Assembly (NCBI RefSeq): GCF_038900055.1
Contig: NZ_JBBMQM010000001.1
Coordinates: 806,001-870,000 of the forward strand
Direction of reading: 5' to 3'
Source: Henriciella sp. AS95
GTDB taxonomy: Bacteria; Pseudomonadota; Alphaproteobacteria; Caulobacterales; Hyphomonadaceae
DNA: 64,000 bases
The translations under genes were made by a program, and so were the position numbers. This document shows positions 1 to 64,000 of this stretch, in pieces. Below the pieces are notes generated by a model. It was not told the origin of the DNA. It did not search any database and was given only the letters and a program-made list of their open reading frames with translations. How positions within the stretch are numbered: position 1 is the stretch's first letter; every line of letters begins with the position of its first letter.

Positions 1-92
1 AATGTTTTGGATGGACCCGTCCTTGTACAAGGCATTACGATGTGTATCAGATCGTGGATCACTTGCTCGCAAAATCGTGAAAGGTGCCGACC

Positions 93-914
93 ATGCGCAC
101 GCTCTTCGTCCTTCCTGTCGCCATGGCGATGCTTGTGGCTTGCGAAACGGATACGGCGAAAGACGTGCCGAACGGGACAGCCGGTTCCGACGCTGAAATG
201 AGTGCAGAGATGTCAGACCCTGCAGAGACCGAACCGATGACCATTACGGGCACGCTTGCCTATCGCCAGCGGATTGCTCTGCCGGCAGATGCGATTGCCA
301 GCATCCTCGTTTATGAGGAGGGGCCTGCTGATATGGTCAGGGAAGAAATCGCAAGTGAGAGCTTCGAGCTGAACGGGCGCCAGGTGCCTATTCCGTTTCA
401 GGTGATTGTGCCGGCGGACATCGAGCTGGAGCGTGACAGACTGTCCTTGCGGGCCGAGATCCATGATGCCGCAGGCGACCTGATGTGGACGAGCGACACG
501 GCGAACATTTTCGACCGTACCGAGGGTCTTTATGAGCTAGGTAACATCAATCTCGTGCCGACAACGTCCGCCGTTGTTTCAATGGACCAGCTAACGGCGC
601 ATGAGTGGATGGCAGCCACCCTGAATGGCGACCCGCTTTTTCAGAGTTCGCAGATCACGATGACCTTTGAAGAAGACGGCCGGGTTAGCGGCTCGTCCTC
701 GTGCAACTCGTATACGGGGAGCTTCAAGCTGAATGCGGGGACGCTGACATTTGGCCCGCTGGCCATGACGCGCCGCGCCTGCTTCCCGCAGGAGATCATG
801 GAACAGGAGCAGGCTTTTGTTGCGGTCATGGGCGACAATCCGGATGTCGATCTCGACGAGAATGGATTGCTGACCCTGACGGGCGCGGATGGCCGCAGCC
901 TGACGGCGCGTTAG
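93..914 (+). CDS. Lipoprotein with YbaY-type and META domains
   Basis: The N-terminus is a short lipoprotein signal with the lipobox LVAC (Cys17 from the ATG at 93). An in-frame GTG nine bases upstream is possible, but AAGG sits at good spacing before the ATG. Residues ~45-145 (starting MTITGTLAY) resemble the YbaY/YscW lipoprotein domain. Residues ~170-270 are a META/HslJ domain with the hallmark SSSCNSYTGSF and a later RRACF. Families with this pairing are usually outer-membrane lipoproteins linked to stress or heat resistance, but no precise role is established. The gene meets the BON lipoprotein gene tail to tail with a 4-bp overlap. Confidence 0.85.
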   Translation: MRTLFVLPVAMAMLVACETDTAKDVPNGTAGSDAEMSAEMSDPAETEPMTITGTLAYRQRIALPADAIASILVYEEGPADMVREEIASESFELNGRQVPIPFQVIVPADIELERDRLSLRAEIHDAAGDLMWTSDTANIFDRTEGLYELGNINLVPTTSAVVSMDQLTAHEWMAATLNGDPLFQSSQITMTFEEDGRVSGSSSCNSYTGSFKLNAGTLTFGPLAMTRRACFPQEIMEQEQAFVAVMGDNPDVDLDENGLLTLTGADGRSLTAR

Positions 915-1543
915 CTGCCTGAGCCACCCAGCAATTCACTATCGCTGCCGCCTGACGCTTCGAACTGGGCTGGAATCTGACGCACTTTGACGTAGGACAC
1001 GACACGCTGCACGCCGCCGACGACGCTGGCGCGCTCTGCGGCTTCTTTCAGTTCTTCGTTGGATTGGGCGATCCCCATCAGGTAGACGACGCCATCATAC
1101 GTCTCGATATTGTAGTTGACGCTTTTCACATTCTTGGCGGCGATCAGCGAGGCGCGCACGCGCGCCGTGATCAACTCGTCAGAAGCGTTGGCGAAAAAGC
1201 CGCCGGGCCGTTCAATCACAATCTCATTGGCGACATCGCGGGTGCGGGTTGCTGTCCATGCAATGTCTTCCGCGCGTACGCGGTGTTCCGGTGTTGCGAC
1301 ACGGCCAGACAGCAGGACGAGGCCTTGAGCGACTTCAACATCGACCTCGCCAAAACCGTCTTCATTGAGCAACATGGCCTTGATCTGGTTGGACACCGTC
1401 GCGTCATCGACGGCTTCACCGAGTGAACGTTCCTGCACCGAGGCGACGCCGACCGCGCCAGCGGTTCCAAGGACAGCGGCTGCACAGCCGGACATGAGGA
1501 CAGGTGCCGTCAGGGCGAGAGCCATAAGGGATGATCTGATCAT
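911..1543 (-). CDS. dolP: Double-BON-domain lipoprotein, DolP (YraP)-like
   Basis: About 210 residues with lipobox MSGC, followed by two BON domains: residues ~47-115 (DDATVSNQIKAMLLNEDGF ... LLSGRV) and ~120-190 (DELITARVRASLI ... VYLMGIAQ). DolP in enterobacteria is an outer-membrane lipoprotein that binds anionic phospholipid at division sites and supports envelope integrity. The neighbourhood yraN-rsmI-lpoA matches the enterobacterial yraP locus, which supports the assignment. I chose the ATG at 1543, six codons inside the longest frame, because GAAAGAG lies upstream and the signal peptide then starts cleanly. The symbol rests on domain order and synteny. Confidence 0.82.
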   Translation of the reverse strand: MIRSSLMALALTAPVLMSGCAAAVLGTAGAVGVASVQERSLGEAVDDATVSNQIKAMLLNEDGFGEVDVEVAQGLVLLSGRVATPEHRVRAEDIAWTATRTRDVANEIVIERPGGFFANASDELITARVRASLIAAKNVKSVNYNIETYDGVVYLMGIAQSNEELKEAAERASVVGGVQRVVSYVKVRQIPAQFEASGGSDSELLGGSGS

Positions 1544-1579
1544 GGGCCAAATCTCTTTCATCTAAAAGCTAAGTATGAC

Positions 1580-1963
1580 CTAGGCGCCGGATGGGGCAAA
1601 ATCTGGGCGCCACTGATTGCGCAAATGTATTGGCAATCGGTGTGGCAAAATCATCACGAGGTCGAAGCGCCAGTCGAGATGTTCGGCTTTCGCTTGTTGT
1701 GCCATCCAGCTTTGCGCGGCGCGATTGATCCGCCGCCAGTTTGCTTCGGGAACGGCTGTCTCGGCGACCGTGCGCGTCTGCCGCGCCTTCACCTCGATGA
1801 AGGCGACCGTATTGGCGCGCCGGGCAATGAGGTCGATTTCGCCAACGGGCAAGCGCACGCGGCGCGCGAGGATGCGATACCCTTTCAGCCGCAACCAGAG
1901 TGCGGCCAGCGTTTCAGCGCGCCGCCCGCGCCGCTCGGCCCGCTGCCGGACGCCCTCAGCCAT
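1580..1963 (-). CDS. yraN: YraN / UPF0102 family nuclease-fold protein
   Basis: 127 residues, the usual size for UPF0102. The family has a PD-(D/E)xK (Holliday-junction-resolvase-like) fold. Visible motifs are the N-terminal RRAETLAALWLRLKGYRIL helix, then PVGEIDLIARR (Glu and Asp of the nuclease core) and TVAFIEVKARQ (the E-x-K element). Its role is unknown; it is a conserved neighbour of rsmI. It overlaps the 3' end of rsmI by 8 bp and is therefore probably co-transcribed and translationally coupled with it. Confidence 0.9.
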   Translation of the reverse strand: MAEGVRQRAERRGRRAETLAALWLRLKGYRILARRVRLPVGEIDLIARRANTVAFIEVKARQTRTVAETAVPEANWRRINRAAQSWMAQQAKAEHLDWRFDLVMILPHRLPIHLRNQWRPDFAPSGA

Positions 1964-2882
1964 TGTCCTTCAGGGCGAGTGCCCTCTGATAGGCGTCGCG
2001 TTTGGATATGCCGAACGCTTCGGCGACATCGTTGGCGGCGCGTTTCATCGGCGATTCCGCCATCGCCTTGATCAGCGCTGCATCGATGTCAGCCTCGTCC
2101 GGGGCGGCATCGATGGGCGGGCCGACAAGGATGACGATCTCGCCTTTTGGGGGGCCGTTCTCGCCATAATGGGCAGCGAGGTCCCCAAGCGTGCCGTGGC
2201 GTGTTTCCTCGAAGAATTTTGTGAGTTCGCGGGCGACGGCGGCGCGGCGGTCAGCGCCCAGCGTTTCGGCAAGGTCCGACAGGCAGGCGGCAAGCCGCGA
2301 GCCGCCTTCATAGAAGACGAGCGTTGCCGGTACCGCCTTCAGGGATTCGGCTTCGCGCTTTCTCTGGCCGGACTTCGGGGGCAGGAAGCCACAGAACATG
2401 AACCGGTCGCTTGGGAGGCCGGATGCGACGAGGCCTGCCAGAAGGGCTGATGCGCCGGGCACCGGGATGATCTTGATACCGCGTTCGACCGCTTCATGGA
2501 CGAGCTTCCAGCCCGGATCCGAGACGAGCGGGGTGCCGGCGTCCGAGATGAGCGCAATCGTGGCGCCATCCTCGAGACGGGACAGGATGTCCGGGCGTCG
2601 CTCTGCCCCATTATGGTCATGGTAGGCACTCAGTTTTGCGCGAATGCCGTGAGCATCTAGCAGTTTGCGGGCGACGCGTGTGTCTTCCGCCAAGACTTCA
2701 TCGGCAGCCGCCAGCGTATCGAGAGCCCGCAGGGTGATATCGCGCAGGTTGCCGATGGGGGTCGAGACGACATGAAGGCCGGGCTCAAGACGGGTTTTGC
2801 CGTGTTGCGCGGGGGCGGTCTCAGCACTAGGCTCGCCATCGGGGCGACTCGCGGCCGGAACGGAAGGATCTTTGGATGACAT
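1956..2882 (-). CDS. rsmI: 16S rRNA (cytidine(1402)-2'-O)-methyltransferase RsmI
   Basis: A tetrapyrrole-methylase-fold SAM enzyme that 2'-O-methylates C1402 in the 16S rRNA decoding centre. Signature segments are LHVVSTPIGNLRDITLRAL near the N-terminus, AEDTRVARKLL, ISDAGTPLVSDPG, VPGASALLAGLVASGLPSDRF and FYEGGSRL. The reading frame is open further upstream, but that part lies inside the divergent lpoA-like gene. I place the start at ATG 2882 (MSSKDPSV) or 2894, which leaves a short non-conserved tail before the domain. The start region overlaps the divergent gene's start codon by 7 bp. Confidence 0.93.
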   Translation of the reverse strand: MSSKDPSVPAASRPDGEPSAETAPAQHGKTRLEPGLHVVSTPIGNLRDITLRALDTLAAADEVLAEDTRVARKLLDAHGIRAKLSAYHDHNGAERRPDILSRLEDGATIALISDAGTPLVSDPGWKLVHEAVERGIKIIPVPGASALLAGLVASGLPSDRFMFCGFLPPKSGQRKREAESLKAVPATLVFYEGGSRLAACLSDLAETLGADRRAAVARELTKFFEETRHGTLGDLAAHYGENGPPKGEIVILVGPPIDAAPDEADIDAALIKAMAESPMKRAANDVAEAFGISKRDAYQRALALKDNG

Positions 2883-4186
2883 CTTGGGCACCATCGCGCT
2901 TTGCAGGCCTCGCGCCAAGCCTTGTTCTCGCAGCTTTTCTCGCGCTCGCCGGGTGTGCCACTGGCCCGAGCCAGCCGCCAGCCCCGATTTCCAGCGGCAA
3001 GCCGCGGGTTGATCCTGATCCTCGCCAAGCTCAGACGGACGATGAGTTACCAAATGATATTCACGGTGCCGGCATCCTGGCGGATGTGAATGGCATGCCG
3101 CTGCCTCAGCCTGGCCGGTTTACGCCGGAATACCTGAAGGGGCGGGATATCATGCGCGCCGCTGTGCTGCTGCCATTCTCGCATCCGAACGCCGGTGTGC
3201 GCGCCGAAGCCGAAGGCATGCTGGCCGGTATCGAGATGGCGCTGTTCGATCATGGCAATGAAGAGTTCGTGCTCTTGCCGAAAGACACTGCTGGCTCGCA
3301 GAGCGTTGCCATTGAAGCGGCTGAACAGGCGCAGCGCGAAGGCGCAGAATTTTTCCTCGGGCCGCTTTTTGGAGCCAATATTGCAGCCCTGAATACAGAT
3401 CGCGCGCTCGCAGGGACGCCGATCATCGGCTTTTCCAACGACAATACGGTCGCGGGCGGTTCGACCTGGCTGGCTTCGATTACGCCGGAAGAGGAAGTCA
3501 AGGCGCTGGTGGACTATGCGGTTGCGAACGGCATCCGTCAGTTCGCGTTCTTTGGCCCTCAGAGCGATCTTGGGACGCGTATCCAGACAGCGCTTCAGTT
3601 TGAAGCGCAGCAAGCTGGCGGTGTCGTGATCTCGACCGGATTCTACCCGGCAGGTGAGGGCTCCCCGACGAGCGAAGCGAAGTATCTCGCCAGGTCCATC
3701 AATCAGGCGCAAGCCTCTGGCCGTGTCGCTGTCCTGATCCCTGAACGCGGAACGCAGCTCCGCCGCGTCGCGCCACTGCTGGCTTATTATGGCGTGAGCC
3801 GCCGCGTGAAACTGATGGGGCTCAGCAACTGGAATGATCCTGGCATCTGGCGTGAGCCATCGCTGGCGGGCAGCTGGTTCGTTGCGCCGCCAGAGGCTGA
3901 TCTGAAGGCATTTGAAGCCCGGTATAACAGGATCTATGGCCGTGCACCGAGTTCACTTGCGGCGCAGGCTTACGATGCTGCTGCGCTCGTGATGCAGCTC
4001 TCCAAGGATGGAGAGCTCGAGGCTGATGAGATGACGCAGCAGGATGGGTTCTATGGCTTGAACGGGCTCTTCCGGTTTGCGCCGGATGGCACGACGCAGC
4101 GTAAAATGGCGATCTATGAGGTGCAGCCGAGCGGCGCTGTCGAGATCCAGCCGGCCAGCAACAGCTTCGGCCCGGACATCGGTTAG
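2876..4186 (+). CDS. LpoA-like penicillin-binding protein activator (periplasmic-binding-protein fold lipoprotein)
   Basis: 436 residues with a lipobox LAGC at Cys27. The rest is a two-lobe periplasmic-binding-protein (Peripla_BP_6) domain: AVLLPFSHPNAGVRAEAEGMLAGIEMALFD, a middle GTPIIGFSND, FGPQSDLG, then a C-terminal lobe ending near IQPASNSFGPDIG. Enterobacterial LpoA has an N-terminal TPR half and this C-terminal fold, and activates PBP1a from the outer membrane. Alphaproteobacterial versions, like this one, keep mostly the binding-protein part, so PBP activation here is inferred. Divergent placement next to rsmI is the classical position of lpoA. Confidence 0.85.
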   Translation: MTSWAPSRFAGLAPSLVLAAFLALAGCATGPSQPPAPISSGKPRVDPDPRQAQTDDELPNDIHGAGILADVNGMPLPQPGRFTPEYLKGRDIMRAAVLLPFSHPNAGVRAEAEGMLAGIEMALFDHGNEEFVLLPKDTAGSQSVAIEAAEQAQREGAEFFLGPLFGANIAALNTDRALAGTPIIGFSNDNTVAGGSTWLASITPEEEVKALVDYAVANGIRQFAFFGPQSDLGTRIQTALQFEAQQAGGVVISTGFYPAGEGSPTSEAKYLARSINQAQASGRVAVLIPERGTQLRRVAPLLAYYGVSRRVKLMGLSNWNDPGIWREPSLAGSWFVAPPEADLKAFEARYNRIYGRAPSSLAAQAYDAAALVMQLSKDGELEADEMTQQDGFYGLNGLFRFAPDGTTQRKMAIYEVQPSGAVEIQPASNSFGPDIG

Positions 4187-4192
4187 GCCGCT

Positions 4193-4600
4193 TTAGTCTT
4201 CTTTTGGACTCGCAGGCTCTGGCAGGCCAAGCAGGCGACGCGCGGCGCGCCGGTGTTTTTCCTTGATCTGCGAGCCGACAATTCCAAGTGCTGTCGCAAG
4301 AACCGTGGCGTCGTCTGTAAAGCCGAGGCCAGCGATCACGTCTGGCAGCGCGTCAGTTGGCACGACGAAATAGCCTAGCGCCGCGAAGAGTACCGCCTTG
4401 GCTTTTTTTGGTGTCTTCGGGTCCATGGCGGCGTAATAGGACGCCGCAAGGTCATCGGCGAACGGAAGACGCCCGGCGACCTTCAAGAGCTTTGTCATGA
4501 ATTTGCGCTTTGTCCGCCGGCGGTCTGCTTCCACATCAATGGGCAGGCGGCGCGGCTGGGACTCACCGTTTTCTATAATGATTTCCGTTGGGTTACGCAT
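4193..4600 (-). CDS. DUF1232 (YkvA-like) small membrane protein
   Basis: 135 residues from ATG 4600. The longer open frame upstream is antisense to the SDR gene and is not coding. The core FAALGYFVVPTDALPDVIAGLGFTDDATVLATAL is the DUF1232 signature (a hydrophobic helix, PxDxIPD-like loop and TDD), a family with no settled function that is also seen in E. coli YkvA/YjgN neighbours. The N-terminal ~40 residues are basic and probably cytosolic. It converges on the lpoA-like gene with 6 bp between the stops and is divergent from the SDR gene. Confidence 0.85.
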   Translation of the reverse strand: MRNPTEIIIENGESQPRRLPIDVEADRRRTKRKFMTKLLKVAGRLPFADDLAASYYAAMDPKTPKKAKAVLFAALGYFVVPTDALPDVIAGLGFTDDATVLATALGIVGSQIKEKHRRAARRLLGLPEPASPKED

Positions 4601-4666
4601 TGGCGGACGGCTCCTCACCCTATAGATCGCTCTCATCAGTCGAACCTTCAAGAGAGGCCCCGCATT

Positions 4667-5446
4667 ATGAAACTCAATTCCGACATCAGCGCCGTCGTCA
4701 CCGGTGGTGCTTCCGGCCTCGGCGCAGCGACCGCTCGCCGTCTTGCCAGCCAGGGAGTCAAAGTCGCGATCTTTGACCTCAACGAAGAAAAAGGCGAAGC
4801 CATTGCCGATGAGCTTGGCGGCGTTTTCTGCAAGGTGAACGTCACCGATGAGGCTTCCGTCGATGCCGGCTTTGAAAAAGCCCGCGCTGCAATCGGCCAG
4901 GAGCGCATCCTCGTGAATTGCGCAGGCACCGGCAATGCCATCAAGACCGCCTCGCGCGACAAGAACACTGGCGAGATCAAACACTTCCCGATCGACAAGT
5001 TCAATTTGATCGTCCAGATCAACCTCGTCGGCACGTTCACATGTATCGCGAAGTCTGCCGCTGGCATGATGACGCTCGACCCGATTGACGGCGAGCGCGG
5101 CGCGATCGTGAACACGGCGTCTGTCGCTGCTGAAGATGGCCAGATGGGCCAAGCCGCCTACTCCGCATCGAAGGGCGGCGTTGTCGGCATGACCCTGCCG
5201 ATCGCACGCGACCTTTCCCGCGAGCAGATCCGCGTGAACACGATCCTGCCGGGCATCTTCAACACGCCGCTGCTGCAAGGCGCGCCAGATAACGTCAAAC
5301 AGGCGCTGGCTGCATCGGTCCCGAACCCGGCTCGCCTGGGTGACCCGGCCGAATATGCTTCGCTCGCCGAGCAGATGATCACCAATGGCTATTTCAACGG
5401 CGAAGATGTTCGCCTTGACGGCGCGATCCGTATGGCCCCGCGTTAA
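4667..5446 (+). CDS. SDR-family 3-hydroxyacyl-CoA dehydrogenase (HSD17B10-like)
   Basis: 259 residues with a Rossmann fold. The nucleotide site TGGASGLGAATARRL is at ~12-26, Asp after FDLN suggests NAD preference, then come CAGTGNA (NNAG equivalent), Ser in VNTASVAAEDG, and the YSASKGG catalytic Tyr/Lys pair. The extended loop after the CAG motif and IARDLSREQIRVNTILPGIFNTPLL match the type-II 3-hydroxyacyl-CoA / 2-methyl-3-hydroxybutyryl-CoA dehydrogenase group used in fatty-acid and isoleucine degradation. AGAGAGG-like Shine-Dalgarno at 4651-4657. A strong terminator follows. Confidence 0.88.
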   Translation: MKLNSDISAVVTGGASGLGAATARRLASQGVKVAIFDLNEEKGEAIADELGGVFCKVNVTDEASVDAGFEKARAAIGQERILVNCAGTGNAIKTASRDKNTGEIKHFPIDKFNLIVQINLVGTFTCIAKSAAGMMTLDPIDGERGAIVNTASVAAEDGQMGQAAYSASKGGVVGMTLPIARDLSREQIRVNTILPGIFNTPLLQGAPDNVKQALAASVPNPARLGDPAEYASLAEQMITNGYFNGEDVRLDGAIRMAPR

Positions 5447-5470
5447 GCGAGAGCCACGGCAAGAAAGAAG

Positions 5471-5504
5471 GCCCGCCCTGGACAGACCGGGGCGGGCTTT
5501 TTTG
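5471..5504 (+). terminator. Rho-independent terminator after the SDR gene
   Basis: Inverted repeat GCCCGCCC (5471-5478) / GGGCGGGC (5490-5497), followed directly by six T. It lies 25 bp after the SDR stop codon. Confidence 0.9.
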
Positions 5505-5603
5505 TTTGTCAGCTCAGATCAGACGGTCGGGCGATGTGTCAGGAAATCGCTGTTGCGCAGGAGCGCGGCAGACTACCATTTTATTGCTGTAGGCCGGAAC
5601 CGA

Positions 5604-6164
5604 TCAGTTGGTTGGCCGCACGATGCTCGGGCCAAGATTCGCCAGGACTTCACTGGCATTGAAGTAGGCCGGGTCGTCTGGTTTCGGGCCACTGCCCATC
5701 ATGATCTCGGCGGAAGCCTCAAACCGGGTAACTTCCCGGTACTCGTTCGGGCCGCCCCAGAAGGGATCATAATAGCCCCAGGGATCCCGGTAATAAGGAT
5801 GCACGATCCGGCCACGAGGGCCATAGAAGCGGTAATGCGGGTCGAAGTAGCTATAGTATGGCGCGTAGGAGCCGCCGACTGGCACAAGGCTGGAGTCAGC
5901 GTCCGTGGCGCGGCGAACCATATTGAAATAGTCGTGCCCGCTCTGAACGGTCAGTTCGGCAGCGCGGTAGAGTAGATAGGTCTCGACCGTCTGGCGATCT
6001 GTCAGGCTGTTGCCCGAAAAGCTGACGATCCAGCGATTGCTTTCGATCTTCTGGCTGGAATAGCCGCGATCACTCGGTGAAGCGGCCTGATAAGGTGTGG
6101 CGGTCGCGCAGGCGCCAAGCAATGCAAGGCTAGCGAGCGCGGGAATGAGGGATTTGGTCAACAT
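5604..6164 (-). CDS. CC0125/CC1285-family lipoprotein
   Basis: 186 residues, lipobox LGAC at Cys19. The family core is visible: GYSSQKIESNRWIVSFSGNS followed by the helix TVETYLLYRAAELTVQSGHDYF. The C-terminal third is rich in Tyr, Pro, Gly and Trp (positions ~98-145, repeats of YY/WGG) and probably unstructured or cell-wall facing. The family is named from Caulobacter and is largely confined to Caulobacterales, Maricaulales and relatives, so it is a useful taxonomic clue. Function unknown. Confidence 0.85.
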   Translation of the reverse strand: MLTKSLIPALASLALLGACATATPYQAASPSDRGYSSQKIESNRWIVSFSGNSLTDRQTVETYLLYRAAELTVQSGHDYFNMVRRATDADSSLVPVGGSYAPYYSYFDPHYRFYGPRGRIVHPYYRDPWGYYDPFWGGPNEYREVTRFEASAEIMMGSGPKPDDPAYFNASEVLANLGPSIVRPTN

Positions 6165-6273
6165 GATATGTTCGCCCTGATAGTTCTGGCCATATTATAC
6201 GTGTCCAAACTGAACGCCAGACAACGTGTTTTGCTCCTGTCTTCCTATGTGATGTGTCGACGGTACAATTGAA

Positions 6274-6303
6274 AGAGCCCGCAGTGTGATGGCTGCGGGC
6301 TCT
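6274..6303 (-). terminator. Terminator after the aldehyde dehydrogenase
   Basis: Perfect 11-bp stem AGAGCCCGCAG (6274-6284) / CTGCGGGCTCT (6293-6303) with an 8-nt loop, 22 bp past the stop of the leftward gene. On the minus strand the stem is followed by TTTCAATT, a weak U tract. Confidence 0.72.
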
Positions 6304-6325
6304 GTCTTGTGTCTTGAAGCGAGGG

Positions 6326-7759
6326 TCAGGCCGGGCTGTGGCCGAGGACCGCTTTGACCTCAAGGAATTCCTCAAAGCCGAAGTCGCCCCACTCACGGCC
6401 GACGCCTGACTGTTTGAAGCCGCCGAATGGCGCATTCAGGTCGCCGCCAGCGCCGTTGATGTGGATGTTGCCAGCGCGGATCTTGTTGGCAACGTCACGG
6501 GCGTGGTCGATGTCGGAAGACTGCACGTAGCCAGCCAGGCCGTAGACGGTGTCATTGGCAATCTTGATGGCGTCTTCTTCGGTGTCATATGGCAGGATGC
6601 ACAGCACCGGGCCGAAGATTTCTTCGCGGGCGATCGTCATGTCGTTGGTGACGTTGGCGAAGACGGTCGGCTTGGTGAAGTAGCCTTTATTGAAGCCTTC
6701 AGGACGGCCGGTGCCGCCGGTGACCAGCGTCGCGCCTTCGTCGATGCCCTTCTGGATCAGATCCTGAACCTTGTTCCACTGATTGCCGTTGGAGATCGGG
6801 CCCATCGCGCCTTTCGGAGCGTCGGCACCGGCACCAACCTGAACCTTCTCGGCCGTGGCCTTGGCGATGGCGATCGCTTCGTCTTGCTGGTCGCGCTGGA
6901 CGAGCATACGGGACGGGGCGTTACAGGACTGGCCTGTATTGTTCATCATGTGCATGACGCCGCCAGCGACCGCCTTGTTGAGGTCTGCATCCGGCAGGAC
7001 GATGTTTGGCGACTTGCCGCCCAGTTCGAGCGCGACGCGCTTAACCGTCGGCGCCGCCGCCTGAGAGACGAGCGAGCCAGCGCGGGTCGAACCGGTGAAG
7101 CTCATCATGTCGATGCCAGGATGCTGGGACATGTAGGCGCCAACGCCGGGTCCATCGCCATTGACGAGGTTGAACACACCTGGTGGTACGCCAGCATCGT
7201 GGAAGATTTCAGCAATAACCATTGCATCAAGCGGCGCAATTTCAGACGGCTTGAGAACCATGGTGCAGCCTGTCGCGATGGCTGGAGCCACCTTGCAGGC
7301 AATCTGGTTTTGCGGCCAGTTCCATGGGGTGATGAAACCACAAACGCCGATCGGCTCTTTACGGATAAGGGTCTTGCCGCGCTGCTCTTCGAATTCATAT
7401 TCGCGCAGGATCTTGGCGGCGGTCATGTAGTGACCCATGCCAGCGGGGACCTGGGCGGCCTGAGCGAGCCACATCGGTGCGCCCATCTCGTCGGAAATGG
7501 CCTTGGCCATGTCGCTGCTGCGTTCCTTGATGCCCGCGGCAATCTTCTCGAGCAGTTCGGCGCGATACTCGACCGAGGTTTGCGAGAAGGATTCGAAGGC
7601 AGCCTGAGCGGCCTCGACGGCCTTGTCGACATCGGCTTCGGAGCCGAGCGAGATACGCGCAAACGGCTCTTCAGTGGCCGGGTTTTCGACCTCGAGTGTG
7701 CGCGGCTCAACCGGGTCGACCCATTCGCCATTGATATAGAATTTGAGATAGTCCTGCAT
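6326..7759 (-). CDS. NAD(P)-dependent aldehyde dehydrogenase
   Basis: 477 residues from ATG 7759, chosen because GGAGGA lies just upstream. The longer frame adds an unconserved tail. The ALDH fold is clear: FITPWNWPQNQ, PSEIAPLDAM, SFTGSTRAG, catalytic Glu in ALELGGKSPNIV and catalytic Cys in GQSCNAPSR, then EEIFGPVLCILPYDTEEDAI and PFGGFKQSGVGREWG. Substrate is not predictable from the motifs; the closest groups act on aliphatic or semialdehyde substrates. It is a single-gene unit between two terminators. Confidence 0.92.
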   Translation of the reverse strand: MQDYLKFYINGEWVDPVEPRTLEVENPATEEPFARISLGSEADVDKAVEAAQAAFESFSQTSVEYRAELLEKIAAGIKERSSDMAKAISDEMGAPMWLAQAAQVPAGMGHYMTAAKILREYEFEEQRGKTLIRKEPIGVCGFITPWNWPQNQIACKVAPAIATGCTMVLKPSEIAPLDAMVIAEIFHDAGVPPGVFNLVNGDGPGVGAYMSQHPGIDMMSFTGSTRAGSLVSQAAAPTVKRVALELGGKSPNIVLPDADLNKAVAGGVMHMMNNTGQSCNAPSRMLVQRDQQDEAIAIAKATAEKVQVGAGADAPKGAMGPISNGNQWNKVQDLIQKGIDEGATLVTGGTGRPEGFNKGYFTKPTVFANVTNDMTIAREEIFGPVLCILPYDTEEDAIKIANDTVYGLAGYVQSSDIDHARDVANKIRAGNIHINGAGGDLNAPFGGFKQSGVGREWGDFGFEEFLEVKAVLGHSPA

Positions 7760-7833
7760 ATTCAGTCCTCCGGAGTGTCTTTGATATAGCTGGTGGATAT
7801 CTAAGCGCGCAGAGGCATAATTAAAAGCGCTAA

Positions 7834-7871
7834 CGCCCCGTGAAGCCGCGTCAAAACGCGTCAACGGGGCG
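7834..7871 (-). terminator. Terminator after the phytase gene
   Basis: Stem CGCCCCGT (7834-7841) / ACGGGGCG (7864-7871) with a smaller nested GCG/CGC hairpin in the loop. On the minus strand it is followed by TTAGCGCTTTTAATTAT. It ends 21 bp from the phytase stop. Confidence 0.65.
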
Positions 7872-7892
7872 CCAGCAGTCGTTCAGTTTGGC

Positions 7893-8942
7893 TTAATTTG
7901 TGTCGAGCCCGAGCGCCGCTTCGATCGCTGCCCAGTCGACGACCTTGAAGTTCTGATCGACTTCCGGGTCCGGATTGGCGTCGTCCTGAACGATGAGGAT
8001 GCCGCGCGGATAGCCGGGCAGGGGCGCTGAGTTCACATCGAGACCGTCTGTATGGCTGACCGCGTCGACGCTGCCATCAGCGCTCTCGGTGACCGTGAAG
8101 ATACCGCGCGGCGCGTGCGGGGCTTTCAGGTCGTAAACGACGAAACGGTCTGCGGCCTGTGCGGATGCGACGAGATAACCCTCGCCGTTCTCGCCTTCCC
8201 AGATATCCATGCCTTCGACATCGGCGACGAGGCCGTTTGCGGCGGCGATTGTGTCAACGATTTCGGGGGTGCTGTCGGGATCGCGCAGGTCGAGTTTCCA
8301 GATGCCGTGCTCTTCCTCGCCGATGAACAGCACACCGGCGCGATCATCGACGACGCAGCCTTCGAGCTGTTTCGGGCCGAACTGGCCGACCTGCACTGTG
8401 CGGACGAGGTCGGCAGACGGCGCACCATAGGTGCCCGACCTTTTCCAGATCTGGATGGAGCCATCCTTGTAGGTCGGGATGGCGAGATAATCATCGCCGA
8501 TCCTGCCCATGCAGATGCCGTACGGCTCTTCCTTTTCGGTCGGGCTGTCGAACCAGTGGGAAACCGTCTCTGACGACGGGGCCATCGCGAACCATGAAAT
8601 CGCGTTGAACTCGTCGTTCGATGCCGCCGCGATGTTGCCGCGGACATCGACATTGTTCAGGCGGCCAACATCCAGGAACTGAACTTCGTCACCAGACAGA
8701 TTGTAGACGTGCAGGCCCTCCTCCTTGTTGGTGCCGAGGATCAGGCTCTTGGAGACGTAGTCGGGATTGACCCAGAGGGCCGGGTCATCGGCGCGGTCAC
8801 CAATGCCGGTCATGGGAGCCGTTTCAAAGCTGGCGGCGACGGGAATTGCAGCGATGCCGTCGTCAATCCAGACATCGTTGGTTTCACAGGCAGTAAGGGC
8901 GAAGGCGGAAATGGCGGTAAGTGCCAGGGCAGAAAATCTCAT
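7893..8942 (-). CDS. Beta-propeller phytase (3-phytase) lipoprotein
   Basis: 349 residues from ATG 8942 (AGGAT upstream); lipobox LTAC at Cys19. The protein matches the Bacillus-type beta-propeller phytase family (COG4247): DRADDPALWVNP, LILGTNKEEGLHVYNLSG, NNVDVR, EPYGICMG, QLEGCVVDD, LFIGEEEHGIWK, DVEGMDIW and a closing HTDGLDV. Acidic residues in these loops bind Ca2+ in the family, and the enzyme releases phosphate from phytate. It lies 79 bp downstream of a TonB-dependent receptor on the same strand, an arrangement known in several proteobacteria and consistent with import of inositol phosphates or their products. Confidence 0.88.
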   Translation of the reverse strand: MRFSALALTAISAFALTACETNDVWIDDGIAAIPVAASFETAPMTGIGDRADDPALWVNPDYVSKSLILGTNKEEGLHVYNLSGDEVQFLDVGRLNNVDVRGNIAAASNDEFNAISWFAMAPSSETVSHWFDSPTEKEEPYGICMGRIGDDYLAIPTYKDGSIQIWKRSGTYGAPSADLVRTVQVGQFGPKQLEGCVVDDRAGVLFIGEEEHGIWKLDLRDPDSTPEIVDTIAAANGLVADVEGMDIWEGENGEGYLVASAQAADRFVVYDLKAPHAPRGIFTVTESADGSVDAVSHTDGLDVNSAPLPGYPRGILIVQDDANPDPEVDQNFKVVDWAAIEAALGLDTN

Positions 8943-9021
8943 TTGGGAATATCCTGTCAAAGAGTCCTGCGGGCCGGATACGCTGATCGCACCGGCCCGC
9001 GCAATCGATGTTTGAGCCAGA

Positions 9022-11871
9022 CTAGTAAGTCATTCGGGCGCCGAAGACGACGGTGGTGCCGAACTCGTCATATTGCGAGAGACGGCGCTTGCTGCCGAAA
9101 TAGTAGTATTCAGGCTCATCGGTAAGGTTCTTGCCCTCAAGGTAAAGCTGGACATGGTCGTTCAGCTTGTACTTGGCCGACGCTTCGACAAGCGTGCGCT
9201 CATCGGTCATGCGGTCGAGGTTTTCTTCGGTGAGCTCATCAAGCTGGGCACCGCGGAAATTCGCCGACACGCGCAGGTCCCATGGCCCCTTGTCGTAGCC
9301 GAGAGCGATGTTCCAGACCGTATCGGACTGTTGCAGGAACGGCACCTTGCGGCCATCCGGCAGCGTGCTTTCAGAATCGGTCAGCGTCAGGTTGCCCGAC
9401 AGGAGGAAGCCATCCAGCGCCTCCGACACGTCTCCGAGGTCCTGGACATAGTTGAACTCAACACCGGTGATCTCGCTCTTGCCGACATTGATGTAGGTCT
9501 CGATCTCCTCGACATCGGCCAGCTGGGCATCAGTGAGATAGGTCAGGTCGACGGGCACGAGGGCGCGGAAGTCTGCGACCGGGATCAGGTCCCCATTGAT
9601 GTCTTCATCGCGTTCATAGGTCGCCGGATAGATCGCATTGTCGATCTCTTTGTAGAAGACGCCCATCGACAGCACGGAGAATTCGGTCGGGTAGAACTCG
9701 ATGCCGAGGTCGAAATTGTCCGCTTCGTATGGGTCGAGGTTCGGATTGCCGACTTCGAGCTCGTCGCGGTCGTCATTGAAGAGCGTGTAGGGCGCATATT
9801 CGCCAAAGGACGGGCGAACGACGGCAGCGTAATATGCGGCGCGGCCAATGATCTTGTCAGTAAAGTGGTACTTGGCGTTCACCGATGGCAGCCAGTGGCT
9901 GTAGTCGTTCGACACCTCGCGAGCCACAAGGTTTGCCGGATCATCCTCTTCGGCGAAGACGTTGCCGGTCAGATCGGTCTTGGTGTCTTCCATGCGAACA
10001 CCAGCCACGAGGGTCAGATCGCCGATGTCGAATGTGCCCATGCCGTAAACGGCCGTGATCGTTTCCTCGATGGTGAAATCTTCGGCGAGGCTGTCGAAGT
10101 TTGTTGCGTCCTCGTCCAGTTCGAAGGTTGGGCCAGCCCCATTGCGCAGGGCGGTGGTCAGGTTTGCGTCCGGCCACTCGACCATCGGGTTCGGCAGGCG
10201 CCAGCCTGACAGGAGGCGTGAGCCAACATAAGGCGAGAGGTTAAGGTCTTCATCGGCTTCCCAGAAGATGACATTCGCGTCGCGCGTCTTCTCACGGTCC
10301 CGCAGCTTTACACCGGCTTTCCAGGTGACCGGCGTGTTGCCGATTACGCTGTCATACTCGGCGTCAAAGCGCGCGGCGACTTCCTTGTCTTCGTTGGTGG
10401 TCTTTTCCTCCTCGAATGCGTCCATGATGTAGTTGGACGGGTCGTAAACGAGAGAGAGCACGTCGCCGGAGAGGACGGGCGTTTCAGGGTTGCTGAAGTC
10501 GAACACGACATTGGTGTCGGTCAGGCCGGCATCGGCGGCCGCATCCTGAATGTCTTCAAAGCGGAACGTGACATCGTGATTGTCGCTGTCGTCTTCTTCG
10601 GCGTAGGCGTAGGAGACCTCGTATTTGAAGTTCCAGTCATCCCAGGCGGTATCGCCGCCTAGCGAGTAAGTCTGGATTTGACGAACTTCGCGGCGCTTGC
10701 GCGCCTCCGCATCGACTTCGTTCAGTGGAACGGTCTGCGAGCCAGGGGCAATGATGCCGTCATCCTCAGAGTCGTCGAGGTCCTTGAACTCAAACTTGTT
10801 GCGAACTTCGTCATCTTCGTAATTGTTGAACAGGGTGCGCAGATAAAGGTCGGTGTTCTCGCTGAAGCGCCAGTCGAAGTTGCCCACAAAACCGAGGCGT
10901 TGGCGGTTCAGGTCGTACCAGCGCATCTCGTAGTCGTCATTGAGATAGCCGATGCCGTCGTCTGTGAGTCCGAACTCGCCGGTTTCATTGTTGTGCGTTT
11001 CGATGCTGAGGTCCTGATAGTTGACCGAAAGGGCAACGCCGATTGTGTCGGCGAAGGTGTCTGAATAGGTCAGGGTTGCCTTCGGGGAGACCTCTTCGGT
11101 GATCTCATTGTACGCCCCTTCAATCTTGCCCCGGATGAACCGGCCATCACGGTCAAACGCGGAGATCGTCTTCAGGTCGATCACACCGCCAAGCGTGTCG
11201 GCGTCGACATCCGGTGTCAGCGATTTCTGGACTTCGATGCCGTCGAGCAGATCCGACGGAACGCCGTCCAGCAGGACGCCGCGGCGATCTTCCGGCGAGG
11301 GCGTGCGAACGCCGTTGATGGAGGCGGCGATGAGGTCGGGGTTGATGCCGCGAATGGAAACATAGCGGCCTTCACCCTGGTCGGTCTTGATCGAGAGGCC
11401 GGGAACGCGGGAAAGCGAATCGGCGACCGTTGTGTCCGGGAAATTGCCCAGTCCGTCAGAATCGATCACCGAAATGATGGCGTCAGAGGCGCGCTGCTGG
11501 TTGATGGCGCCGGCCTGGGCCGCCGAAGACCCAACGACGAGGACGTTGTCGAGATAGCGAATATCGCCGCCGAGGCGGAAGTCAGCCGATGAGTCGCCCG
11601 TGATCGTAACGGTCTGGGTGATCGGATCTGCGCCGATATAGGAAACCGTGACATCATACTGACCGGCCGGGACGCCGGAGAAACGATAGTCGCCAAAGCG
11701 GCCGGTGCTGGTCGTACGGTTCAGACCTTCGATTTTGACCAGCGCGCCCTCCAGGGCGGCTTCGCCGGATCCATCGGTGACGGTGCCTTCAAGCACGTCG
11801 GCGTGCGCCATTTGTGCCAGTCCAAGGCTGACAACGCTGGCTGCTGCCAGCTTACCGAGTTTGAAATTCAT
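9022..11871 (-). CDS. TonB-dependent receptor with N-terminal carboxypeptidase-like domain
   Basis: 949 residues. I use ATG 11871 (GAGGGG 8 bases upstream) rather than the GTG three codons earlier. Signal peptide ending near AHA, then a beta-sandwich carboxypeptidase-regulatory-like domain (~27-108: VTDGSGEAALEGALVKIEG ... DYRFSGVPAGQYDVTV). The plug follows (~130-250: FPDTTVADSLSRVPGLSI, YVSIRGINP, PDVDADTLGGVIDLKT), then a 22-strand barrel ending in an aromatic residue (VVFGARMTY). This matches the large TonB receptors of Caulobacter and sphingomonads. The adjacent phytase suggests phytate or inositol phosphates as ligand; that is inference. Confidence 0.92.
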   Translation of the reverse strand: MNFKLGKLAAASVVSLGLAQMAHADVLEGTVTDGSGEAALEGALVKIEGLNRTTSTGRFGDYRFSGVPAGQYDVTVSYIGADPITQTVTITGDSSADFRLGGDIRYLDNVLVVGSSAAQAGAINQQRASDAIISVIDSDGLGNFPDTTVADSLSRVPGLSIKTDQGEGRYVSIRGINPDLIAASINGVRTPSPEDRRGVLLDGVPSDLLDGIEVQKSLTPDVDADTLGGVIDLKTISAFDRDGRFIRGKIEGAYNEITEEVSPKATLTYSDTFADTIGVALSVNYQDLSIETHNNETGEFGLTDDGIGYLNDDYEMRWYDLNRQRLGFVGNFDWRFSENTDLYLRTLFNNYEDDEVRNKFEFKDLDDSEDDGIIAPGSQTVPLNEVDAEARKRREVRQIQTYSLGGDTAWDDWNFKYEVSYAYAEEDDSDNHDVTFRFEDIQDAAADAGLTDTNVVFDFSNPETPVLSGDVLSLVYDPSNYIMDAFEEEKTTNEDKEVAARFDAEYDSVIGNTPVTWKAGVKLRDREKTRDANVIFWEADEDLNLSPYVGSRLLSGWRLPNPMVEWPDANLTTALRNGAGPTFELDEDATNFDSLAEDFTIEETITAVYGMGTFDIGDLTLVAGVRMEDTKTDLTGNVFAEEDDPANLVAREVSNDYSHWLPSVNAKYHFTDKIIGRAAYYAAVVRPSFGEYAPYTLFNDDRDELEVGNPNLDPYEADNFDLGIEFYPTEFSVLSMGVFYKEIDNAIYPATYERDEDINGDLIPVADFRALVPVDLTYLTDAQLADVEEIETYINVGKSEITGVEFNYVQDLGDVSEALDGFLLSGNLTLTDSESTLPDGRKVPFLQQSDTVWNIALGYDKGPWDLRVSANFRGAQLDELTEENLDRMTDERTLVEASAKYKLNDHVQLYLEGKNLTDEPEYYYFGSKRRLSQYDEFGTTVVFGARMTY

Positions 11872-11905
11872 CGAGTTCACCCCTCATTAAGAATGAGAGG
11901 CGGCT

Positions 11906-11923
11906 ATCAGTGTTACATGACTG
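11906..11923 (-). promoter_or_regulatory. Possible Pho box upstream of the receptor-phytase pair
   Basis: Read on the minus strand, CAGTCAT-GTAA-CACTGAT has the 7-4-7 direct-repeat layout of a PhoB site and fits the consensus at about 10 of 14 positions, the second half poorly. It lies 35-52 bp before the receptor ATG. The function of the downstream genes makes phosphate control plausible. Confidence 0.3.
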
Positions 11924-12037
11924 TTCGGCGACGTTTCAGTTTCAGTTCTGCAACAGATTTTCTCAACTTTTGTGACGAGGATTCCGCATCACAGTTGCTC
12001 CGCATCGTGTGGTTGCGTGCAGCGCAGCAATTTTCGA

Positions 12038-13546
12038 TCAGCGCTTTCGGCTGCCGAGGATTCCGCGAAGAACATAGCGGGTGAAGTCTCTGGCAAATGT
12101 GCGGGTTGCCGTCTTCACGGCCGCTTCTGCCGGGGTCTGACGACGCGAGCGCGATTTGGTGCGCGACTTCTTCTTCTCGATTTCCCGTTTGGCCTTTTCT
12201 TCTTCCTTGGCGAGCCGTTCGGCCTCCTTGGCGGCCTGCTCTTCCTTCTCCATCAGGATTTCGTAGGCTGACTCCCGGTCAATCGCCTCGTCATACGTCG
12301 CGGCGACAGGGCTGTCGGCCATGATCTCGGCGCGTTCCTTGTCAGTGATGGGGCCGAGGCGGGAAGATGGCGGGCGGATCAGGGTTCGCTGAACGACATG
12401 AGGCGCGGACTTCTCATCCAAGGTCGAGACGAGCGCCTCGCCTGTGCCGAGCTGGGTGATCACTTCTTCGGTGTCGAAATCCGGATTGGGCCGGAAACTG
12501 TCCGACGCGGCTTTGACGCCTTTGCGTTCCGTTGGCGTATAGGCGCGAAGGGCATGCTGAATACGGTTGCCCAGCTGGGCGAGGACGCTGTCTGGCAGGT
12601 CGCGCGGATTCTGGGTGACGAAATAGACACCCACGCCCTTGGAGCGGATCAGCCGGACGACCTGTTCGATCTTCGCCAGCAGGGCTTTGGGCGCATCATT
12701 GAAGAGCAGGTGGGCCTCATCAAAGAAGAAGACCAGCTTCGGCTTGTCGGGGTCACCGACTTCGGGAAGGCGTTCGAACAGCTCAGACAGCAACCACAGC
12801 AGGAACGTCGAATAGAGCTTCGGCGAATTGATGAGGCGGGTGGAGTCCAGAATGTTGACGATGCCGCGGCCATCGCGCGACGTGCGCATCAGGTCCATCA
12901 GGTCGAGCGCAGGCTCGCCGAAGAACTCCTCGGCGCCATCGCGCTCCAGGCCAAGCAGGCTGCGCTGGATGGCGGACAGCGAGGCTGTCGCGACATTGCC
13001 ATAGCGAAGCGAGACATCGTCGCGGACCTCTTTCTGCCCGAGATGGATGAGGAGCTTTTGCAGGTCTTTGAGATCCAGAAGGAGCAGGCCCTCATCATCG
13101 GCATATTCAAATGCGACGGTGAGAACGCCTTCCTGAGTCTCGGTGAGGTCCATCAGACGCGAGAGCAGGGTGGGGCCCATTTCCGAGATGGTGGCGCGGA
13201 CCGGGTGTCCCTTCTTGCCGAAGACATCCCAGAAGACGACAGGCGTGTCGTGATAGCTATAGTCCTCTGCAAAGCCGATCTTCGTGGCGCGGGACATGAA
13301 AGCATCGTGCAGTTTGAAATCTTCAGTGCCTGACTTGGCGAGCCCGGAAAGGTCGCCTTTCACATCGGCACAGAAAACGGGAACGCCCTGGTTTGAAAAG
13401 CCCTCGGCCAGAATCTGCAGCGTGACGGTTTTGCCTGTGCCGGTTGCACCTGCGATGATGCCGTGCCGGTTCGCGCGATTGAGAAGAAGCGTCTGGGCTT
13501 CATTCTGCTCCGGGCCGCCGCCGCCGACATAAATTGCATTCGCCAT
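12038..13546 (-). CDS. HerA/YjgR-type ATPase (DUF853)
   Basis: 502 residues from ATG 13546, preceded by AGGGAG. P-loop GATGTGKT at ~33-40 and Walker [13 protein letters not shown] near the middle; [33 protein letters not shown] is the sensor/arginine-finger region of HerA-FtsK-type ATPases. The C-terminal ~70 residues are a Lys/Glu-rich coiled coil ([26 protein letters not shown]) and then a basic tail. In YjgR the role is unknown; HerA proteins pump DNA together with a nuclease, but no NurA-type partner is nearby. Confidence 0.87.
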
Positions 13547-13671
13547 GCTAGAACTCCCTGCCAGTTGCCATGAAGCTAGACGCAATTGCAGGTATCGGCA
13601 AAGCGCGCAATGGCTGCTCCAGATGGAACAGGACAAACGTGCATCGCTTGTACACCTGAAAGGAGGACATC

Positions 13672-13953
13672 ATGAGCAAACAGTCAAAGTGGCTCAATTT
13701 TCAGACCGACACCCATGCCAAGGTCTATCAGAGATATTCGTGGGTCTATGATTCCATTGACGCGCTCGCAGCCATTGCCTTCATTATTGGCTCAGCGCTA
13801 TTTTTCAGCGATAAGACACAGAATGCGGGGACCTGGCTGTTCCTGATCGGCTCATTTTTCTTTGCTGTCAGGCCGCTGGTTCATTTGGTGCGGGACTTTC
13901 ATATGGCGCGGTTGCCGGTAGAAGGTTCGGAGGGGGGAGACACTGACGAATGA
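13672..13953 (+). CDS. YrhK-domain small membrane protein
   Basis: 93 residues with two predicted membrane helices (~29-45, AAIAFIIGSALFFS, and ~52-68, TWLFLIGSFFFAVRPLV) and the conserved RPLVHLVRDFHMARLP of the YrhK domain. AAAGGAGG at 13659-13666 is a near-perfect ribosome-binding site. It overlaps the next gene by 4 bp (ATGA), so the two are a translationally coupled pair. Function unknown. Confidence 0.85.
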   Translation: MSKQSKWLNFQTDTHAKVYQRYSWVYDSIDALAAIAFIIGSALFFSDKTQNAGTWLFLIGSFFFAVRPLVHLVRDFHMARLPVEGSEGGDTDE

Positions 13954-15074
13954 CGATGCGATCCGGTATTGTCGGAATATGGATCATCGCTACGGGCGTG
14001 ATCATCGCGATGCTTTACCAGTCACGGTCCATCCTCGCGCCATTCGCGATGGCGGTTTTTCTTTTCCTGGTGATGGAGGGGTTCGCAAGGGCGATCCATA
14101 ACCAGATCGGATTCGTAGGACGAACGGTAAGCCGGGCATTCGCCATTCTTGCGGTCTTGTTGGGGTTCGGATTTTTTATCGCCTTGCTGGCGCAGGGGAT
14201 CGCTCAATTTGGCGGGCAGGCGAGCGATTATGAGACGCGCATCAACGAGTTGATTGCCGACATCTATGGCGTGCTGCAAATGGAAAGTGCGCCGACGCTG
14301 ACAGAAATCGTATTCAATGACACGGGTCAGAAATTCGTCGGCACGATCGCGACTGCCACCGGGGACCTTTCAGGCGACCTCGTCATCATTCTGATCTATG
14401 TTGCCTTCCTCTTCATCGCCCAGTCCGCTTGGGGCGCAAAGCTGGATCGGCTGTTTCCAGATTCCGGCAATCGCGACCGGGTGCGGGAGGTGGGCGATGC
14501 GGCCCGCAGAGGGATTGAGACCTATCTGTGGACCCAGACCGTCATATCGGCGCTGATCACAGGCCTGACCTATGTGACGCTGCTGGTCCTTCGGGTTGAA
14601 AATGCCCTATTTCTGTCGGCCCTGATCTTCGTTCTGAACTATATTCCGACGATCGGCTCGATCGTTGCCGCTTTTGTCCCTCTGTTGTTTGCGCTGGTGC
14701 AGCCGCAAGTGCCGGCCTGGATTCCGGGCGAAGGGACGAATGAGGGCTATATCTATGCGGGCATCGTGTTTCTCGGCGTCAGCTTCTGGCAGTTCATGAT
14801 CGGAAATTTCGTGCAACCAAGGATTATGGGCGAGACGCTGAATCTGTCCGCTCTGGTTGTTTTGCTGTCTTTGGCGATCTGGGGCGCGATCTGGGGAATC
14901 CCCGGCATGTTTCTGTCGGCCCCGCTCACTGTTCTGCTTATGATCTTGTTTTCACAGTCTTCTTCCACAAGATGGATTGCAATCTTGTTGTCTGCGGACG
15001 GAAAACCGGGTGATTTCGTTGCTGAACATGGCCATAGTGATAGTATTATCACTGCAGAAACTTCTGCTGACTAA
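13950..15074 (+). CDS. AI-2E family transporter-like membrane protein
   Basis: 374 residues with about eight hydrophobic segments. Family signatures are the N-terminal double helix (IIATGVIIAMLY ... FAMAVFLFLVMEGFARA), the long amphipathic segment after it, and the C-terminal VLNYIPTIGSIVAAFVPLLFAL and IWGIPGMFLSAPLTVLLMI. This superfamily includes TqsA/YdiK and Na+/H+ antiporter-like members; substrates are mostly unknown and autoinducer-2 transport should not be assumed. The ATGA overlap couples it to the YrhK gene. Confidence 0.88.
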   Translation: MTMRSGIVGIWIIATGVIIAMLYQSRSILAPFAMAVFLFLVMEGFARAIHNQIGFVGRTVSRAFAILAVLLGFGFFIALLAQGIAQFGGQASDYETRINELIADIYGVLQMESAPTLTEIVFNDTGQKFVGTIATATGDLSGDLVIILIYVAFLFIAQSAWGAKLDRLFPDSGNRDRVREVGDAARRGIETYLWTQTVISALITGLTYVTLLVLRVENALFLSALIFVLNYIPTIGSIVAAFVPLLFALVQPQVPAWIPGEGTNEGYIYAGIVFLGVSFWQFMIGNFVQPRIMGETLNLSALVVLLSLAIWGAIWGIPGMFLSAPLTVLLMILFSQSSSTRWIAILLSADGKPGDFVAEHGHSDSIITAETSAD

Positions 15075-15113
15075 GCTTGGCAAGATATGGGGATCAAATC
15101 ATAGTGTTCATTC

Positions 15114-15224
15114 GCAGCGGCACCTCTTGCCACTGCTCTTAGATCAGGCCTCCGCGTGCGTCCCCCCACCCAGCCTGCGGAGAGTCTGTAGGGCCCGTCA
15201 GACACGTCCCCGTTTGGCGGGCCC
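15114..15224 (-). other. Convergent intergenic region with three stacked hairpins
   Basis: Three inverted repeats lie between two convergent genes: GCAGCGGCA / TGCCACTGC (15114-15122, 15128-15136), CTCCGC / GCGGAG (15150-15155, 15177-15182) and GGGCCCG / CGGGCCC (15191-15197, 15218-15224). The one imperfect pair in the first stem is a G-U wobble only if the minus strand is transcribed, so the structure fits the 3' untranslated region of the NAD-GDH transcript. No T tract follows. Confidence 0.4.
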
Positions 15225-15254
15225 ATCCCGATCTCTCCTGATACCCACGATCTG

Positions 15255-18200
15255 CTAAGTCGACTGCGCCATGAAGTTGCGGACGGCATCGGCTGCCAGT
15301 GTGAATTGCGCGAAATTGGCTTTTGATGACGACAAGGCGTTGAGCTGTTGCACCAGTTGCTTGCGGTTGCCTTCGCGTTCGCTCAGCCAGCTGTCGGGCT
15401 CGCCGGAGCTTAGCGCCTGAGAGGCGGCATCCGCCTGGTGTCTGCGCAGGTCTTCGATCAGTCGGCGCGTGGCAAGACGTTCCCAATAGCTCGCATCGTC
15501 AAGATTGCGGGACGCTTCGGCCCGCAGGCGATCGAGGCGAAGGGCTTCGCCAATCTTCAGATAGGCTGAGAACGCATCTTCAAGATCGACGCCGGTTGAG
15601 GCGCAGATCGAAGCGAGGTCCACCCCGATCGGCAAAAGCGGCATCAGGGCGGCCCTGGCGGCCAGGTCTTCGGGGGCGCCAGCGTTTATAAGAGACTGGG
15701 TGCGCCGGCGCAGCTGGCTCAATTCGAACCCGCCAAGCGTATCGGCGAGCTTCTGGCCGAGGATTTCGAAGGCGGGCGCATAGGTATCGACGGCGTCCTG
15801 AACGCTCAGGTCGCGAGACTGTCTGTGCAGGGCCGCAATGATTTCAGCAATTGCGTCGGCGCCGAGCTGCTGAAGGTCCGTCTGGGCATCCGCGCTGATC
15901 TTGTTGTCGAGAGCGTGAATCGCCGCGCGATACTCGGCGTGTCCGAGCAGGACGCGCGCCGTTTCGAAGGCGCGGCAGATCGCGGCGTTCTCGCAATTTG
16001 TCCGTTCTCGAAGGCGCAGCAGCATCAGCGGCCCGCCAGCATCAATGAGCCTGTTCGCCAGAACGGTTGCGATGATTTCGCGGCGCAGCCGATGGGCCTG
16101 CATGGCGTCCGTGAACTTGTGCAGCTCGTCGGGGAAATAGCCGTCCAGTGTTTCGACAAACCACGGATCGTCCGGGACTTTCGACGCGATGATGTCATCG
16201 AACAGGGTAATCTTCGACCATGCCATGAGAACGGCGAGTTCCGGCCGGGTCAGCCATGATCTGGATTCGGCTCGCTCACGCATGTCCGACGTGGTCGGGA
16301 GGCCTTCAACCTGGCGATCGAGGACGCCGCGCTCCTCCAGATAGACCATGAGCCGTTCATTGGCTTCATGATCGCGCGCGGCTGTCGACTCCGCGAGCGA
16401 CAAGGCGCCGGTCTGGCTGTAATTGTGCGTCAGGACATGGGCCGCAACGTCATCGGTCATCTGGGCGAGCAGCGCGTTCCGCTTGCCGGAGGGCAGTTTG
16501 CCGTTTCGCATCGCCTGCGACAGCAGGATCTTTATGTTGACCTCGTGGTCGGAGCTGTCGACGCCTGCCGAATTGTCGATTGCGTCGGTATTGATGCGCC
16601 CGCCTTTCAAGGCAAACTCGATGCGTCCAGCCTGGGTGAGGCCGAGATTGGCCCCTTCGCCAATGACTTTCGCTTTGAGCTCACGGCCATTGACGCGGAT
16701 AGCGTCATTGGCGCGGTCGCCAGCGTCGCCATGTGTCTCGTGTGAGGCCTTTACGTAAGTGCCGATGCCGCCGAACCAGAGGAGTTCGCAGTCGGCCATG
16801 AGGAGGGCGTGCAGCACCTCGTCCGGGGTTGCCTCATCCTGACTGAGGCCCGTCAGCTTCTTGATCTGGTCAGTCAGAGTGATCGACTTCGCCGATCTCT
16901 CAAAGATGCCACCGCCTTCGGAAATCAGCGACTGGTCATAGTCCATCCAGGATGACCGCGGCAGATCAAACATGCGCTGGCGCTCTTCCCAAAGACGGTG
17001 CGGATCCTGCGGGTCAGGATCGATGAAGATGTGCATGTGGTTGAAGGCCGCCTGCAGCCGGATTTCCTTCGACAGGAGCATGCCATTGCCAAAGACGTCG
17101 CCCGACATGTCGCCGCATCCAATGACGGTGAACGGTTCGGTCTGGATGTCCTTGCCCATCTCGCGGAAATGGCGTTTCACCGCTTCCCAGGCGCCGCGGG
17201 CGGTGATGCCCATCTTCTTGTGGTCATAGCCTGCAGACCCGCCAGAGGCGAAGGCGTCGCCGAGCCAGAAGCCGTGCTCGAGGCTGATCTCATTGGCGAT
17301 GTCGGAGAAAGTCGCCGTGCCCTTGTCGGCTGCGACGACGAGATAGGGGTCATCGCCGTCCCAGATGACAGTGTTCTCAGGGTGGTGGACGTCATGGTCA
17401 ACCAGGTTGTCCGTCAGGTCGAGCAGCGAATTGATAAAGGTTCGGTAGGCGGAAATGCCGCCCTGATTACGCTCTTCACGCGTGGCATTCGCAGCGATCT
17501 GTTTGGGAAAGAATCCGCCTTTGGAGCCGACGGGCACGATAACCGCGTTCTTGACCTGCTGCGCCTTGACCAGGCCCAGAACTTCGGTTCGGAAATCGTC
17601 CCGGCGGTCGGACCAGCGAAGTCCGCCGCGAGCGACCGGGCCAAACCGGCAATGCACGCCTTCGACTTGGGGACTGGACATGAAAATTTCGCGGAATGGC
17701 TTGGGTGCCGGGAGGTCCGTGATCTCCTGGCTGGCGATCTTGAAGCTGATGAAGGGGTAAGGTGTGCCGTCTGGCTGGCGCTGCCAGAAATTGGTGCGCT
17801 GGATGGCCAGGATCAGGCGCGTGAGGCGACGAATGACGCGGTCTTCGTCGAGGGACGAGACCTCATTCAGACGCGCTTCGATTTGCTGTTGTTTAGAGAG
17901 GGCGAGCGCCATGCGCTCTGACAGGGTCTCGGGCCGGGAAGGGTCAAACCGTATCGAGAAGAGCTCAAGCAGGGCGCGCGTCAGTTTCGGATGGCGTTTC
18001 AGCGCCTCGATTTGCGTGCTGCGCGCCGGGTCGAGGCCCGTCTGGTGACGGTAGGCACAAAGCGCCCGGCAGAGGGCCGCCTCGCGCCAGTCAGCGCCAA
18101 CCGACAGGACGAGGCCATTGAAGCGGTCATCTTCTGTCTGTCCCATCCAGACAGAAACAAAAGCCTCTTCGAAAAGTGAGGCAAAGGCTTCGAGGTCGAG

Positions 18201-20000
18201 CTCTTCGCCCGTCCCTGAGCGCATCTTGAGGGCATGGATCCAGTAGGTCGCCGGACCGTTGTCGATCGGTTTCGGGGAGGGCGTCACGGGGTAGCCGGTC
18301 TCGAAATAGACCATCAGGCCCATATTCTCGAAAACGGGAACGCAGTCAGACAGCGTGATCGCGCCGCTGCGGGAATAGATCTTCGCCCTGACCGTATCGT
18401 CATCATCTTCGATATTGCGAAAGGCGCGCATGCTGACAGGCCGTTCGCTCGTCAGCTGCCGGATTGCATCGACATCAACCAGGGCGTCATCTGGCGTGAA
18501 GGCTTCGCGGTAGCCGGCATTGAAGCCGGTGCGGAATCCGCTGGCCCGTTCGAAATCTTCGTGATGCAGGTCAAGCCCGACCAGTGCGGCGCGGAAGGCG
18601 TCCTCCCAGGTCCGGTTAAGATCGGCGACCTCCTTTTCGAGTTTCACCAGGTCCGGTTGGACGTTGCTGTCCGTCAGCTCGATCAGCAGGTGGACGCGCG
18701 CAAGTTGCGATGAATCAAAGCGGGGCTGGAACGAAATCAGCTTGCCCTTGAAGGCGTCGACAATGTGCGCGCTCATGCGCTCGCGAGACGCGGTGTTATA
18801 GGCATCCCGTGGCACGAAGACGAGCACCGACACAAAGCGGTTGAACTGGTCGCGGCGCACAAACATGCGGGTGCGGGGGCGTCCAACCAGGCTGAGCGCG
18901 CCTTTCATGAGCGGGATCAGTGTTTCGGATTTCGCCTGAAGAATTTCGTCGCGCGGCCAGGTTTCGAGAATATTGGTGAGGGCTTTATAATTGTGGCTGC
19001 CATCGATCGCGCCGGTGGCCTCCAGCACCTTCTGGACCCTGCGCCTGATCCAGGGGATTGCCCGCACGCTCTCATTGTAGGCTTCTGCCGTGTACAGGCC
19101 GAGAAAGCGGGTCTCGCCGATCACGCGGCCCTGGTCGTCGAGATGTTTGACGCCAACATAGTCGCAAAGCCCGCGGCGGTGGACGAGGCTCTTGAGCGTC
19201 GATTTGGCAACGATCAGCGGCGAAGGCTCTGACAGGAAGGAGCCGATGGCTGGCGTCAACACAAGCGGTTCTGATCCGCGGTTCAGCACATTGCGATCTT
19301 CATCGCGCAGAAGGCCAAGGTTGGAGCCTTCAACCATGATCGGCTCTTCTGGAAGCACGGTGCCGTCGGGGCCGGTCTCGAAATCGTAGCTGCGCGTTCC
19401 AAGAAATACGAAATGGTCATCGCTAAGCCATTCGAGGAACGCGACGGCCTCTTCCAGCATGCTCGGATCGGTCAGTGTGCTGCTCTTGAGGCGTTCAATT
19501 TCATTCGCCATGCGCTCCTGCATGGCGGCAAAGTCGCGAACAGCCATTGTGACGTCCCGCAAGGTCTCTTCGGCTTGCGATTTGAGCTGGCGGCATTCTG
19601 TGGCGCTCAGCGGCGGCACGTGGATCTGGATCAGGGAAAGGTCGGTGCCTGCGTCTGTCGTCAGGATCGGGTGCAGGAGGCCGCGAACCTCAAACCCGAA
19701 ATCGGCGCAGAGGCCGAGCAGGGAGTCGACCAGGAAAGGTTTGTCGAGGCTGACGGCTTCCAGAACAGTGGTGCCGAGCAGTTTGCCATCGGCGCCGCGG
19801 GCATCGTGTACGCGGACAACAGAAGCATCGCCTTCAAAACCATCTGCCAGCTCTGCGATAGATGTGGCCAGCGCGTCGCTGTCCTGGGGTGATAGCGACA
19901 TCAACGTGTCGTTCTCAGCCTCCGCCCGAAAGCGTTTGCGAAGCTCTTCAAGCGGCAATTTTCCCGCAGGTTTTGCGGGGTTGTGCGCTTGATCGGGCAT
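15255..20000 (-). CDS. gdhZ: NAD-specific glutamate dehydrogenase, 180-kDa (large) type
   Basis: 1,581 residues from ATG 20000 (AGGAT upstream); the family is normally ~1,550-1,620. It oxidatively deaminates glutamate to 2-oxoglutarate and ammonia, feeding carbon to the TCA cycle. The N-terminal ~700 residues hold ACT-like regulatory domains; the catalytic part includes [35 protein letters not shown] with the catalytic lysine, and the NAD-binding [17 protein letters not shown]. In Caulobacter the homologue also affects cell division through FtsZ and KidO; whether that holds here is not visible. It stands alone between convergent and tandem neighbours. Confidence 0.94.
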   Translation of the reverse strand: [1581 protein letters not shown]

Positions 20001-20103
20001 GGCGGAATCCTGTTTGTCTGGACGTTCCCGCTTGTACCCCGAGCCGTCCCTTGCGGCAATTGCCCTCCGCACGTTGCAGGTGCGAAGGGCAAGCGCATTT
20101 TGA

Positions 20104-22830
20104 CTATTTTTCGGCGATCGCTGCCCTCAGTTCGTTCAGCTTTTCAGCGCGGAAGGCGCTGCACAATTCGGCGCCTTCACTGCCCTGGGCGAGGGATCGT
20201 TCATAGCCTGGTATGGCGGAGGCTTTCTCGCGGAAGAAGGCTGTGCCTTCGGCGAGCTTGTCTGCATCACAGAAGTTCTGCACCACACTGGCGGTCTGCG
20301 GTTTGCGAATTTCCGGCGTGCGGGCGATGAAATTGTCGAAGCTCGCCTGATACACGCCCCATGCCGTGTCCCAGTTCGCCTGGTTTGCGAGAGAGACCTG
20401 CATGACGGACCAGGTTTCCTGACCCTGCCAGTCGCTGCCCTGCATCTCTTTCATGAGATCAGCCAGTTCGCTCTCGTCAGCATTACGGGCGATGGTTTGC
20501 AGGATGATGCGGCGCTCATACTGGTTCTCATCGTTGCGAGCATATTCCAGAGCGGCTTCATAGAAGTCGCGTCCGCCCAGTTTTGTGCCCCAGGTAATTG
20601 CGGGCGTCAGCGTATCGGCGTCGACCGCATCCGGGTCCGGCTCACCGTCTACACCGACAAAGGCGGCGGCGCGATCGGCGAGCGCTTCGCGTTCAGCCTC
20701 CATATTGCCCATGGTGAGGAGTGCGGCGTACAGGCTTTGCTGTAGCAATTCTTCTCCCTGGCTGAGCGAGCCCGCGCGCGCCTTCAGGTCCTCATAAACC
20801 GGACCGTAGGTTGCCTGTGCCCAGTCGCGCATCGCGTCCTGGTCTTCTGCAGGCAGCGCTTCGAAGTAACCCTTCGCCGTCGAAACGGAGAGATTGGCGA
20901 CATCCCACTCAGCGGTTGCGGATGCTTCCAGCGCGTTCAGAACGGCTGCTGCGGGTGCATCGCCCGCGCGGAAAGCCGCGTTGATCGAGTCAATGAAAGC
21001 CAGTTTTTGAGGCGGTGTGAGCGCGTCGAACTGTTCGGTGAGCGAGGCCCAGTCTTCATTTGAAAGAGAAAAGCGCCAATAGCCGCCTGATGCATTCGGC
21101 ATGACCCAGTCCGCGCAGGCGCCGTCCAGCGGGATTTCAGTTGTCTTATCAGTCAGCATCTCGCGGACAACTGTGTCGCCGGCCGGGCTGGCGATACGGA
21201 TCGCGAAGGGCACCTGCCAGGTCGATGCATCTGCGTCGATTTTCGACCCGAGGGGCGCGTAACGCGACTGGGTGACGGTAATCAGGCCGGCGTCTTCGGC
21301 TTCGCAGCTCGTTTCGACGTTGAGGTATGGGATGCCCGGCTGGAAGATGAAGCTGCGGAAGCTGTCGACTACGCCGGTGTCACCACTGCCATCGGCGACC
21401 GACGTCATGAAGTCTTCCACGTCTGCGGCGTCGTCCTCGAAGCGCTTCATGTGGACGCGTATGCCTTCACGGAAGGCATCTTCGCCGAGATAGCTTTCGA
21501 ACATCGACAGCACATGGCCGCCTTTGCGATATGTGATCCCGTCAAAGGCATCATTGATGTCGGCATTGCGTTCGATCGGGTTACGGATCTGCCTTGCGTT
21601 CAGCAGGCTGTCAGCCGCCATCACACCGAGGCCGCCACGTTGCGATGCGCGGTCATAGCCCTGATCGGGATAAACCGCATTCATCGTCTTGTTGCTCATC
21701 CAGGTCGCGAAGGCTTCGTTCAGCCAGATATCATCCCACCATTTCGGAGTGACGAGATTGCCAAACCATTGGTGGGCGAGTTCGTGCGCGTGCGTGCCGA
21801 GGACCCCGCGGCGGCGGTTGAGAGAGGTGCGGTCCGAGATGAGCAGGGCGCTTTCGCGGTAGATGATCGCGCCGGCATTCTCCATCGCGCCATAGGCAAA
21901 GTCCGGCACGGCGATGATGTCGAGCTTGGCGTACGGATAGGGGTAGTTGAAGTACTGCTCCTGATAGCCGACGAAATCGTCGGTCACGTCCATCGCTATC
22001 TTGAGCTGGTCGCCCTTGCCGGCGGGTGCAAATCCGCGGAAGGGTACAGGCGTGGCGCGAAGCGTGTTGGCGGGCAGGGCAGTGCCTTCGCGCATGTCAT
22101 ACGGTCCGACGGCCAGCGCGACCAGATAGGACTGGATGGGGCGGGTCGGGGCGAAAGTGTGTTTGACCAGACCATCGTCGAGCTGGCTTGTCCCGGTCAG
22201 CGGTGCGTTGGCGATCACCTGATTGCCTTGCGGGGCAGTGACGGTCAGCGTCCATGGTGTTTTGAAACGTGGCTCGTCGAAGCCGGGGAACATCCGGCGG
22301 GCATCGATCGGCTCCATCTGCGTTGCCAGGTATGGCCGACCATTCTGCGTGGCCTTGTAAAGCCCGGCGAGACCGAAATTGTAGGGGGCGCGGTAGTCGA
22401 TGACGAGCGTCGAATTGCCGGCAGGGACCGGTTCCTCGAAATCGATCTTGGAGACGCCGCCATCGGCCAGGCTGCCTTCAAAGGTCCCTTCAATCTCGGT
22501 GCCGTCTTCGAGGCGGACATAGGCGCGCTCAATGGTCTGGTCGAGGGAATGGAGCCAGATGCGAAGATGCGGCGCAGACAGGCGGATCTTGATTGCGGCG
22601 GTGCCGGTAAAGCCTGCTTCTGCCGGGTCGGTGACGAGATCCAGGCTGTAGGCTGTCGGGATAACAGTGTCGGGGAGCTGACCGGCTGGCGGCGTTTCGA
22701 GCTTGATCGGTTCAATTTTTTCGCTGGTGGTGTCGGTCTCTGTCGGGCCTGGATTCGGGCCGCAGGCTGAAAGAAGCGCGATGCTGGCTGCGCCAGCGAA
22801 GATGGTTGTTTTGAACCTGTTAAGCGTCAT
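20104..22830 (-). CDS. M1 family metallo-aminopeptidase, lipoprotein
   Basis: 908 residues from ATG 22830; lipobox LSAC at Cys23, so the enzyme is exported and membrane-anchored. The exopeptidase motif GAMEN (YGAMENAGAII), the zinc motif HELAH with the second Glu in WLNEAFATW, and a C-terminal ERAP1-like helical domain (~560-900) are all present. It removes N-terminal residues from peptides in the periplasm. It lies 103 bp upstream of the NAD-GDH gene on the same strand, so peptide breakdown and glutamate catabolism could be expressed together. Confidence 0.92.
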   Translation of the reverse strand: MTLNRFKTTIFAGAASIALLSACGPNPGPTETDTTSEKIEPIKLETPPAGQLPDTVIPTAYSLDLVTDPAEAGFTGTAAIKIRLSAPHLRIWLHSLDQTIERAYVRLEDGTEIEGTFEGSLADGGVSKIDFEEPVPAGNSTLVIDYRAPYNFGLAGLYKATQNGRPYLATQMEPIDARRMFPGFDEPRFKTPWTLTVTAPQGNQVIANAPLTGTSQLDDGLVKHTFAPTRPIQSYLVALAVGPYDMREGTALPANTLRATPVPFRGFAPAGKGDQLKIAMDVTDDFVGYQEQYFNYPYPYAKLDIIAVPDFAYGAMENAGAIIYRESALLISDRTSLNRRRGVLGTHAHELAHQWFGNLVTPKWWDDIWLNEAFATWMSNKTMNAVYPDQGYDRASQRGGLGVMAADSLLNARQIRNPIERNADINDAFDGITYRKGGHVLSMFESYLGEDAFREGIRVHMKRFEDDAADVEDFMTSVADGSGDTGVVDSFRSFIFQPGIPYLNVETSCEAEDAGLITVTQSRYAPLGSKIDADASTWQVPFAIRIASPAGDTVVREMLTDKTTEIPLDGACADWVMPNASGGYWRFSLSNEDWASLTEQFDALTPPQKLAFIDSINAAFRAGDAPAAAVLNALEASATAEWDVANLSVSTAKGYFEALPAEDQDAMRDWAQATYGPVYEDLKARAGSLSQGEELLQQSLYAALLTMGNMEAEREALADRAAAFVGVDGEPDPDAVDADTLTPAITWGTKLGGRDFYEAALEYARNDENQYERRIILQTIARNADESELADLMKEMQGSDWQGQETWSVMQVSLANQANWDTAWGVYQASFDNFIARTPEIRKPQTASVVQNFCDADKLAEGTAFFREKASAIPGYERSLAQGSEGAELCSAFRAEKLNELRAAIAEK

Positions 22831-22949
22831 GAGGGATTCTCCAGGAGGACATGTTGCGGGCCGCATCAAACATGGTTGGCAAGAATACGCAAAAACCTTG
22901 TGCTGTTGTGGTCGCTATCGGGTGAATTCGGCCTTATAGGTGTGAATAT

Positions 22950-23624
22950 ATGAAACGGCTGTGGCATTGGCCAATCGATCCTCTGGCAAGAACGGTGCGT
23001 CTCGTCCTCGGCGAGAAGGGCTGCCGGTATCAGGAATGTATTGCGGCGCCGTGGTCCCTGCCGGATGAGTTGATCGAGATGGCCCCCGGCGCAATCGCGC
23101 CTGCGCTGGTGGATACGTCCGCTGAAGTGAAGGTCACGGCGATCGGTACGCATGCAATCTGCGAGTATCTGGAAACCGCGCATGCCAATCCTCGCCTGCT
23201 GCCTTTTGTCGCCAATGAATGTGCTGAAGCCAGGCGGCTCTGGCGGTGGAGCGAGGACAGTTTCGCAGAGGTAAATGCCACCCTGCTGACCGAACGCGTC
23301 AACCAATGGGTACGCCGCTCGAGCGAAACCAATACCGCATCTCTGCGGACAGGGGTTCATGCGCTGAAAAGCAAGATGACGTTCTTGAATGGCCTTGCCG
23401 AGACGCGAGCATACATGGCGGGGCGAGCGCTCACCATGGCGGACCTGTCTATTGCGGCGCACCTCTCGGCCTATGATTATTTCGGCGACGTGCCCTGGGA
23501 TCTCACGCCTGATCTGAAAGCCTGGTATTCGAAGATAAAGTCGCGGCCGAGTTTTCGCCCGCTGCTTGGGGACAAGGTCGACGGCACGCGTCCGGCCAAG
23601 CATTATGCTGATCTGGATTTCTAG
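22950..23624 (+). CDS. Glutathione S-transferase family protein
   Basis: 224 residues. N-terminal thioredoxin-like part (LARTVRLVLGEKGCRYQECIAAPW) with the Asp/Glu-Ser region replaced by ATHAICEYLE; all-helical C-terminal part containing the N-capping/hydrophobic staple TMADLSIAAHLSAYDYFGDVPWD. Substrate unknown. The stop codon TAG is followed with no gap by the ATG of queG (TAGATG), so the two are co-transcribed. Confidence 0.87.
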   Translation: MKRLWHWPIDPLARTVRLVLGEKGCRYQECIAAPWSLPDELIEMAPGAIAPALVDTSAEVKVTAIGTHAICEYLETAHANPRLLPFVANECAEARRLWRWSEDSFAEVNATLLTERVNQWVRRSSETNTASLRTGVHALKSKMTFLNGLAETRAYMAGRALTMADLSIAAHLSAYDYFGDVPWDLTPDLKAWYSKIKSRPSFRPLLGDKVDGTRPAKHYADLDF

Positions 23625-24755
23625 ATGGCGGACACGCGCAACAGCCTCGAAGCGCGGCTGAAACAGGCCGCGCTCGATCTCGGGTTTTCCGATTGCAGGA
23701 TTTGCCGGGCCGATACGCCCTGGCAGGCTGGTCAGCGGCTTGAGCATTTCGTTTCGGAAGGCCGGCATGGCGACATGGATTGGATGGAGGCGACGCTGGA
23801 GCGTCGCAAGGCGCCGACCGCCATGTGGGGGGATGCAAAATCCGCGATCATGCTGGCCGTCAATTACGGTCCTGACAGTGATCCGCTGGAGCAATTGGCG
23901 CTAAGGTCTCACGGCAATATCTCCGTCTATGCGCGAGGCGGCGACTATCACGATCTCATCAAGAAGCGGTTGAAACAGCTGGCGCGGAGCTTTGTCGAGC
24001 TGAGCGGCGAAGAGGTGAAGGTCTTCGTCGATACCGCGCCGCTCATGGAGAAGCCGCTAGCGGCAAAGGCCGGGCTGGGCTGGCAAGGCAAGCATACAAA
24101 CCTTGTCAGCCGCGAACTGGGTAGCTGGTTCTTTCTCGGCGCAATCCTGACGACGGCGGACCTTGCGCCCGACGAGGCCGAATCCGACCATTGCGGGTCC
24201 TGCCGCGCCTGTCTCGATATCTGCCCGACGAAGGCGTTTCCGGCGCCCTATCAGCTCGATGCGCGGCGCTGCATATCTTACCTGACGATCGAGCATTCCG
24301 GGCCTATCCCCGTCGAATTTCGCGAGGCGATGGGAAACCGGATCTATGGCTGCGATGATTGTCTGGCGGTTTGTCCGTGGAACAAGTTTGCCAGCCGATC
24401 CTCCGAGCAAAAGCTCTGGGCGCGGGCGGAATTGAAGTTGCCGGAACTTGCGGATCTGGCGGCGCTCGATGACGCCGCGTTCCGCGACGTGTTCTCCGGA
24501 TCACCCGTCAAGCGGACCGGGCGGAACCGGATGCTGCGAAACGTGCTTATTGCGATAGGCAATAGCGGTGAGGCTGATCTGGTTGAACGGTCCGTGCTGC
24601 CTCATCTGGAAGATGAGGATCCGATTGTGCGCGGCGCTGCAGTCTGGGCGCTCGCCTGCCTTGATAAGGCCCGGTTTGCCGCCGAAAGAGACGCGCGCGC
24701 CGCGGATGAAACCGATGATGAGGTAAAAGCCGAATGGGCCCTGATGCCAGTCTAG
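23625..24755 (+). CDS. queG: Epoxyqueuosine reductase QueG
   Basis: 376 residues; cobalamin-dependent enzyme that carries out the last step of queuosine synthesis in tRNA. Conserved segments include [58 protein letters not shown], and two 4Fe-4S motifs [16 protein letters not shown] and [13 protein letters not shown]. The C-terminal HEAT-like repeat ([16 protein letters not shown]) is typical. The last 22 bp overlap the mtgA start. Confidence 0.95.
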
Positions 24756-25519
24756 AGAGTGATCGACCGCCGACTCTGGAGCCTCCGGGCGACAAGCCGG
24801 GCGCCTTGGCGATGGCCGGGCGCTGGATCTGGCGCATCATCAAGCTGGCGCTGCTCCTCTTCGTGCTCGCCCATGTCTATGCCCTGGCGCTGAAATGGGT
24901 GCCGGTCCCAGGCTCGATCACCATGGTGGAGCGCACGCTGGGCGGCGACGAGTTCCGCCGCATCATCATGCCAATCGACCGTATTTCTCCCAATCTGGTG
25001 ACGGCGGTGATCGCTGCGGAGGATTCCCGGTTCTGTGAGCATGACGGCATCGACTTCGAAGCGGTTCAGAAAGCCGTTGAGGAACGCGAGCGGGGCGGGC
25101 GCCTGCGCGGGGCCTCTACAATCACGCAGCAGACAGCCAAGAATGTCTTCTTCTGGAATGGCGGCGGCTATGTCCGCAAAGGCGGCGAAGCCTGGTTTGC
25201 GCTGTTCATTGACGGCATGTGGGGCAAGCGCCGCGTGATGGAGAATTATCTCAACACGATCGAATGGGGCGACGGCATCTTCGGCGCAGAAGCCGCCGCT
25301 CGTATCCGGTTCGGCAAGCGTGCGGCCGATTTGAGCGAGCGTGAGGCGGCGCTGCTCGCGGCCGTCCTGCCCAATCCGCACAAATGGCGCGTTGATCCGC
25401 CCGGGCCTTATGTCAGCCAGCGGGCTGGGACGTTGCAGGCGCGCATGCGGGTGGTTGCCAATGAAGGCCTCGATGACTGCGTGCTCGACCCTGAGAAATC
25501 GGCGGCGCGACAGCCCTAG
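24734..25519 (+). CDS. mtgA: Monofunctional peptidoglycan glycosyltransferase MtgA
   Basis: 261 residues: a cytosolic Pro-rich N-terminus, one membrane helix (~34-52, [19 protein letters not shown]), then a GT51 domain. GT51 motifs are [17 protein letters not shown] (first catalytic Glu), [13 protein letters not shown] and [23 protein letters not shown]. It polymerises lipid II into glycan strands at the outer face of the inner membrane. The protein starts inside queG and converges with the next gene on the other strand, overlapping its 3' end by 4 bp. Confidence 0.93.
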
Positions 25520-26253
25520 CCGCACTCCGGTTTCGCGCTGTTTGCGCTGAGGCTGCCAACCATGCTGGCCGCGCCCTGAAGGTACGGATTGTCGGTCGGC
25601 ACGAAGACGTCATTAATGACGCCGTCATTCGGCGGGCAGCCTTCGGCGAGAATGCGGGCGAGGGCGAGGTCGGGCTGCTGAAGCTCGAAATCGGCCCACG
25701 CCTTCGATTTCATATCGGGCTCCTCGGCAAAGGCTGGCTTTGTGACCGGTGTGACTGCGTCGCCAATGCTGTCGCAATCTGCAGGACGGTCCGCGCCGAG
25801 CCGATTGCACCGAAACGCTTTGAGCGCCGTGACGGCTTGTTGTGTTGGTTCGCGTATCGTCGGCGTCATGTCCGCCGCGTCGTTATCGGGGCCAGGTTCC
25901 GGCATGTTGGCGTCGGCCACTTCTCCTGGCGCTGCAACAATGGGCGACTGGAGCGTCGGGCGATCGATTTCGGGTGATTTTGGTTCGGGCGGCGCTGGAG
26001 CGGAGGGCGCAGGCGCTGGCGCGATTGTTTCGGGTGGAGGAACCGGTTCAGGTTCAGGCTCAACCTTGTCTGGTATTTCAATCAGCGTAACCGGGACAAT
26101 GACGGCGAGGTCGCTTTGCCGCGCATGGCCGGACATCAAGCCAAGAAGGCCGAGGAGGGGCAGGTTTACGCCAAAGAGCGAAACGAGCAGCGGCCAGGAA
26201 TGGCGGAGTCGCGTCCCGCTTTGGCGGCGGTCGGCTGCCTTATTGTCCTGCAA
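25516..26253 (-). CDS. TonB-like single-pass periplasmic protein of unknown function
   Basis: I place the start at TTG 26253, which overlaps the stop of the TPR gene by 14 bp and follows GGAAGCG; an ATG at 26310 would need a 71-bp overlap. From the TTG the protein has a basic N-terminus, one membrane helix (LLVSLFGVNLPLLGLLGLMSG), a Pro/Glu-Pro/Ala-rich periplasmic linker (~55-110), and a C-terminal domain with three cysteines (FRCNRL, DCDSIG, EGCPPN) plus a terminal PECG. The layout is that of TonB/TolA proteins, but I see no recognisable TonB C-terminal fold. Disulfides are likely. Confidence 0.65.
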   Translation of the reverse strand: MQDNKAADRRQSGTRLRHSWPLLVSLFGVNLPLLGLLGLMSGHARQSDLAVIVPVTLIEIPDKVEPEPEPVPPPETIAPAPAPSAPAPPEPKSPEIDRPTLQSPIVAAPGEVADANMPEPGPDNDAADMTPTIREPTQQAVTALKAFRCNRLGADRPADCDSIGDAVTPVTKPAFAEEPDMKSKAWADFELQQPDLALARILAEGCPPNDGVINDVFVPTDNPYLQGAASMVGSLSANSAKPECG

Positions 26254-26890
26254 GCCTTTTCGCTTCCCGGATGTCACCGCGAAGGACCAGCGTTTCGATA
26301 TTCTTGCCATCGATCAGAAGGGCTCGGTTGAGATCGGCCTCAGCCTGGTCGAGATTGTCGAGTTCAAGATGAGTGCGGCTGCGCAATTGAAGCGCGGACA
26401 GATTGTTCGGGATCTTTTCCAGTGCGAAATCGAGGTCGTCCAGGGCCGGTTCCCAGCGCTCCAGCATCAGCTTGGCCGAAGCGCGGTCCACGCGAATCTC
26501 CGGATCGTCCTGAGCAATCTTGACGGCGTTGTCGAGCGTCACCAAGGCGGCTTCGGGATATCCCGCTGTCAGCCACGCATTGCCCGATTGGGCGAGGTAG
26601 ACCGCCCGGTCTTCCAGACCGCCAGCATCTGGCGCGTTGGCCAGCTCTTCAAGCCGGGCGGCGCCTTCCTTGTAATTGCCCATGGCGATGATCGCGAGCG
26701 CGTTGCAATAGCGGGCAGCAGGCCGGCCGCCTTCGCCGAGCCAAGCCAGACTTTCCTCGAATGCGGCTTCCGGGTCTTCCTCGGTCAGCCGGATGCATTC
26801 ATTGAGGCGCACCTGTTCGGCGCCCTTGATGTCGGTGACGGCGGACTGGCTCATGGGCAAGATACCAATCGCGATGGCAAGCAGGCTCAT
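26240..26890 (-). CDS. Tetratricopeptide-repeat protein, probably exported
   Basis: 216 residues. The N-terminal hydrophobic stretch (MSLLAIAIGILPMSQSAV) could be a signal peptide. At least three TPR units follow: ~86-120 (EDRAVYLAQSGNAWLTAGYPEAALVTLDNA), ~121-155 (PEIRVDRASAKLMLERWEPALDDLDFAL) and ~156-190 (LSALQLRSRTHLELDNLDQAEADLNRAL). TPR repeats bind other proteins. It is the first gene of a two-gene unit with the TonB-like protein and probably works with it in the periplasm. Confidence 0.8.
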   Translation of the reverse strand: MSLLAIAIGILPMSQSAVTDIKGAEQVRLNECIRLTEEDPEAAFEESLAWLGEGGRPAARYCNALAIIAMGNYKEGAARLEELANAPDAGGLEDRAVYLAQSGNAWLTAGYPEAALVTLDNAVKIAQDDPEIRVDRASAKLMLERWEPALDDLDFALEKIPNNLSALQLRSRTHLELDNLDQAEADLNRALLIDGKNIETLVLRGDIREAKRLAGQ

Positions 26891-26954
26891 CCTTTAAAAA
26901 CCCCTCGAAAACTCTACACATATTAGCGGTAGAGAGAGGTTCTGGCATATTCAA

Positions 26955-27809
26955 ATGACAGATCAGTCACGCAAACTGTTTTTGATCGGGCCTGGTTACT
27001 CGGCCAGCCGGCTGGCGGCGCTTTGCCTCGAAGCCGGTGAGTGGGAGGTGTATGGCACGGCGCGGTCAGCGGACAAGGCGGCGGCGCTCGAGGAGGATGG
27101 CCTCAAGAGCGTGCTCGTCGGCGATAAAGGTGCGATCGAATTCGCGGCCAGGGGCGCCCACTGGGTTGTATCGACGCCGCCGTCGGATGATGGCTGTCCC
27201 GGTTTTGGCCTGGCAGGGGAATTCGCCCAGAGCGCGGCTTCGATCACCTATCTCTCGACAACTGGTGTGTATGGCGACCTGCAGGGCGGCTGGGCATTTG
27301 AATGGTTACCGGTCAGCCCCGGATCGAAGCGTGGGGAGAGGCGCGTTCTTGCAGAAAGCCAGTGGTTTGGCGCGAGGCCGGATGTGCGGCTGGTTCGCTT
27401 GCCGGGCATTTACGGGCCGGGGCGATCGCAGCTCGACAAGGTCCGCAGCGGTGATGCGGAGCAGATCATCAAGCAGGGCCAGGTGTTTTCCCGCATCCAT
27501 GTTGACGATCTCGCCGGCGGGCTGAAGGCGCTCATCGACAGGCCTGGGCTGTCTGGCGCGTTCAATCTTTGTGACGATGAGCCGGCTCCGCCTCAGGATG
27601 TGATGGTGTTCGCGGCAGACCTTCTTGGCGCAGCGATGCCGGCCTTCGTCGATATGGAGTCCGCCGATGTCAGCGACATGGCGAAGAGCTTTTATTCAGA
27701 GTGCAAGCGCGTGCCGAATGCGAAGCTAAAGGCGGCGACCGGCTGGCGACCGGCCTATCCGACTTATCGCGAGGGCCTGCAGGCCGTCCTTGATGCTGAG
27801 AAAAGCTAA
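26955..27809 (+). CDS. NAD(P)-binding epimerase-like protein (extended SDR, YeeZ type)
   Basis: 284 residues with an N-terminal dinucleotide site IGPGYSASRLAALCLEAG, then TYLSTTGVYGDLQGGW, LPGIYGPGRSQLDKV and FSRIHVDDLAGGLKALI, which belong to the atypical SDR/YeeZ epimerase group. The usual YxxxK catalytic pair is not evident after TTGVYG, as in other atypical members. Substrate unknown. Divergent from the TPR gene. Confidence 0.85.
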   Translation: MTDQSRKLFLIGPGYSASRLAALCLEAGEWEVYGTARSADKAAALEEDGLKSVLVGDKGAIEFAARGAHWVVSTPPSDDGCPGFGLAGEFAQSAASITYLSTTGVYGDLQGGWAFEWLPVSPGSKRGERRVLAESQWFGARPDVRLVRLPGIYGPGRSQLDKVRSGDAEQIIKQGQVFSRIHVDDLAGGLKALIDRPGLSGAFNLCDDEPAPPQDVMVFAADLLGAAMPAFVDMESADVSDMAKSFYSECKRVPNAKLKAATGWRPAYPTYREGLQAVLDAEKS

Positions 27810-27908
27810 TCAGAGCGATCACAAGACGTTGAGTTCATTGAACGCTGGATCGCCGATCCTTACCTTCCTGGTGCAAGATAAAGACAAACCAGAAGAATTG
27901 GACCCGTC

Positions 27909-28778
27909 ATGAGCGACCCGACATACACCCCCCCGAAAGTCTGGACCTGGGACAAGGAGAGCGGCGGACGGTTCGCCAATATTAACCGCCCAATCGCGGG
28001 GCCGACCCATGAGAAAAAACTGCCGGTTGGCGAGCATCCCATCCAGCTCTATTCGCTCGGGACGCCGAACGGGGTCAAAGTCACGATCATGCTGGAAGAG
28101 CTTCTGGCGGCGGGGCATTCAGGGGCAGAATATGATGCCTGGCTGATCAATATCGGCGAGGGCGACCAGTTCAGCTCCGGCTATGTCGAGCTCAATCCGA
28201 ACTCCAAGATTCCGGTCATGGCAGACCACTCGACCGATCCCGTCACCCGCGTCTTCGAGAGCGGCTCGATCCTCCTCTATCTTGCGGACAAGTTCGGCGC
28301 CTTCCTGCCGGAAGATCACTACAAGCGCACCGAAGCGATCAGCTGGTTGATGTGGCAGATGGGCTCTGCGCCCTATCTCGGCGGCGGCTTTGGGCACTTT
28401 TATGCCTATGCGCCGGAGAAGTACGAGTACCCGATCAATCGCTTTGCCATGGAAGTGAAGCGCCAGATGGACGTGCTCGACCGTAACCTCGCCGACCGCG
28501 AATATATGGCGGGCGACGAATACTCCATCGCCGACATGGCGATCTGGCCTTGGTATGGCGCAATGGCCAAGGGCATCATCTATGAAGCCGGCGAATTCCT
28601 GCAGGTTCAAGAGTACAAGAACGTCATCCGCTGGACCGACCAGCTTGCCGAGCGCGAAGCCGTCAAACGCGGGCGCATGGTCAACCGGACCTTTGGTGAT
28701 CCCGCGAGCCAGCTACGCGAGCGCCACGACGCCAGCGACTTTGATACCAAGACGCAGGATAAGGTCGGCGAATCATAG
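27909..28778 (+). CDS. yghU: Glutathione-dependent disulfide-bond oxidoreductase YghU
   Basis: 289 residues; almost the whole length follows E. coli YghU, e.g. KVWTWDKESGGRFANINRP, LYSLGTPNGVKVTIMLEELL, YVELNPNSKIPVM, GSILLYLADKFG, GGGFGHFYAYAPEKYEYPINRF and GDEYSIADMAIWPW. This Nu-class GST reduces disulfides with two bound glutathiones. The C-terminus is ERHDASDFDTKTQDKVGES; the last three codons differ from the downstream repeat copy, which would give DKVEAAE. The current stop is therefore probably supplied by an insertion. Confidence 0.94.
   Translation: MSDPTYTPPKVWTWDKESGGRFANINRPIAGPTHEKKLPVGEHPIQLYSLGTPNGVKVTIMLEELLAAGHSGAEYDAWLINIGEGDQFSSGYVELNPNSKIPVMADHSTDPVTRVFESGSILLYLADKFGAFLPEDHYKRTEAISWLMWQMGSAPYLGGGFGHFYAYAPEKYEYPINRFAMEVKRQMDVLDRNLADREYMAGDEYSIADMAIWPWYGAMAKGIIYEAGEFLQVQEYKNVIRWTDQLAEREAVKRGRMVNRTFGDPASQLRERHDASDFDTKTQDKVGES
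28715..28767 (+). repeat. Direct repeat copy 1 (3' end of yghU)
   Basis: 53-bp direct repeat with the copy at 29471-29523: the last 41 bp (28727-28767) are identical and the first 12 differ at 4 positions. It codes for the yghU C-terminus. Repeat period is 756 bp. Confidence 0.93.
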
Positions 28779-28784
28779 AGCCTG

Positions 28785-29432
28785 CTAGGACGGAAAATCT
28801 GGCAAGTAGTTCAATACGCGGGCGGAGCTGGAGGTGCTGCGCTGTTTCAGCCTTAGCTTCCAGTTTTGTTCGGTCCGGTCTGCAAGGTCGGAAAGACCAG
28901 CCCGTCGCGCAACATAGGCAAGATCTGCTGCAGCATGGGAAGGTGCTACGGGCGACGCCTCGCACCCCCATGACTGGTGCCATCCAAACATTTGGCTCCT
29001 GAAACCACTTGAAGAATTGATCGCATCAAGATCGCGCAAAAATAGCGTTTCTGCCTTCTCGATGTGCGGTATCGCTCGCTGGCCCAGTCCAAGATCGACA
29101 GCCAGATGGGCCAACATAATGTGGGCGGCGAAAGCCCGGTAATTCTCACCATCAAACGAAGCGATGCCGCCAACAATGCCGCCCTCGCAACCCAAGAAGC
29201 ATGGTTCATCAGAGCCCTCTGTGGTGATGACACCGAACTTGCGTTCGACTTGGTCGAACAGTCCCTGGATGTATTCGTCTCCAGCGCCGGCTTCAGCACT
29301 TTTCTGGATAGACATGCTTCGAACGACACTGGCGGGGTTTTGCTCGATCGAATCTTCGAGTGCAGCGGACTGACTATGGCCTTCGAATGATGCCACCAGA
29401 CAGAGTAGAATTGCAGAAAAAATAACCCGCAT
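28785..29432 (-). CDS. Secreted protein of unknown family, inside the yghU repeat-flanked insert
   Basis: 215 residues; N-terminal signal peptide of ~21 residues (MRVIFSAILLCLVASFEGHS). I do not recognise the family. The mature part has a CFLGC pair (about residues 78-82) and one later Cys in SWGCEAS, a Gly-rich GGIVGGIASF, and a mainly helical second half. Base composition is visibly poorer in GC than its neighbours and codon choice is less biased. The gene fills most of the ~715 bp between the two direct repeats and points against yghU, so it likely arrived with that segment. Confidence 0.7.
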   Translation of the reverse strand: MRVIFSAILLCLVASFEGHSQSAALEDSIEQNPASVVRSMSIQKSAEAGAGDEYIQGLFDQVERKFGVITTEGSDEPCFLGCEGGIVGGIASFDGENYRAFAAHIMLAHLAVDLGLGQRAIPHIEKAETLFLRDLDAINSSSGFRSQMFGWHQSWGCEASPVAPSHAAADLAYVARRAGLSDLADRTEQNWKLRLKQRSTSSSARVLNYLPDFPS

Positions 29433-29470
29433 CTGAGTAGAATAACGCAGATGAGAGACGGTTGATACTC

Positions 29471-29523
29471 ACACGAGTCCCGCGACGCCAGCGACTTTGA
29501 TACCAAGACGCAGGATAAGGTCG
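29471..29523 (+). repeat. Direct repeat copy 2 (displaced original 3' end of yghU)
   Basis: Identical to 28727-28767 over 29483-29523. Read in the yghU frame it gives DASDFDTKTQDKV and then EAAE and a TAG at 29534-29536, so it looks like the native end of yghU cut off by the insert. Confidence 0.9.
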
Positions 29524-29536
29524 AGGCGGCGGAGTA
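29524..29536 (+). pseudogene. Remnant last codons of ancestral yghU
   Basis: GAG GCG GCG GAG TAG continues the yghU frame straight out of repeat copy 2. It has no start or ribosome-binding site of its own. Confidence 0.6.
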
Positions 29537-29540
29537 GCGC

Positions 29541-30452
29541 TTACTTTCCGCCCAGCAGTTCGCCGGCAATATCCTTCATCAGCGCTGCCAGCGTGCGGAA
29601 TTCGGGCTCCAGCGGCGAGGTTGGCCTCCAGATCAGCGAAACGTTCCGATGGCAGTCCGTGTCGTCGATCCGGCGGACGATGAAGTCCGGATCGCGGCGA
29701 GCCTCGGACAGCGCGTACAGGCTCGGCATGATGGCGTAGCCAGCGCCCATGACCGCCATCTGACGGGCGGCATCGAGGCTCGAGCCCTCATATTCAGCGC
29801 TGATTGTCGTCCCAGCGCGTCTAGCGATGTCCTGAATGAGGCGGCTGAGCCGGTGGCCGGACCCTAGCGTCAGGAAGGGACGGGCCGAGAGCTGGTCGAG
29901 GCTGACAGACTCAGATTTCGCGGCAACAAGATCTTCGGGCGAGCCGCAAACCCATAAGTCTTCGCGGAACATGATTTCGCTGCTCATCCCGCCATGCGCG
30001 TCGGCGGTCGAGATGATGACATCGAACCGGCCTTCGCGAAGTCCCTGATCGAGTTCAAGCGTATCGCATTCGCTGACTTTGAGACGGAGTTCGGGAAATC
30101 GCTCATGCAGACGTCGCGTGACAGCAGGTAGGAGATAAGGCCCGATGGACGGCAGGACGCCCAGTCTTATACGGCCAGCCATCGTGTTGTGCGCGCCGAG
30201 GGCCAGCGTCTTCAGCTCTTCAACATCGTTCAGAATCCGGCGCGCCATGCGAACGATGTCCTCGCCGATTGGCGTTACTGTCGCGCCTTTTCGGCCCCGC
30301 TCGAATATTGTGACACCGAGTGTCGCCTCAGCCTCGGCAAGCTGAGTCGAGAGGCTTGGCTGGCTAACATGAAGCCGGCGGGCCGCCTCATGAAAGCGGC
30401 CGCTATCGGCGATCGCAACGATATATTGAAGCTGTCTGAGGGTCGGTCTCAT
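29541..30452 (-). CDS. OxyR-like LysR regulator lacking the peroxide-sensing cysteines
   Basis: 303 residues. HTH at ~1-60 (LRQLQYIVAIADSGRFHEAARRLHVSQPSLSTQLAEAE) and an effector domain closest to OxyR (PSIGPYLLPAVTRRLHERFPELRL, DVIIS, LTLGSGHRLSRL, GYAIMPSLYAL). In OxyR the peroxidatic Cys199 follows GH; here Arg201 does, and the resolving position is Ala210. Cys129 and Cys169 are elsewhere. It cannot use the known disulfide switch and probably senses something else. Divergent from a small basic ORF and the carbonic anhydrase gene. Confidence 0.85.
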   Translation of the reverse strand: MRPTLRQLQYIVAIADSGRFHEAARRLHVSQPSLSTQLAEAEATLGVTIFERGRKGATVTPIGEDIVRMARRILNDVEELKTLALGAHNTMAGRIRLGVLPSIGPYLLPAVTRRLHERFPELRLKVSECDTLELDQGLREGRFDVIISTADAHGGMSSEIMFREDLWVCGSPEDLVAAKSESVSLDQLSARPFLTLGSGHRLSRLIQDIARRAGTTISAEYEGSSLDAARQMAVMGAGYAIMPSLYALSEARRDPDFIVRRIDDTDCHRNVSLIWRPTSPLEPEFRTLAALMKDIAGELLGGK

Positions 30453-30457
30453 GATAG

Positions 30458-30506
30458 TTTTTGATTATCGAAAACACGATTACTTTCAATTGGAACTATC
30501 AATTGG
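30458..30506. promoter_or_regulatory. Candidate LysR operator between the OxyR-like gene and the carbonic anhydrase unit
   Basis: Interrupted palindrome TTTTTGAT-T-ATCGAAAA (30458-30474, one mismatch), starting six bases upstream of the regulator's start codon, plus a direct repeat TCAATTGG (30486-30493 and 30499-30506). The region is AT-rich compared with its surroundings. Several ATAG/CTAT half-sites resemble OxyR-type binding. Likely autoregulation and control of the rightward genes. Confidence 0.5.
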
Positions 30507-30534
30507 TCAACCCACCTGTCTCCTATCACTAACA

Positions 30535-30684
30535 ATGGAGACCAAAGTGACCAGAACCCGAAAAATCCTTCGCCGCCGGAAAATGTTCCGCAAGATGAAG
30601 AAGGATCTTCAGACCAGAATGGCGAGGGTTCATCTGACCGATGCAGGCTGGCCGGCAGGGCAAATCACCCGCTCGCCGGTTTGA
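30535..30684 (+). CDS. Possible 49-residue strongly basic protein
   Basis: From ATG 30535 the frame gives a peptide dominated by Arg and Lys over its first ~35 residues (RTRKILRRRKMFRKMKKD). No good ribosome-binding site is seen before the ATG, and no family is recognised. It is the only coding candidate in the 367-bp stretch 30453-30819; the rest (30685-30819) holds the carbonic anhydrase leader, in which I see no clear motif other than AAAAGGAG before the start. Confidence 0.4.
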   Translation: METKVTRTRKILRRRKMFRKMKKDLQTRMARVHLTDAGWPAGQITRSPV

Positions 30685-30819
30685 GCCTGAGTGAATTGCG
30701 CGCAGCCAACGCCCCCTGAATGGCTGGCGCGAGTTGCCGGACGCCAGATCTGAATTTCCTCCCTCTCACTCACGGATCAGGCGTCCGGCCAATCTTTCAA
30801 ACCCTAAAAGGAGCTCGAC

Positions 30820-31557
30820 ATGACCCAGACCCTTTCCCGCCGCGGCCTTCTCGCATCAAGCGGGGCTGCAGGACTTGCCCTGACCGGCTGCGCGACCGCG
30901 GCATCAGCACAGACGGTCGCAGCCGTTTCGCCAGCGCCCACCAAAGATGGTCGCACCACGCTGGATGCGGACGGTGCGCTGGCGTTTCTGAAAGAAGGCA
31001 ATCAGGCTTTTCTGGAGGGCCGTATCAGCAATCCCGACATCAGTGCTGAGCGGAAGCTTGAGCTGGCCAAGGGACAAGCGCCGTTTTGTGCTTATGTCAC
31101 CTGCTCCGACAGCCGCGTGCCGCCTGAGCTTCTTTTCGGGCGCGGCCTCGGCGAGCTCTTCATCATTCGCAATGCTGGCAACACCGTTGATACGGTCGCC
31201 ATGGGGTCAATCGAATATGCGGTGGCCGAACTGGGCGTCCCGCTTGTCGTCGTGATGGGTCATGAGAGCTGCGGTGCCGTGAAGGCGGCAATGTCGGTGG
31301 TGGACTCGAACGCACGGTTCCCGGGATCCATAGGCGGCATGGTTGAACCGATCATTCCGGCAGTGCTGGAAGCGCGCGGCGCAGAGGGCGACGAGACAGA
31401 AAATGCTGTGAAGCAGAATGTCCGCCGCGTCGTGCGTAGCTTGCGAGAGGATTCAGACCCGCTGCTGCTTGAGCCGCAAAAGGCTGGAAAAGTGAAGGTT
31501 GTCGGCGCGTATTATCACCTCGACACGGGCTTCGTGGACTTCTTCGACACGGTTTGA
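30820..31557 (+). CDS. Exported beta-class carbonic anhydrase
   Basis: 245 residues. The N-terminus has a twin-arginine (SRRGLLASSG) signal and a lipobox-like LTGC at Cys24, so the enzyme is probably folded in the cytosol and exported by Tat. The beta-CA zinc ligands are visible: Cys and Asp-Arg in TCSDSRVPPE, and His-x-x-Cys in GHESCGAVKA. It interconverts CO2 and bicarbonate, here in the periplasm. AAAAGGAG lies 6 bases before the ATG. The last 43 bp overlap the MFS gene tail to tail. Confidence 0.9.
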   Translation: MTQTLSRRGLLASSGAAGLALTGCATAASAQTVAAVSPAPTKDGRTTLDADGALAFLKEGNQAFLEGRISNPDISAERKLELAKGQAPFCAYVTCSDSRVPPELLFGRGLGELFIIRNAGNTVDTVAMGSIEYAVAELGVPLVVVMGHESCGAVKAAMSVVDSNARFPGSIGGMVEPIIPAVLEARGAEGDETENAVKQNVRRVVRSLREDSDPLLLEPQKAGKVKVVGAYYHLDTGFVDFFDTV

Positions 31558-32747
31558 ACGGGCTCGGCCTCTCTCGAATATTCAGGCAGGACCAAGAGCG
31601 CGAGCACAGCGAGAAGCTGCAGGCCTGCACCGGCGATTGCCAGGGGCAGAAGGCCCTGGTCGATGAAGGGAGAGACCAGCGCGGTTCCTCCGGCTGCGAC
31701 CGCAAATATGCCGAGGATCGTGGTTGAAGAGGCGCGGTCATCATCGCCCTTACCGGCCATGATGGCGCGCAGGAAGCCGGGCGGGCCGCGAAAGCCCAGG
31801 CCGGCATTCACCAGAACAAAAATCGGCGCTAGCCAGATCGGATCGCCGTTTCCGAACAGGGCAAAGAGCAACACAAGCACCGCGCCGGTCGCTGCCATGC
31901 CCGTGCCGAAGCTGATCATCGGCTCGGGGCCGAAACGTTTGACCAGGCTGCCGGTCGTGTTGGAGGCGATGATGAAGCAGGAAATGCCGACCACCTGCAT
32001 GGTGATGAAGTGCATCATCGTGCCGCCCATCGAGTTTACGATAACCGCCGGGGCGCCAAATACGAAGACCAGCAATCCGCCGACGACCAGGGCCTGACTG
32101 AGGCCGTAGCGCATGAAGACGGGCGAGGCCATCAGACGCCAATAGGACCCCTTGCCGCGTGCGCTGTCCTTCGACGGTGGAAGAATGCCGCCCCATGCGA
32201 TGAAGACGACGGAAAGAACAATGGCGAGCGCTGCGGTCACAAAGAAAGGAAGCTTCCAGCCGCCTTGCTGGACGAGCCAAAGCCCAGCGATTGGCGCGCC
32301 TGCCGGGGTCAGGCTTTCAATACTGGAGAGCGCACCAATGGCGCGCGTGGCGCCCTGCTCGGAAAACAGCGCCCGGATGATCCCCGGCGCAAACACGGCT
32401 GGCGCGGCCGAGGCGAGGCCCTGAACAAACCGCACGGCCAGCAGGGACAACATGTCCGGCGACAGGGTCGCCAGCCCAGACAGGAGGCCATAGGCCAGCA
32501 AGGCGAGAACCAGACAGCGGCGGCGACCAAAACGCTCGCCCAGCACGCCGAACAGGATGAGCCCTGTCCCAGAACCGGCAACGTAGGACGCGATGACGAG
32601 CTGCGCGGTTTCCTCGCTGCCGGGCAGATGCTCGTGCAGCGTGGGAACCGCAGGCAGCACAAGGTCTATACCAGCGATGCCGAGCACCGTTCCGAGTACG
32701 ATCAGGACGCAGGCGAGAACGGGGTAGGGGGACGCCTTTTCAGTCAC
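31515..32747 (-). CDS. MFS transporter, DHA1 (Bcr/CflA-like) drug-efflux type
   Basis: 410 residues with 12 predicted membrane helices. The A-motif region FGVLGERFGRRRCLVLALLAYGL lies after helix 2, and ASAAPAVFAPGIIRALF with TPAGAPIAGLWL correspond to helices 4-5 of proton-driven drug efflux proteins. Substrate unknown. It is the last gene of the long methionine-region unit, overlapping the VOC gene by 8 bp. Confidence 0.85.
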   Translation of the reverse strand: MTEKASPYPVLACVLIVLGTVLGIAGIDLVLPAVPTLHEHLPGSEETAQLVIASYVAGSGTGLILFGVLGERFGRRRCLVLALLAYGLLSGLATLSPDMLSLLAVRFVQGLASAAPAVFAPGIIRALFSEQGATRAIGALSSIESLTPAGAPIAGLWLVQQGGWKLPFFVTAALAIVLSVVFIAWGGILPPSKDSARGKGSYWRLMASPVFMRYGLSQALVVGGLLVFVFGAPAVIVNSMGGTMMHFITMQVVGISCFIIASNTTGSLVKRFGPEPMISFGTGMAATGAVLVLLFALFGNGDPIWLAPIFVLVNAGLGFRGPPGFLRAIMAGKGDDDRASSTTILGIFAVAAGGTALVSPFIDQGLLPLAIAGAGLQLLAVLALLVLPEYSREAEPVQTVSKKSTKPVSR

Positions 32748-33126
32748 GCGCAGGCTCGATCAGGTCCCACTTGTTGCCGAACGGGTCCTGGAAAACGACG
32801 ACCTTTCCATAGGTTTCAGACCGCGGAGATTCCAGAAATCTGACGCCAGATTTGAGGTACAATGCGTACGCCCCCTCGAAGTCATCGACGTTCAGGAAGA
32901 AGCCGACCCGGCCACCGGTCTGATTGCCGATGGTGGCCCGTTCGGCGTCGTTCTTCGGCTCCGCGAGAAGGATGGCTGTTTCAGCGCCTGGGGGCGCGAC
33001 ACGCACCCAGCGCTTGGTGTCGCTGAGCTTCGTGTCTTCGAGTAGCGCGAAACCTAATACGCTGACATAGAAATCGATCGCCTTGTCATAGTCAGGGACG
33101 ACCAGCGTAAAGGCTGCAATCTTCAT
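32740..33126 (-). CDS. VOC (glyoxalase/dioxygenase fold) family protein
   Basis: 128 residues made of two beta-alpha-beta-beta-beta modules: MKIAAFTLVVPDYDKAIDFYVSVLGFALLED at the N-terminus and GFFLNVDDFEGAYALYLKSGV ... VVFQDPFGNKWDLIEP at the C-terminus. His at the first metal position is absent, but Glu at the end (LIEP) is present. Function unknown; glyoxalase, thiol-transferase and dioxygenase activities all occur in this fold. Three bp downstream of metH part 2. Confidence 0.85.
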   Translation of the reverse strand: MKIAAFTLVVPDYDKAIDFYVSVLGFALLEDTKLSDTKRWVRVAPPGAETAILLAEPKNDAERATIGNQTGGRVGFFLNVDDFEGAYALYLKSGVRFLESPRSETYGKVVVFQDPFGNKWDLIEPARD

Positions 33127-33129
33127 GGG

Positions 33130-35775
<2,646 letters not shown>

Positions 35776-35976
35776 TTAGTCCGGATCTCCGGGAGTTTTG
35801 AAGCGGACATAGCCAAGTGGCAGTCCGACGAGAAAGAAAGTCATCGCTGCGCCGATGCCTGCACAAATGCTGGCGGGAAGGGCACCGAGGCCAAATGCCG
35901 ATGCGAGCATGCGGACAAGGGCGTAGGCGACGATTGCGGCAATAACGCCGAGGCCGAATTTAAGGGCTGAACTCAT
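35776..35976 (-). CDS. 66-residue membrane protein of unknown function
   Basis: Start at ATG 35976, which overlaps the stop of the preceding gene (ATGA). Two hydrophobic helices (LGVIAAIVAYALVRMLASA and ICAGIGAAMTFFLVGLPLGYV) with a basic C-terminal tail. The stop abuts the metH ATG with no gap, so its translation probably feeds ribosomes into metH. Confidence 0.72.
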   Translation of the reverse strand: MSSALKFGLGVIAAIVAYALVRMLASAFGLGALPASICAGIGAAMTFFLVGLPLGYVRFKTPGDPD

Positions 35977-36536
35977 GATGATGTCTCCGATTTGATACCG
36001 GGCAGGCCGTCTATGCTGGTTGCATTGCCTTCGCGCCAGCGTTGTTCCCATGTCCGTCCATCGGTGCGTGGGTTGTCGGCATAACGCCTGAGTTGCTCTC
36101 GCTCGCCCTTGAAGTCGTAGAAGGGCACACCCCAGCCGCAGCTGTCAGAGATGCGGTCGAGCTTCACGGTCACGATGGCGCGGGCCTTGTCGAAGGCCGG
36201 GAAGAGCTTGAGCAGGTCTGGAAAGCGCGGATCGTCGAACTGGACCGCTTCGCCCTTGCCATAGAGGCGGACGATATTGGCCGCGCCCTCGAAAGCGCAG
36301 AACATGATGGTGATCCGGCCATTTTCCTTCAGATGCGCCATCGTCTCGATACCAGAGCCGCCAAGGTCGAGCCAGGCGACCGTCTCCTCATCGATGACGA
36401 CGAAACTGTCATAGCCCTTCGGGCTGACATTGACGTGGCCATCATCTGCAAGCGGTGCAGTGGCGACGAAGAACATCTTCTGCGCACTGATGAAGTCGAT
36501 CAGCCTGTCGTTCAGTTTGTCATACGTCTTGCCCAT
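35973..36536 (-). CDS. Pyridoxamine 5'-phosphate oxidase-fold protein
   Basis: 187 residues from ATG 36536; the longer frame runs through lysE. The FMN-binding split barrel is visible: FISAQKMFFVATAPLADDGHVNVSPKGYDSFVVIDEETVAWLDLGGSGIETMAHLKENGRITIMFCAFEG. This subgroup is usually a flavin- or F420-type reductase of unknown substrate rather than true PdxH. Ten bp after lysE and overlapping the next gene by 4 bp. Confidence 0.87.
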   Translation of the reverse strand: MGKTYDKLNDRLIDFISAQKMFFVATAPLADDGHVNVSPKGYDSFVVIDEETVAWLDLGGSGIETMAHLKENGRITIMFCAFEGAANIVRLYGKGEAVQFDDPRFPDLLKLFPAFDKARAIVTVKLDRISDSCGWGVPFYDFKGEREQLRRYADNPRTDGRTWEQRWREGNATSIDGLPGIKSETSS

Positions 36537-36546
36537 GTCGTTCCCC

Positions 36547-37164
36547 TCAGACCGCAGTTTTGATGGCGACCCATACGGCGACGCCGACGAGCATGATAGC
36601 AAAGAGCTGGCCTGTGCGTCTGCGTCTCTCCGAATTGTCGAGATAACCCGTAACCGAGCTAGCGCCGCCCACAATTGCGAGATGAACAACAGTCGCAACA
36701 GCGACGTAGCTGAGCGTAAGGACGATTGCGTCAGCGGGGCCGCTATCCTTGTCCGGGATGAAGGAGGGGAGGACGGTGATGTAAAACAGGAAAGCCTTCG
36801 GATTGAGCAGGTTTGTGATGAGGCCGCGCGTAAAACTTTCGCTCATGATCGGGCCGCTGCGCGCGGGCGCAGCCTCAAGCGCAGTGTCGCGCCAGGTGTC
36901 CCAGGCCAGCCATAGGAGGTAGGCAACGCCAGCCCAGCGCAGCGTTTCGTAGGCCAGCCTGTGTTCCGCAATGATGGCGGAAAAGCCGAATGCAGCGAGC
37001 AGGCCGATGATCAACAGGCCGAGCGCAACTCCAGCACTGGCGGCCAGCCCGGCGAGACGTCCATTCTGTGCACTGAGGAGGGCGATGTAGAACATGTTGG
37101 GTCCAGGTGTGAGCTCGATTGCGATGCTCGCGATCAGAAATGGCGCGAGATCGGCGAAGGTCAT
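36547..37164 (-). CDS. LysE/RhtB family amino-acid exporter
   Basis: 205 residues, about six membrane helices. The family signature ELTPGPNMFYIALLSAQNGRLAGLAASAGVALGLL is at the N-terminus. Members export lysine, threonine, homoserine or related amino acids. In this operon export of homocysteine- or methionine-family metabolites is plausible, but that is inference. It overlaps the end of the homocysteine methyltransferase gene by 4 bp. Confidence 0.88.
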   Translation of the reverse strand: MTFADLAPFLIASIAIELTPGPNMFYIALLSAQNGRLAGLAASAGVALGLLIIGLLAAFGFSAIIAEHRLAYETLRWAGVAYLLWLAWDTWRDTALEAAPARSGPIMSESFTRGLITNLLNPKAFLFYITVLPSFIPDKDSGPADAIVLTLSYVAVATVVHLAIVGGASSVTGYLDNSERRRRTGQLFAIMLVGVAVWVAIKTAV

Positions 37165-38225
37165 GCCGCTTCGAAGGGTTCCAGACCCGAAAGCCGCATG
37201 GCGAGCCGGCGTGTGGCCGGTTGGCGTGGCTGCAGGCCTTCAACGGACTTTGCAATGGCTGCGATATGCTCCGGGCCGGTGCCGCAGCAGCCGCCAAGGA
37301 TGTTGACGATACCGTCTCTGGCCCAGGCATTGACCGCGCCGGATGTTTCTTCGGCGGTCTCGTCATACTCGCCCATTTCATTGGGCAGGCCAGCATTGGG
37401 ATAAGCGGCGACAAGCGTGTTGGCGATGCGAGAGAGCTCGGCGATGTGCGGACGCATCAGATCGGCCCCGAGCGCGCAGTTGAGGCCGATGGCAAATGGC
37501 TTGGCGTGGCGCACCGAGTTCCAGAACGCCTCGACCGTCTGGCCCGACAGCGTGCGGCCCGAGCGGTCCGTGATCGTGCCGGAAATCCAGATCGGCAGCT
37601 TTTCCATGCCCTCCGCTTCAAGATCCATGATTGCCTTGATACAGGCCTTGCAATTGAGCGTGTCGGTAATCGTCTCGATGAGATAGAGGTCCACGCCGCC
37701 TTCATTCAGGGCCTGAATCTGCTCGCGATAAGCCTGGTAGACCTGATCGAAGGTCACTTCGCGGGCGCCGGGGTCATTCACGTCCGAAGACATGGACAGC
37801 ATCTTGTTGAGCGGGCCGATGGAGCCGGCGAGAAAGCGCGGCTTGTCTGGCGTCTTCGCTGTCCAGGCATCAGCAGCCTCGCGTCCGATGCGAGCGCCTT
37901 CCAGGTTGAGCTGGCGCACGGTTTCGGCGTCCAGATCATAGTCGGCCTGCGCGATGGTCGTGGCCGAGAAAGTGTTGGTTTCGGAAATGTCTGCGCCGGC
38001 CTCGTAATAGGCGTCATGAAGCTCGCGCACGATGTCGGGGCGCGTCAGGCAGAGAATGTCATTATTGCCCTTCTGCTCGCCGGGCAGGGTGTATTTGTCC
38101 GACTGAAAGTCCGTTTCGCTGAGACCTTTGCGCTGGAACATCACGCCCCAGGAGCCGTCGAAGACGAGGATGCGCTCTTTAGCAATGGACTTTAGGGTAT
38201 CGATGCGTTTCTGGCGGTCGGTCAT
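37161..38225 (-). CDS. metH: Homocysteine S-methyltransferase module of split methionine synthase
   Basis: 354 residues equivalent to MetH module 1. FDGSWGVMFQRKGL marks the barrel start. The three zinc-binding cysteines are Cys250 (GLNCALGADLM) and Cys313-Cys314 (GGCCGTGPEHI). It binds homocysteine and must act with the cobalamin module encoded 1.4 kb downstream. It overlaps its neighbours by 4 bp on both sides. Confidence 0.94.
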   Translation of the reverse strand: MTDRQKRIDTLKSIAKERILVFDGSWGVMFQRKGLSETDFQSDKYTLPGEQKGNNDILCLTRPDIVRELHDAYYEAGADISETNTFSATTIAQADYDLDAETVRQLNLEGARIGREAADAWTAKTPDKPRFLAGSIGPLNKMLSMSSDVNDPGAREVTFDQVYQAYREQIQALNEGGVDLYLIETITDTLNCKACIKAIMDLEAEGMEKLPIWISGTITDRSGRTLSGQTVEAFWNSVRHAKPFAIGLNCALGADLMRPHIAELSRIANTLVAAYPNAGLPNEMGEYDETAEETSGAVNAWARDGIVNILGGCCGTGPEHIAAIAKSVEGLQPRQPATRRLAMRLSGLEPFEAA

Positions 38226-38656
38226 TCGGGAAGTTCCATGCTTCTGTTTTCGCGCAGCGGTGCGAATGGGTTGTGAGCGACTTCCCAGAGGTGGCCATCA
38301 AGGTCTGCAAAATAGCCGGAATAGCCGCCCCAAAAAACTTTTTCGGCGGCCTTCACCAGCTTTCCTCCGGCTTTGACCGCACGATCAAGCGACGCGTCGA
38401 CCGACGCTTCATCGGGCTGGTTCCAGGCGAGCGAAAAGCTATTGAATCCAGTCCCGCCTGCAGGCACGCCTGCATCAAGGGCGAGGCTTTCGCGTCCGAA
38501 CAGTCCCAAGGCGAGCCCGCCCATGTCGAAGAAGGCGACCTCCTCCTGAGACGCGGAGGATCGCTTCAGGCCGAGCTTTTCGTAGAAAGCGGCCGACGCC
38601 TGGACGTCGTCGACGCCAAGCGTAACAAGGGTGATGTGAATGGGCTGGTCGCTCAT
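38222..38656 (-). CDS. VOC family protein
   Basis: 144 residues with two VOC modules: ITLVTLGVDDVQASAAFYEKLGL and the C-terminal AEKVFWGGYSGYFADLDGHLWEVAHNPF, whose GHxWE gives a terminal Glu metal ligand. This subgroup resembles glyoxalase-like enzymes with no known substrate. Overlaps both neighbours by 4 bp (ATGA). Confidence 0.85.
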   Translation of the reverse strand: MSDQPIHITLVTLGVDDVQASAAFYEKLGLKRSSASQEEVAFFDMGGLALGLFGRESLALDAGVPAGGTGFNSFSLAWNQPDEASVDASLDRAVKAGGKLVKAAEKVFWGGYSGYFADLDGHLWEVAHNPFAPLRENRSMELPE

Positions 38657-39552
38657 GAGGCTTCGTAGCTTTGCAAAATATACGGCTTGGCTCGTTCGAG
38701 ATCCTCGTGACTTGAGATCGTAATTTCTAGATCTCCGGTCCCAAAATGCCCTACGTTTCGGACGTCTCGGACAAATCCGTCAGCCAGTTCTACCTCTCGT
38801 GGATCAACCTTCAGATAAGCGCGAACTACACCGAGCGAGGGCTTCACTTCAACGCAGGCAAAGTTCTTCAGTCTCCTAAAAGCAATGTAGAACTGAAGCG
38901 TTTTTTCTTGAACGTCGTCTCCGATGCTCAGCAAGAAGATGCGGAGATCGGCGTACAAATTTTGTAGGTCGTCGGGCGCGTCCGCGAGGTATTCAGTCGC
39001 AGTCTTGTATTTGATAGGGGTCGACGGTGTTGTGCCTGTGCCAATTGACGAACTTGAAACAGATGTGAGTTGATCCAAGAATAGCAGTTCTTCGCCAAAT
39101 TTCCGGTAGCGAATAAGCTCGATATTGCGGCTCATCTGGTTGACGGCGTGGGCGTCGTACTTGGTGAAATCACCAGCAATGCATATCAGCCGAGGGGCCG
39201 ACCATTCGATCTTCGCCGCCGCATCTGGACCTAGCGTCTTCAGAACCAACAACTCAAAGTCACCTCGATGGTCCATTAGCCAGTCTAAGTAGAAAAGCCC
39301 TTGGTTGATAACGTTCTCGTTGCGATCTCGCTTATATTCAATAATGACCGGACACCGATTTTCGTCGATGCCTAGAGTGTCCATCCGTCCACCATGGGAG
39401 GTCACATATTCCGAGGCGAGGAAAGTGACCCCGAGAAACTGATCCAGGTGTTTCTCCATAACCGTTTGGAGAGCCTTTTCTAACGTCGCTGCACTGCCCA
39501 CAAGTTCGCTTACGGAGCCACTGGCCAGTCGAAAGAGTTTTTGATCGCCCAT
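38653..39552 (-). CDS. PD-(D/E)xK nuclease-like protein with C-terminal DUF5655
   Basis: 299 residues. The N-terminal half has a restriction-endonuclease-type core: Asp58 (GGRMDTLGID), then Glu72-Tyr-Lys74 (PVIIEYKRD) and an INQ helix, resembling the NucS C-terminal nuclease fold. The C-terminal ~110 residues (YLADAPDDLQNLYADLRIFLLSIGDDV ... FGTGDLEITISS) match DUF5655. Composition is clearly lower in GC, and codon use less biased, than the flanking met genes. Target unknown; such proteins are scattered by horizontal transfer and sometimes lie near defence genes. Confidence 0.82.
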   Translation of the reverse strand: MGDQKLFRLASGSVSELVGSAATLEKALQTVMEKHLDQFLGVTFLASEYVTSHGGRMDTLGIDENRCPVIIEYKRDRNENVINQGLFYLDWLMDHRGDFELLVLKTLGPDAAAKIEWSAPRLICIAGDFTKYDAHAVNQMSRNIELIRYRKFGEELLFLDQLTSVSSSSIGTGTTPSTPIKYKTATEYLADAPDDLQNLYADLRIFLLSIGDDVQEKTLQFYIAFRRLKNFACVEVKPSLGVVRAYLKVDPREVELADGFVRDVRNVGHFGTGDLEITISSHEDLERAKPYILQSYEAS

Positions 39553-39556
39553 TCTT

Positions 39557-40471
39557 TTACGCCGCCTCTGCCTTTGCCGGCTTGAGGCCGAGCAGGTGGC
39601 ATGTCGACAGTGCCAGGGTTGCCCGGTTCAGCGTATAGAAATGAAACTGCGTGACGCCGCCATCGGCGAGTTTGTGACACAGTTCGGCAGCGACATTGGC
39701 GGTGATGAGGTCTCGCGTTGTCGGGTCATCATCCAGCCCTTCGTAAAGCTGATGCAGCCAGTCGGGCAGCGTTGCCTGGCAAAGTCCTGCAATCTTCTTC
39801 AGGCCTTTGAAATTCGGCTGGAGCATAATGCCCGGCACGATCGGCATGGTGATGCCCGCTGATCGGGCGCGGTCCAGGAATTCGAAGTAAATCTGCGGCT
39901 CGAAGAAGAATTGCGTGATGGCCCGGTCAGCGCCAGCGTCCTGCTTGGCTTTCAAATGCGCGAGGTCAAAATCCCAACCCCGGCTGTCTGGATGAGGTTC
40001 CGGATAGCAGGCGACCGACACCTCAAACACCTTGCCGAGATCGGGCCGGTGGGCGCGCAGTTTCTCGACAAGTTCAATCACATTCTTGAACCCGCCCTCT
40101 GTCTGGCGCCAGGGCTGGCCCATCCCGTCGGGTGAATCGCCGCGCAGCGCCACGATATGCCGGACCCCCGCTTCCCAATAGTCCTCAGCGTTTTGCAGCA
40201 CTTCCTCGCGCGTCGCGCTGACGCATGTCAGGTGGGCGGCCGGCGTGAGCGAGGTTTGCTGCGCGATCCGTGCGACCGTGTCCTGCGTCCGCTCACGGGT
40301 GGACCCGCCAGCGCCATAGGTCACCGAAACGAACTCTGGCTGCATCGGCTCAAGCCGGCGGACGCATTCCCACAAACGTTCATCCATCGACTCATTCTTT
40401 GGTGGGAAGAATTCGAACGAGACGTGCGGGCGTCTGCTCGCCTGACGGGTTGCAATGGATAGATCGCTCAT
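39557..40471 (-). CDS. metF: Methylenetetrahydrofolate reductase MetF
   Basis: 304 residues; FAD TIM-barrel enzyme making 5-methyl-THF, the methyl donor for MetH. Signatures: SFEFFPPKNESMDERLW, VSVTYGAGGSTRERT, AHLTCVSATREEVLQ, IVALRGDSP, SVACYPEPHPDS, RAITQFFFEPQIYFEFLDR and MPIVPGIMLQPNFK. It overlaps the regulator's stop by 4 bp. Confidence 0.95.
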   Translation of the reverse strand: MSDLSIATRQASRRPHVSFEFFPPKNESMDERLWECVRRLEPMQPEFVSVTYGAGGSTRERTQDTVARIAQQTSLTPAAHLTCVSATREEVLQNAEDYWEAGVRHIVALRGDSPDGMGQPWRQTEGGFKNVIELVEKLRAHRPDLGKVFEVSVACYPEPHPDSRGWDFDLAHLKAKQDAGADRAITQFFFEPQIYFEFLDRARSAGITMPIVPGIMLQPNFKGLKKIAGLCQATLPDWLHQLYEGLDDDPTTRDLITANVAAELCHKLADGGVTQFHFYTLNRATLALSTCHLLGLKPAKAEAA

Positions 40472-41445
40472 GCGGCGACCTCCTTATGGTCTGATGGCTT
40501 GGTGGCGGGCCATATCTGGACCGCGATGCCTTTTTCAAGTTGCTTTGGTGGCTCAAATCGAACCGGGCTGTCCAAAATAAGTCCGGCGCGGTCGGCCCAG
40601 CTTTTCATGTTGTCATCGCGAATGCCGAGGCGGCGATGGCCGAAATCCTCGCGCATAAATTCGTGGTCGTGCTGGGCGAAATCGACGATGATGAGCTGTC
40701 CGCCGGGCACGAGAATGCGGCTGGCTTCAGCCAGGACGCGGTCGGCATCTTCAAGATAGTGAAGGACCTGGTGCACGATCACCACATCGGCACTGGACGA
40801 TTCAAATGGGGTTGCGGTGGCATCGCCTTGACGCAGGCGGGCGTGGCCAATGCCGGATTCGGCAAGCTTGGCTCGGGCCAGTTGCAACATCTGATGAGAC
40901 AGATCCAGCCCTTCAACGTCTTTCGCGCGGTCGCCGAACAGCGCAAGCATCCGGCCCGTTCCGGTGCCTAGATCGACGACCCGCTGGAAAGGTCCCGGTC
41001 CGGCGATTTTGAGGATTGCGGCTTCGATCAGGTCTTCCGGATAGTGCATCGATCTCAGCCTGTCCCAGTCCTGAGCAATAGAGCTGAAGAAATCATCTGC
41101 TGCTGAACGACGCGCCTCGCGAACAGAGTCCAGCCGAGCGCTATCTGCCGGAAAGTCACATTGGGAGAGGTCAATCTGGTCAAACAGGCCTTCTAGCAAC
41201 GTGTTCGGCCAGCCTTTGGCAGGAAGGCGATAGAAGACCCAGGCGCCTTCCGGCAAGCGTTCCGTAAGGCCGGCTGCCGTCAAAGTCTTCAGGTGATGTG
41301 AAAGCCTAGGCTGGCTCTGCCCGAGAACGGCGACAAGTTCTCCCACGGCGAGTTCACCATGTCGCAACAGCGCAAGAATGCGCAACCGGGTCGGTTCGCC
41401 AGCAGCTCTCAGCGCGTCTACAATTATGCCAGGATTGGTCTTCAT
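40468..41445 (-). CDS. ArsR-family regulator fused to a SAM-dependent methyltransferase domain
   Basis: 325 residues from ATG 41445. Residues ~5-85 are an ArsR winged helix (ALRAAGEPTRLRILALLRHGELAVGELVAVLGQSQPRLSHHLKTLTAAGLTERL) with no metal-binding cysteines. Residues ~150-300 are a class I methyltransferase (VVDLGTGTGRMLALFGDRAKDVEGLDLSHQML). Placement at the head of metF/metH and the fused SAM-binding domain suggest a SahR-like sensor of SAM or S-adenosylhomocysteine; an enzymatic role is also possible. A perfect palindrome lies just before its start. Confidence 0.88.
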   Translation of the reverse strand: MKTNPGIIVDALRAAGEPTRLRILALLRHGELAVGELVAVLGQSQPRLSHHLKTLTAAGLTERLPEGAWVFYRLPAKGWPNTLLEGLFDQIDLSQCDFPADSARLDSVREARRSAADDFFSSIAQDWDRLRSMHYPEDLIEAAILKIAGPGPFQRVVDLGTGTGRMLALFGDRAKDVEGLDLSHQMLQLARAKLAESGIGHARLRQGDATATPFESSSADVVIVHQVLHYLEDADRVLAEASRILVPGGQLIIVDFAQHDHEFMREDFGHRRLGIRDDNMKSWADRAGLILDSPVRFEPPKQLEKGIAVQIWPATKPSDHKEVAA

Positions 41446-41450
41446 ATAAT

Positions 41451-41472
41451 CATATAAACATTTATTTATATG
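41451..41472. promoter_or_regulatory. Perfect palindromic operator for the ArsR-type regulator
   Basis: CATATAAA-CATTTA-TTTATATG: two perfect 8-bp arms around a 6-bp spacer, six bases before the regulator's start codon. A partial extra copy (CATATAAT, 41443-41450) abuts it. AT-only arms with this spacing are typical for ArsR dimers. It should repress the whole leftward met unit. Confidence 0.75.
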
Positions 41473-41604
41473 GCGTGCAAGACGTCCGAGTCGCAGGTGT
41501 TGCTTTGAATCCACTCATATTTGGAATGAGTTCTATTCACGCGAAAGTAAGTTGAAAGCGTTCTTTGGCTTACACATATCGGGCATCTAGAAACGGAACA
41601 AAAA

Positions 41605-42411
41605 ATGAAGTTTGCAGCAACCGCCGCGCTTGCGGCGCTATCATTGACGGCATGCGCCACATCTGGAGAGCGCACGGAATCCACTTCAGGCGTTTACGAT
41701 CCGCTGGAAGGCTGGAACCGCAATGTCTATTCATTCAACGAAGCTGTGGACAAGGCGGCTATCGAGCCCGTGGCGCGCGCCTATCGGTACGTCACGCCCG
41801 GCATTTTCCGCGACGGCGTCCATAATTTTCTGACCAATCTCCGCCAACCGGTCGTGTTCACGAATACCGCGCTGCAAGGCAATATCGACGCTTCGGGCGA
41901 AACATTTGGCCGGTTTCTGATCAACTCGACGATTGGTATCGCAGGCATCTTCGACGTGGCCAGCAGCCTGGGCGTGCCGCGCCACGAGGAAGATTTTGGG
42001 CAGACGCTGGGCGTCTGGGGTGTTGATGAGGGGCCATATCTGATGCTGCCCTTCCTCGGGCCGAGCAATTTGCGTGACACGGTTGGTATGGGCGCGGACA
42101 GGGCTTTTGATCCATTGACCTGGACAGAGTTTGAAGGTGACCCCGATCTTGACGATGATATTGCGATCGGCCGCACGGTACTTGGCGCAATCTCCGCACG
42201 CGAACGTCTGATCGAAACGATCGAGACCCTGCGCGAGCAACCAGAACCGTATATCGCGCTGCGCCGTAACTATACGCAGCAGCGCCGCGCCGCGATCCGA
42301 AATGGCGAAATTGAGGAGGATCCCTACAAAGATTTGCCTGATTTTGATGCTTTTGGTTCGTTTGATGAAGAGGATTCAGGGCAGAATACCGAGCAGGAAC
42401 AGGATCAATGA
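41605..42411 (+). CDS. mlaA: MlaA (VacJ) family outer-membrane lipoprotein
   Basis: 268 residues; lipobox LTAC at Cys17. MlaA core: DPLEGWNRNVYSFNEAVDKAAIEPVARAYRYVTP, FLTNLRQPVVFTNTALQGN, FGRFLINSTIGIAGIFDVAS, FGQTLGVWGVDEGPYLMLPFLGPSNLRDTVG. It removes misplaced phospholipid from the outer leaflet and passes it to MlaC. The acidic C-terminal tail (DEEDSGQNTEQEQDQ) is not conserved. It overlaps mlaC by 4 bp. Confidence 0.94.
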   Translation: MKFAATAALAALSLTACATSGERTESTSGVYDPLEGWNRNVYSFNEAVDKAAIEPVARAYRYVTPGIFRDGVHNFLTNLRQPVVFTNTALQGNIDASGETFGRFLINSTIGIAGIFDVASSLGVPRHEEDFGQTLGVWGVDEGPYLMLPFLGPSNLRDTVGMGADRAFDPLTWTEFEGDPDLDDDIAIGRTVLGAISARERLIETIETLREQPEPYIALRRNYTQQRRAAIRNGEIEEDPYKDLPDFDAFGSFDEEDSGQNTEQEQDQ

Positions 42412-43031
42412 AACTCCGTAAAATACTGATTTCCACAGCCGCCCTTCTGGCGGTTGCCGCACCCGCCCTCGCTGACGCGAAGACCGAGAGCTTCGTGAAG
42501 CAGAACGCGAATGAAGTGCTGAACTCGCTGAACAATCCGGACTTGAGCCAGGTTGAGCGTACCGAACTTTTCAGCGGTTACATGGAGCAGTTTGCAGATT
42601 TTGACGCCGTGTCGAAATTTGTGATTGGCAAATATGCTCGCCGGTTCACGCCGGAGGAGTTGAAGAGTTATCAGGACGCATTCCGCACATACGCGCTGGC
42701 CGTGTACGAGAACGAGCTGGATGCCTATCGCGGCAACAAGGTCGTGATCGAAGGATCTACGGACCGCACCGCGAATGATTCGATCGTTGATACCAGCATC
42801 GCGCGCGCAGACGGCAAGACCATGGATGTGCGCTGGCGTGTCCTGAACCGCGGCGGAAAATACCAGGTGGTGGACGTTGCTCTTGATATTGACGGCAACC
42901 TGATCTGGCTTGCGATCGAACAACAGGCGCAATTCCTGGCGCTTCTGGATCGTACAAATGGTTCGGCCGATGCTCTGATCAACAAGATCTCGAGTATGAC
43001 GGACAAGCTGGAGTCGAGCAGACGCAGCTAG
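42408..43031 (+). CDS. mlaC: MlaC periplasmic phospholipid carrier
   Basis: 207 residues with a cleavable signal (ALLAVAAPALADA). The Tol_Tol_Ttg2/MlaC domain covers the rest: FVKQNANEVLNSL, FSGYMEQFADFDAVSKFVIGKYARRFTPEELKSYQDAFRTY, WRVLNRGGKYQVVDVALDIDGNLIWLAIEQQAQFLALL. It ferries phospholipid between MlaA and the inner-membrane MlaFEDB complex, whose genes are not in the window. Confidence 0.93.
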   Translation: MKLRKILISTAALLAVAAPALADAKTESFVKQNANEVLNSLNNPDLSQVERTELFSGYMEQFADFDAVSKFVIGKYARRFTPEELKSYQDAFRTYALAVYENELDAYRGNKVVIEGSTDRTANDSIVDTSIARADGKTMDVRWRVLNRGGKYQVVDVALDIDGNLIWLAIEQQAQFLALLDRTNGSADALINKISSMTDKLESSRRS

Positions 43032-43061
43032 TTCTCGTCAGCCATCGGCAACAAAGAATTT

Positions 43062-43097
43062 AGCCCCGGCGAGCTGCTTCGCCGGGGCTTATTTTTT
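43062..43097 (+). terminator. Rho-independent terminator of mlaA-mlaC
   Basis: Perfect 11-bp stem AGCCCCGGCGA (43062-43072) / TCGCCGGGGCT (43079-43089), loop of 6, followed by TATTTTTTA. Confidence 0.93.
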
Positions 43098-43126
43098 ATG
43101 GGTGAATGTTTCTGGGCTCAGCCGTA

Positions 43127-43163
43127 CAAAAAAGACCGGCCCCACCCTGATGGGCGAGGCCGG
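43127..43163 (-). terminator. Terminator of the PRC-barrel lipoprotein gene
   Basis: On the minus strand a stem CCGGCC / GGCCGG (43136-43141 and 43158-43163) with an inner CCC/GGG pair is followed by TCTTTTTTG. A further small hairpin GACGC-CAAG-GCGTC lies at 43167-43180. Confidence 0.75.
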
Positions 43164-43207
43164 CGAGACGCCAAGGCGTCATTTCTACAAAATGGTCTCA
43201 GGCCGAA

Positions 43208-44065
43208 TTATTGTTCGGTGTCCATTTCTTCGTCTTCTGAGTCGACGCCAAGGTCAGCATTAAGCTCATTATCGTTATCGTAGAGGTCGTTGCTGGTATC
43301 AGCTTCGACGTCGTGCTCGTATTTGAAGATCGGCATCGTTTCGAGGTCATCATATGATGCGTCGATGATGATAGAGCCACCATCGCCCTGCTCGATATTG
43401 ATCTTGTTATATGCGATCTGACGTTCGTCGCCCATCAGGTCACCAACAATGGCATAGCTCGCCTTGCCGGCATCTGTGAGGATGATGTCGTTAATACGGA
43501 TCGACTCGTCTGAATTGATGAAGTCAGCGCTCGTGCCGATGATTTCAGAAGCCAGACGGTAGTCGTTCAGGCCGTTCTGTTCGAATTCCGTGATTTCTTC
43601 CATCGCTTCATCCGTCATTGCGACTGTAAAGCGTGGCTCGTTGTCGGCGTCCATCGTCAGGTCAAGCCTGTCATAAGAGATTGCGCCCTTATCACCGATG
43701 AAGTCGTTAAGTTCACCTGCTTTGAAGATGACCGACTTTACGTTGCCATCAGCGGCCAGGAGAAAGTCATCAACAACAGCGACTTTTTCGCCATCTGATC
43801 CGATGACTTCAGCGCCGATCAGCTCTCCGGCGCTCAGTTCGGCCGAAGTAAGATAGACCATGTCTGCGTCCATGGTGTCGGCATTCATGTCTGTATCGGT
43901 TTCCGCCATCAGGACTTCGTCGTCCATGGTGGTTTCATCCGTCATTTCTGCAGTCTGTGTTTCGTCATATGACGTTTCGCCATATTCCGTGCTTTCGCTT
44001 TGCGAACACGCGGCTGCACCGAAGATAAGGGCAGACGCGGCGGCAGTAATCATGAGATTCTTCAT
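43208..44065 (-). CDS. Acidic lipoprotein with PRC-barrel-like modules
   Basis: 285 residues with AAGGAG before the ATG; lipobox AAAC at Cys20. After a Thr/Glu/Asp/Met-rich linker (~21-70), one PRC-barrel-like module covers ~75-150 (ELIGAEVIGSDGEKVAVVDDFLLAADGNVKSVIFKAG) and a second, weaker one ~165-250. The C-terminus is an Asp/Glu/Asn tail. Acidic residues far outnumber basic ones, and the gene is less GC-rich than its surroundings. PRC barrels act in RNA processing, photosynthesis or envelope stress; no role can be assigned here. Confidence 0.78.
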   Translation of the reverse strand: MKNLMITAAASALIFGAAACSQSESTEYGETSYDETQTAEMTDETTMDDEVLMAETDTDMNADTMDADMVYLTSAELSAGELIGAEVIGSDGEKVAVVDDFLLAADGNVKSVIFKAGELNDFIGDKGAISYDRLDLTMDADNEPRFTVAMTDEAMEEITEFEQNGLNDYRLASEIIGTSADFINSDESIRINDIILTDAGKASYAIVGDLMGDERQIAYNKINIEQGDGGSIIIDASYDDLETMPIFKYEHDVEADTSNDLYDNDNELNADLGVDSEDEEMDTEQ

Positions 44066-44137
44066 GTCAGTGTCTCCTTCTGGATTGGTGTCATAGAAAC
44101 GGCCAAGCCGCGCACCTGTTCCGTTTCGAGACGATGA

Positions 44138-45361
<1,224 letters not shown>

Positions 45362-45404
45362 TCGCGTGCGCTTCTCGTTCAAAAATCCGCAACGAAATCA
45401 ATTT

Positions 45405-45420
45405 TCTACTGGTCGGTAGA
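45405..45420. promoter_or_regulatory. Possible TetR-type operator before two VOC genes
   Basis: Inverted repeat TCTAC-TGGTCG-GTAGA, 47 bp before the VOC gene ATG and 44 bp after the frmA stop. The ACTGGTCGGT core resembles sites of TetR-family repressors, but no TetR gene is present in the window. Confidence 0.35.
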
Positions 45421-45466
45421 TCATGCTGAGTGCAGTTTGCCGACAATCATAATCGGAGGATAGGAT

Positions 45467-45844
45467 ATGTTCAGTCACGTAATGGTCGGGTCGGATGACA
45501 TTGACCGCTCGAAGACATTCTATGATGCGCTGTTCAAGGCGCTGGGTGGCCGCGAGGCGATCACCGACCCCAAGGGGCGGCTGATCTATTTGCACAATGG
45601 CGGCACGTTTCTGGTCACCAAGCCAATCGACGGCAAGGCGGCGACGTTTGCCAATGGCGGTACGATCGGCTTTGCGGCTGAGAACCCGGAACAGGCCGAC
45701 GCCTGGCATAAGGCTGGTCTCGAAGCCGGCGGCAAGGCGATTGAAGACCCGCCGGGCTGGCGCGAGGGCGGCGGCATGAAACTGTATCTGGCCTATCTGC
45801 GCGACCCGGATGGCAACAAGATCTGCGCCATGTGCCGGGGCTAA
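45467..45844 (+). CDS. VOC family (glyoxalase-like) protein
   Basis: 125 residues: MFSHVMVGSDDIDRSKTFYDALFKALGG at the start, with His4 as the likely first metal ligand, and KLYLAYLRDPDGNKICAM at the end. This subgroup often sits beside glutathione enzymes. GGAGGATAG lies just before the ATG. Its sister gene follows 8 bp later, so the two probably arose by duplication. Confidence 0.87.
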   Translation: MFSHVMVGSDDIDRSKTFYDALFKALGGREAITDPKGRLIYLHNGGTFLVTKPIDGKAATFANGGTIGFAAENPEQADAWHKAGLEAGGKAIEDPPGWREGGGMKLYLAYLRDPDGNKICAMCRG

Positions 45845-45852
45845 GCGAATAG

Positions 45853-46233
45853 ATGCCACTGTTCACGCATATCGTGGTCGGTACGAATAATACCGCGGGA
45901 GCTGCCTCATTCTATGACGCAGCTCTCGGCGGTCTCGGAATCGAGCCAGAGCAACGCGGCCCGCGAAGGTTTTATCGCCGCGATGGCAATGCCTTTGTCG
46001 TTGGACCGCCCCTCAATGGTCATCCGGCAACGTCGGCCAATGGCGGTACGATCAGCTTTTTTGCTGAGACCAAGGCGCAGGTTGATGCCTTTCACGCCGG
46101 CGGACTTGCGAGTGGAGGCCGCTGCGATGGGCCGCCCGGACGCCGGGAGAATGCGCCCAACAATGCGTATGGCGCTTACCTTCTGGACCCGGACGGCAAC
46201 AAGGTTGCTGCTTTCTCGTTTGAGCCTGACTAG
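45853..46233 (+). CDS. VOC family (glyoxalase-like) protein, sister of the preceding gene
   Basis: 126 residues, clearly homologous to the upstream VOC protein: FTHIVVGTNNTAGAASFYDAALGGLG, ATSANGGTISFFAETKAQVDAFHAGGLASGG and YGAYLLDPDGNKVAAFSFE. No strong ribosome-binding site, in keeping with coupling to the upstream gene. It overlaps the GST gene tail to tail by 4 bp. Confidence 0.85.
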   Translation: MPLFTHIVVGTNNTAGAASFYDAALGGLGIEPEQRGPRRFYRRDGNAFVVGPPLNGHPATSANGGTISFFAETKAQVDAFHAGGLASGGRCDGPPGRRENAPNNAYGAYLLDPDGNKVAAFSFEPD

Positions 46234-47318
46234 GCCAGAACGAGCTGACAATTCTCCCGTTTGAGGCGGGGATAGTCCATGCCGATAAGGTCGAGACCGC
46301 CGATGGTTTGCAGGAGGGCGTCGGCGCGAGTGCGGGTCTCCTCATCCATGGCGTGGTAGACATCGAGCGCACCCTGAAGGCGCCAGAGCGGGAAGCTGCG
46401 GGCTTTCGCCGGCCCGCGGCATCCTTCAATCTCGATCATCATGTCACCGAGCACCCTTGGAACGCGCTGGCCAGCCTCGGCGTTTGCGGCCCACTCCTTG
46501 TAGAACTCCGCCGTCGCCAGCAGCGCTGGCAATTGCTCCTGCATCTGGCGGGTGAGGATCGGCAAGAGCGTCGCGTGCGCGGTATCAGCATGCGGCTCTG
46601 TTTCGTCGCCGCGTTCGCCATTTTCCACACGCTCGACCCAGTCTGCGACGCGCGGCGCGATCCGCTTCATCAGCTCACCTGATGTCGGGTCCCGGTAGAG
46701 ATGAGCATAGAGCGGACCGAAGAAGGCAAAATCTGCGAGTGTTGTGCGGTGTCCAAGGATGAAAGGATGCGTGCCGAGATGATCTGAAAAGTCATTGAGG
46801 AAGGCTTCGTAGCTTTTTTCGATGCCCGGGATCGTCGCATCGTTGACACCAAGCACCGGCAGCGCCCCCTTGAAACGCGCGCCATTCTTCTTGCCGAGCT
46901 CGTATTGCTCTTCAGGGCTCAGATGCGGCGCGGACAGGGCACCGAATTCGCCATAGGCCCAATCTTCATTGTACGACCAGCGGTAATGCATTGCGGGGAT
47001 GACGAGCCACTCATCGCCATAGAGGTGCAGCAACTCGCTGACGAAGCGCAGCAAAGGCGTTTGTGGCCAGACAGAAGGCTCACGGCTTTCCTTTGCTTCA
47101 ACATATCCAATGATGTCGCCCGTATCCTGAATGATCTCGCCGTCTGGTGTCGCCAGGACAGGGATTACCGGCCAGCCAACATTCGGCAGGATGATGTCGC
47201 GATAAACCTCCTGCGTCGCAACCTGTTCGGTAAACGGAACGCCGCGCCATCTGAGATAGGCGCGGGCCTTGCCCGTGTAGTAGCTGACCTCGGCGCCAAA
47301 GAGAGTGTAAGCAGTCAT
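46230..47318 (-). CDS. Glutathione S-transferase family protein, long form
   Basis: 362 residues from ATG 47318, much longer than a normal GST (~210). N-terminal thioredoxin-like domain (LFGAEVSYYTGKARAYLRWRGVPFTEQ ... VPVL-like GWPVIPVLATPDGEIIQDTGDIIGYVE), helical domain with TLADFAFFGPLYAHLYRDPTSGELMKR, and ~110 extra C-terminal residues ending EGCRGPAKARSFPLWRLQGALDVYHAMDEETRTRADALL. The extension is also found in other proteobacterial members annotated only as GST. Substrate unknown. Confidence 0.83.
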   Translation of the reverse strand: MTAYTLFGAEVSYYTGKARAYLRWRGVPFTEQVATQEVYRDIILPNVGWPVIPVLATPDGEIIQDTGDIIGYVEAKESREPSVWPQTPLLRFVSELLHLYGDEWLVIPAMHYRWSYNEDWAYGEFGALSAPHLSPEEQYELGKKNGARFKGALPVLGVNDATIPGIEKSYEAFLNDFSDHLGTHPFILGHRTTLADFAFFGPLYAHLYRDPTSGELMKRIAPRVADWVERVENGERGDETEPHADTAHATLLPILTRQMQEQLPALLATAEFYKEWAANAEAGQRVPRVLGDMMIEIEGCRGPAKARSFPLWRLQGALDVYHAMDEETRTRADALLQTIGGLDLIGMDYPRLKRENCQLVLA

Positions 47319-47378
47319 CGACTTTAATCCTTTGCGTCCACCCTTATGTTTTCCTGAACCAACCCGAAAGGTCCCAGC

Positions 47379-47699
47379 ATGTCCGACTTCAAACATTTTT
47401 CCATCGTCGCCGGCGGGGAGCTTGTCGAAGGACACGAAGTGCCAGACGGCGCGGTTGGTCCCAACGTGGTTTCAATGAAAGTCTGGGCTGCTGATGTCGA
47501 GCAGGCCGTGGATGTCTACTGCGAAGTGGGCAATCGAATTGGGTTCAAGATCGACCAGAATGTCGAGGTTCATCGCACGCCTGCCCAGCAGGCTCAGGGC
47601 GATAACCCCACAGCCTATGACGTCCGTATTCGCCGCTGCACAACGGAAAACCAGGCCGAGACCGTGCAGCAGGAATGCGAAATTCTTCGCAATGAGTGA
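47379..47699 (+). CDS. Conserved-looking 106-residue protein, family unrecognised
   Basis: Start ATG 47379 preceded by GAAAGG at good spacing. No signal peptide or membrane segment; the sequence is mixed alpha/beta in character with two Cys (VYCEVGN, RRCTTEN) and Cys in QQECEIL. I can assign no family. It lies in the formaldehyde/glutathione neighbourhood, divergent from the long GST gene. Confidence 0.6.
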   Translation: MSDFKHFSIVAGGELVEGHEVPDGAVGPNVVSMKVWAADVEQAVDVYCEVGNRIGFKIDQNVEVHRTPAQQAQGDNPTAYDVRIRRCTTENQAETVQQECEILRNE

Positions 47700-47771
47700 T
47701 CGTCGTCTTCGCTGCGATGACGTCTAACGCGTAGAGATAAGAGAGATCGGCCCGGTCTGTTCTGGAAAAGG

Positions 47772-47820
47772 CCTCGCTCTGTGTTAGGTTCGACCTATTC
47801 ACATTAACGCAGAAGCGAGG
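47772..47820 (+). promoter_or_regulatory. Leader hairpin that would cover the fghA ribosome-binding site
   Basis: CCTCGC (47772-47777) pairs with GCGAGG (47815-47820), and a CTG/CAG extension pairs past a one-base bulge. The GAGG in the right arm is the Shine-Dalgarno of fghA. Between the arms is a second inverted repeat TAGGT-TCG-ACCTA (47785-47797) that could be an operator or an alternative stem. Confidence 0.4.
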
Positions 47821-47828
47821 TTTTTATC

Positions 47829-48662
47829 TTGGAGACGGTATCGGAATGGACGAGCTTTGGCGGGGACCTGAGCGTTCACGACCATGAAAGCGAAACGCTG
47901 GGCTGCACGATGCGGTTCGCTGTCTTCGATCCTCCGCAGACATCTGACGACCCTGTCCCGGTCCTCTGGTACCTCTCGGGTCTCACCTGCAACTGGTCCA
48001 ATGTGATGGAGAAGGGCGGTCTTCAAAGGAAGGCGGCCGAGCTTGGCGTGATGATTGTTGCCCCGGACACAAGCCCAAGAGGCAAGGATGTCGCTGATGA
48101 TGACGCCTACGATCTGGGACAAGGGGCCGGGTTCTACCTGACGGCCACTGAAGACCCGTGGGCCAAGCACTACAAGATGGACCAGTATGTGATGGAGGAA
48201 CTGCCGTCGGTGATCCGGTCGAATTTTGCGGCTGACATGCGCCGGCAATCGATCTTCGGACATTCGATGGGCGGCCACGGCGCGCTGACACTAGCGTTGC
48301 GCAATCCCGGCCATTTCCGAAGTGTCTCAGCTTTCTCGCCGATCGTCGCACCAAGCCAGGTGCCATGGGGCGAAAAGGCATTCACGACGTATCTTGGAAA
48401 AGACAAGGCGGCGTGGGCCGATTACGACGCCTGCGAGCTGGTTAAAAAGACCCAGCTAGAAACGACCATCCTGATCGATCAGGGCGAAGACGACCAGTTT
48501 CTTGACGAGCAGCTCAAGCCGCGCCTGTTCGAGGAAGCCTGCCGGGAAGCGGGGCAAAGTCTCGCGATCCGCATGAGGCCGGGGTACGACCACTCCTACT
48601 ACTTCATTTCCACGTTCATGGATGATCACATCATGCATCACGCCAAGGCGTTGTATCGATGA
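47829..48662 (+). CDS. fghA: S-formylglutathione hydrolase
   Basis: 277 residues, esterase D family. The serine hydrolase elbow GHSMGGHGALTLAL, DTSPRG, the Asp in IDQGEDDQFLDEQLKP and the His in GYDHSYYFISTFMDDHI complete the catalytic triad. It hydrolyses S-formylglutathione to formate and glutathione, finishing the pathway begun by class III ADH. The only in-frame start matching the family N-terminus (VSEWTSFGGDLSVHDHES) is TTG at 47829, preceded by GAGG 8 bases upstream; no in-frame ATG exists there. Confidence 0.92.
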   Translation: METVSEWTSFGGDLSVHDHESETLGCTMRFAVFDPPQTSDDPVPVLWYLSGLTCNWSNVMEKGGLQRKAAELGVMIVAPDTSPRGKDVADDDAYDLGQGAGFYLTATEDPWAKHYKMDQYVMEELPSVIRSNFAADMRRQSIFGHSMGGHGALTLALRNPGHFRSVSAFSPIVAPSQVPWGEKAFTTYLGKDKAAWADYDACELVKKTQLETTILIDQGEDDQFLDEQLKPRLFEEACREAGQSLAIRMRPGYDHSYYFISTFMDDHIMHHAKALYR

Positions 48663-48677
48663 TGTGAGGTCGCCGGT

Positions 48678-50123
48678 CTATTCGGCCGGCGACTCCAGTG
48701 GGCTGTCGCTTAACTCCGCCTTGGTCGCGGGACGCGAGAGGAACCAGCCGACGATCAGCGGGATGGCGATGCCTGGAAGGCCTTCATAGATGCCGCCATG
48801 CCATTCGAAGACGTAGCGCCAGATCAGCGCGATCGCGATGCCGCCCACCATCAGGCCAATGGCCACAAATTCGCTGACCTTGCGACCAAGCGCGTAGAGC
48901 GTCAGAAGCGGCGCAAAGGCGACAGCGAGTGTTGACCAGGCGAGAATAACCAGCGTGAAGACGCTCTGTGTGCCTGTCAGCGCGATCACCAGTGCGCCGA
49001 GGGTGACGGCGGCGGTTGCGCCTTTCAGCAAGTAGGGATGCTCCATACGCGCAGGTGTCAGGTCATGCGTGATCGCGGCAGAGCATGAGAGCACGACCGA
49101 GTCAGCCGTGGACATCGTTGCGGCAAAAATACCGGCAAGGATCAGGCCGACAAAGACGTCAGGCAGGAGTTCGAGTGCCATGCGCGGCAGGGCAAGTTCA
49201 GTGTCGCCGAGTTCCGGAAGGAACAGGCGCGACAGCAGGCCGAGCCCGGCGGCGAGGATGTAGAAAAGAATAAAGAAGCTGTAATACCAGACGCGGGTGC
49301 GCTGCATGTTCTTCTCATCATCGAGCGCCATGAAACGCACCATGATGTGCGGCTGGCCGACGACCGAAAACCCTGCAAACAGCCAACCCAGGACGAAGAA
49401 CACGATGGCGAGTCCGCCCGTGCCAACCAGTTCGCTCTGTTCCGGCCAGAGGTTCATATAGCGGCCATCGTCGAGTGGCATCATCGAGGCAAACGCGCCG
49501 CCTATACCGCCCTTGTCTGCGAATGCGACGACACACAGGATGATGAGGGCGACGAGCATGGAGATTGACTGAACCGCGTCGGTCCAGATGGATGCGCGAA
49601 TTCCGCCAGCGATCGAGTAGGCGATGATCATCGCCGCCACAGTGGCGGCACCGATACGCGGGTCGATGTCGAGCACGCCTTCCAGGGCTTTGCCGCCAGC
49701 CGATATTTGTGCGGCGGCGTAGGCTCCGAGGAATAGCACCATGACGACGGCAGCAATCCGCCGCCACGTCGCAAAGTCTTCGCCGTGCCAGCGCGACAGA
49801 ACGGAGGCGAATGAGGCCTCGTTCGTTACGCCTGTGGCGTTGCGCAGCTTCCTGTGAATGAATGTCGAACCGATATAGTCGCCAATGATCCAGCCGAACA
49901 TCAGCCAGATCGCGGATAGACCGGTCGCGTAGGTGTAACCGATCACACCGATGAACAGGTAACCGGAATTGTTGGTCGCGACGGCCGAAAGCCCCGTCAG
50001 CCAGGGCGAGACAGTCTGACCGGCAAGGTAATAATCGGTTCTCTCGCCTGTTGCCTTACGCGCCGATGCGAGACCGACAATGAGGAAAGCGGCGAGAATT
50101 ACGAGAAAGCTGGCAATGATCAT
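48678..50123 (-). CDS. Sodium:solute symporter (PutP-like) in the ectoine cluster
   Basis: 481 residues with about 13 membrane helices of the SSS family: YYLAGQTVSPWLTGLSAVATNNSGYLFIGVIG near the N-terminus with the Na+-site residues, GGIRASIWTDAVQSISMLVALI, GQPHIMVRFMALDD and GIFAATMSTADSVVLSCSAAITHDL. Closest to proline/solute permeases. It lies 12 bp after the ectoine aspartokinase, so uptake of a compatible solute (proline, ectoine or betaine) is likely; the specificity is inferred. Confidence 0.88.
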   Translation of the reverse strand: MIIASFLVILAAFLIVGLASARKATGERTDYYLAGQTVSPWLTGLSAVATNNSGYLFIGVIGYTYATGLSAIWLMFGWIIGDYIGSTFIHRKLRNATGVTNEASFASVLSRWHGEDFATWRRIAAVVMVLFLGAYAAAQISAGGKALEGVLDIDPRIGAATVAAMIIAYSIAGGIRASIWTDAVQSISMLVALIILCVVAFADKGGIGGAFASMMPLDDGRYMNLWPEQSELVGTGGLAIVFFVLGWLFAGFSVVGQPHIMVRFMALDDEKNMQRTRVWYYSFFILFYILAAGLGLLSRLFLPELGDTELALPRMALELLPDVFVGLILAGIFAATMSTADSVVLSCSAAITHDLTPARMEHPYLLKGATAAVTLGALVIALTGTQSVFTLVILAWSTLAVAFAPLLTLYALGRKVSEFVAIGLMVGGIAIALIWRYVFEWHGGIYEGLPGIAIPLIVGWFLSRPATKAELSDSPLESPAE

Positions 50124-50135
50124 GGATGTGAGCCC

Positions 50136-51584
50136 CTAAGCCGCTTCGCGTGGCTTGGGAGCTTCCAGTTCGCTGGAGACGTGGCCTTCCACGAGCGCTC
50201 TATGCAGCACCTTTACAGCCTCGTCATAGTCTTCCTCGGCAACGATGGCCTGAAGGTCGACATTGCGGGTGAGGTGATGAAGGCCAAGCAGTCGAATCTT
50301 CGCGTCAAACAGGGCTTTCGTTGCACGGGCGGTCAGTCCATCGAGTTCCAGGTTTGAACCGATGACGGACACCATGGCGACCTTGCGGATGGACACTTCC
50401 GCATTCGGGAAATGTGCCTCCAGATCTTCGCCGGCCTTCTTCAGGGCGTCCCGCGAACAGTTCACATAGTGCGTGATCGTGTTGGCGTTCGAGTTCTTGG
50501 TGACAATCCAGATATTGTGACGTGTGAGGACTTTCAGAGCTTCTGCATCATACCCCTTCACGCCAACCATGTCCTGCTCGAACAGTTCGAAGCAGTAGAG
50601 GCTCGGAATGCCCGTAACGATCTCGGCGCGTGGTTCAGCCGGGCGAAAGCCATCGGTGATGATCGTGCCGGCATCATTCGGGTCAAACGTGTTCTTCACA
50701 CGAAGCGGAACGCCGGCCTGGCGAAGGCCCTTGGCGGCTTTCGGGTGAACGGCTTCCATGCCCATATTCGAGAGTTGGTCGGCGACGTCATAATTGGTCT
50801 CGCCGATCTTGCGCACCTTGTCATCGCCAACCAGTTTGGGGTCGGCAGACGAGAGGTGGAATTCCTTATGGATGATCGCTTCCTTCGCCCCGGTCAGAGC
50901 GCCAATGCGCGAGAAGGTCACTTCGGTGTAGCCGCGGTCATAAAGCTTCACCATGCCTTCGAGGCAGGACGCATAGCCCGTGACGATCGGCAGCTCTTTT
51001 GAAAAGTCGATGCCGTCGAGGGCGGTATTGATGCGCTCATCAAGGGAGCGCTTTTCGTCATCGCGCCAACCGGTCAGGTCAACGAAGACGGCGTTGATGT
51101 CGCGCTGGCGTAGCAGCAGCGTCGTGTTGTGCGCAGAATGCGCTTCACCGAGGGCTGCGAGCATTTCGCGAACCGTCAGCAGGTGTTCATCGAGACGGAA
51201 CTGGCCGTATGAGCAGAGACGGTGAAGGTCGATCAGGCAGTTGCGGACGCCTTCGACACGCTCAAGCACGAAGTTGTCAGCCACTTTGCGGTCAGAATGA
51301 TCTCCGAAGACTTCGGCATTCTTTTCACGCATGGCCTCTGACAATTCCGTCAGGGCTTCGCTCCACTGCCACTTGTTCTCAGCGCTGGCAAATAGCGCGT
51401 AAACGCCTGGCTTGCCGGACTTCTTGTGCTCCAGCAGCAGGTTCGTCATGCCAGCATAGGCGGAGACAACGAAGATGCGGTTGTAGAGCTCATCGCCCTC
51501 GCGCCCATTAATCAGGACGTTGTCGAGGATGACGGGCGTGTTCGCGATTGACGTGCCGCCAATCTTTTCAACGGTATGTGACAT
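50136..51584 (-). CDS. ask: Ectoine-type aspartate kinase
   Basis: 482 residues. The kinase domain begins VEKIGGTSIANTPVILDN (KxGGTS motif) and includes SYGQFRLDEHLLTVREML and TVTGYASCLEG-like PIVTGYASCLEGMVKLYDRGYTEVTFSRIGAL; two ACT domains follow (~330-470). This matches the Ask_Ect group, which feeds aspartyl phosphate to ectoine synthesis and is less feedback-inhibited than the housekeeping enzyme. It is 83 bp downstream of ectC, behind a hairpin. Confidence 0.93.
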   Translation of the reverse strand: MSHTVEKIGGTSIANTPVILDNVLINGREGDELYNRIFVVSAYAGMTNLLLEHKKSGKPGVYALFASAENKWQWSEALTELSEAMREKNAEVFGDHSDRKVADNFVLERVEGVRNCLIDLHRLCSYGQFRLDEHLLTVREMLAALGEAHSAHNTTLLLRQRDINAVFVDLTGWRDDEKRSLDERINTALDGIDFSKELPIVTGYASCLEGMVKLYDRGYTEVTFSRIGALTGAKEAIIHKEFHLSSADPKLVGDDKVRKIGETNYDVADQLSNMGMEAVHPKAAKGLRQAGVPLRVKNTFDPNDAGTIITDGFRPAEPRAEIVTGIPSLYCFELFEQDMVGVKGYDAEALKVLTRHNIWIVTKNSNANTITHYVNCSRDALKKAGEDLEAHFPNAEVSIRKVAMVSVIGSNLELDGLTARATKALFDAKIRLLGLHHLTRNVDLQAIVAEEDYDEAVKVLHRALVEGHVSSELEAPKPREAA

Positions 51585-51614
51585 AAAATGTCTCTTCTTG
51601 TTGGTGAGTGTGTT

Positions 51615-51646
51615 GGCCAGCCCGCCGGTTCTGAAACGGGCCGGCC
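51615..51646 (-). promoter_or_regulatory. Hairpin between ectC and ask
   Basis: GGCCAGCCCG (51615-51624) against CGGGCCGGCC (51637-51646): a 10-bp stem that is fully paired, with one G-U, when read on the minus strand. No U tract follows, so it is more likely an mRNA-stability or partial attenuation element than a true terminator. Confidence 0.45.
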
Positions 51647-51667
51647 CACTCAGCGGCCAGGCATTGC

Positions 51668-52069
51668 CTAGCTTGCTGTCTCAAGATCTGCAGGGGCGGC
51701 ATAGGAGCCATCGGCCTGGTGCACTTCATTGCCGGTGACCGGCGGATTGAAGCAGCAGGCCATGTGCAGCTCTTCTTCGGCACGCAGGACGTGTTTGTCG
51801 TGCAGATTCAGACCATACATGACGCCCGGCTTGATCTCATGCGTTTCGCCTGTGGCGAGGTCCGTGATCGAGCCTTTGCCTTTCATGCAGTACACACTTT
51901 CGAAGTGGTTCTTGTAATGAAAGGTGTGCTCTGAGCCAGCCTCGAGAACGGTGATGTGGAAGCTGAAGCCCATGCCATCATCGGCGAGCAGAAGACGATA
52001 TGAGGTCCACTGCGCGTCGGAGACGGCGCGGTCTGTATCTTTGATTTCGTTCAGGTCGCGTACAATCAT
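51668..52069 (-). CDS. ectC: L-ectoine synthase EctC
   Basis: 133 residues, typical length. Cupin fold with MIVRDLNEIKDTDRAV at the start, YRLLLADDGMGFSFHITVLEAGSEHTFHYKNHFESVYCMKGKGSI (metal-binding and substrate residues) and LNLHDKHVLRAEEELHMACCFNPPVTGNEVHQADGSY near the end. It cyclises N-gamma-acetyl-diaminobutyrate to ectoine. Six bp after ectB. Confidence 0.97.
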   Translation of the reverse strand: MIVRDLNEIKDTDRAVSDAQWTSYRLLLADDGMGFSFHITVLEAGSEHTFHYKNHFESVYCMKGKGSITDLATGETHEIKPGVMYGLNLHDKHVLRAEEELHMACCFNPPVTGNEVHQADGSYAAPADLETAS

Positions 52070-52075
52070 GGTGGG

Positions 52076-53383
52076 TTACTCCGCTGCGATCTTGGCACTG
52101 GATGTGGCTTCCGACGCGGCTTCAAGCAGGATGCTGAGGCCCTTGCGGAAGGTTTCGACGGGCGTGGTGAGAGGTGCGAGCACCTTGACCACTTCGTCAT
52201 CGGCGCCAGAAGTTTCGATGATGAGGCCTTTTTCGAATGACCGGCTGCAGATGTCGGACGCAAGGTCTCCCGTGCCCACATCTACGCCCTGCATCATGCC
52301 GCGACCCTTCAGCTTGGCGCCGGGGATCAGGTCAGCAATCTTTTGCAGGCCTTCGGTCAGGATTTCTGATTTCTCGCGAACCTCTTTCTGGAAGCTGTCA
52401 TCGCTCCAGAATTTCTCCAATGTGACGCGAGCCGTCACGAAGGCGTGGTTGTTACCGCGGAATGTGCCGTTGTGCTCGGCCGGCTTCCAGATGTCGTGCT
52501 CCTTCTTGAGGAGGACACAGGCAAAAGGAAGACCCATACCCGACAGCGATTTCGCCTGGGTGATGATGTCCGGTTTGATGCCGGCAATCTCGAAGCCGAA
52601 ATAGTCGCCAGAGCGGCCACAGCCGGACTGGATATCGTCAACGATAAGCAGTGCGCCATGCTTCTTGGCGAGGCGGGCAATGCCCTGCATCCACTCTTTC
52701 GAAGCGGCGTTGAGGCCGCCTTCGCCCTGGATCGGTTCAAAAATGAACGCGGCAGGGGCATCGAGACCTGAAGACGAGTTTTCCAGCATCATCTCGATCT
52801 GGTCGAGCGTATCGACATCGTCGCCGAAAGCGCCTGCATATGGAAGGTGGGTCGTGCCATGCAGGCCGCTGCCACCAAGACCGGCACCGGCGCGCTTGCC
52901 GGCATTGCCGGTCAGCGCCAGAGCGCCCAGCGTCATGCCGTGAAAGCCGTTGGTGAAGGCGATCACATTGCTGCGGCCCGTCACTTTGCGGGCGAGCTTG
53001 ACGGCGGCTTCGACGGCGTTCGTGCCGGTCGGGCCAGTCATCATGATCTTGTAGTCGGTCATGCCGCGAGGCTTGAGGATCTTGTCTTCCATCGCCTGCA
53101 GCCATTCGGCTTTCGCGTCCGTGTACATGTCGAGGCCATGGGCCACGCCATCGCGCGTGATGTGCTCAATAAGAGCCTGCTTCATGTCCGGGTCGTTGTG
53201 CCCGTAGTTCAGCGTCGAACAACCGGCGAGGAAGTCGATATAGGTTTTGCCTTCAGCATCGGTCATTTCCGAGCCTGAGGCTTTGACGAAAAGCGTATCA
53301 AAGTTGCGGCAATAGCTGCGGACTTTGGATTCCCGTCGTTCGAAAATGTTGTCTTGGATATCTGTCATGTCAGTGAACGCCAT
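52076..53383 (-). CDS. ectB: Diaminobutyrate-2-oxoglutarate transaminase EctB
   Basis: 435 residues; class III PLP aminotransferase. FERRESKVRSYCRNFDTLFVKASGSEMTDAEG is the typical N-terminus, MMTGPTGTNAVEAAVKLAR the phosphate-binding loop, LIVDDIQSGCGRSGDYFGFE holds the PLP-pairing Asp, and the catalytic lysine is in IITQAKSLSGMGLPFACVLL. It makes diaminobutyrate from aspartate semialdehyde. AGGAG lies 9 bases before the ATG. Confidence 0.97.
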   Translation of the reverse strand: MAFTDMTDIQDNIFERRESKVRSYCRNFDTLFVKASGSEMTDAEGKTYIDFLAGCSTLNYGHNDPDMKQALIEHITRDGVAHGLDMYTDAKAEWLQAMEDKILKPRGMTDYKIMMTGPTGTNAVEAAVKLARKVTGRSNVIAFTNGFHGMTLGALALTGNAGKRAGAGLGGSGLHGTTHLPYAGAFGDDVDTLDQIEMMLENSSSGLDAPAAFIFEPIQGEGGLNAASKEWMQGIARLAKKHGALLIVDDIQSGCGRSGDYFGFEIAGIKPDIITQAKSLSGMGLPFACVLLKKEHDIWKPAEHNGTFRGNNHAFVTARVTLEKFWSDDSFQKEVREKSEILTEGLQKIADLIPGAKLKGRGMMQGVDVGTGDLASDICSRSFEKGLIIETSGADDEVVKVLAPLTTPVETFRKGLSILLEAASEATSSAKIAAE

Positions 53384-53435
53384 ACGTTCGGCTCCTGTGA
53401 GGTCTGGTGTGAATTGAGCGGCGGCCGGAAAAGTG

Positions 53436-53984
53436 TCAGGTGTCGGCCGGCAGCTCGAATGGGCCGATGGTCACGAGAATTTCGCTGTCGTGACGGCCCT
53501 TGAAGTGACGGTCCTTATCAAAGAACTCGCTCTCTTGAAGAGGAGCATCAAGCCATCTGGCGATACTCCGGAACAGGCCCCAGGAGGCCTCATTGTCCGA
53601 CGTGATCGTCGTCTTCAAATATCGGACGGACGAACAAGCCGGTCTTGAAAAAATGTCAGCGACGAGGCGCTTTGCGATGCGCTGGCCACGAGCCTTCTCA
53701 CCGACAGCGACCTGCCAGAGAAAAAAGACGTCTGGTTCGGAAGGGGGGATGTGTCCCGACACCCAGGCGATCACATCTTCATCATCGCGCGCGAGCGCGC
53801 ACGTATCGGAAAAGTGCGTCGTCTGGATGAGGTTCATGTATAGCGAGTTGGTATCGAGTGGCGGGCAGGCCGCGATAAGATCATGCACAGCTGCGCCATC
53901 TTCGCTTCGAGGAGCGGAAATTTCGATGTTGGCGGCGCTCGATTGATGTGCAGCGCCTGCTCTTTCAACTGTGTCGGTGCTCAT
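53436..53984 (-). CDS. ectA: Diaminobutyrate acetyltransferase EctA
   Basis: 182 residues; GNAT fold. The family core is APRSEDGAAVHDLIAACPPLDTNSLYMNLIQTTHFSDTCALA, with the acetyl-CoA loop VAVGEKARGQRIAKRLVADIF and the end TSDNEASWGLFRSIARWLDAPL. First enzyme of the ectABC unit. The ribosome-binding site before ATG 53984 is weak (CGAG), and the start codon is overlapped by an AT-rich, promoter-like stretch. Confidence 0.96.
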   Translation of the reverse strand: MSTDTVERAGAAHQSSAANIEISAPRSEDGAAVHDLIAACPPLDTNSLYMNLIQTTHFSDTCALARDDEDVIAWVSGHIPPSEPDVFFLWQVAVGEKARGQRIAKRLVADIFSRPACSSVRYLKTTITSDNEASWGLFRSIARWLDAPLQESEFFDKDRHFKGRHDSEILVTIGPFELPADT

Positions 53985-54182
53985 AATATGCTCGTTTAGA
54001 TGCCTTTTGCAGAGACCATTATTTGTTTGACAAACTATTTAATCGGTTCGCTTGGGGGTTCAACCCCTAGCGTCAGTACTGCAAAAGATCATTTGGTACA
54101 CTTACGAAACCCACATAAACGCTTATATGTTCCATAGATAGTTAGATTGTAAAACATATTTGCGCTCAAAGGATTTCACTGT
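53985..54182. promoter_or_regulatory. Divergent ectA / ectR control region
   Basis: 198 bp, AT-rich in an otherwise GC-rich area. It contains a perfect inverted repeat GTTTG-A-CAAAC (54025-54035) with a TTGACA inside it, a GGGGTT-C-AACCCC repeat (54055-54067), and the distant arms ATATGTT / AACATAT (54125-54131 and 54153-54159) close to ectR. MarR-type EctR proteins repress ect genes from such regions; the first repeat is the best operator candidate. Confidence 0.5.
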
Positions 54183-54764
54183 ATGCCCCAATTATCCGAA
54201 GGTTTTGAAGCCGCTAGATTGTCTGCGGTGAATGCGGATACCTGGAGCGAGGGGATGACGGAGCAAAGTGAAGCGGCGCTGGTCGCGCTGCGCCGGATCA
54301 TGAAGGCAACGGCTGTCAACGTACGATCGGTCGCACATCAGACCGGATTGACCGCGTCGCAGCTGCTCGTCCTGCAGGTTCTTCGAACGCGCGGAGAAAT
54401 GCTCACGGGCGATCTGGCACGTGCCGTCGACCTGAAGCAGGCAACGATTTCTATCCTGCTCGACAAGCTACAGGAACGCGGGCTGATCGAACGGCGCCGC
54501 GGCGAAAGTGATCGTCGGCGCGTTTGGGTGCATATCACGGAGCAAGGCCACAATACGCTGCAAAGCGCCCCGGACCTGCTCCAATCATCTTTCCGGTCGC
54601 GATTCTCAAAACTCGCAGAGTGGGAGCAAGCGAGCCTCGTTGCTGCTCTGCTGCGTGTGGTCTCGCTACTTGGCGCAGAAACCATTGAAGCAAGCCCCCT
54701 CCTTGACGTTGGCGACGTCAACGATCTTCCGGCCAATGACACATCCCCTCCAAAAGGTGGGTAG
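54183..54764 (+). CDS. ectR: MarR-family regulator of the ectoine genes (EctR-like)
   Basis: 193 residues. Winged helix at ~45-145: ALRRIMKATAVNVRSVAHQTGLTASQLLVLQVLRTRGEMLTGDLARAVDLKQATISILLDKLQERGLIERRRGESDRRRVWVHIT. Placed divergently next to ectA, as EctR1 is in methylotrophs and other halotolerant bacteria. It is expected to repress ectABC-ask at low osmolarity. Confidence 0.88.
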   Translation: MPQLSEGFEAARLSAVNADTWSEGMTEQSEAALVALRRIMKATAVNVRSVAHQTGLTASQLLVLQVLRTRGEMLTGDLARAVDLKQATISILLDKLQERGLIERRRGESDRRRVWVHITEQGHNTLQSAPDLLQSSFRSRFSKLAEWEQASLVAALLRVVSLLGAETIEASPLLDVGDVNDLPANDTSPPKGG

Positions 54765-54938
54765 GCCTGAACCGCGGCCGTATAGTCATTGACCGTCGTC
54801 CGCTCTGCGTCGCCCACAACCTGTCATAGCTTTGCGCAGTGACGAGAACTTTTGCGGGGGTCGCCCGTTTCCATTTGCTGATTGGCGATGGCGGAGTAAG
54901 TTCCCAGCCAAGCGAACATCGAATCGGGAGTAAGCAAA

Positions 54939-55481
54939 ATGAGAACGAGCATTGCAGCGATAGCGCTGGCCATGGGGCTGAGTGTGGTTACCGCGTGTGG
55001 CGGGTCTGGCGAGGAGCCAGCAGAGGCCGCGCCGACGCCGCCAGCCGAAACGGACACGTCCGATGCTGATGCGTCCGCGCCCGCAGAAACCGAAACTGCC
55101 GAGCTGACAGAGGCATCCGGAAGTGCCGAGTTTGCCGGCTTGCCAGAGCCTTATGCATCAGCGGATTTCGACCGTGGCAAGCGTGTTTTCTTTCAATGTC
55201 AGTCCTGCCACACGCTCACCGAAGGCGGCGATGTTGTCCTGGGGCCGAACCTTTACGGTCTATTCGGCCGTGAAGTCGGCACATCTGGCGATTTCGAGTA
55301 TTCGACGGCGCTTCAGGAAGCCGACTTTGAATGGACGCCCGAGAAGCTGGACCAGTGGCTCACGCGCCCACGCGACTTCCTTCCCGGCAACAATATGAGC
55401 TTTGCCGGCGTGCAGCGCCCTGACGATCGCACAGCTGTCATCGCCTATGTGATGACGCAGACGGGCTATGAGGCGCCTTAA
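54939..55481 (+). CDS. Class I cytochrome c, membrane-anchored lipoprotein
   Basis: 180 residues; lipobox VTAC at Cys20, then an Ala/Glu/Pro/Thr-rich tether (~22-65). The haem domain starts at ~68: heme motif CQSCH, GPNLYGLFGREVG, and Met ligand in NNMSFAGV, as in mitochondrial-type cytochrome c. The long flexible tether suits electron shuttling between membrane complexes. It converges on the Moco/sox unit with 14 bp between the stops, so it could take electrons from SoxXA, but it is not in that operon. Confidence 0.9.
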   Translation: MRTSIAAIALAMGLSVVTACGGSGEEPAEAAPTPPAETDTSDADASAPAETETAELTEASGSAEFAGLPEPYASADFDRGKRVFFQCQSCHTLTEGGDVVLGPNLYGLFGREVGTSGDFEYSTALQEADFEWTPEKLDQWLTRPRDFLPGNNMSFAGVQRPDDRTAVIAYVMTQTGYEAP

Positions 55482-55495
55482 AGCATCTGGCTGCT

Positions 55496-56695
55496 CTAGA
55501 GGCCGATGGGCCTCATCAATAGTATATCGACGAGTTCGCCCGCCATTTGTGCGGGCGAATTTGGTTTGCGCATCAACAGCGCGTTTCCGCTGATGAAAGG
55601 CGAGATGAGTGAGCTGTCCTGGCTTGATGCCGGGCTGACAGTGACACAAGCAGAAGCATCAATGTTGGCGGCGGCTCTCATGAAGTGTGTGCGCGGACCG
55701 TTGGACCTTAGATCACAAGAGAGGCGAGCCGGAGTGAATCTGTGCGGCTCCCCTGTCAGGAGTGGCTTCAGAAAAAGCCAGGCGCAGACGAAAGCTGATG
55801 CCGGATTGCCGGGCAATCCAAGGGTAACGGCGTCGTCGCGGCGCGAGAACCAGGTCGGTTTGCCGGGCCTGACGGCAATTTTCTCGAAGACGGATTGAAA
55901 GCCCGCACCCGCGAATGCCGGGCGCATCAGATCATGGTCTCCGACAGAAGCGCCGCCAACGGGCAAGAAGATATCGATGTCTTTGGCGCGGTTGATGGCG
56001 TCTGAAATGGCATCGAGACGATCAGGGGCGACGCCAAGGTCCACGGCTTCCCCGCCCCAGCTTTCGATGAGCGCCGACAGTCCTATCGGGTTTGAGTTGA
56101 CGATCTCGCCCGGCTGGAGGTCTGACCCGGGAGGTCGCAGTTCATCTCCATTGGCGAGAATGCCAACGCGGGGGCGACGATATACAGAAAGCGTGGCGAG
56201 GTTTCCGGCTGCAATGAGTGAGAGTTCGGCTGCGCCTAGGCGAGTGCCTTCGGTGAGCAGGGTTGCGCCGGCTTCAAAGTCGATACCTGCCGCGCGGATG
56301 TATTGGGGGCTTGTATAGCCGTCCTGGCAGATCAGAGCATCGCCATCACGGCGGGCATCTTCCTGGATAATGATGTGATCAGCACCTTCGGGGACTTCGC
56401 CGCCTGTGAAGATACGCACCGCCTCGCCTGCGCCCACATGTGCGCTGTAAGGGGTCCCGGCGGGGGCCTCGCCGATGACGGTAAGTGTCGCCCCGGCGGT
56501 CGTGACGTCTTCGAGGCGTACGGCATATCCATCCATGGCGGACACGGCGGCGGGCGGTCGGGAGACTTGCGCGATCGCATCCGTCGCTAGGCGAAGACCG
56601 TGCGCCTGCGCCAATTCTACATTTTCGATAGCCGGCGCTGGCGCATGCTCGGTGAGCAGTCGTAGCGCGTCGTCAACGCTTGTCAGATCGTTCAA
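55496..56695 (-). CDS. moeA: Molybdopterin molybdenumtransferase MoeA
   Basis: 399 residues, standard. MoeA segments: [87 protein letters not shown] and [23 protein letters not shown]. It inserts molybdate into adenylated molybdopterin. Last gene of the minus-strand unit. Confidence 0.95.
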
Positions 56696-57174
56696 GACTC
56701 GCCCTTTCGGTAGTCGCCGGATTTTCCACCGGACTTTTCGACCAGTTCGATCCCGCCGATCACCATCGCTTTGTCCACGGCCTTCAACATGTCGTAAAGC
56801 GTGAGGCAGGCGGCAGAGACCGCGGTCAGGGCTTCCATTTCAACGCCGGTCTGGCCACTCGTTTTTGCGCGAGCGGTCACGGACAAGGCCGTTTCTCCAT
56901 CCACGGGGGCGATATCCACTTTCACGCTTGTCAGCGGCAGAGGGTGGCAAAGCGGAATGAGGTCGGCCGTCTTCTTGGCTGCCATAATGCCGGCTAGTTC
57001 GGCGATCGCGATGGGGTCACCTTTTTTCGTGTCCCGGCCCAAGGCCAAACTCAGCGTTTCGGCCGCCATGTCGACGCGGCCCCGGGCAGTCGCCGAGCGC
57101 TGAGTGACCGCTTTGTCGCCGACATCGACCATGCGCGCGCGCCCGTCAGGGCCGATATGGGTCAGCCCGCTCAA
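56692..57174 (-). CDS. moaC: Cyclic pyranopterin monophosphate synthase MoaC
   Basis: 160 residues. [54 protein letters not shown] and [36 protein letters not shown] cover the catalytic site. Works with MoaA on GTP to give cPMP. Overlaps both neighbours by 4 bp. Confidence 0.97.
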
Positions 57175-57716
57175 TGGGAGTGCTCCATATGCTCCATGAG
57201 CCGCGGCATGATCTCAACGAGATTGCACGGTTTGTGGCGGCTATCGAGTTGCAGGGAAATGACCTTGTCCCAACCGTCCTTTACCGCGCCGGTTGAACCT
57301 GGAAGGCAAAAGATGAAGGTGCCATTGGCAAGGCCGGCCACAGCGCGGGACTGCAAGGTGGAAAGGCCGACACTCTGGAAGCTGACCTGGTGGAAAATGA
57401 CCGAGAAGCCTTCGATAACTTTTTCAAACAGAGGTGTGACTGCTTCGGGCGTCACATCCCGGCCCGTGAGGCCGGTGCCGCCGCTTGAAATAACAACATC
57501 GACGTTGGGGTCTGCGATCCATTCCGAGACTTGCGACCGGATGGACGCTTGGTCGTCCCGCAGGATCTTGCGATCAGCCAGGACATGTCCTGCGTCTTCG
57601 ATGCGCTGAACGAGGGTTGCGCCGGAGGTGTCATTTTCGAGCGTGCGCGTGTCGCTGACGACGAGGACGGCGATGCGTACAGGGATGAATTTCAGGCTTT
57701 CATTGATGCCGTGCAT
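57171..57716 (-). CDS. moaB: MoaB/MogA-type molybdopterin adenylyltransferase
   Basis: 181 residues. [56 protein letters not shown] and [22 protein letters not shown] are the family signatures. It adenylates molybdopterin before MoeA; the family is not always active, and MogA could also be present elsewhere. Confidence 0.93.
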
Positions 57717-57728
57717 GGGTGTGTTCCT

Positions 57729-58187
57729 TTAGCTGCCCGACCAGCGGGCGCGATCCTTGTAATCCTCGGCGCGGGGCTCAATCCACTTCGTGCCGGACAG
57801 GGTTGTTTCCTTCTTCCAGAAGACGGCCTCCGTCTTCAGATAGTCCATCAGGTAGTCGGCTGCCTCAAAGGCGGGGCGGCGGTGAGCAGATGCAGTCGCG
57901 ACGAACACGATGGCATCGCCGGGCAACATGTCACCGATGCGGTGGATGATGTGGCTGTCGATGAGCGGCCAGCGTTCGTGCGCCTCCTCTCGGGCTGTTG
58001 CGATGCCGGTTTCTGTCATCGGTGAGTAGGCCTGCAGGTGCAGCGTTTCGACATCGCCGGACGATGCCTGGTCACGCACGAGTCCGGTAAAGCTCACAAT
58101 CGCGCCTGCACCCGCGACGCCTGACTCGAAGGCTTTGAGCGCTTCTGCGGCGTTAATGGGCTCGTCCGTCACTTTGATCATCGTCAT
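57729..58187 (-). CDS. moaE: Molybdopterin synthase catalytic subunit MoaE
   Basis: 152 residues. GAIVSFTGLVRDQASSGDVETLHLQAYSPM, RWPLIDSHIIHRIGDMLPGDAIVFVATASAHRRPAFEAADYLMDYLKTEAVFWKKE contains the catalytic lysines. It can start at 58187 (ATGA overlap with moaD) or 58181 (better spacing from GGAGG); I give the longer one. Confidence 0.94.
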   Translation of the reverse strand: MTMIKVTDEPINAAEALKAFESGVAGAGAIVSFTGLVRDQASSGDVETLHLQAYSPMTETGIATAREEAHERWPLIDSHIIHRIGDMLPGDAIVFVATASAHRRPAFEAADYLMDYLKTEAVFWKKETTLSGTKWIEPRAEDYKDRARWSGS

Positions 58188-58432
58188 CCCCCTCCGACCG
58201 GAGGCATGAAGGCAATTTCGTCAGCGTCTCCGACAGGGTGCGGATCGGCGACAATTTCGTTGTTGATGGCGAGGCGGACTGAGGGCTCGAGCAAGGCGCC
58301 GTCCAGGGTTTTCCGGTCGTCCAGCCACGCGCGCAGGGCGCTCGTATCGCGGACCGATGTCGGCAGGCTGACATGCTCCGACAGCGTGCCCGTCACGTCG
58401 CTGAGGCGCCCGAAATAGAGGATTTCTGCCAT
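58184..58432 (-). CDS. moaD: Molybdopterin synthase sulfur carrier MoaD
   Basis: 82 residues, ubiquitin-like fold, starting ILYFGRLSDVTG and ending VGGG; the terminal Gly-Gly is thiocarboxylated and donates sulfur to MoaE. Two bp after moaA. Confidence 0.93.
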   Translation of the reverse strand: MAEILYFGRLSDVTGTLSEHVSLPTSVRDTSALRAWLDDRKTLDGALLEPSVRLAINNEIVADPHPVGDADEIAFMPPVGGG

Positions 58433-58434
58433 CC

Positions 58435-59466
58435 TCAGCCCCCTGTCACCGACATATGGCGTGGCAAGGCCGGAGATGCGGCGCGTTCACGAATTTTGAA
58501 ATCGTGTTTTTCGGGCTTTTTCAGAAGCGCGCGGTCCAGCGCCGCGTCCAGGGCGGCGCGCGGATCGTCGCTGTCTCTCAAGGCGCTGCGCAGGTCAACG
58601 TGGTCGTCCTGTCCGAGGCACATGTAGATGCGTCCGGTGCAGGTCACCCGTACGCGATTGCATCCAGCGCAGAAATTGTTGGTGAGCGGCGTAATGAAAC
58701 CAAGTTTCCCGCCTGTTTCCTTGATGCGAACATAGCGTGACGGGCCAGCGCTCGTCCCGCTCGCCGCTTCGTCCTCAAGGGTCCAGAACTGGTCCAGCCG
58801 GTCGCGGATCTCGAACAGGGGAATGTACTGGTCCACCCGGTCTTCGCCTGTATCGCCGAGTGGCATGACCTCAATCAAGGTCATGTCGAAGCCGCGATCA
58901 TGAGCCCATTCGACCATGTTTGGAATCTCGGCGGCGTTCTGGTGTTTCAGACCGACCGTGTTGATCTTGATCTTCAGGCCTGCCTTGTCGGCGGCGTCTA
59001 TGCCTCGCATCACCTTGTCAAAGTCCCCGCGGCGGGTGATCTCGCGGAACATGTCCGGGTCGAGCGTATCGAGTGATATGTTGACGCGGCGCACGCCCGC
59101 ATCGACCAGACGTTCGGCATCGCGCTCGAGCAGCGTCGCATTGGTTGTCAGGGTCAGTTCATCCAGGCCGTCGCCGAGATAGGTGCCGAGCCGGTCGAAC
59201 AGATCACCGATATCCTTTCGGACAAGCGGTTCGCCGCCGGTCACGCGGATTTTCCTGACGCCGCGGCGGATGAAAGCAGCCGCCACGGTCTCAAGCTCTT
59301 CGAGCGTCAGAAGGTCCTTCTTCGGCAGGAAGGTCATGTGCTCTGCCATGCAATACGCGCAGCGCAGGTCGCATCGGTCGGTCACAGACAGGCGAAGATA
59401 CGACACGGTCCGGCCAAAAGCATCTGTCAGGGGCGCTGGGGATATCGGGGTCAGGCCATCAGGCAT
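58435..59466 (-). CDS. moaA: GTP 3',8-cyclase MoaA
   Basis: 343 residues from ATG 59466; GGAGG lies 7 bases upstream, better than the ATG seven codons earlier. Radical-SAM motif [13 protein letters not shown], then [28 protein letters not shown], and a C-terminal second 4Fe-4S site [20 protein letters not shown]. Starts cPMP synthesis from GTP. The start overlaps the previous gene by 8 bp. Confidence 0.95.
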
Positions 59467-60964
59467 ATCTGGCCTCCATCCGGTCATGCAGGTCGGCCAG
59501 CGTGTCTATGTCTCTCGCTTCAGTCGGGGTGATTGGCAGCGTTACGGTGTTCTTCAGCGATGCAAAGACGGACCGAGCGCCCTGGTCACCGCCAATGGCA
59601 CAGAGCGCCGAAAACGTGTCTTCCGAGAACATGGCCGGCGGCATCAACACACCGGACGATTCGCTCATGGCGGCGCTCTTTCCATACGCATGCGTTTCGG
59701 CCAGCGCGGTCAGATGATGCGGTGAAACATCTGGCATGTCGGCCAGCAGGATCATGGCAGATTGTACGCCGGGGATGTGCTGCGCTGCCTCGATCCCAGC
59801 GCGCAGGGACGTCGCCTGACCGGACCTGGCTTCCTTGTTCTCAATCACTGCCCAGCCGAAACGTCTGAGTTCGGCTGCCCGGTCAAGCTGATCTGGCCCC
59901 ACAATGGCGAGACGGGCCGCGCATGGAGTGGTTTCCAGAAGACGCGCGGCGTGACGGATGAGCGGCGCTCCCTCCAGATCAGTCATCAGCTTATCGCCCT
60001 CTTCGAAGCGGGCGGACTGACCTGCGGACAGAAGGATAATGGCGGTCGAGGCGAACACATTGGCCTTCTGGACGTGATAGGCCTCCACGATCTCGGCGAA
60101 GGTCGACACAGCCAGCATCGATGCGTCCCGCATGCCTCCGATGAGACCAACGGGCCCGCGAACACGGCGAACCAGGCTTTCAGGGACTCCGGATGACAGG
60201 AGCTCACTGGTCCGGCGCTGCTGAGTCCTCATGCTGCCAACGGCGCCGACGTAGAAAGCGGGTCCCGAAAGCGCCTGCTGCAGCAGCGGCACTTCCCAAT
60301 CATTGTCGTGGAACATCAGGACAAACGCTGTGAACGGGTCGTCGTGATTGGCTGGAAGGTCTGACGGTGTGTCTAGTGCAATGGCATCGTGGAAGCCGCA
60401 TGCCTTGGCGTGATCGAGGTCTTCGCCATCGCGAAGCTGAAGGTCGATCTCAACGCCGCTCGCCTTCGCCAGCCGGGCCAGCGCCAAAGCATCGGCACCA
60501 CGCCCGGCAATGCGCATTCTTAATTTTGGTTGGTAGCGAGCTGTAAATTCGCCAGCGGCATCCAGGGTGAGAGTGGCCGGCTTACGAGCCCGCAAGCGGT
60601 CGCGGCAGGCACGCAGCGCCGTGGAATCCGGGTTAGGCTCAATGACAATCTCAATCGCGCCGCCGCAAGGCAGCGGCAGGTCGGTGAAAGGCGAGCCTGA
60701 TCCATAGCGCAGTGATTTCGGTTCACCTGCCGCGATCGCTGACTGCGCCTGCAGCGCGACATCCGCATCAATGCAGCCGCCGGAAATATATCCGGCAATG
60801 TCGCCCGATGCGTTCACCGCCATGAGAGCGCCAAGATCCCTCACGCTGCCACCTTCAATACCCGTGATCATGACCAGGGCTGCGCCTATCGTCTCGGACC
60901 AGTCAAGAAACTGGGTGAGGACGTCTTCAGCATGTTCAAGGTATCGAGACTGGGCTGTCACCAT
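59459..60964 (-). CDS. Fusion of XdhC/CoxI with a MobA-like molybdenum-cofactor nucleotidyltransferase
   Basis: 501 residues. The N-terminal ~300 residues are XdhC/Cox[30 protein letters not shown], Cys in [10 protein letters not shown] (residues ~97-106), and a Rossmann part with [15 protein letters not shown] and [18 protein letters not shown]. From residue ~305 an NTP-transferase domain begins: [17 protein letters not shown] (312-325), with [16 protein letters not shown] later. XdhC binds and sulfurates Moco; MocA/MobA adds CMP or GMP. The fusion suggests loading of a dinucleotide-type cofactor, typical for xanthine-oxidase-family enzymes. Confidence 0.9.
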
Positions 60965-61003
60965 GAAAGCCGTTGTAAACGTCGGTTTAGATCGAGGCCA
61001 GTG

Positions 61004-61354
61004 CTAATTGTCGCTCTCAAGCGCCATGAGCTTTTTGAGGGCGGACACGGAGCTGGCCAGAGAGGTTTCGTTTACAGAATGGTAAAGGGCGAGCACGGTC
61101 TGGCCCGTTTCAGTAACTTCCGAGCCGCCGCGATCCGTGCCGCCATGGGTCGATTTCACGAGGGGGTCGGCGAAGTCGCCGTTCATTTCATCAATCAGCT
61201 TCAGGGCGCGTGGGTAGGACATTCCGAGCGCGCTGGCGGCCTTCGAGATCGACCCGGTGTCGTCGATCGCCTCAAGCAGGGCGGCCTTCCCGGGACCGAA
61301 ACGGCCGCCGTGGCCAAGGTTGATGCGAATGCTGAGGGAGAGGTCTTGTTTCAT
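61004..61354 (-). CDS. ModE-type winged-helix regulator (N-terminal domain only)
   Basis: 116 residues from ATG 61354, whose first base is also the last base of the soxA stop (TAATG). It has the LysR-like HTH of ModE: GPGKAALLEAIDDTGSISKAASALGMSYPRALKLIDEMN, followed by the wing GGSEVTETGQTVLALY. The molybdate-binding TOBE domains of full ModE are absent, so it may respond to something else or need a partner. Function in control of this operon is likely, because it is encoded at the sox/Moco junction. Confidence 0.85.
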   Translation of the reverse strand: MKQDLSLSIRINLGHGGRFGPGKAALLEAIDDTGSISKAASALGMSYPRALKLIDEMNGDFADPLVKSTHGGTDRGGSEVTETGQTVLALYHSVNETSLASSVSALKKLMALESDN

Positions 61355-62142
61355 TATCGTCTGACGCCTGGAACTTCGATGGGTAGGCCTTCGGCTCGCT
61401 TGGCGAGGTAGAGCTCGACGGCGAGGTAGTCGTCCGATCCGTACGCCAGCGGCTCGGCGCGCACGCCTGCATCGCAATCTCGCAGACGCCTTTGAAGAGA
61501 GCCAAAGGTCTGCCATTCCAGCCGGTAGCCTGGAAAGGCCGTCCCATGGCCCTGACTGATTGTATCGCCGCGCAGCTGCTTTCCCCAATTATCATTGTGG
61601 CATTGGTTGCAGGCCAGATTGTACTGACCCCGCTTGGTGAAGAAGTAGTCCTCGCCGCGCTCATACCAGTCGCTGACGCCGCCGCTGATATCAACCTTTA
61701 TGGGGTCTCCATGCGATAGGTGAGCGACGTAGGCGGTGAGCGATAAGAGCTGTTCGCTTTCATAGTCCAGAGGCGCCAGACCCTGGTGACGGGTGCGGCA
61801 CAGATTTATGCGCCCTTCAAGGTTTACGAGCGAGCCTGTCTTTTCGTCCATGGCTGGATAATGCGCGGCGACCCCAATTAGTTCAGAACCCTCTTCGCCG
61901 TGACAGGCGCTACAGGCCTTTGATTGCGGCGGTGCATTTGAGAAGAGCGCTTCGCCCTGGTCGACCCAGAGAAAGCCGGGATTGGCAAAATCATCGTCCT
62001 GGAGAGCCTGCGTGTCTGCCTGTAGAAACTGGTAGCCGGACACGACCTCATCAGCGTCGAGCGTGCTGCGGGGTTCCTCTGCCGGAGTGTCCTGTGAACA
62101 GGCGGCTAAGACCAGCGCAACGGCCAGCCAGGCCAGCCTCAT
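61354..62142 (-). CDS. soxA: SoxA, diheme cytochrome c of the thiosulfate-oxidising SoxXA complex
   Basis: 262 residues; signal with lipobox LAAC at Cys15. Two CxxCH haem motifs, CSACH and CNQCH, and the catalytic Cys in RLRDCDAGVRAEPLAYG. With SoxX it oxidatively joins thiosulfate to the SoxY cysteine. Overlaps soxZ by 4 bp and the regulator by 1 bp. The lipid anchor is unusual for a normally soluble subunit. Confidence 0.93.
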   Translation of the reverse strand: MRLAWLAVALVLAACSQDTPAEEPRSTLDADEVVSGYQFLQADTQALQDDDFANPGFLWVDQGEALFSNAPPQSKACSACHGEEGSELIGVAAHYPAMDEKTGSLVNLEGRINLCRTRHQGLAPLDYESEQLLSLTAYVAHLSHGDPIKVDISGGVSDWYERGEDYFFTKRGQYNLACNQCHNDNWGKQLRGDTISQGHGTAFPGYRLEWQTFGSLQRRLRDCDAGVRAEPLAYGSDDYLAVELYLAKRAEGLPIEVPGVRR

Positions 62143-62456
62143 TCGACTGTCAAAGCGTGGGTTTCGGACCAGGTCTCGCCTTTCTGGTCGGTCCAGCGAA
62201 ACTCCAGCGTCCCCGAGGTCGTCGCGCGCGTGTAGAAGGTCAGGAACGGATTTGCAGCAATGCCCGGGTGGAACGTCGCTTCAAAGATCGTCTCGCCGTC
62301 ATAGGTACATTTGAATGTCTTGATGATGTCTCGCTCAATGACCTCTCCGCGATTATTGCGGCGGTAGCCCGTTTCCATCGGATGCTGGATCAGGGCTTTG
62401 AGTTCGATGACCTCACCCTTCCTGGCCGTATCTGGTGCTGATATGCGGATGGACAT
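62139..62456 (-). CDS. soxZ: SoxZ, SoxY partner
   Basis: 105 residues, whole-length match to SoxZ: IRISAPDTARKGEVIELKALIQHPMETGYRR, FKCTYDGETIFEATFHPGIAANPFLTFYTRATTSGTLEFRWTDQKG. Immunoglobulin-like fold that pairs with SoxY in the periplasm. Confidence 0.95.
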   Translation of the reverse strand: MSIRISAPDTARKGEVIELKALIQHPMETGYRRNNRGEVIERDIIKTFKCTYDGETIFEATFHPGIAANPFLTFYTRATTSGTLEFRWTDQKGETWSETHALTVE

Positions 62457-62464
62457 GATGGCTC

Positions 62465-62944
62465 CTACCCGATGATGCAGGCGGCTAGGGTAACGACCGT
62501 GCTGGCCTTACCGATCCAGAGTGTGCCGTCGCTCATCTCGGCGACGGCGCGGATGGTCTGCGTGCCGGCCATGCGGATGCGGGTCGCCACTTCAGCTTTG
62601 CCGGCGCGCGGCCCCAGCTGAAACTCTGCAACTTCCGCGATTGGGTTGCGCGGAGAGAGTATGGCGATGCGTTTGACGTAATCGGTCTCGGTCATCGGGC
62701 TATCGACCGTGACCTTTATGGCAACCGAATTACCGTTTTCGGCGATGGGTGGCAGATCAACTGTCACACGGCCTTCTTGCAGTTCGCCGTCGCCAAACAG
62801 GTCTTTGATCGCCTTGTCGGCATCTGCCGCTTCAGCGACAGACGATAGCGGAAAGGCCGCACATACAAGGCCTGCCGAGCCGAGCGCAAGCATGCGCCTT
62901 CGGCTGAGTGAAAAATTGAACTTATCGGTCTGTGCAGTGTCCAT
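62465..62944 (-). CDS. soxY: SoxY, sulfur-carrier protein with an atypical C-terminus
   Basis: 159 residues; Tat signal SRRRMLALGSAGLVCAA. The SoxY fold follows (IAENGNSVAIKVTVDSPMTETDYVKRIAILSPRNP, FQLGPRAGKAEVATRIRMAGTQTIRAVAEMSDGTLW). In the family the protein ends in a flexible GGCGG arm carrying the substrate on Cys; here it ends TLAACIIG. The cysteine is kept at the right place but the glycines around it are not. Confidence 0.9.
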   Translation of the reverse strand: MDTAQTDKFNFSLSRRRMLALGSAGLVCAAFPLSSVAEAADADKAIKDLFGDGELQEGRVTVDLPPIAENGNSVAIKVTVDSPMTETDYVKRIAILSPRNPIAEVAEFQLGPRAGKAEVATRIRMAGTQTIRAVAEMSDGTLWIGKASTVVTLAACIIG

Positions 62945-62945
62945 T

Positions 62946-63395
62946 TCAGGCCTTCAGGCTGGATAGATAAGCGACGAGATCTTCGATCTGTTGCGCGCTG
63001 AGGGCGGGCTTTCCCTTATATTCGCTGCCAACGCGGTTCAGCCCGTCTACCCTGTAATATGAGGGCATAACCGTTTCTGGCCAAATATTCTGTGCGCCTG
63101 CGATGCGCATCCGGATCTGTTCAGCCGTCAGACGGTCACCAAGATTGGTGAGTGCCGGGCCGACATCGCCCTGGAAATCAACGTCGAGGCCGTCGATCGC
63201 ATGACAGAGGACGCAATGGCCGAGCGCCCGGCTGGAGAATATCTCACGGCCACGATCCGGGTCGCCAGATTTACCCTCCAGAGGGGCTGTAATGGCATCA
63301 CCGCTGACCTGTACATCGCTTGCGAACTGATAAGAATTTGCCGGTTGGCAGGCAGATGATGCGAGCATGATCAAAACCGACAAGGCGACCCTCAC
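62946..63395 (-). CDS. soxX: SoxX, monoheme cytochrome c subunit
   Basis: 149 residues; lipobox-like SSAC at Cys16. Haem motif CVLCH; GDVGPALTNLGDRLTAEQIRMRIAGAQNIWPETVMPSYYR contains the Met ligand. Partner of SoxA. Overlaps the flavoprotein gene by 4 bp and is 1 bp from soxY. Confidence 0.92.
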   Translation of the reverse strand: MRVALSVLIMLASSACQPANSYQFASDVQVSGDAITAPLEGKSGDPDRGREIFSSRALGHCVLCHAIDGLDVDFQGDVGPALTNLGDRLTAEQIRMRIAGAQNIWPETVMPSYYRVDGLNRVGSEYKGKPALSAQQIEDLVAYLSSLKA

Positions 63396-64000
63396 CCGAA
63401 TGCCTCTTGCGTGATGGTCTGGAACCAGGCGTCTGCTTGTGCCGCTTCAGCCGTGCGGACGCTATCGTCGGCGATTTCAGGGGAGAGCCCGCCCGCCCCT
63501 TCAATGCTGGTCAGCTTACCGTCTGCGTTGGAGTAGACGCCCGTGATCGATATCGCCTGATCGGGAGCGATGTAGGAGTAGCAGGTATTGGCAAGGACGG
63601 TGGGCTCGACATCGAGTCCGGCGACCTGACGGGCGATCTGCATGGCGCAGAATTTGGCCTGAAGATTGGCCGAAAACGCCGACTTCGGCATCGGCGCAGC
63701 GATTGTGGCATCGCCGATGACGTGGATGTCCGGCTGCAGGGTGGATGAGAAGTCCAGAGGGTTGATTGGGCACCAGCCCGTCTCGTCGCTCACGCCCGCT
63801 CGGTCGGCGATATCGCCTGCTTTCTGTGGCGGAATGATATTGGCGACGTCGGCGGTGATGTCCTCAAAGTCGGTCGAGACGGTCATCGTGGAAGGATCGA
63901 CAGAGACGACGCGGCCAAAGTCTGCCGCGCCGCGCCATTCCAGATGATCTGGATAGAGCTTCGCCCAGGCATCCATAAACAGTGGCTTCTTTGAGAAGGT
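63392..64000 (-). CDS. Flavocytochrome c sulfide dehydrogenase flavoprotein (FccB/SoxF), partial
   Basis: Only the C-terminal ~202 residues are inside the window; the frame stays open to the right edge (reading TFSKKPLFMDAWAKLYPDHLEW). FAD-side segments are IHVIGDATIAAPMPKSAFSANLQAKFCAMQI and the FCSD C-terminal domain LANTCYSYIAPDQAISITGVY with one of the redox cysteines. It oxidises sulfide or sulfane-sulfur at the periplasmic side and passes electrons to a cytochrome c; in sox clusters it is SoxF. First visible gene of the 13-gene unit. Confidence 0.9.
   Translation of the reverse strand, partial: TFSKKPLFMDAWAKLYPDHLEWRGAADFGRVVSVDPSTMTVSTDFEDITADVANIIPPQKAGDIADRAGVSDETGWCPINPLDFSSTLQPDIHVIGDATIAAPMPKSAFSANLQAKFCAMQIARQVAGLDVEPTVLANTCYSYIAPDQAISITGVYSNADGKLTSIEGAGGLSPEIADDSVRTAEAAQADAWFQTITQEAFG

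What the first reader, a model, noticed from the sequence alone, without database searches (positions are those of the whole stretch)
28715..29536. A 41-bp perfect repeat of the yghU 3' end brackets a ~715-bp insert
28727-28767 and 29483-29523 are identical, and 12 more bases upstream match at 8 positions. The second copy reads on in the yghU frame through EAAE to a TAG, so it appears to be the original gene end, while the present yghU takes its last residues (GES) from the insert. This is how site-specific elements that use a gene's 3' end restore their target, but the insert holds a single small gene and no recombinase. It could be a minimal mobile cassette moved in trans, or a remnant.
Basis: partly seen in the sequence, partly recalled or inferred. 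Interest (0 to 1): 0.72.

Follow-up and report, generated by a model that had tools for sequence, protein, structure and literature searches.

The report
Gene insertion scar beside yghU
A foreign one-gene piece of DNA was added right after a housekeeping gene and left a duplicated copy of that gene's end behind; at least one related species carries a similar scar at the same gene, which fits a known accident of DNA uptake better than a new mobile element.

Summary
28727-28767 and 29483-29523 are identical, with 8 of 12 matches just upstream. The right copy is the original yghU end: 3 of 13 near relatives, including the sister genome G022, have a yghU ending EAAE-stop without insert, and in G019 the same LysR gene follows directly. 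The 715-bp insert holds one gene (X, 215 aa, no known family), found in none of the 28 other genomes of the genus and once in the host.

The mobile-cassette reading gains no support. In relative G002 a different gene lies between yghU and a 339-bp, 91%-identical yghU 3' remnant; G014/G017 show a weak 25-38-bp relic. Repeat lengths and cargo differ; the nearest recombinase gene of the two families searched is about 187 kb away. No strong scar was seen at 80 public yghU loci.

Best reading: homology-facilitated illegitimate recombination at a gene-turnover spot between yghU and metH, the incoming DNA pairing with yghU at one end and joining imprecisely at the other. Main rival: a template switch duplicating 41 bp. 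A known kind of event; modest interest.

The parts
27909..28778 (+). yghU, GSH-dependent disulfide-bond oxidoreductase, intact; its last residues GES and stop lie beyond the duplicated block
   Evidence: NCBIfam NF008731 525 bits; orthologues in 27 of 28 other genomes of the genus, G026 having only a 44% match
28715..28767 (+). left copy of the yghU 3' repeat (perfect part 28727-28767)
28768..29482 (.). insert, 54.0% GC against 59.4% for the window, one copy in the genome
   Evidence: no insert at the empty sites
28785..29432 (-). X, 215-aa protein, signal-peptide-like N terminus by eye; convergent with yghU, 6 bp between the two stop codons
   Evidence: no Pfam, NCBIfam, PADLOC or PHROGs match; distant relatives in G056 (30%) and G516 (26%, frame with stops)
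29471..29523 (+). right copy of the repeat (perfect part 29483-29523), the displaced original yghU end
29524..29537 (+). rest of the original yghU end; with base 29523 it reads EAAE-stop
   Evidence: same ending in G022, G019, G020 and, as DAAE, in the G002 remnant
29541..30452 (-). LysR-type regulator, the original neighbour of yghU; next to yghU in G019, and after a different insert in G017
33133..34998 (-). methionine synthase (part of MetH; the stretch examined was cut at 34998), far edge of the variable region in 14 genomes

Best explanation
This is a scar of homology-facilitated illegitimate recombination. A piece of DNA from a relative, carrying a yghU 3' end with gene X behind it, paired with the resident yghU at one end. 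Its other end, without homology, was joined by chance a little upstream in the same resident gene end. The product is yghU with a donor tail (GES-stop), then X, then a displaced copy of the resident gene end (EAAE-stop), then the old neighbour LysR. The same kind of event happened independently next to yghU in at least one other species of the genus (G002). Shown: the duplication, the empty site in relatives, an insert absent from the rest of the genus, and recurrence in G002 with other cargo and another repeat length. Inferred: that the donor DNA carried a yghU end, that it was linear, and that one joint was homologous.
For: (1) Empty sites: G022 (sister of G000 in the metH tree, 100/99 support), G019 and G020 end EAAE-stop without insert, and G019 has yghU-LysR-carbonic anhydrase adjacent. 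(2) Recurrence: in G002 a lipoprotein-like gene lies between yghU and a 339-bp, 91.4%-identical remnant ending DAAE-stop. In register the two copies are 92.6% identical over 324 nt. They differ at 14 synonymous and 5 amino-acid-changing codons; at three of those five (226, 238, 274) the remnant carries the residue commonest among the relatives, at codon 250 neither copy does, and at codon 180, at the joint, the intact copy does. The two look like two alleles joined rather than one decaying duplicate. (3) The GES-stop tail resembles real yghU tails: 12,417 of 903,202 frame positions (1.4%) in 464 kb give a tail of at most 6 residues starting with a dipeptide seen at genuine yghU ends (the criterion was chosen after seeing the tail). 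Tails starting GE or GD occur in 6 of 76 public yghU loci and in G010. (4) Gene content between yghU and metH differs among the 14 genomes that have both within 7 kb. (5) No recombinase gene near; Ku not found. A ComEC-type gene is present, but 10 of 14 control genomes have one too, so this says little. (6) A comparable product, an old 3' end shifted behind an added module, is explained by this mechanism in PMC5361080 (passages read).
Against: The two copies in G000 are identical over 41 bp, whereas the last 60 nt of the aligned yghU is only 80-90% identical to the 13 near relatives. A foreign donor should leave mismatches unless the crossover fell in the last bases of the gene or the donor was of the same species. 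No donor carrying yghU followed by X was found. The passages read call this process rare. The relic in G014/G017 is weak: scores 15 and 16, reached by 2 and 0 of 200 resamples, while G005 also scores 16 (0 of 200) at a place inside an open frame. No crossover point could be seen in the G000 gene.
Confidence: 0.55

Rival explanations
1. Template switch or slippage repair: DNA synthesis at the end of yghU jumped onto a foreign or distant template, copied X, and returned 41 bp upstream of where it left, so that both copies stem from the same resident allele. No homologous donor end is needed.
For: The perfect 41-bp identity is explained at once; the right edge shows only partial matching, 8 of 12; Ku was not found, so Ku-dependent end joining is unlikely.
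Against: It does not explain why the new tail looks like a genuine yghU tail (1.4% by chance), why the stop codons of X and yghU lie 6 bp apart, or why G002 joins two copies 7% apart.
Confidence: 0.25
2. A minimal mobile cassette that uses the yghU 3' end as attachment site and is moved by a recombinase encoded elsewhere.
For: Direct repeats of a gene's 3' end on both sides, a single gene between them, gene restored; at least one other, and perhaps two, additions at the same gene end in the genus; cargo genes packed tightly against yghU and the repeats.
Against: Repeat extents differ (41/53, 339, about 25-38 bp) and the 339-bp copy is diverged; X and the G002 gene fell in different clusters; X is single-copy and absent from the 28 other genomes of the genus; tyrosine- and serine-recombinase-type genes exist in the genome but the nearest is about 187 kb away; no match on plasmids, phages or viral contigs.
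Confidence: 0.1
3. Remnant of a larger integrated element whose recombinase and other genes were later deleted.
For: The geometry of a 3'-end target.
Against: In this window the genes between yghU and metH are X, LysR, carbonic anhydrase, an MFS transporter and a glyoxalase-like protein, none phage-, plasmid- or integrase-like; the insert is tightly packed around one gene; X is not in PHROGs. Downstream genes of the relatives were not family-searched, apart from the G002 gene.
Confidence: 0.05

Closest known systems
Homology-facilitated illegitimate recombination (HFIR), described in Acinetobacter, Pseudomonas stutzeri, Streptococcus pneumoniae and in E. coli conjugation (PMC3240628: listing and start of abstract seen; the original papers seen only as references)
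   Same: Gain of foreign DNA next to a homologous anchor, other joint without extended homology, no recombinase
   Different: Here inferred from a natural product; the donor and the crossover point are unknown, and the two copies are identical over 41 bp
Old 3' ends shifted behind new modules in Vibrio cholerae T6SS arrays, and orphan 3' regions of Rhs loci (PMC5361080, passages read)
   Same: A new gene enters behind a conserved anchor and the old gene's 3' end is pushed downstream as a remnant
   Different: The anchor here is a redox enzyme gene, not an effector; cargo function unknown
Small variable segments between conserved stretches (PMC2884548, passages read)
   Same: Short segments differing between relatives, 10-18% flanked by direct repeats, attributed largely to illegitimate recombination
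   Different: Most repeats there were below 30 bp; here 41 bp and 339 bp of a gene's own 3' end
Integrative elements at gene 3' ends (general features recalled, no call)
   Same: Direct repeats of the gene's 3' end, gene restored by the incoming DNA
   Different: No integrase, 0.7 kb, variable repeat length, no second site found

Membership tests
HFIR product | foreign DNA added beside a stretch homologous to the donor | tested here: met
   X in 0 of 28 other genomes of the genus; EAAE-stop without insert in G022, G019, G020. That the donor shared the anchor is a separate row.
HFIR product | one joint lacks extended homology | tested here: inconclusive
   29433-29482 matches the rest of yghU no better than shuffles (score 9; 147 of 300 reach it), but 8 of 12 match at the edge
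HFIR product | donor molecule carried the homologous anchor | tested here: inconclusive
   GES-stop tail resembles genuine tails (1.4% by chance); donor not found
Integrative element at a gene 3' end | direct repeat of the target gene's end on both sides | tested here: met
Integrative element at a gene 3' end | own integrase | tested here: not met
   The insert's gene X has no family match; nearest tyrosine-recombinase-type gene about 187 kb away, the one serine-recombinase-type gene on contig C3
Integrative element at a gene 3' end | same core or same cargo at several sites | tested here: not met
   One copy in the genome; repeat extents differ among G000, G002 and, weakly, G014/G017
Transposon | terminal inverted repeats and transposase | tested here: not met
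   Of 9 inverted pairs in 27700-30600 none has its arms at the insert's edges; X has no family match
Integron gene cassette | folded attC site behind the gene and integron integrase | tested here: inconclusive
   No inverted repeat of 12 nt or more with an arm in 29433-29523; integron integrase not searched for separately from PF00589

The most novel reading that the evidence does not exclude
The 3' end of yghU in this genus is a preferred landing place for single-gene cassettes: X, the lipoprotein-like gene of G002 and perhaps the gene pair of G014/G017 each sit tightly between yghU and a copy of its end, as if the gene end served as an attachment site for an unidentified recombinase acting in trans.
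Probability: 0.08. Interest if true: 0.7.

Novelty: new member of a known kind. Interest (0 to 1): 0.3.

Why it matters
In my view natural products of homology-facilitated illegitimate recombination are seldom easy to read, because the anchor usually leaves no trace. Here a gene end left behind shows which end is old and which is new, and two species (perhaps more) carry independent cases at one gene. That would make the yghU-metH interval a usable place to study how single genes are added without mobile elements.

Tried and rejected
Rejected: chance repeat. Rejected: plain tandem duplication, because DNA absent from the rest of the genus lies between the copies and relatives have empty sites. 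Rejected: transposon with long target duplication (no inverted ends at the edges, no transposase-like gene). Thought unlikely: Ku-dependent end joining (Ku not found). Looked for the donor of X and did not find it: 100 relatives (one distant match), the 28 others of the genus (none), 384 other genomes of the class (one distant match), genome contigs, viral contigs, plasmids, phages; the scans reach close relatives only. The structure model of X is poor (mean pLDDT 50.7), so no fold search was made. The yghU trees were too weakly supported to tell which of the two G002 copies is resident. A sliding comparison of yghU gave no clear crossover point in G000. A first comparison of the G002 remnant was out of register and was redone in register. 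The library searches: one search found the HFIR papers; one search gave one unrelated paper, with the word yghU, listed 10 of 17,519 papers, four of them holding yghU, and by title none treats yghU as an insertion place.

Full report
Observation. It is not chance. In a 464-kb sample of the genome the only other pairs that passed the filter lie in one unrelated stretch, L152. yghU is intact. Its stop and that of X, on the other strand, are 6 bp apart. The right copy continues as EAAE-stop and is followed after 3 bases by the stop codon of the LysR gene.

Empty site. The genus has 29 genomes held, counting this one. In 14 of them yghU and metH lie within 7 kb (MetH identity). Among these the nearest relative in the metH tree is G022 (100/99), whose yghU ends EAAE-stop with no insert. 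G020 and G019 end the same way, and G019 continues directly into LysR and carbonic anhydrase, as does the right flank here. The other ten near relatives end differently (EG, EA, EGK, GEGT, ESKD), and none has X. So the right copy is the old gene end, and the DNA from 28768 to about 29482 came in later. Strains of the same species were not available, so an empty site within the species is untested.

The insert. It is 54.0% GC against 59.4% for the window, but about 5% of same-sized windows here are as low, so composition alone proves little. It occurs once in the genome. X has no Pfam, NCBIfam, PADLOC or PHROGs match. Relatives of X were found in 1 of 100 related genomes (G056, 30% identity) and in 1 of 384 other genomes of the class (G516, 26%, with stops in the frame). 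Neither lies beside yghU on the 3.4-3.5-kb stretch fetched. No relative was found in genome contigs, viral contigs, plasmids or phages. A single-sequence structure prediction was poor.

Recurrence. In G002, yghU ends EG-stop and a lipoprotein-like gene begins within a few bases. It is followed by 339 bp of yghU 3' sequence, 91.4% identical to the intact copy and ending DAAE-stop. In register the two copies are 92.6% identical over 324 nt, closer to each other than either is to any of the 13 other genomes (at most 89.5%), though the tree grouping them is weak (84/33). They differ at 14 synonymous and 5 non-synonymous codons. At three of the five (226, 238, 274) the remnant has the residue commonest among the relatives; at codon 250 neither copy does; at codon 180, at the joint, the intact copy has it. 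This fits two functional alleles brought together better than one decaying duplicate. In G014 and G017 related small genes follow yghU and are themselves followed by 25-38 bp resembling the yghU end (scores 15 and 16; 2 and 0 of 200 resamples reach them). I regard this as likely but weak, because G005 also scores 16 (0 of 200) at a position inside an open frame. The other nine of the 14 genomes show nothing above background (22 to 167 of 200 resamples reach their scores). In one search, only G000 and G002 of the 28 genomes examined have a strong repeat. Of 80 public yghU loci (whether any belongs to the genus was not checked) none scored above 15 in up to 3 kb downstream, median 11 (no resamples were made there). 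A score of 15 equals that of the G014 relic, so weak relics there are not excluded.

Mechanism. A recombinase-driven element should have a fixed core and a recombinase. The repeat lengths differ and the cargoes differ. Of five tyrosine-recombinase-type genes in this genome the nearest is about 187 kb away, and the one serine-recombinase-type gene is on contig C3. In the listed part of the genus-wide search no tyrosine-recombinase-type gene lay within 7 kb of a yghU; that listing was cut short. Ku was not found. A ComEC-type gene is present, but 10 of 14 control genomes also have it, so it is weak evidence for DNA uptake. The pattern of anchor gene, new gene, displaced old 3' end is what homology-facilitated illegitimate recombination can yield. 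It has been proposed for Vibrio cholerae effector arrays and for orphan Rhs ends (PMC5361080, passages read), and for small variable segments in general (PMC2884548, passages read). The tail GES-stop looks like a genuine yghU tail, which only 1.4% of random frame positions do (criterion chosen afterwards). That suggests that X travelled with a yghU end.

What speaks against it. The perfect identity over 41 bp is surprising if the donor was another species, since this end of the gene differs by 10-20% among the relatives. Either the crossover fell in the last bases of the gene, or the donor was conspecific, or both copies are resident and the event was a template switch. I cannot separate these without a donor or other strains, hence 0.55 against 0.25.

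Verdict. A correct and well-read observation. The mobile-cassette reading is not excluded but has no positive support beyond the geometry. It is a new member of a known kind of event. Three library searches were answered; the last, with the word yghU, listed 10 of 17,519 papers and none of the titles concerns yghU as an insertion place. This is not a claim that none exists.

Noticed in passing
L152 15049-15182, 15722-15855, and 15649-15694, 16009-16054 (own genome C1 near 1.195 Mb): A 154-aa open frame (15227-15691) lies between two copies of a 134-bp repeat (86.6%); the repeat holds a palindrome-like GGACCCCGGATCAAGTCCGGGGT stretch and looks like an interspersed intergenic repeat rather than a gene end.
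   Followed up: partly
downstream of yghU in 14 genomes of the genus (loci L034-L046 and the window): The stretch between yghU and metH is a gene-turnover spot: LysR, carbonic anhydrase, MFS transporter, glyoxalase-like and unidentified genes come and go between near relatives.
   Followed up: partly
L042 (G014) and L041 (G017), genes behind yghU: G014 has two related small lipoprotein-like genes in tandem, the first broken by a stop; G017 has one gene that, by eye, looks like a fusion of the start of the first and the end of the second.
   Followed up: no
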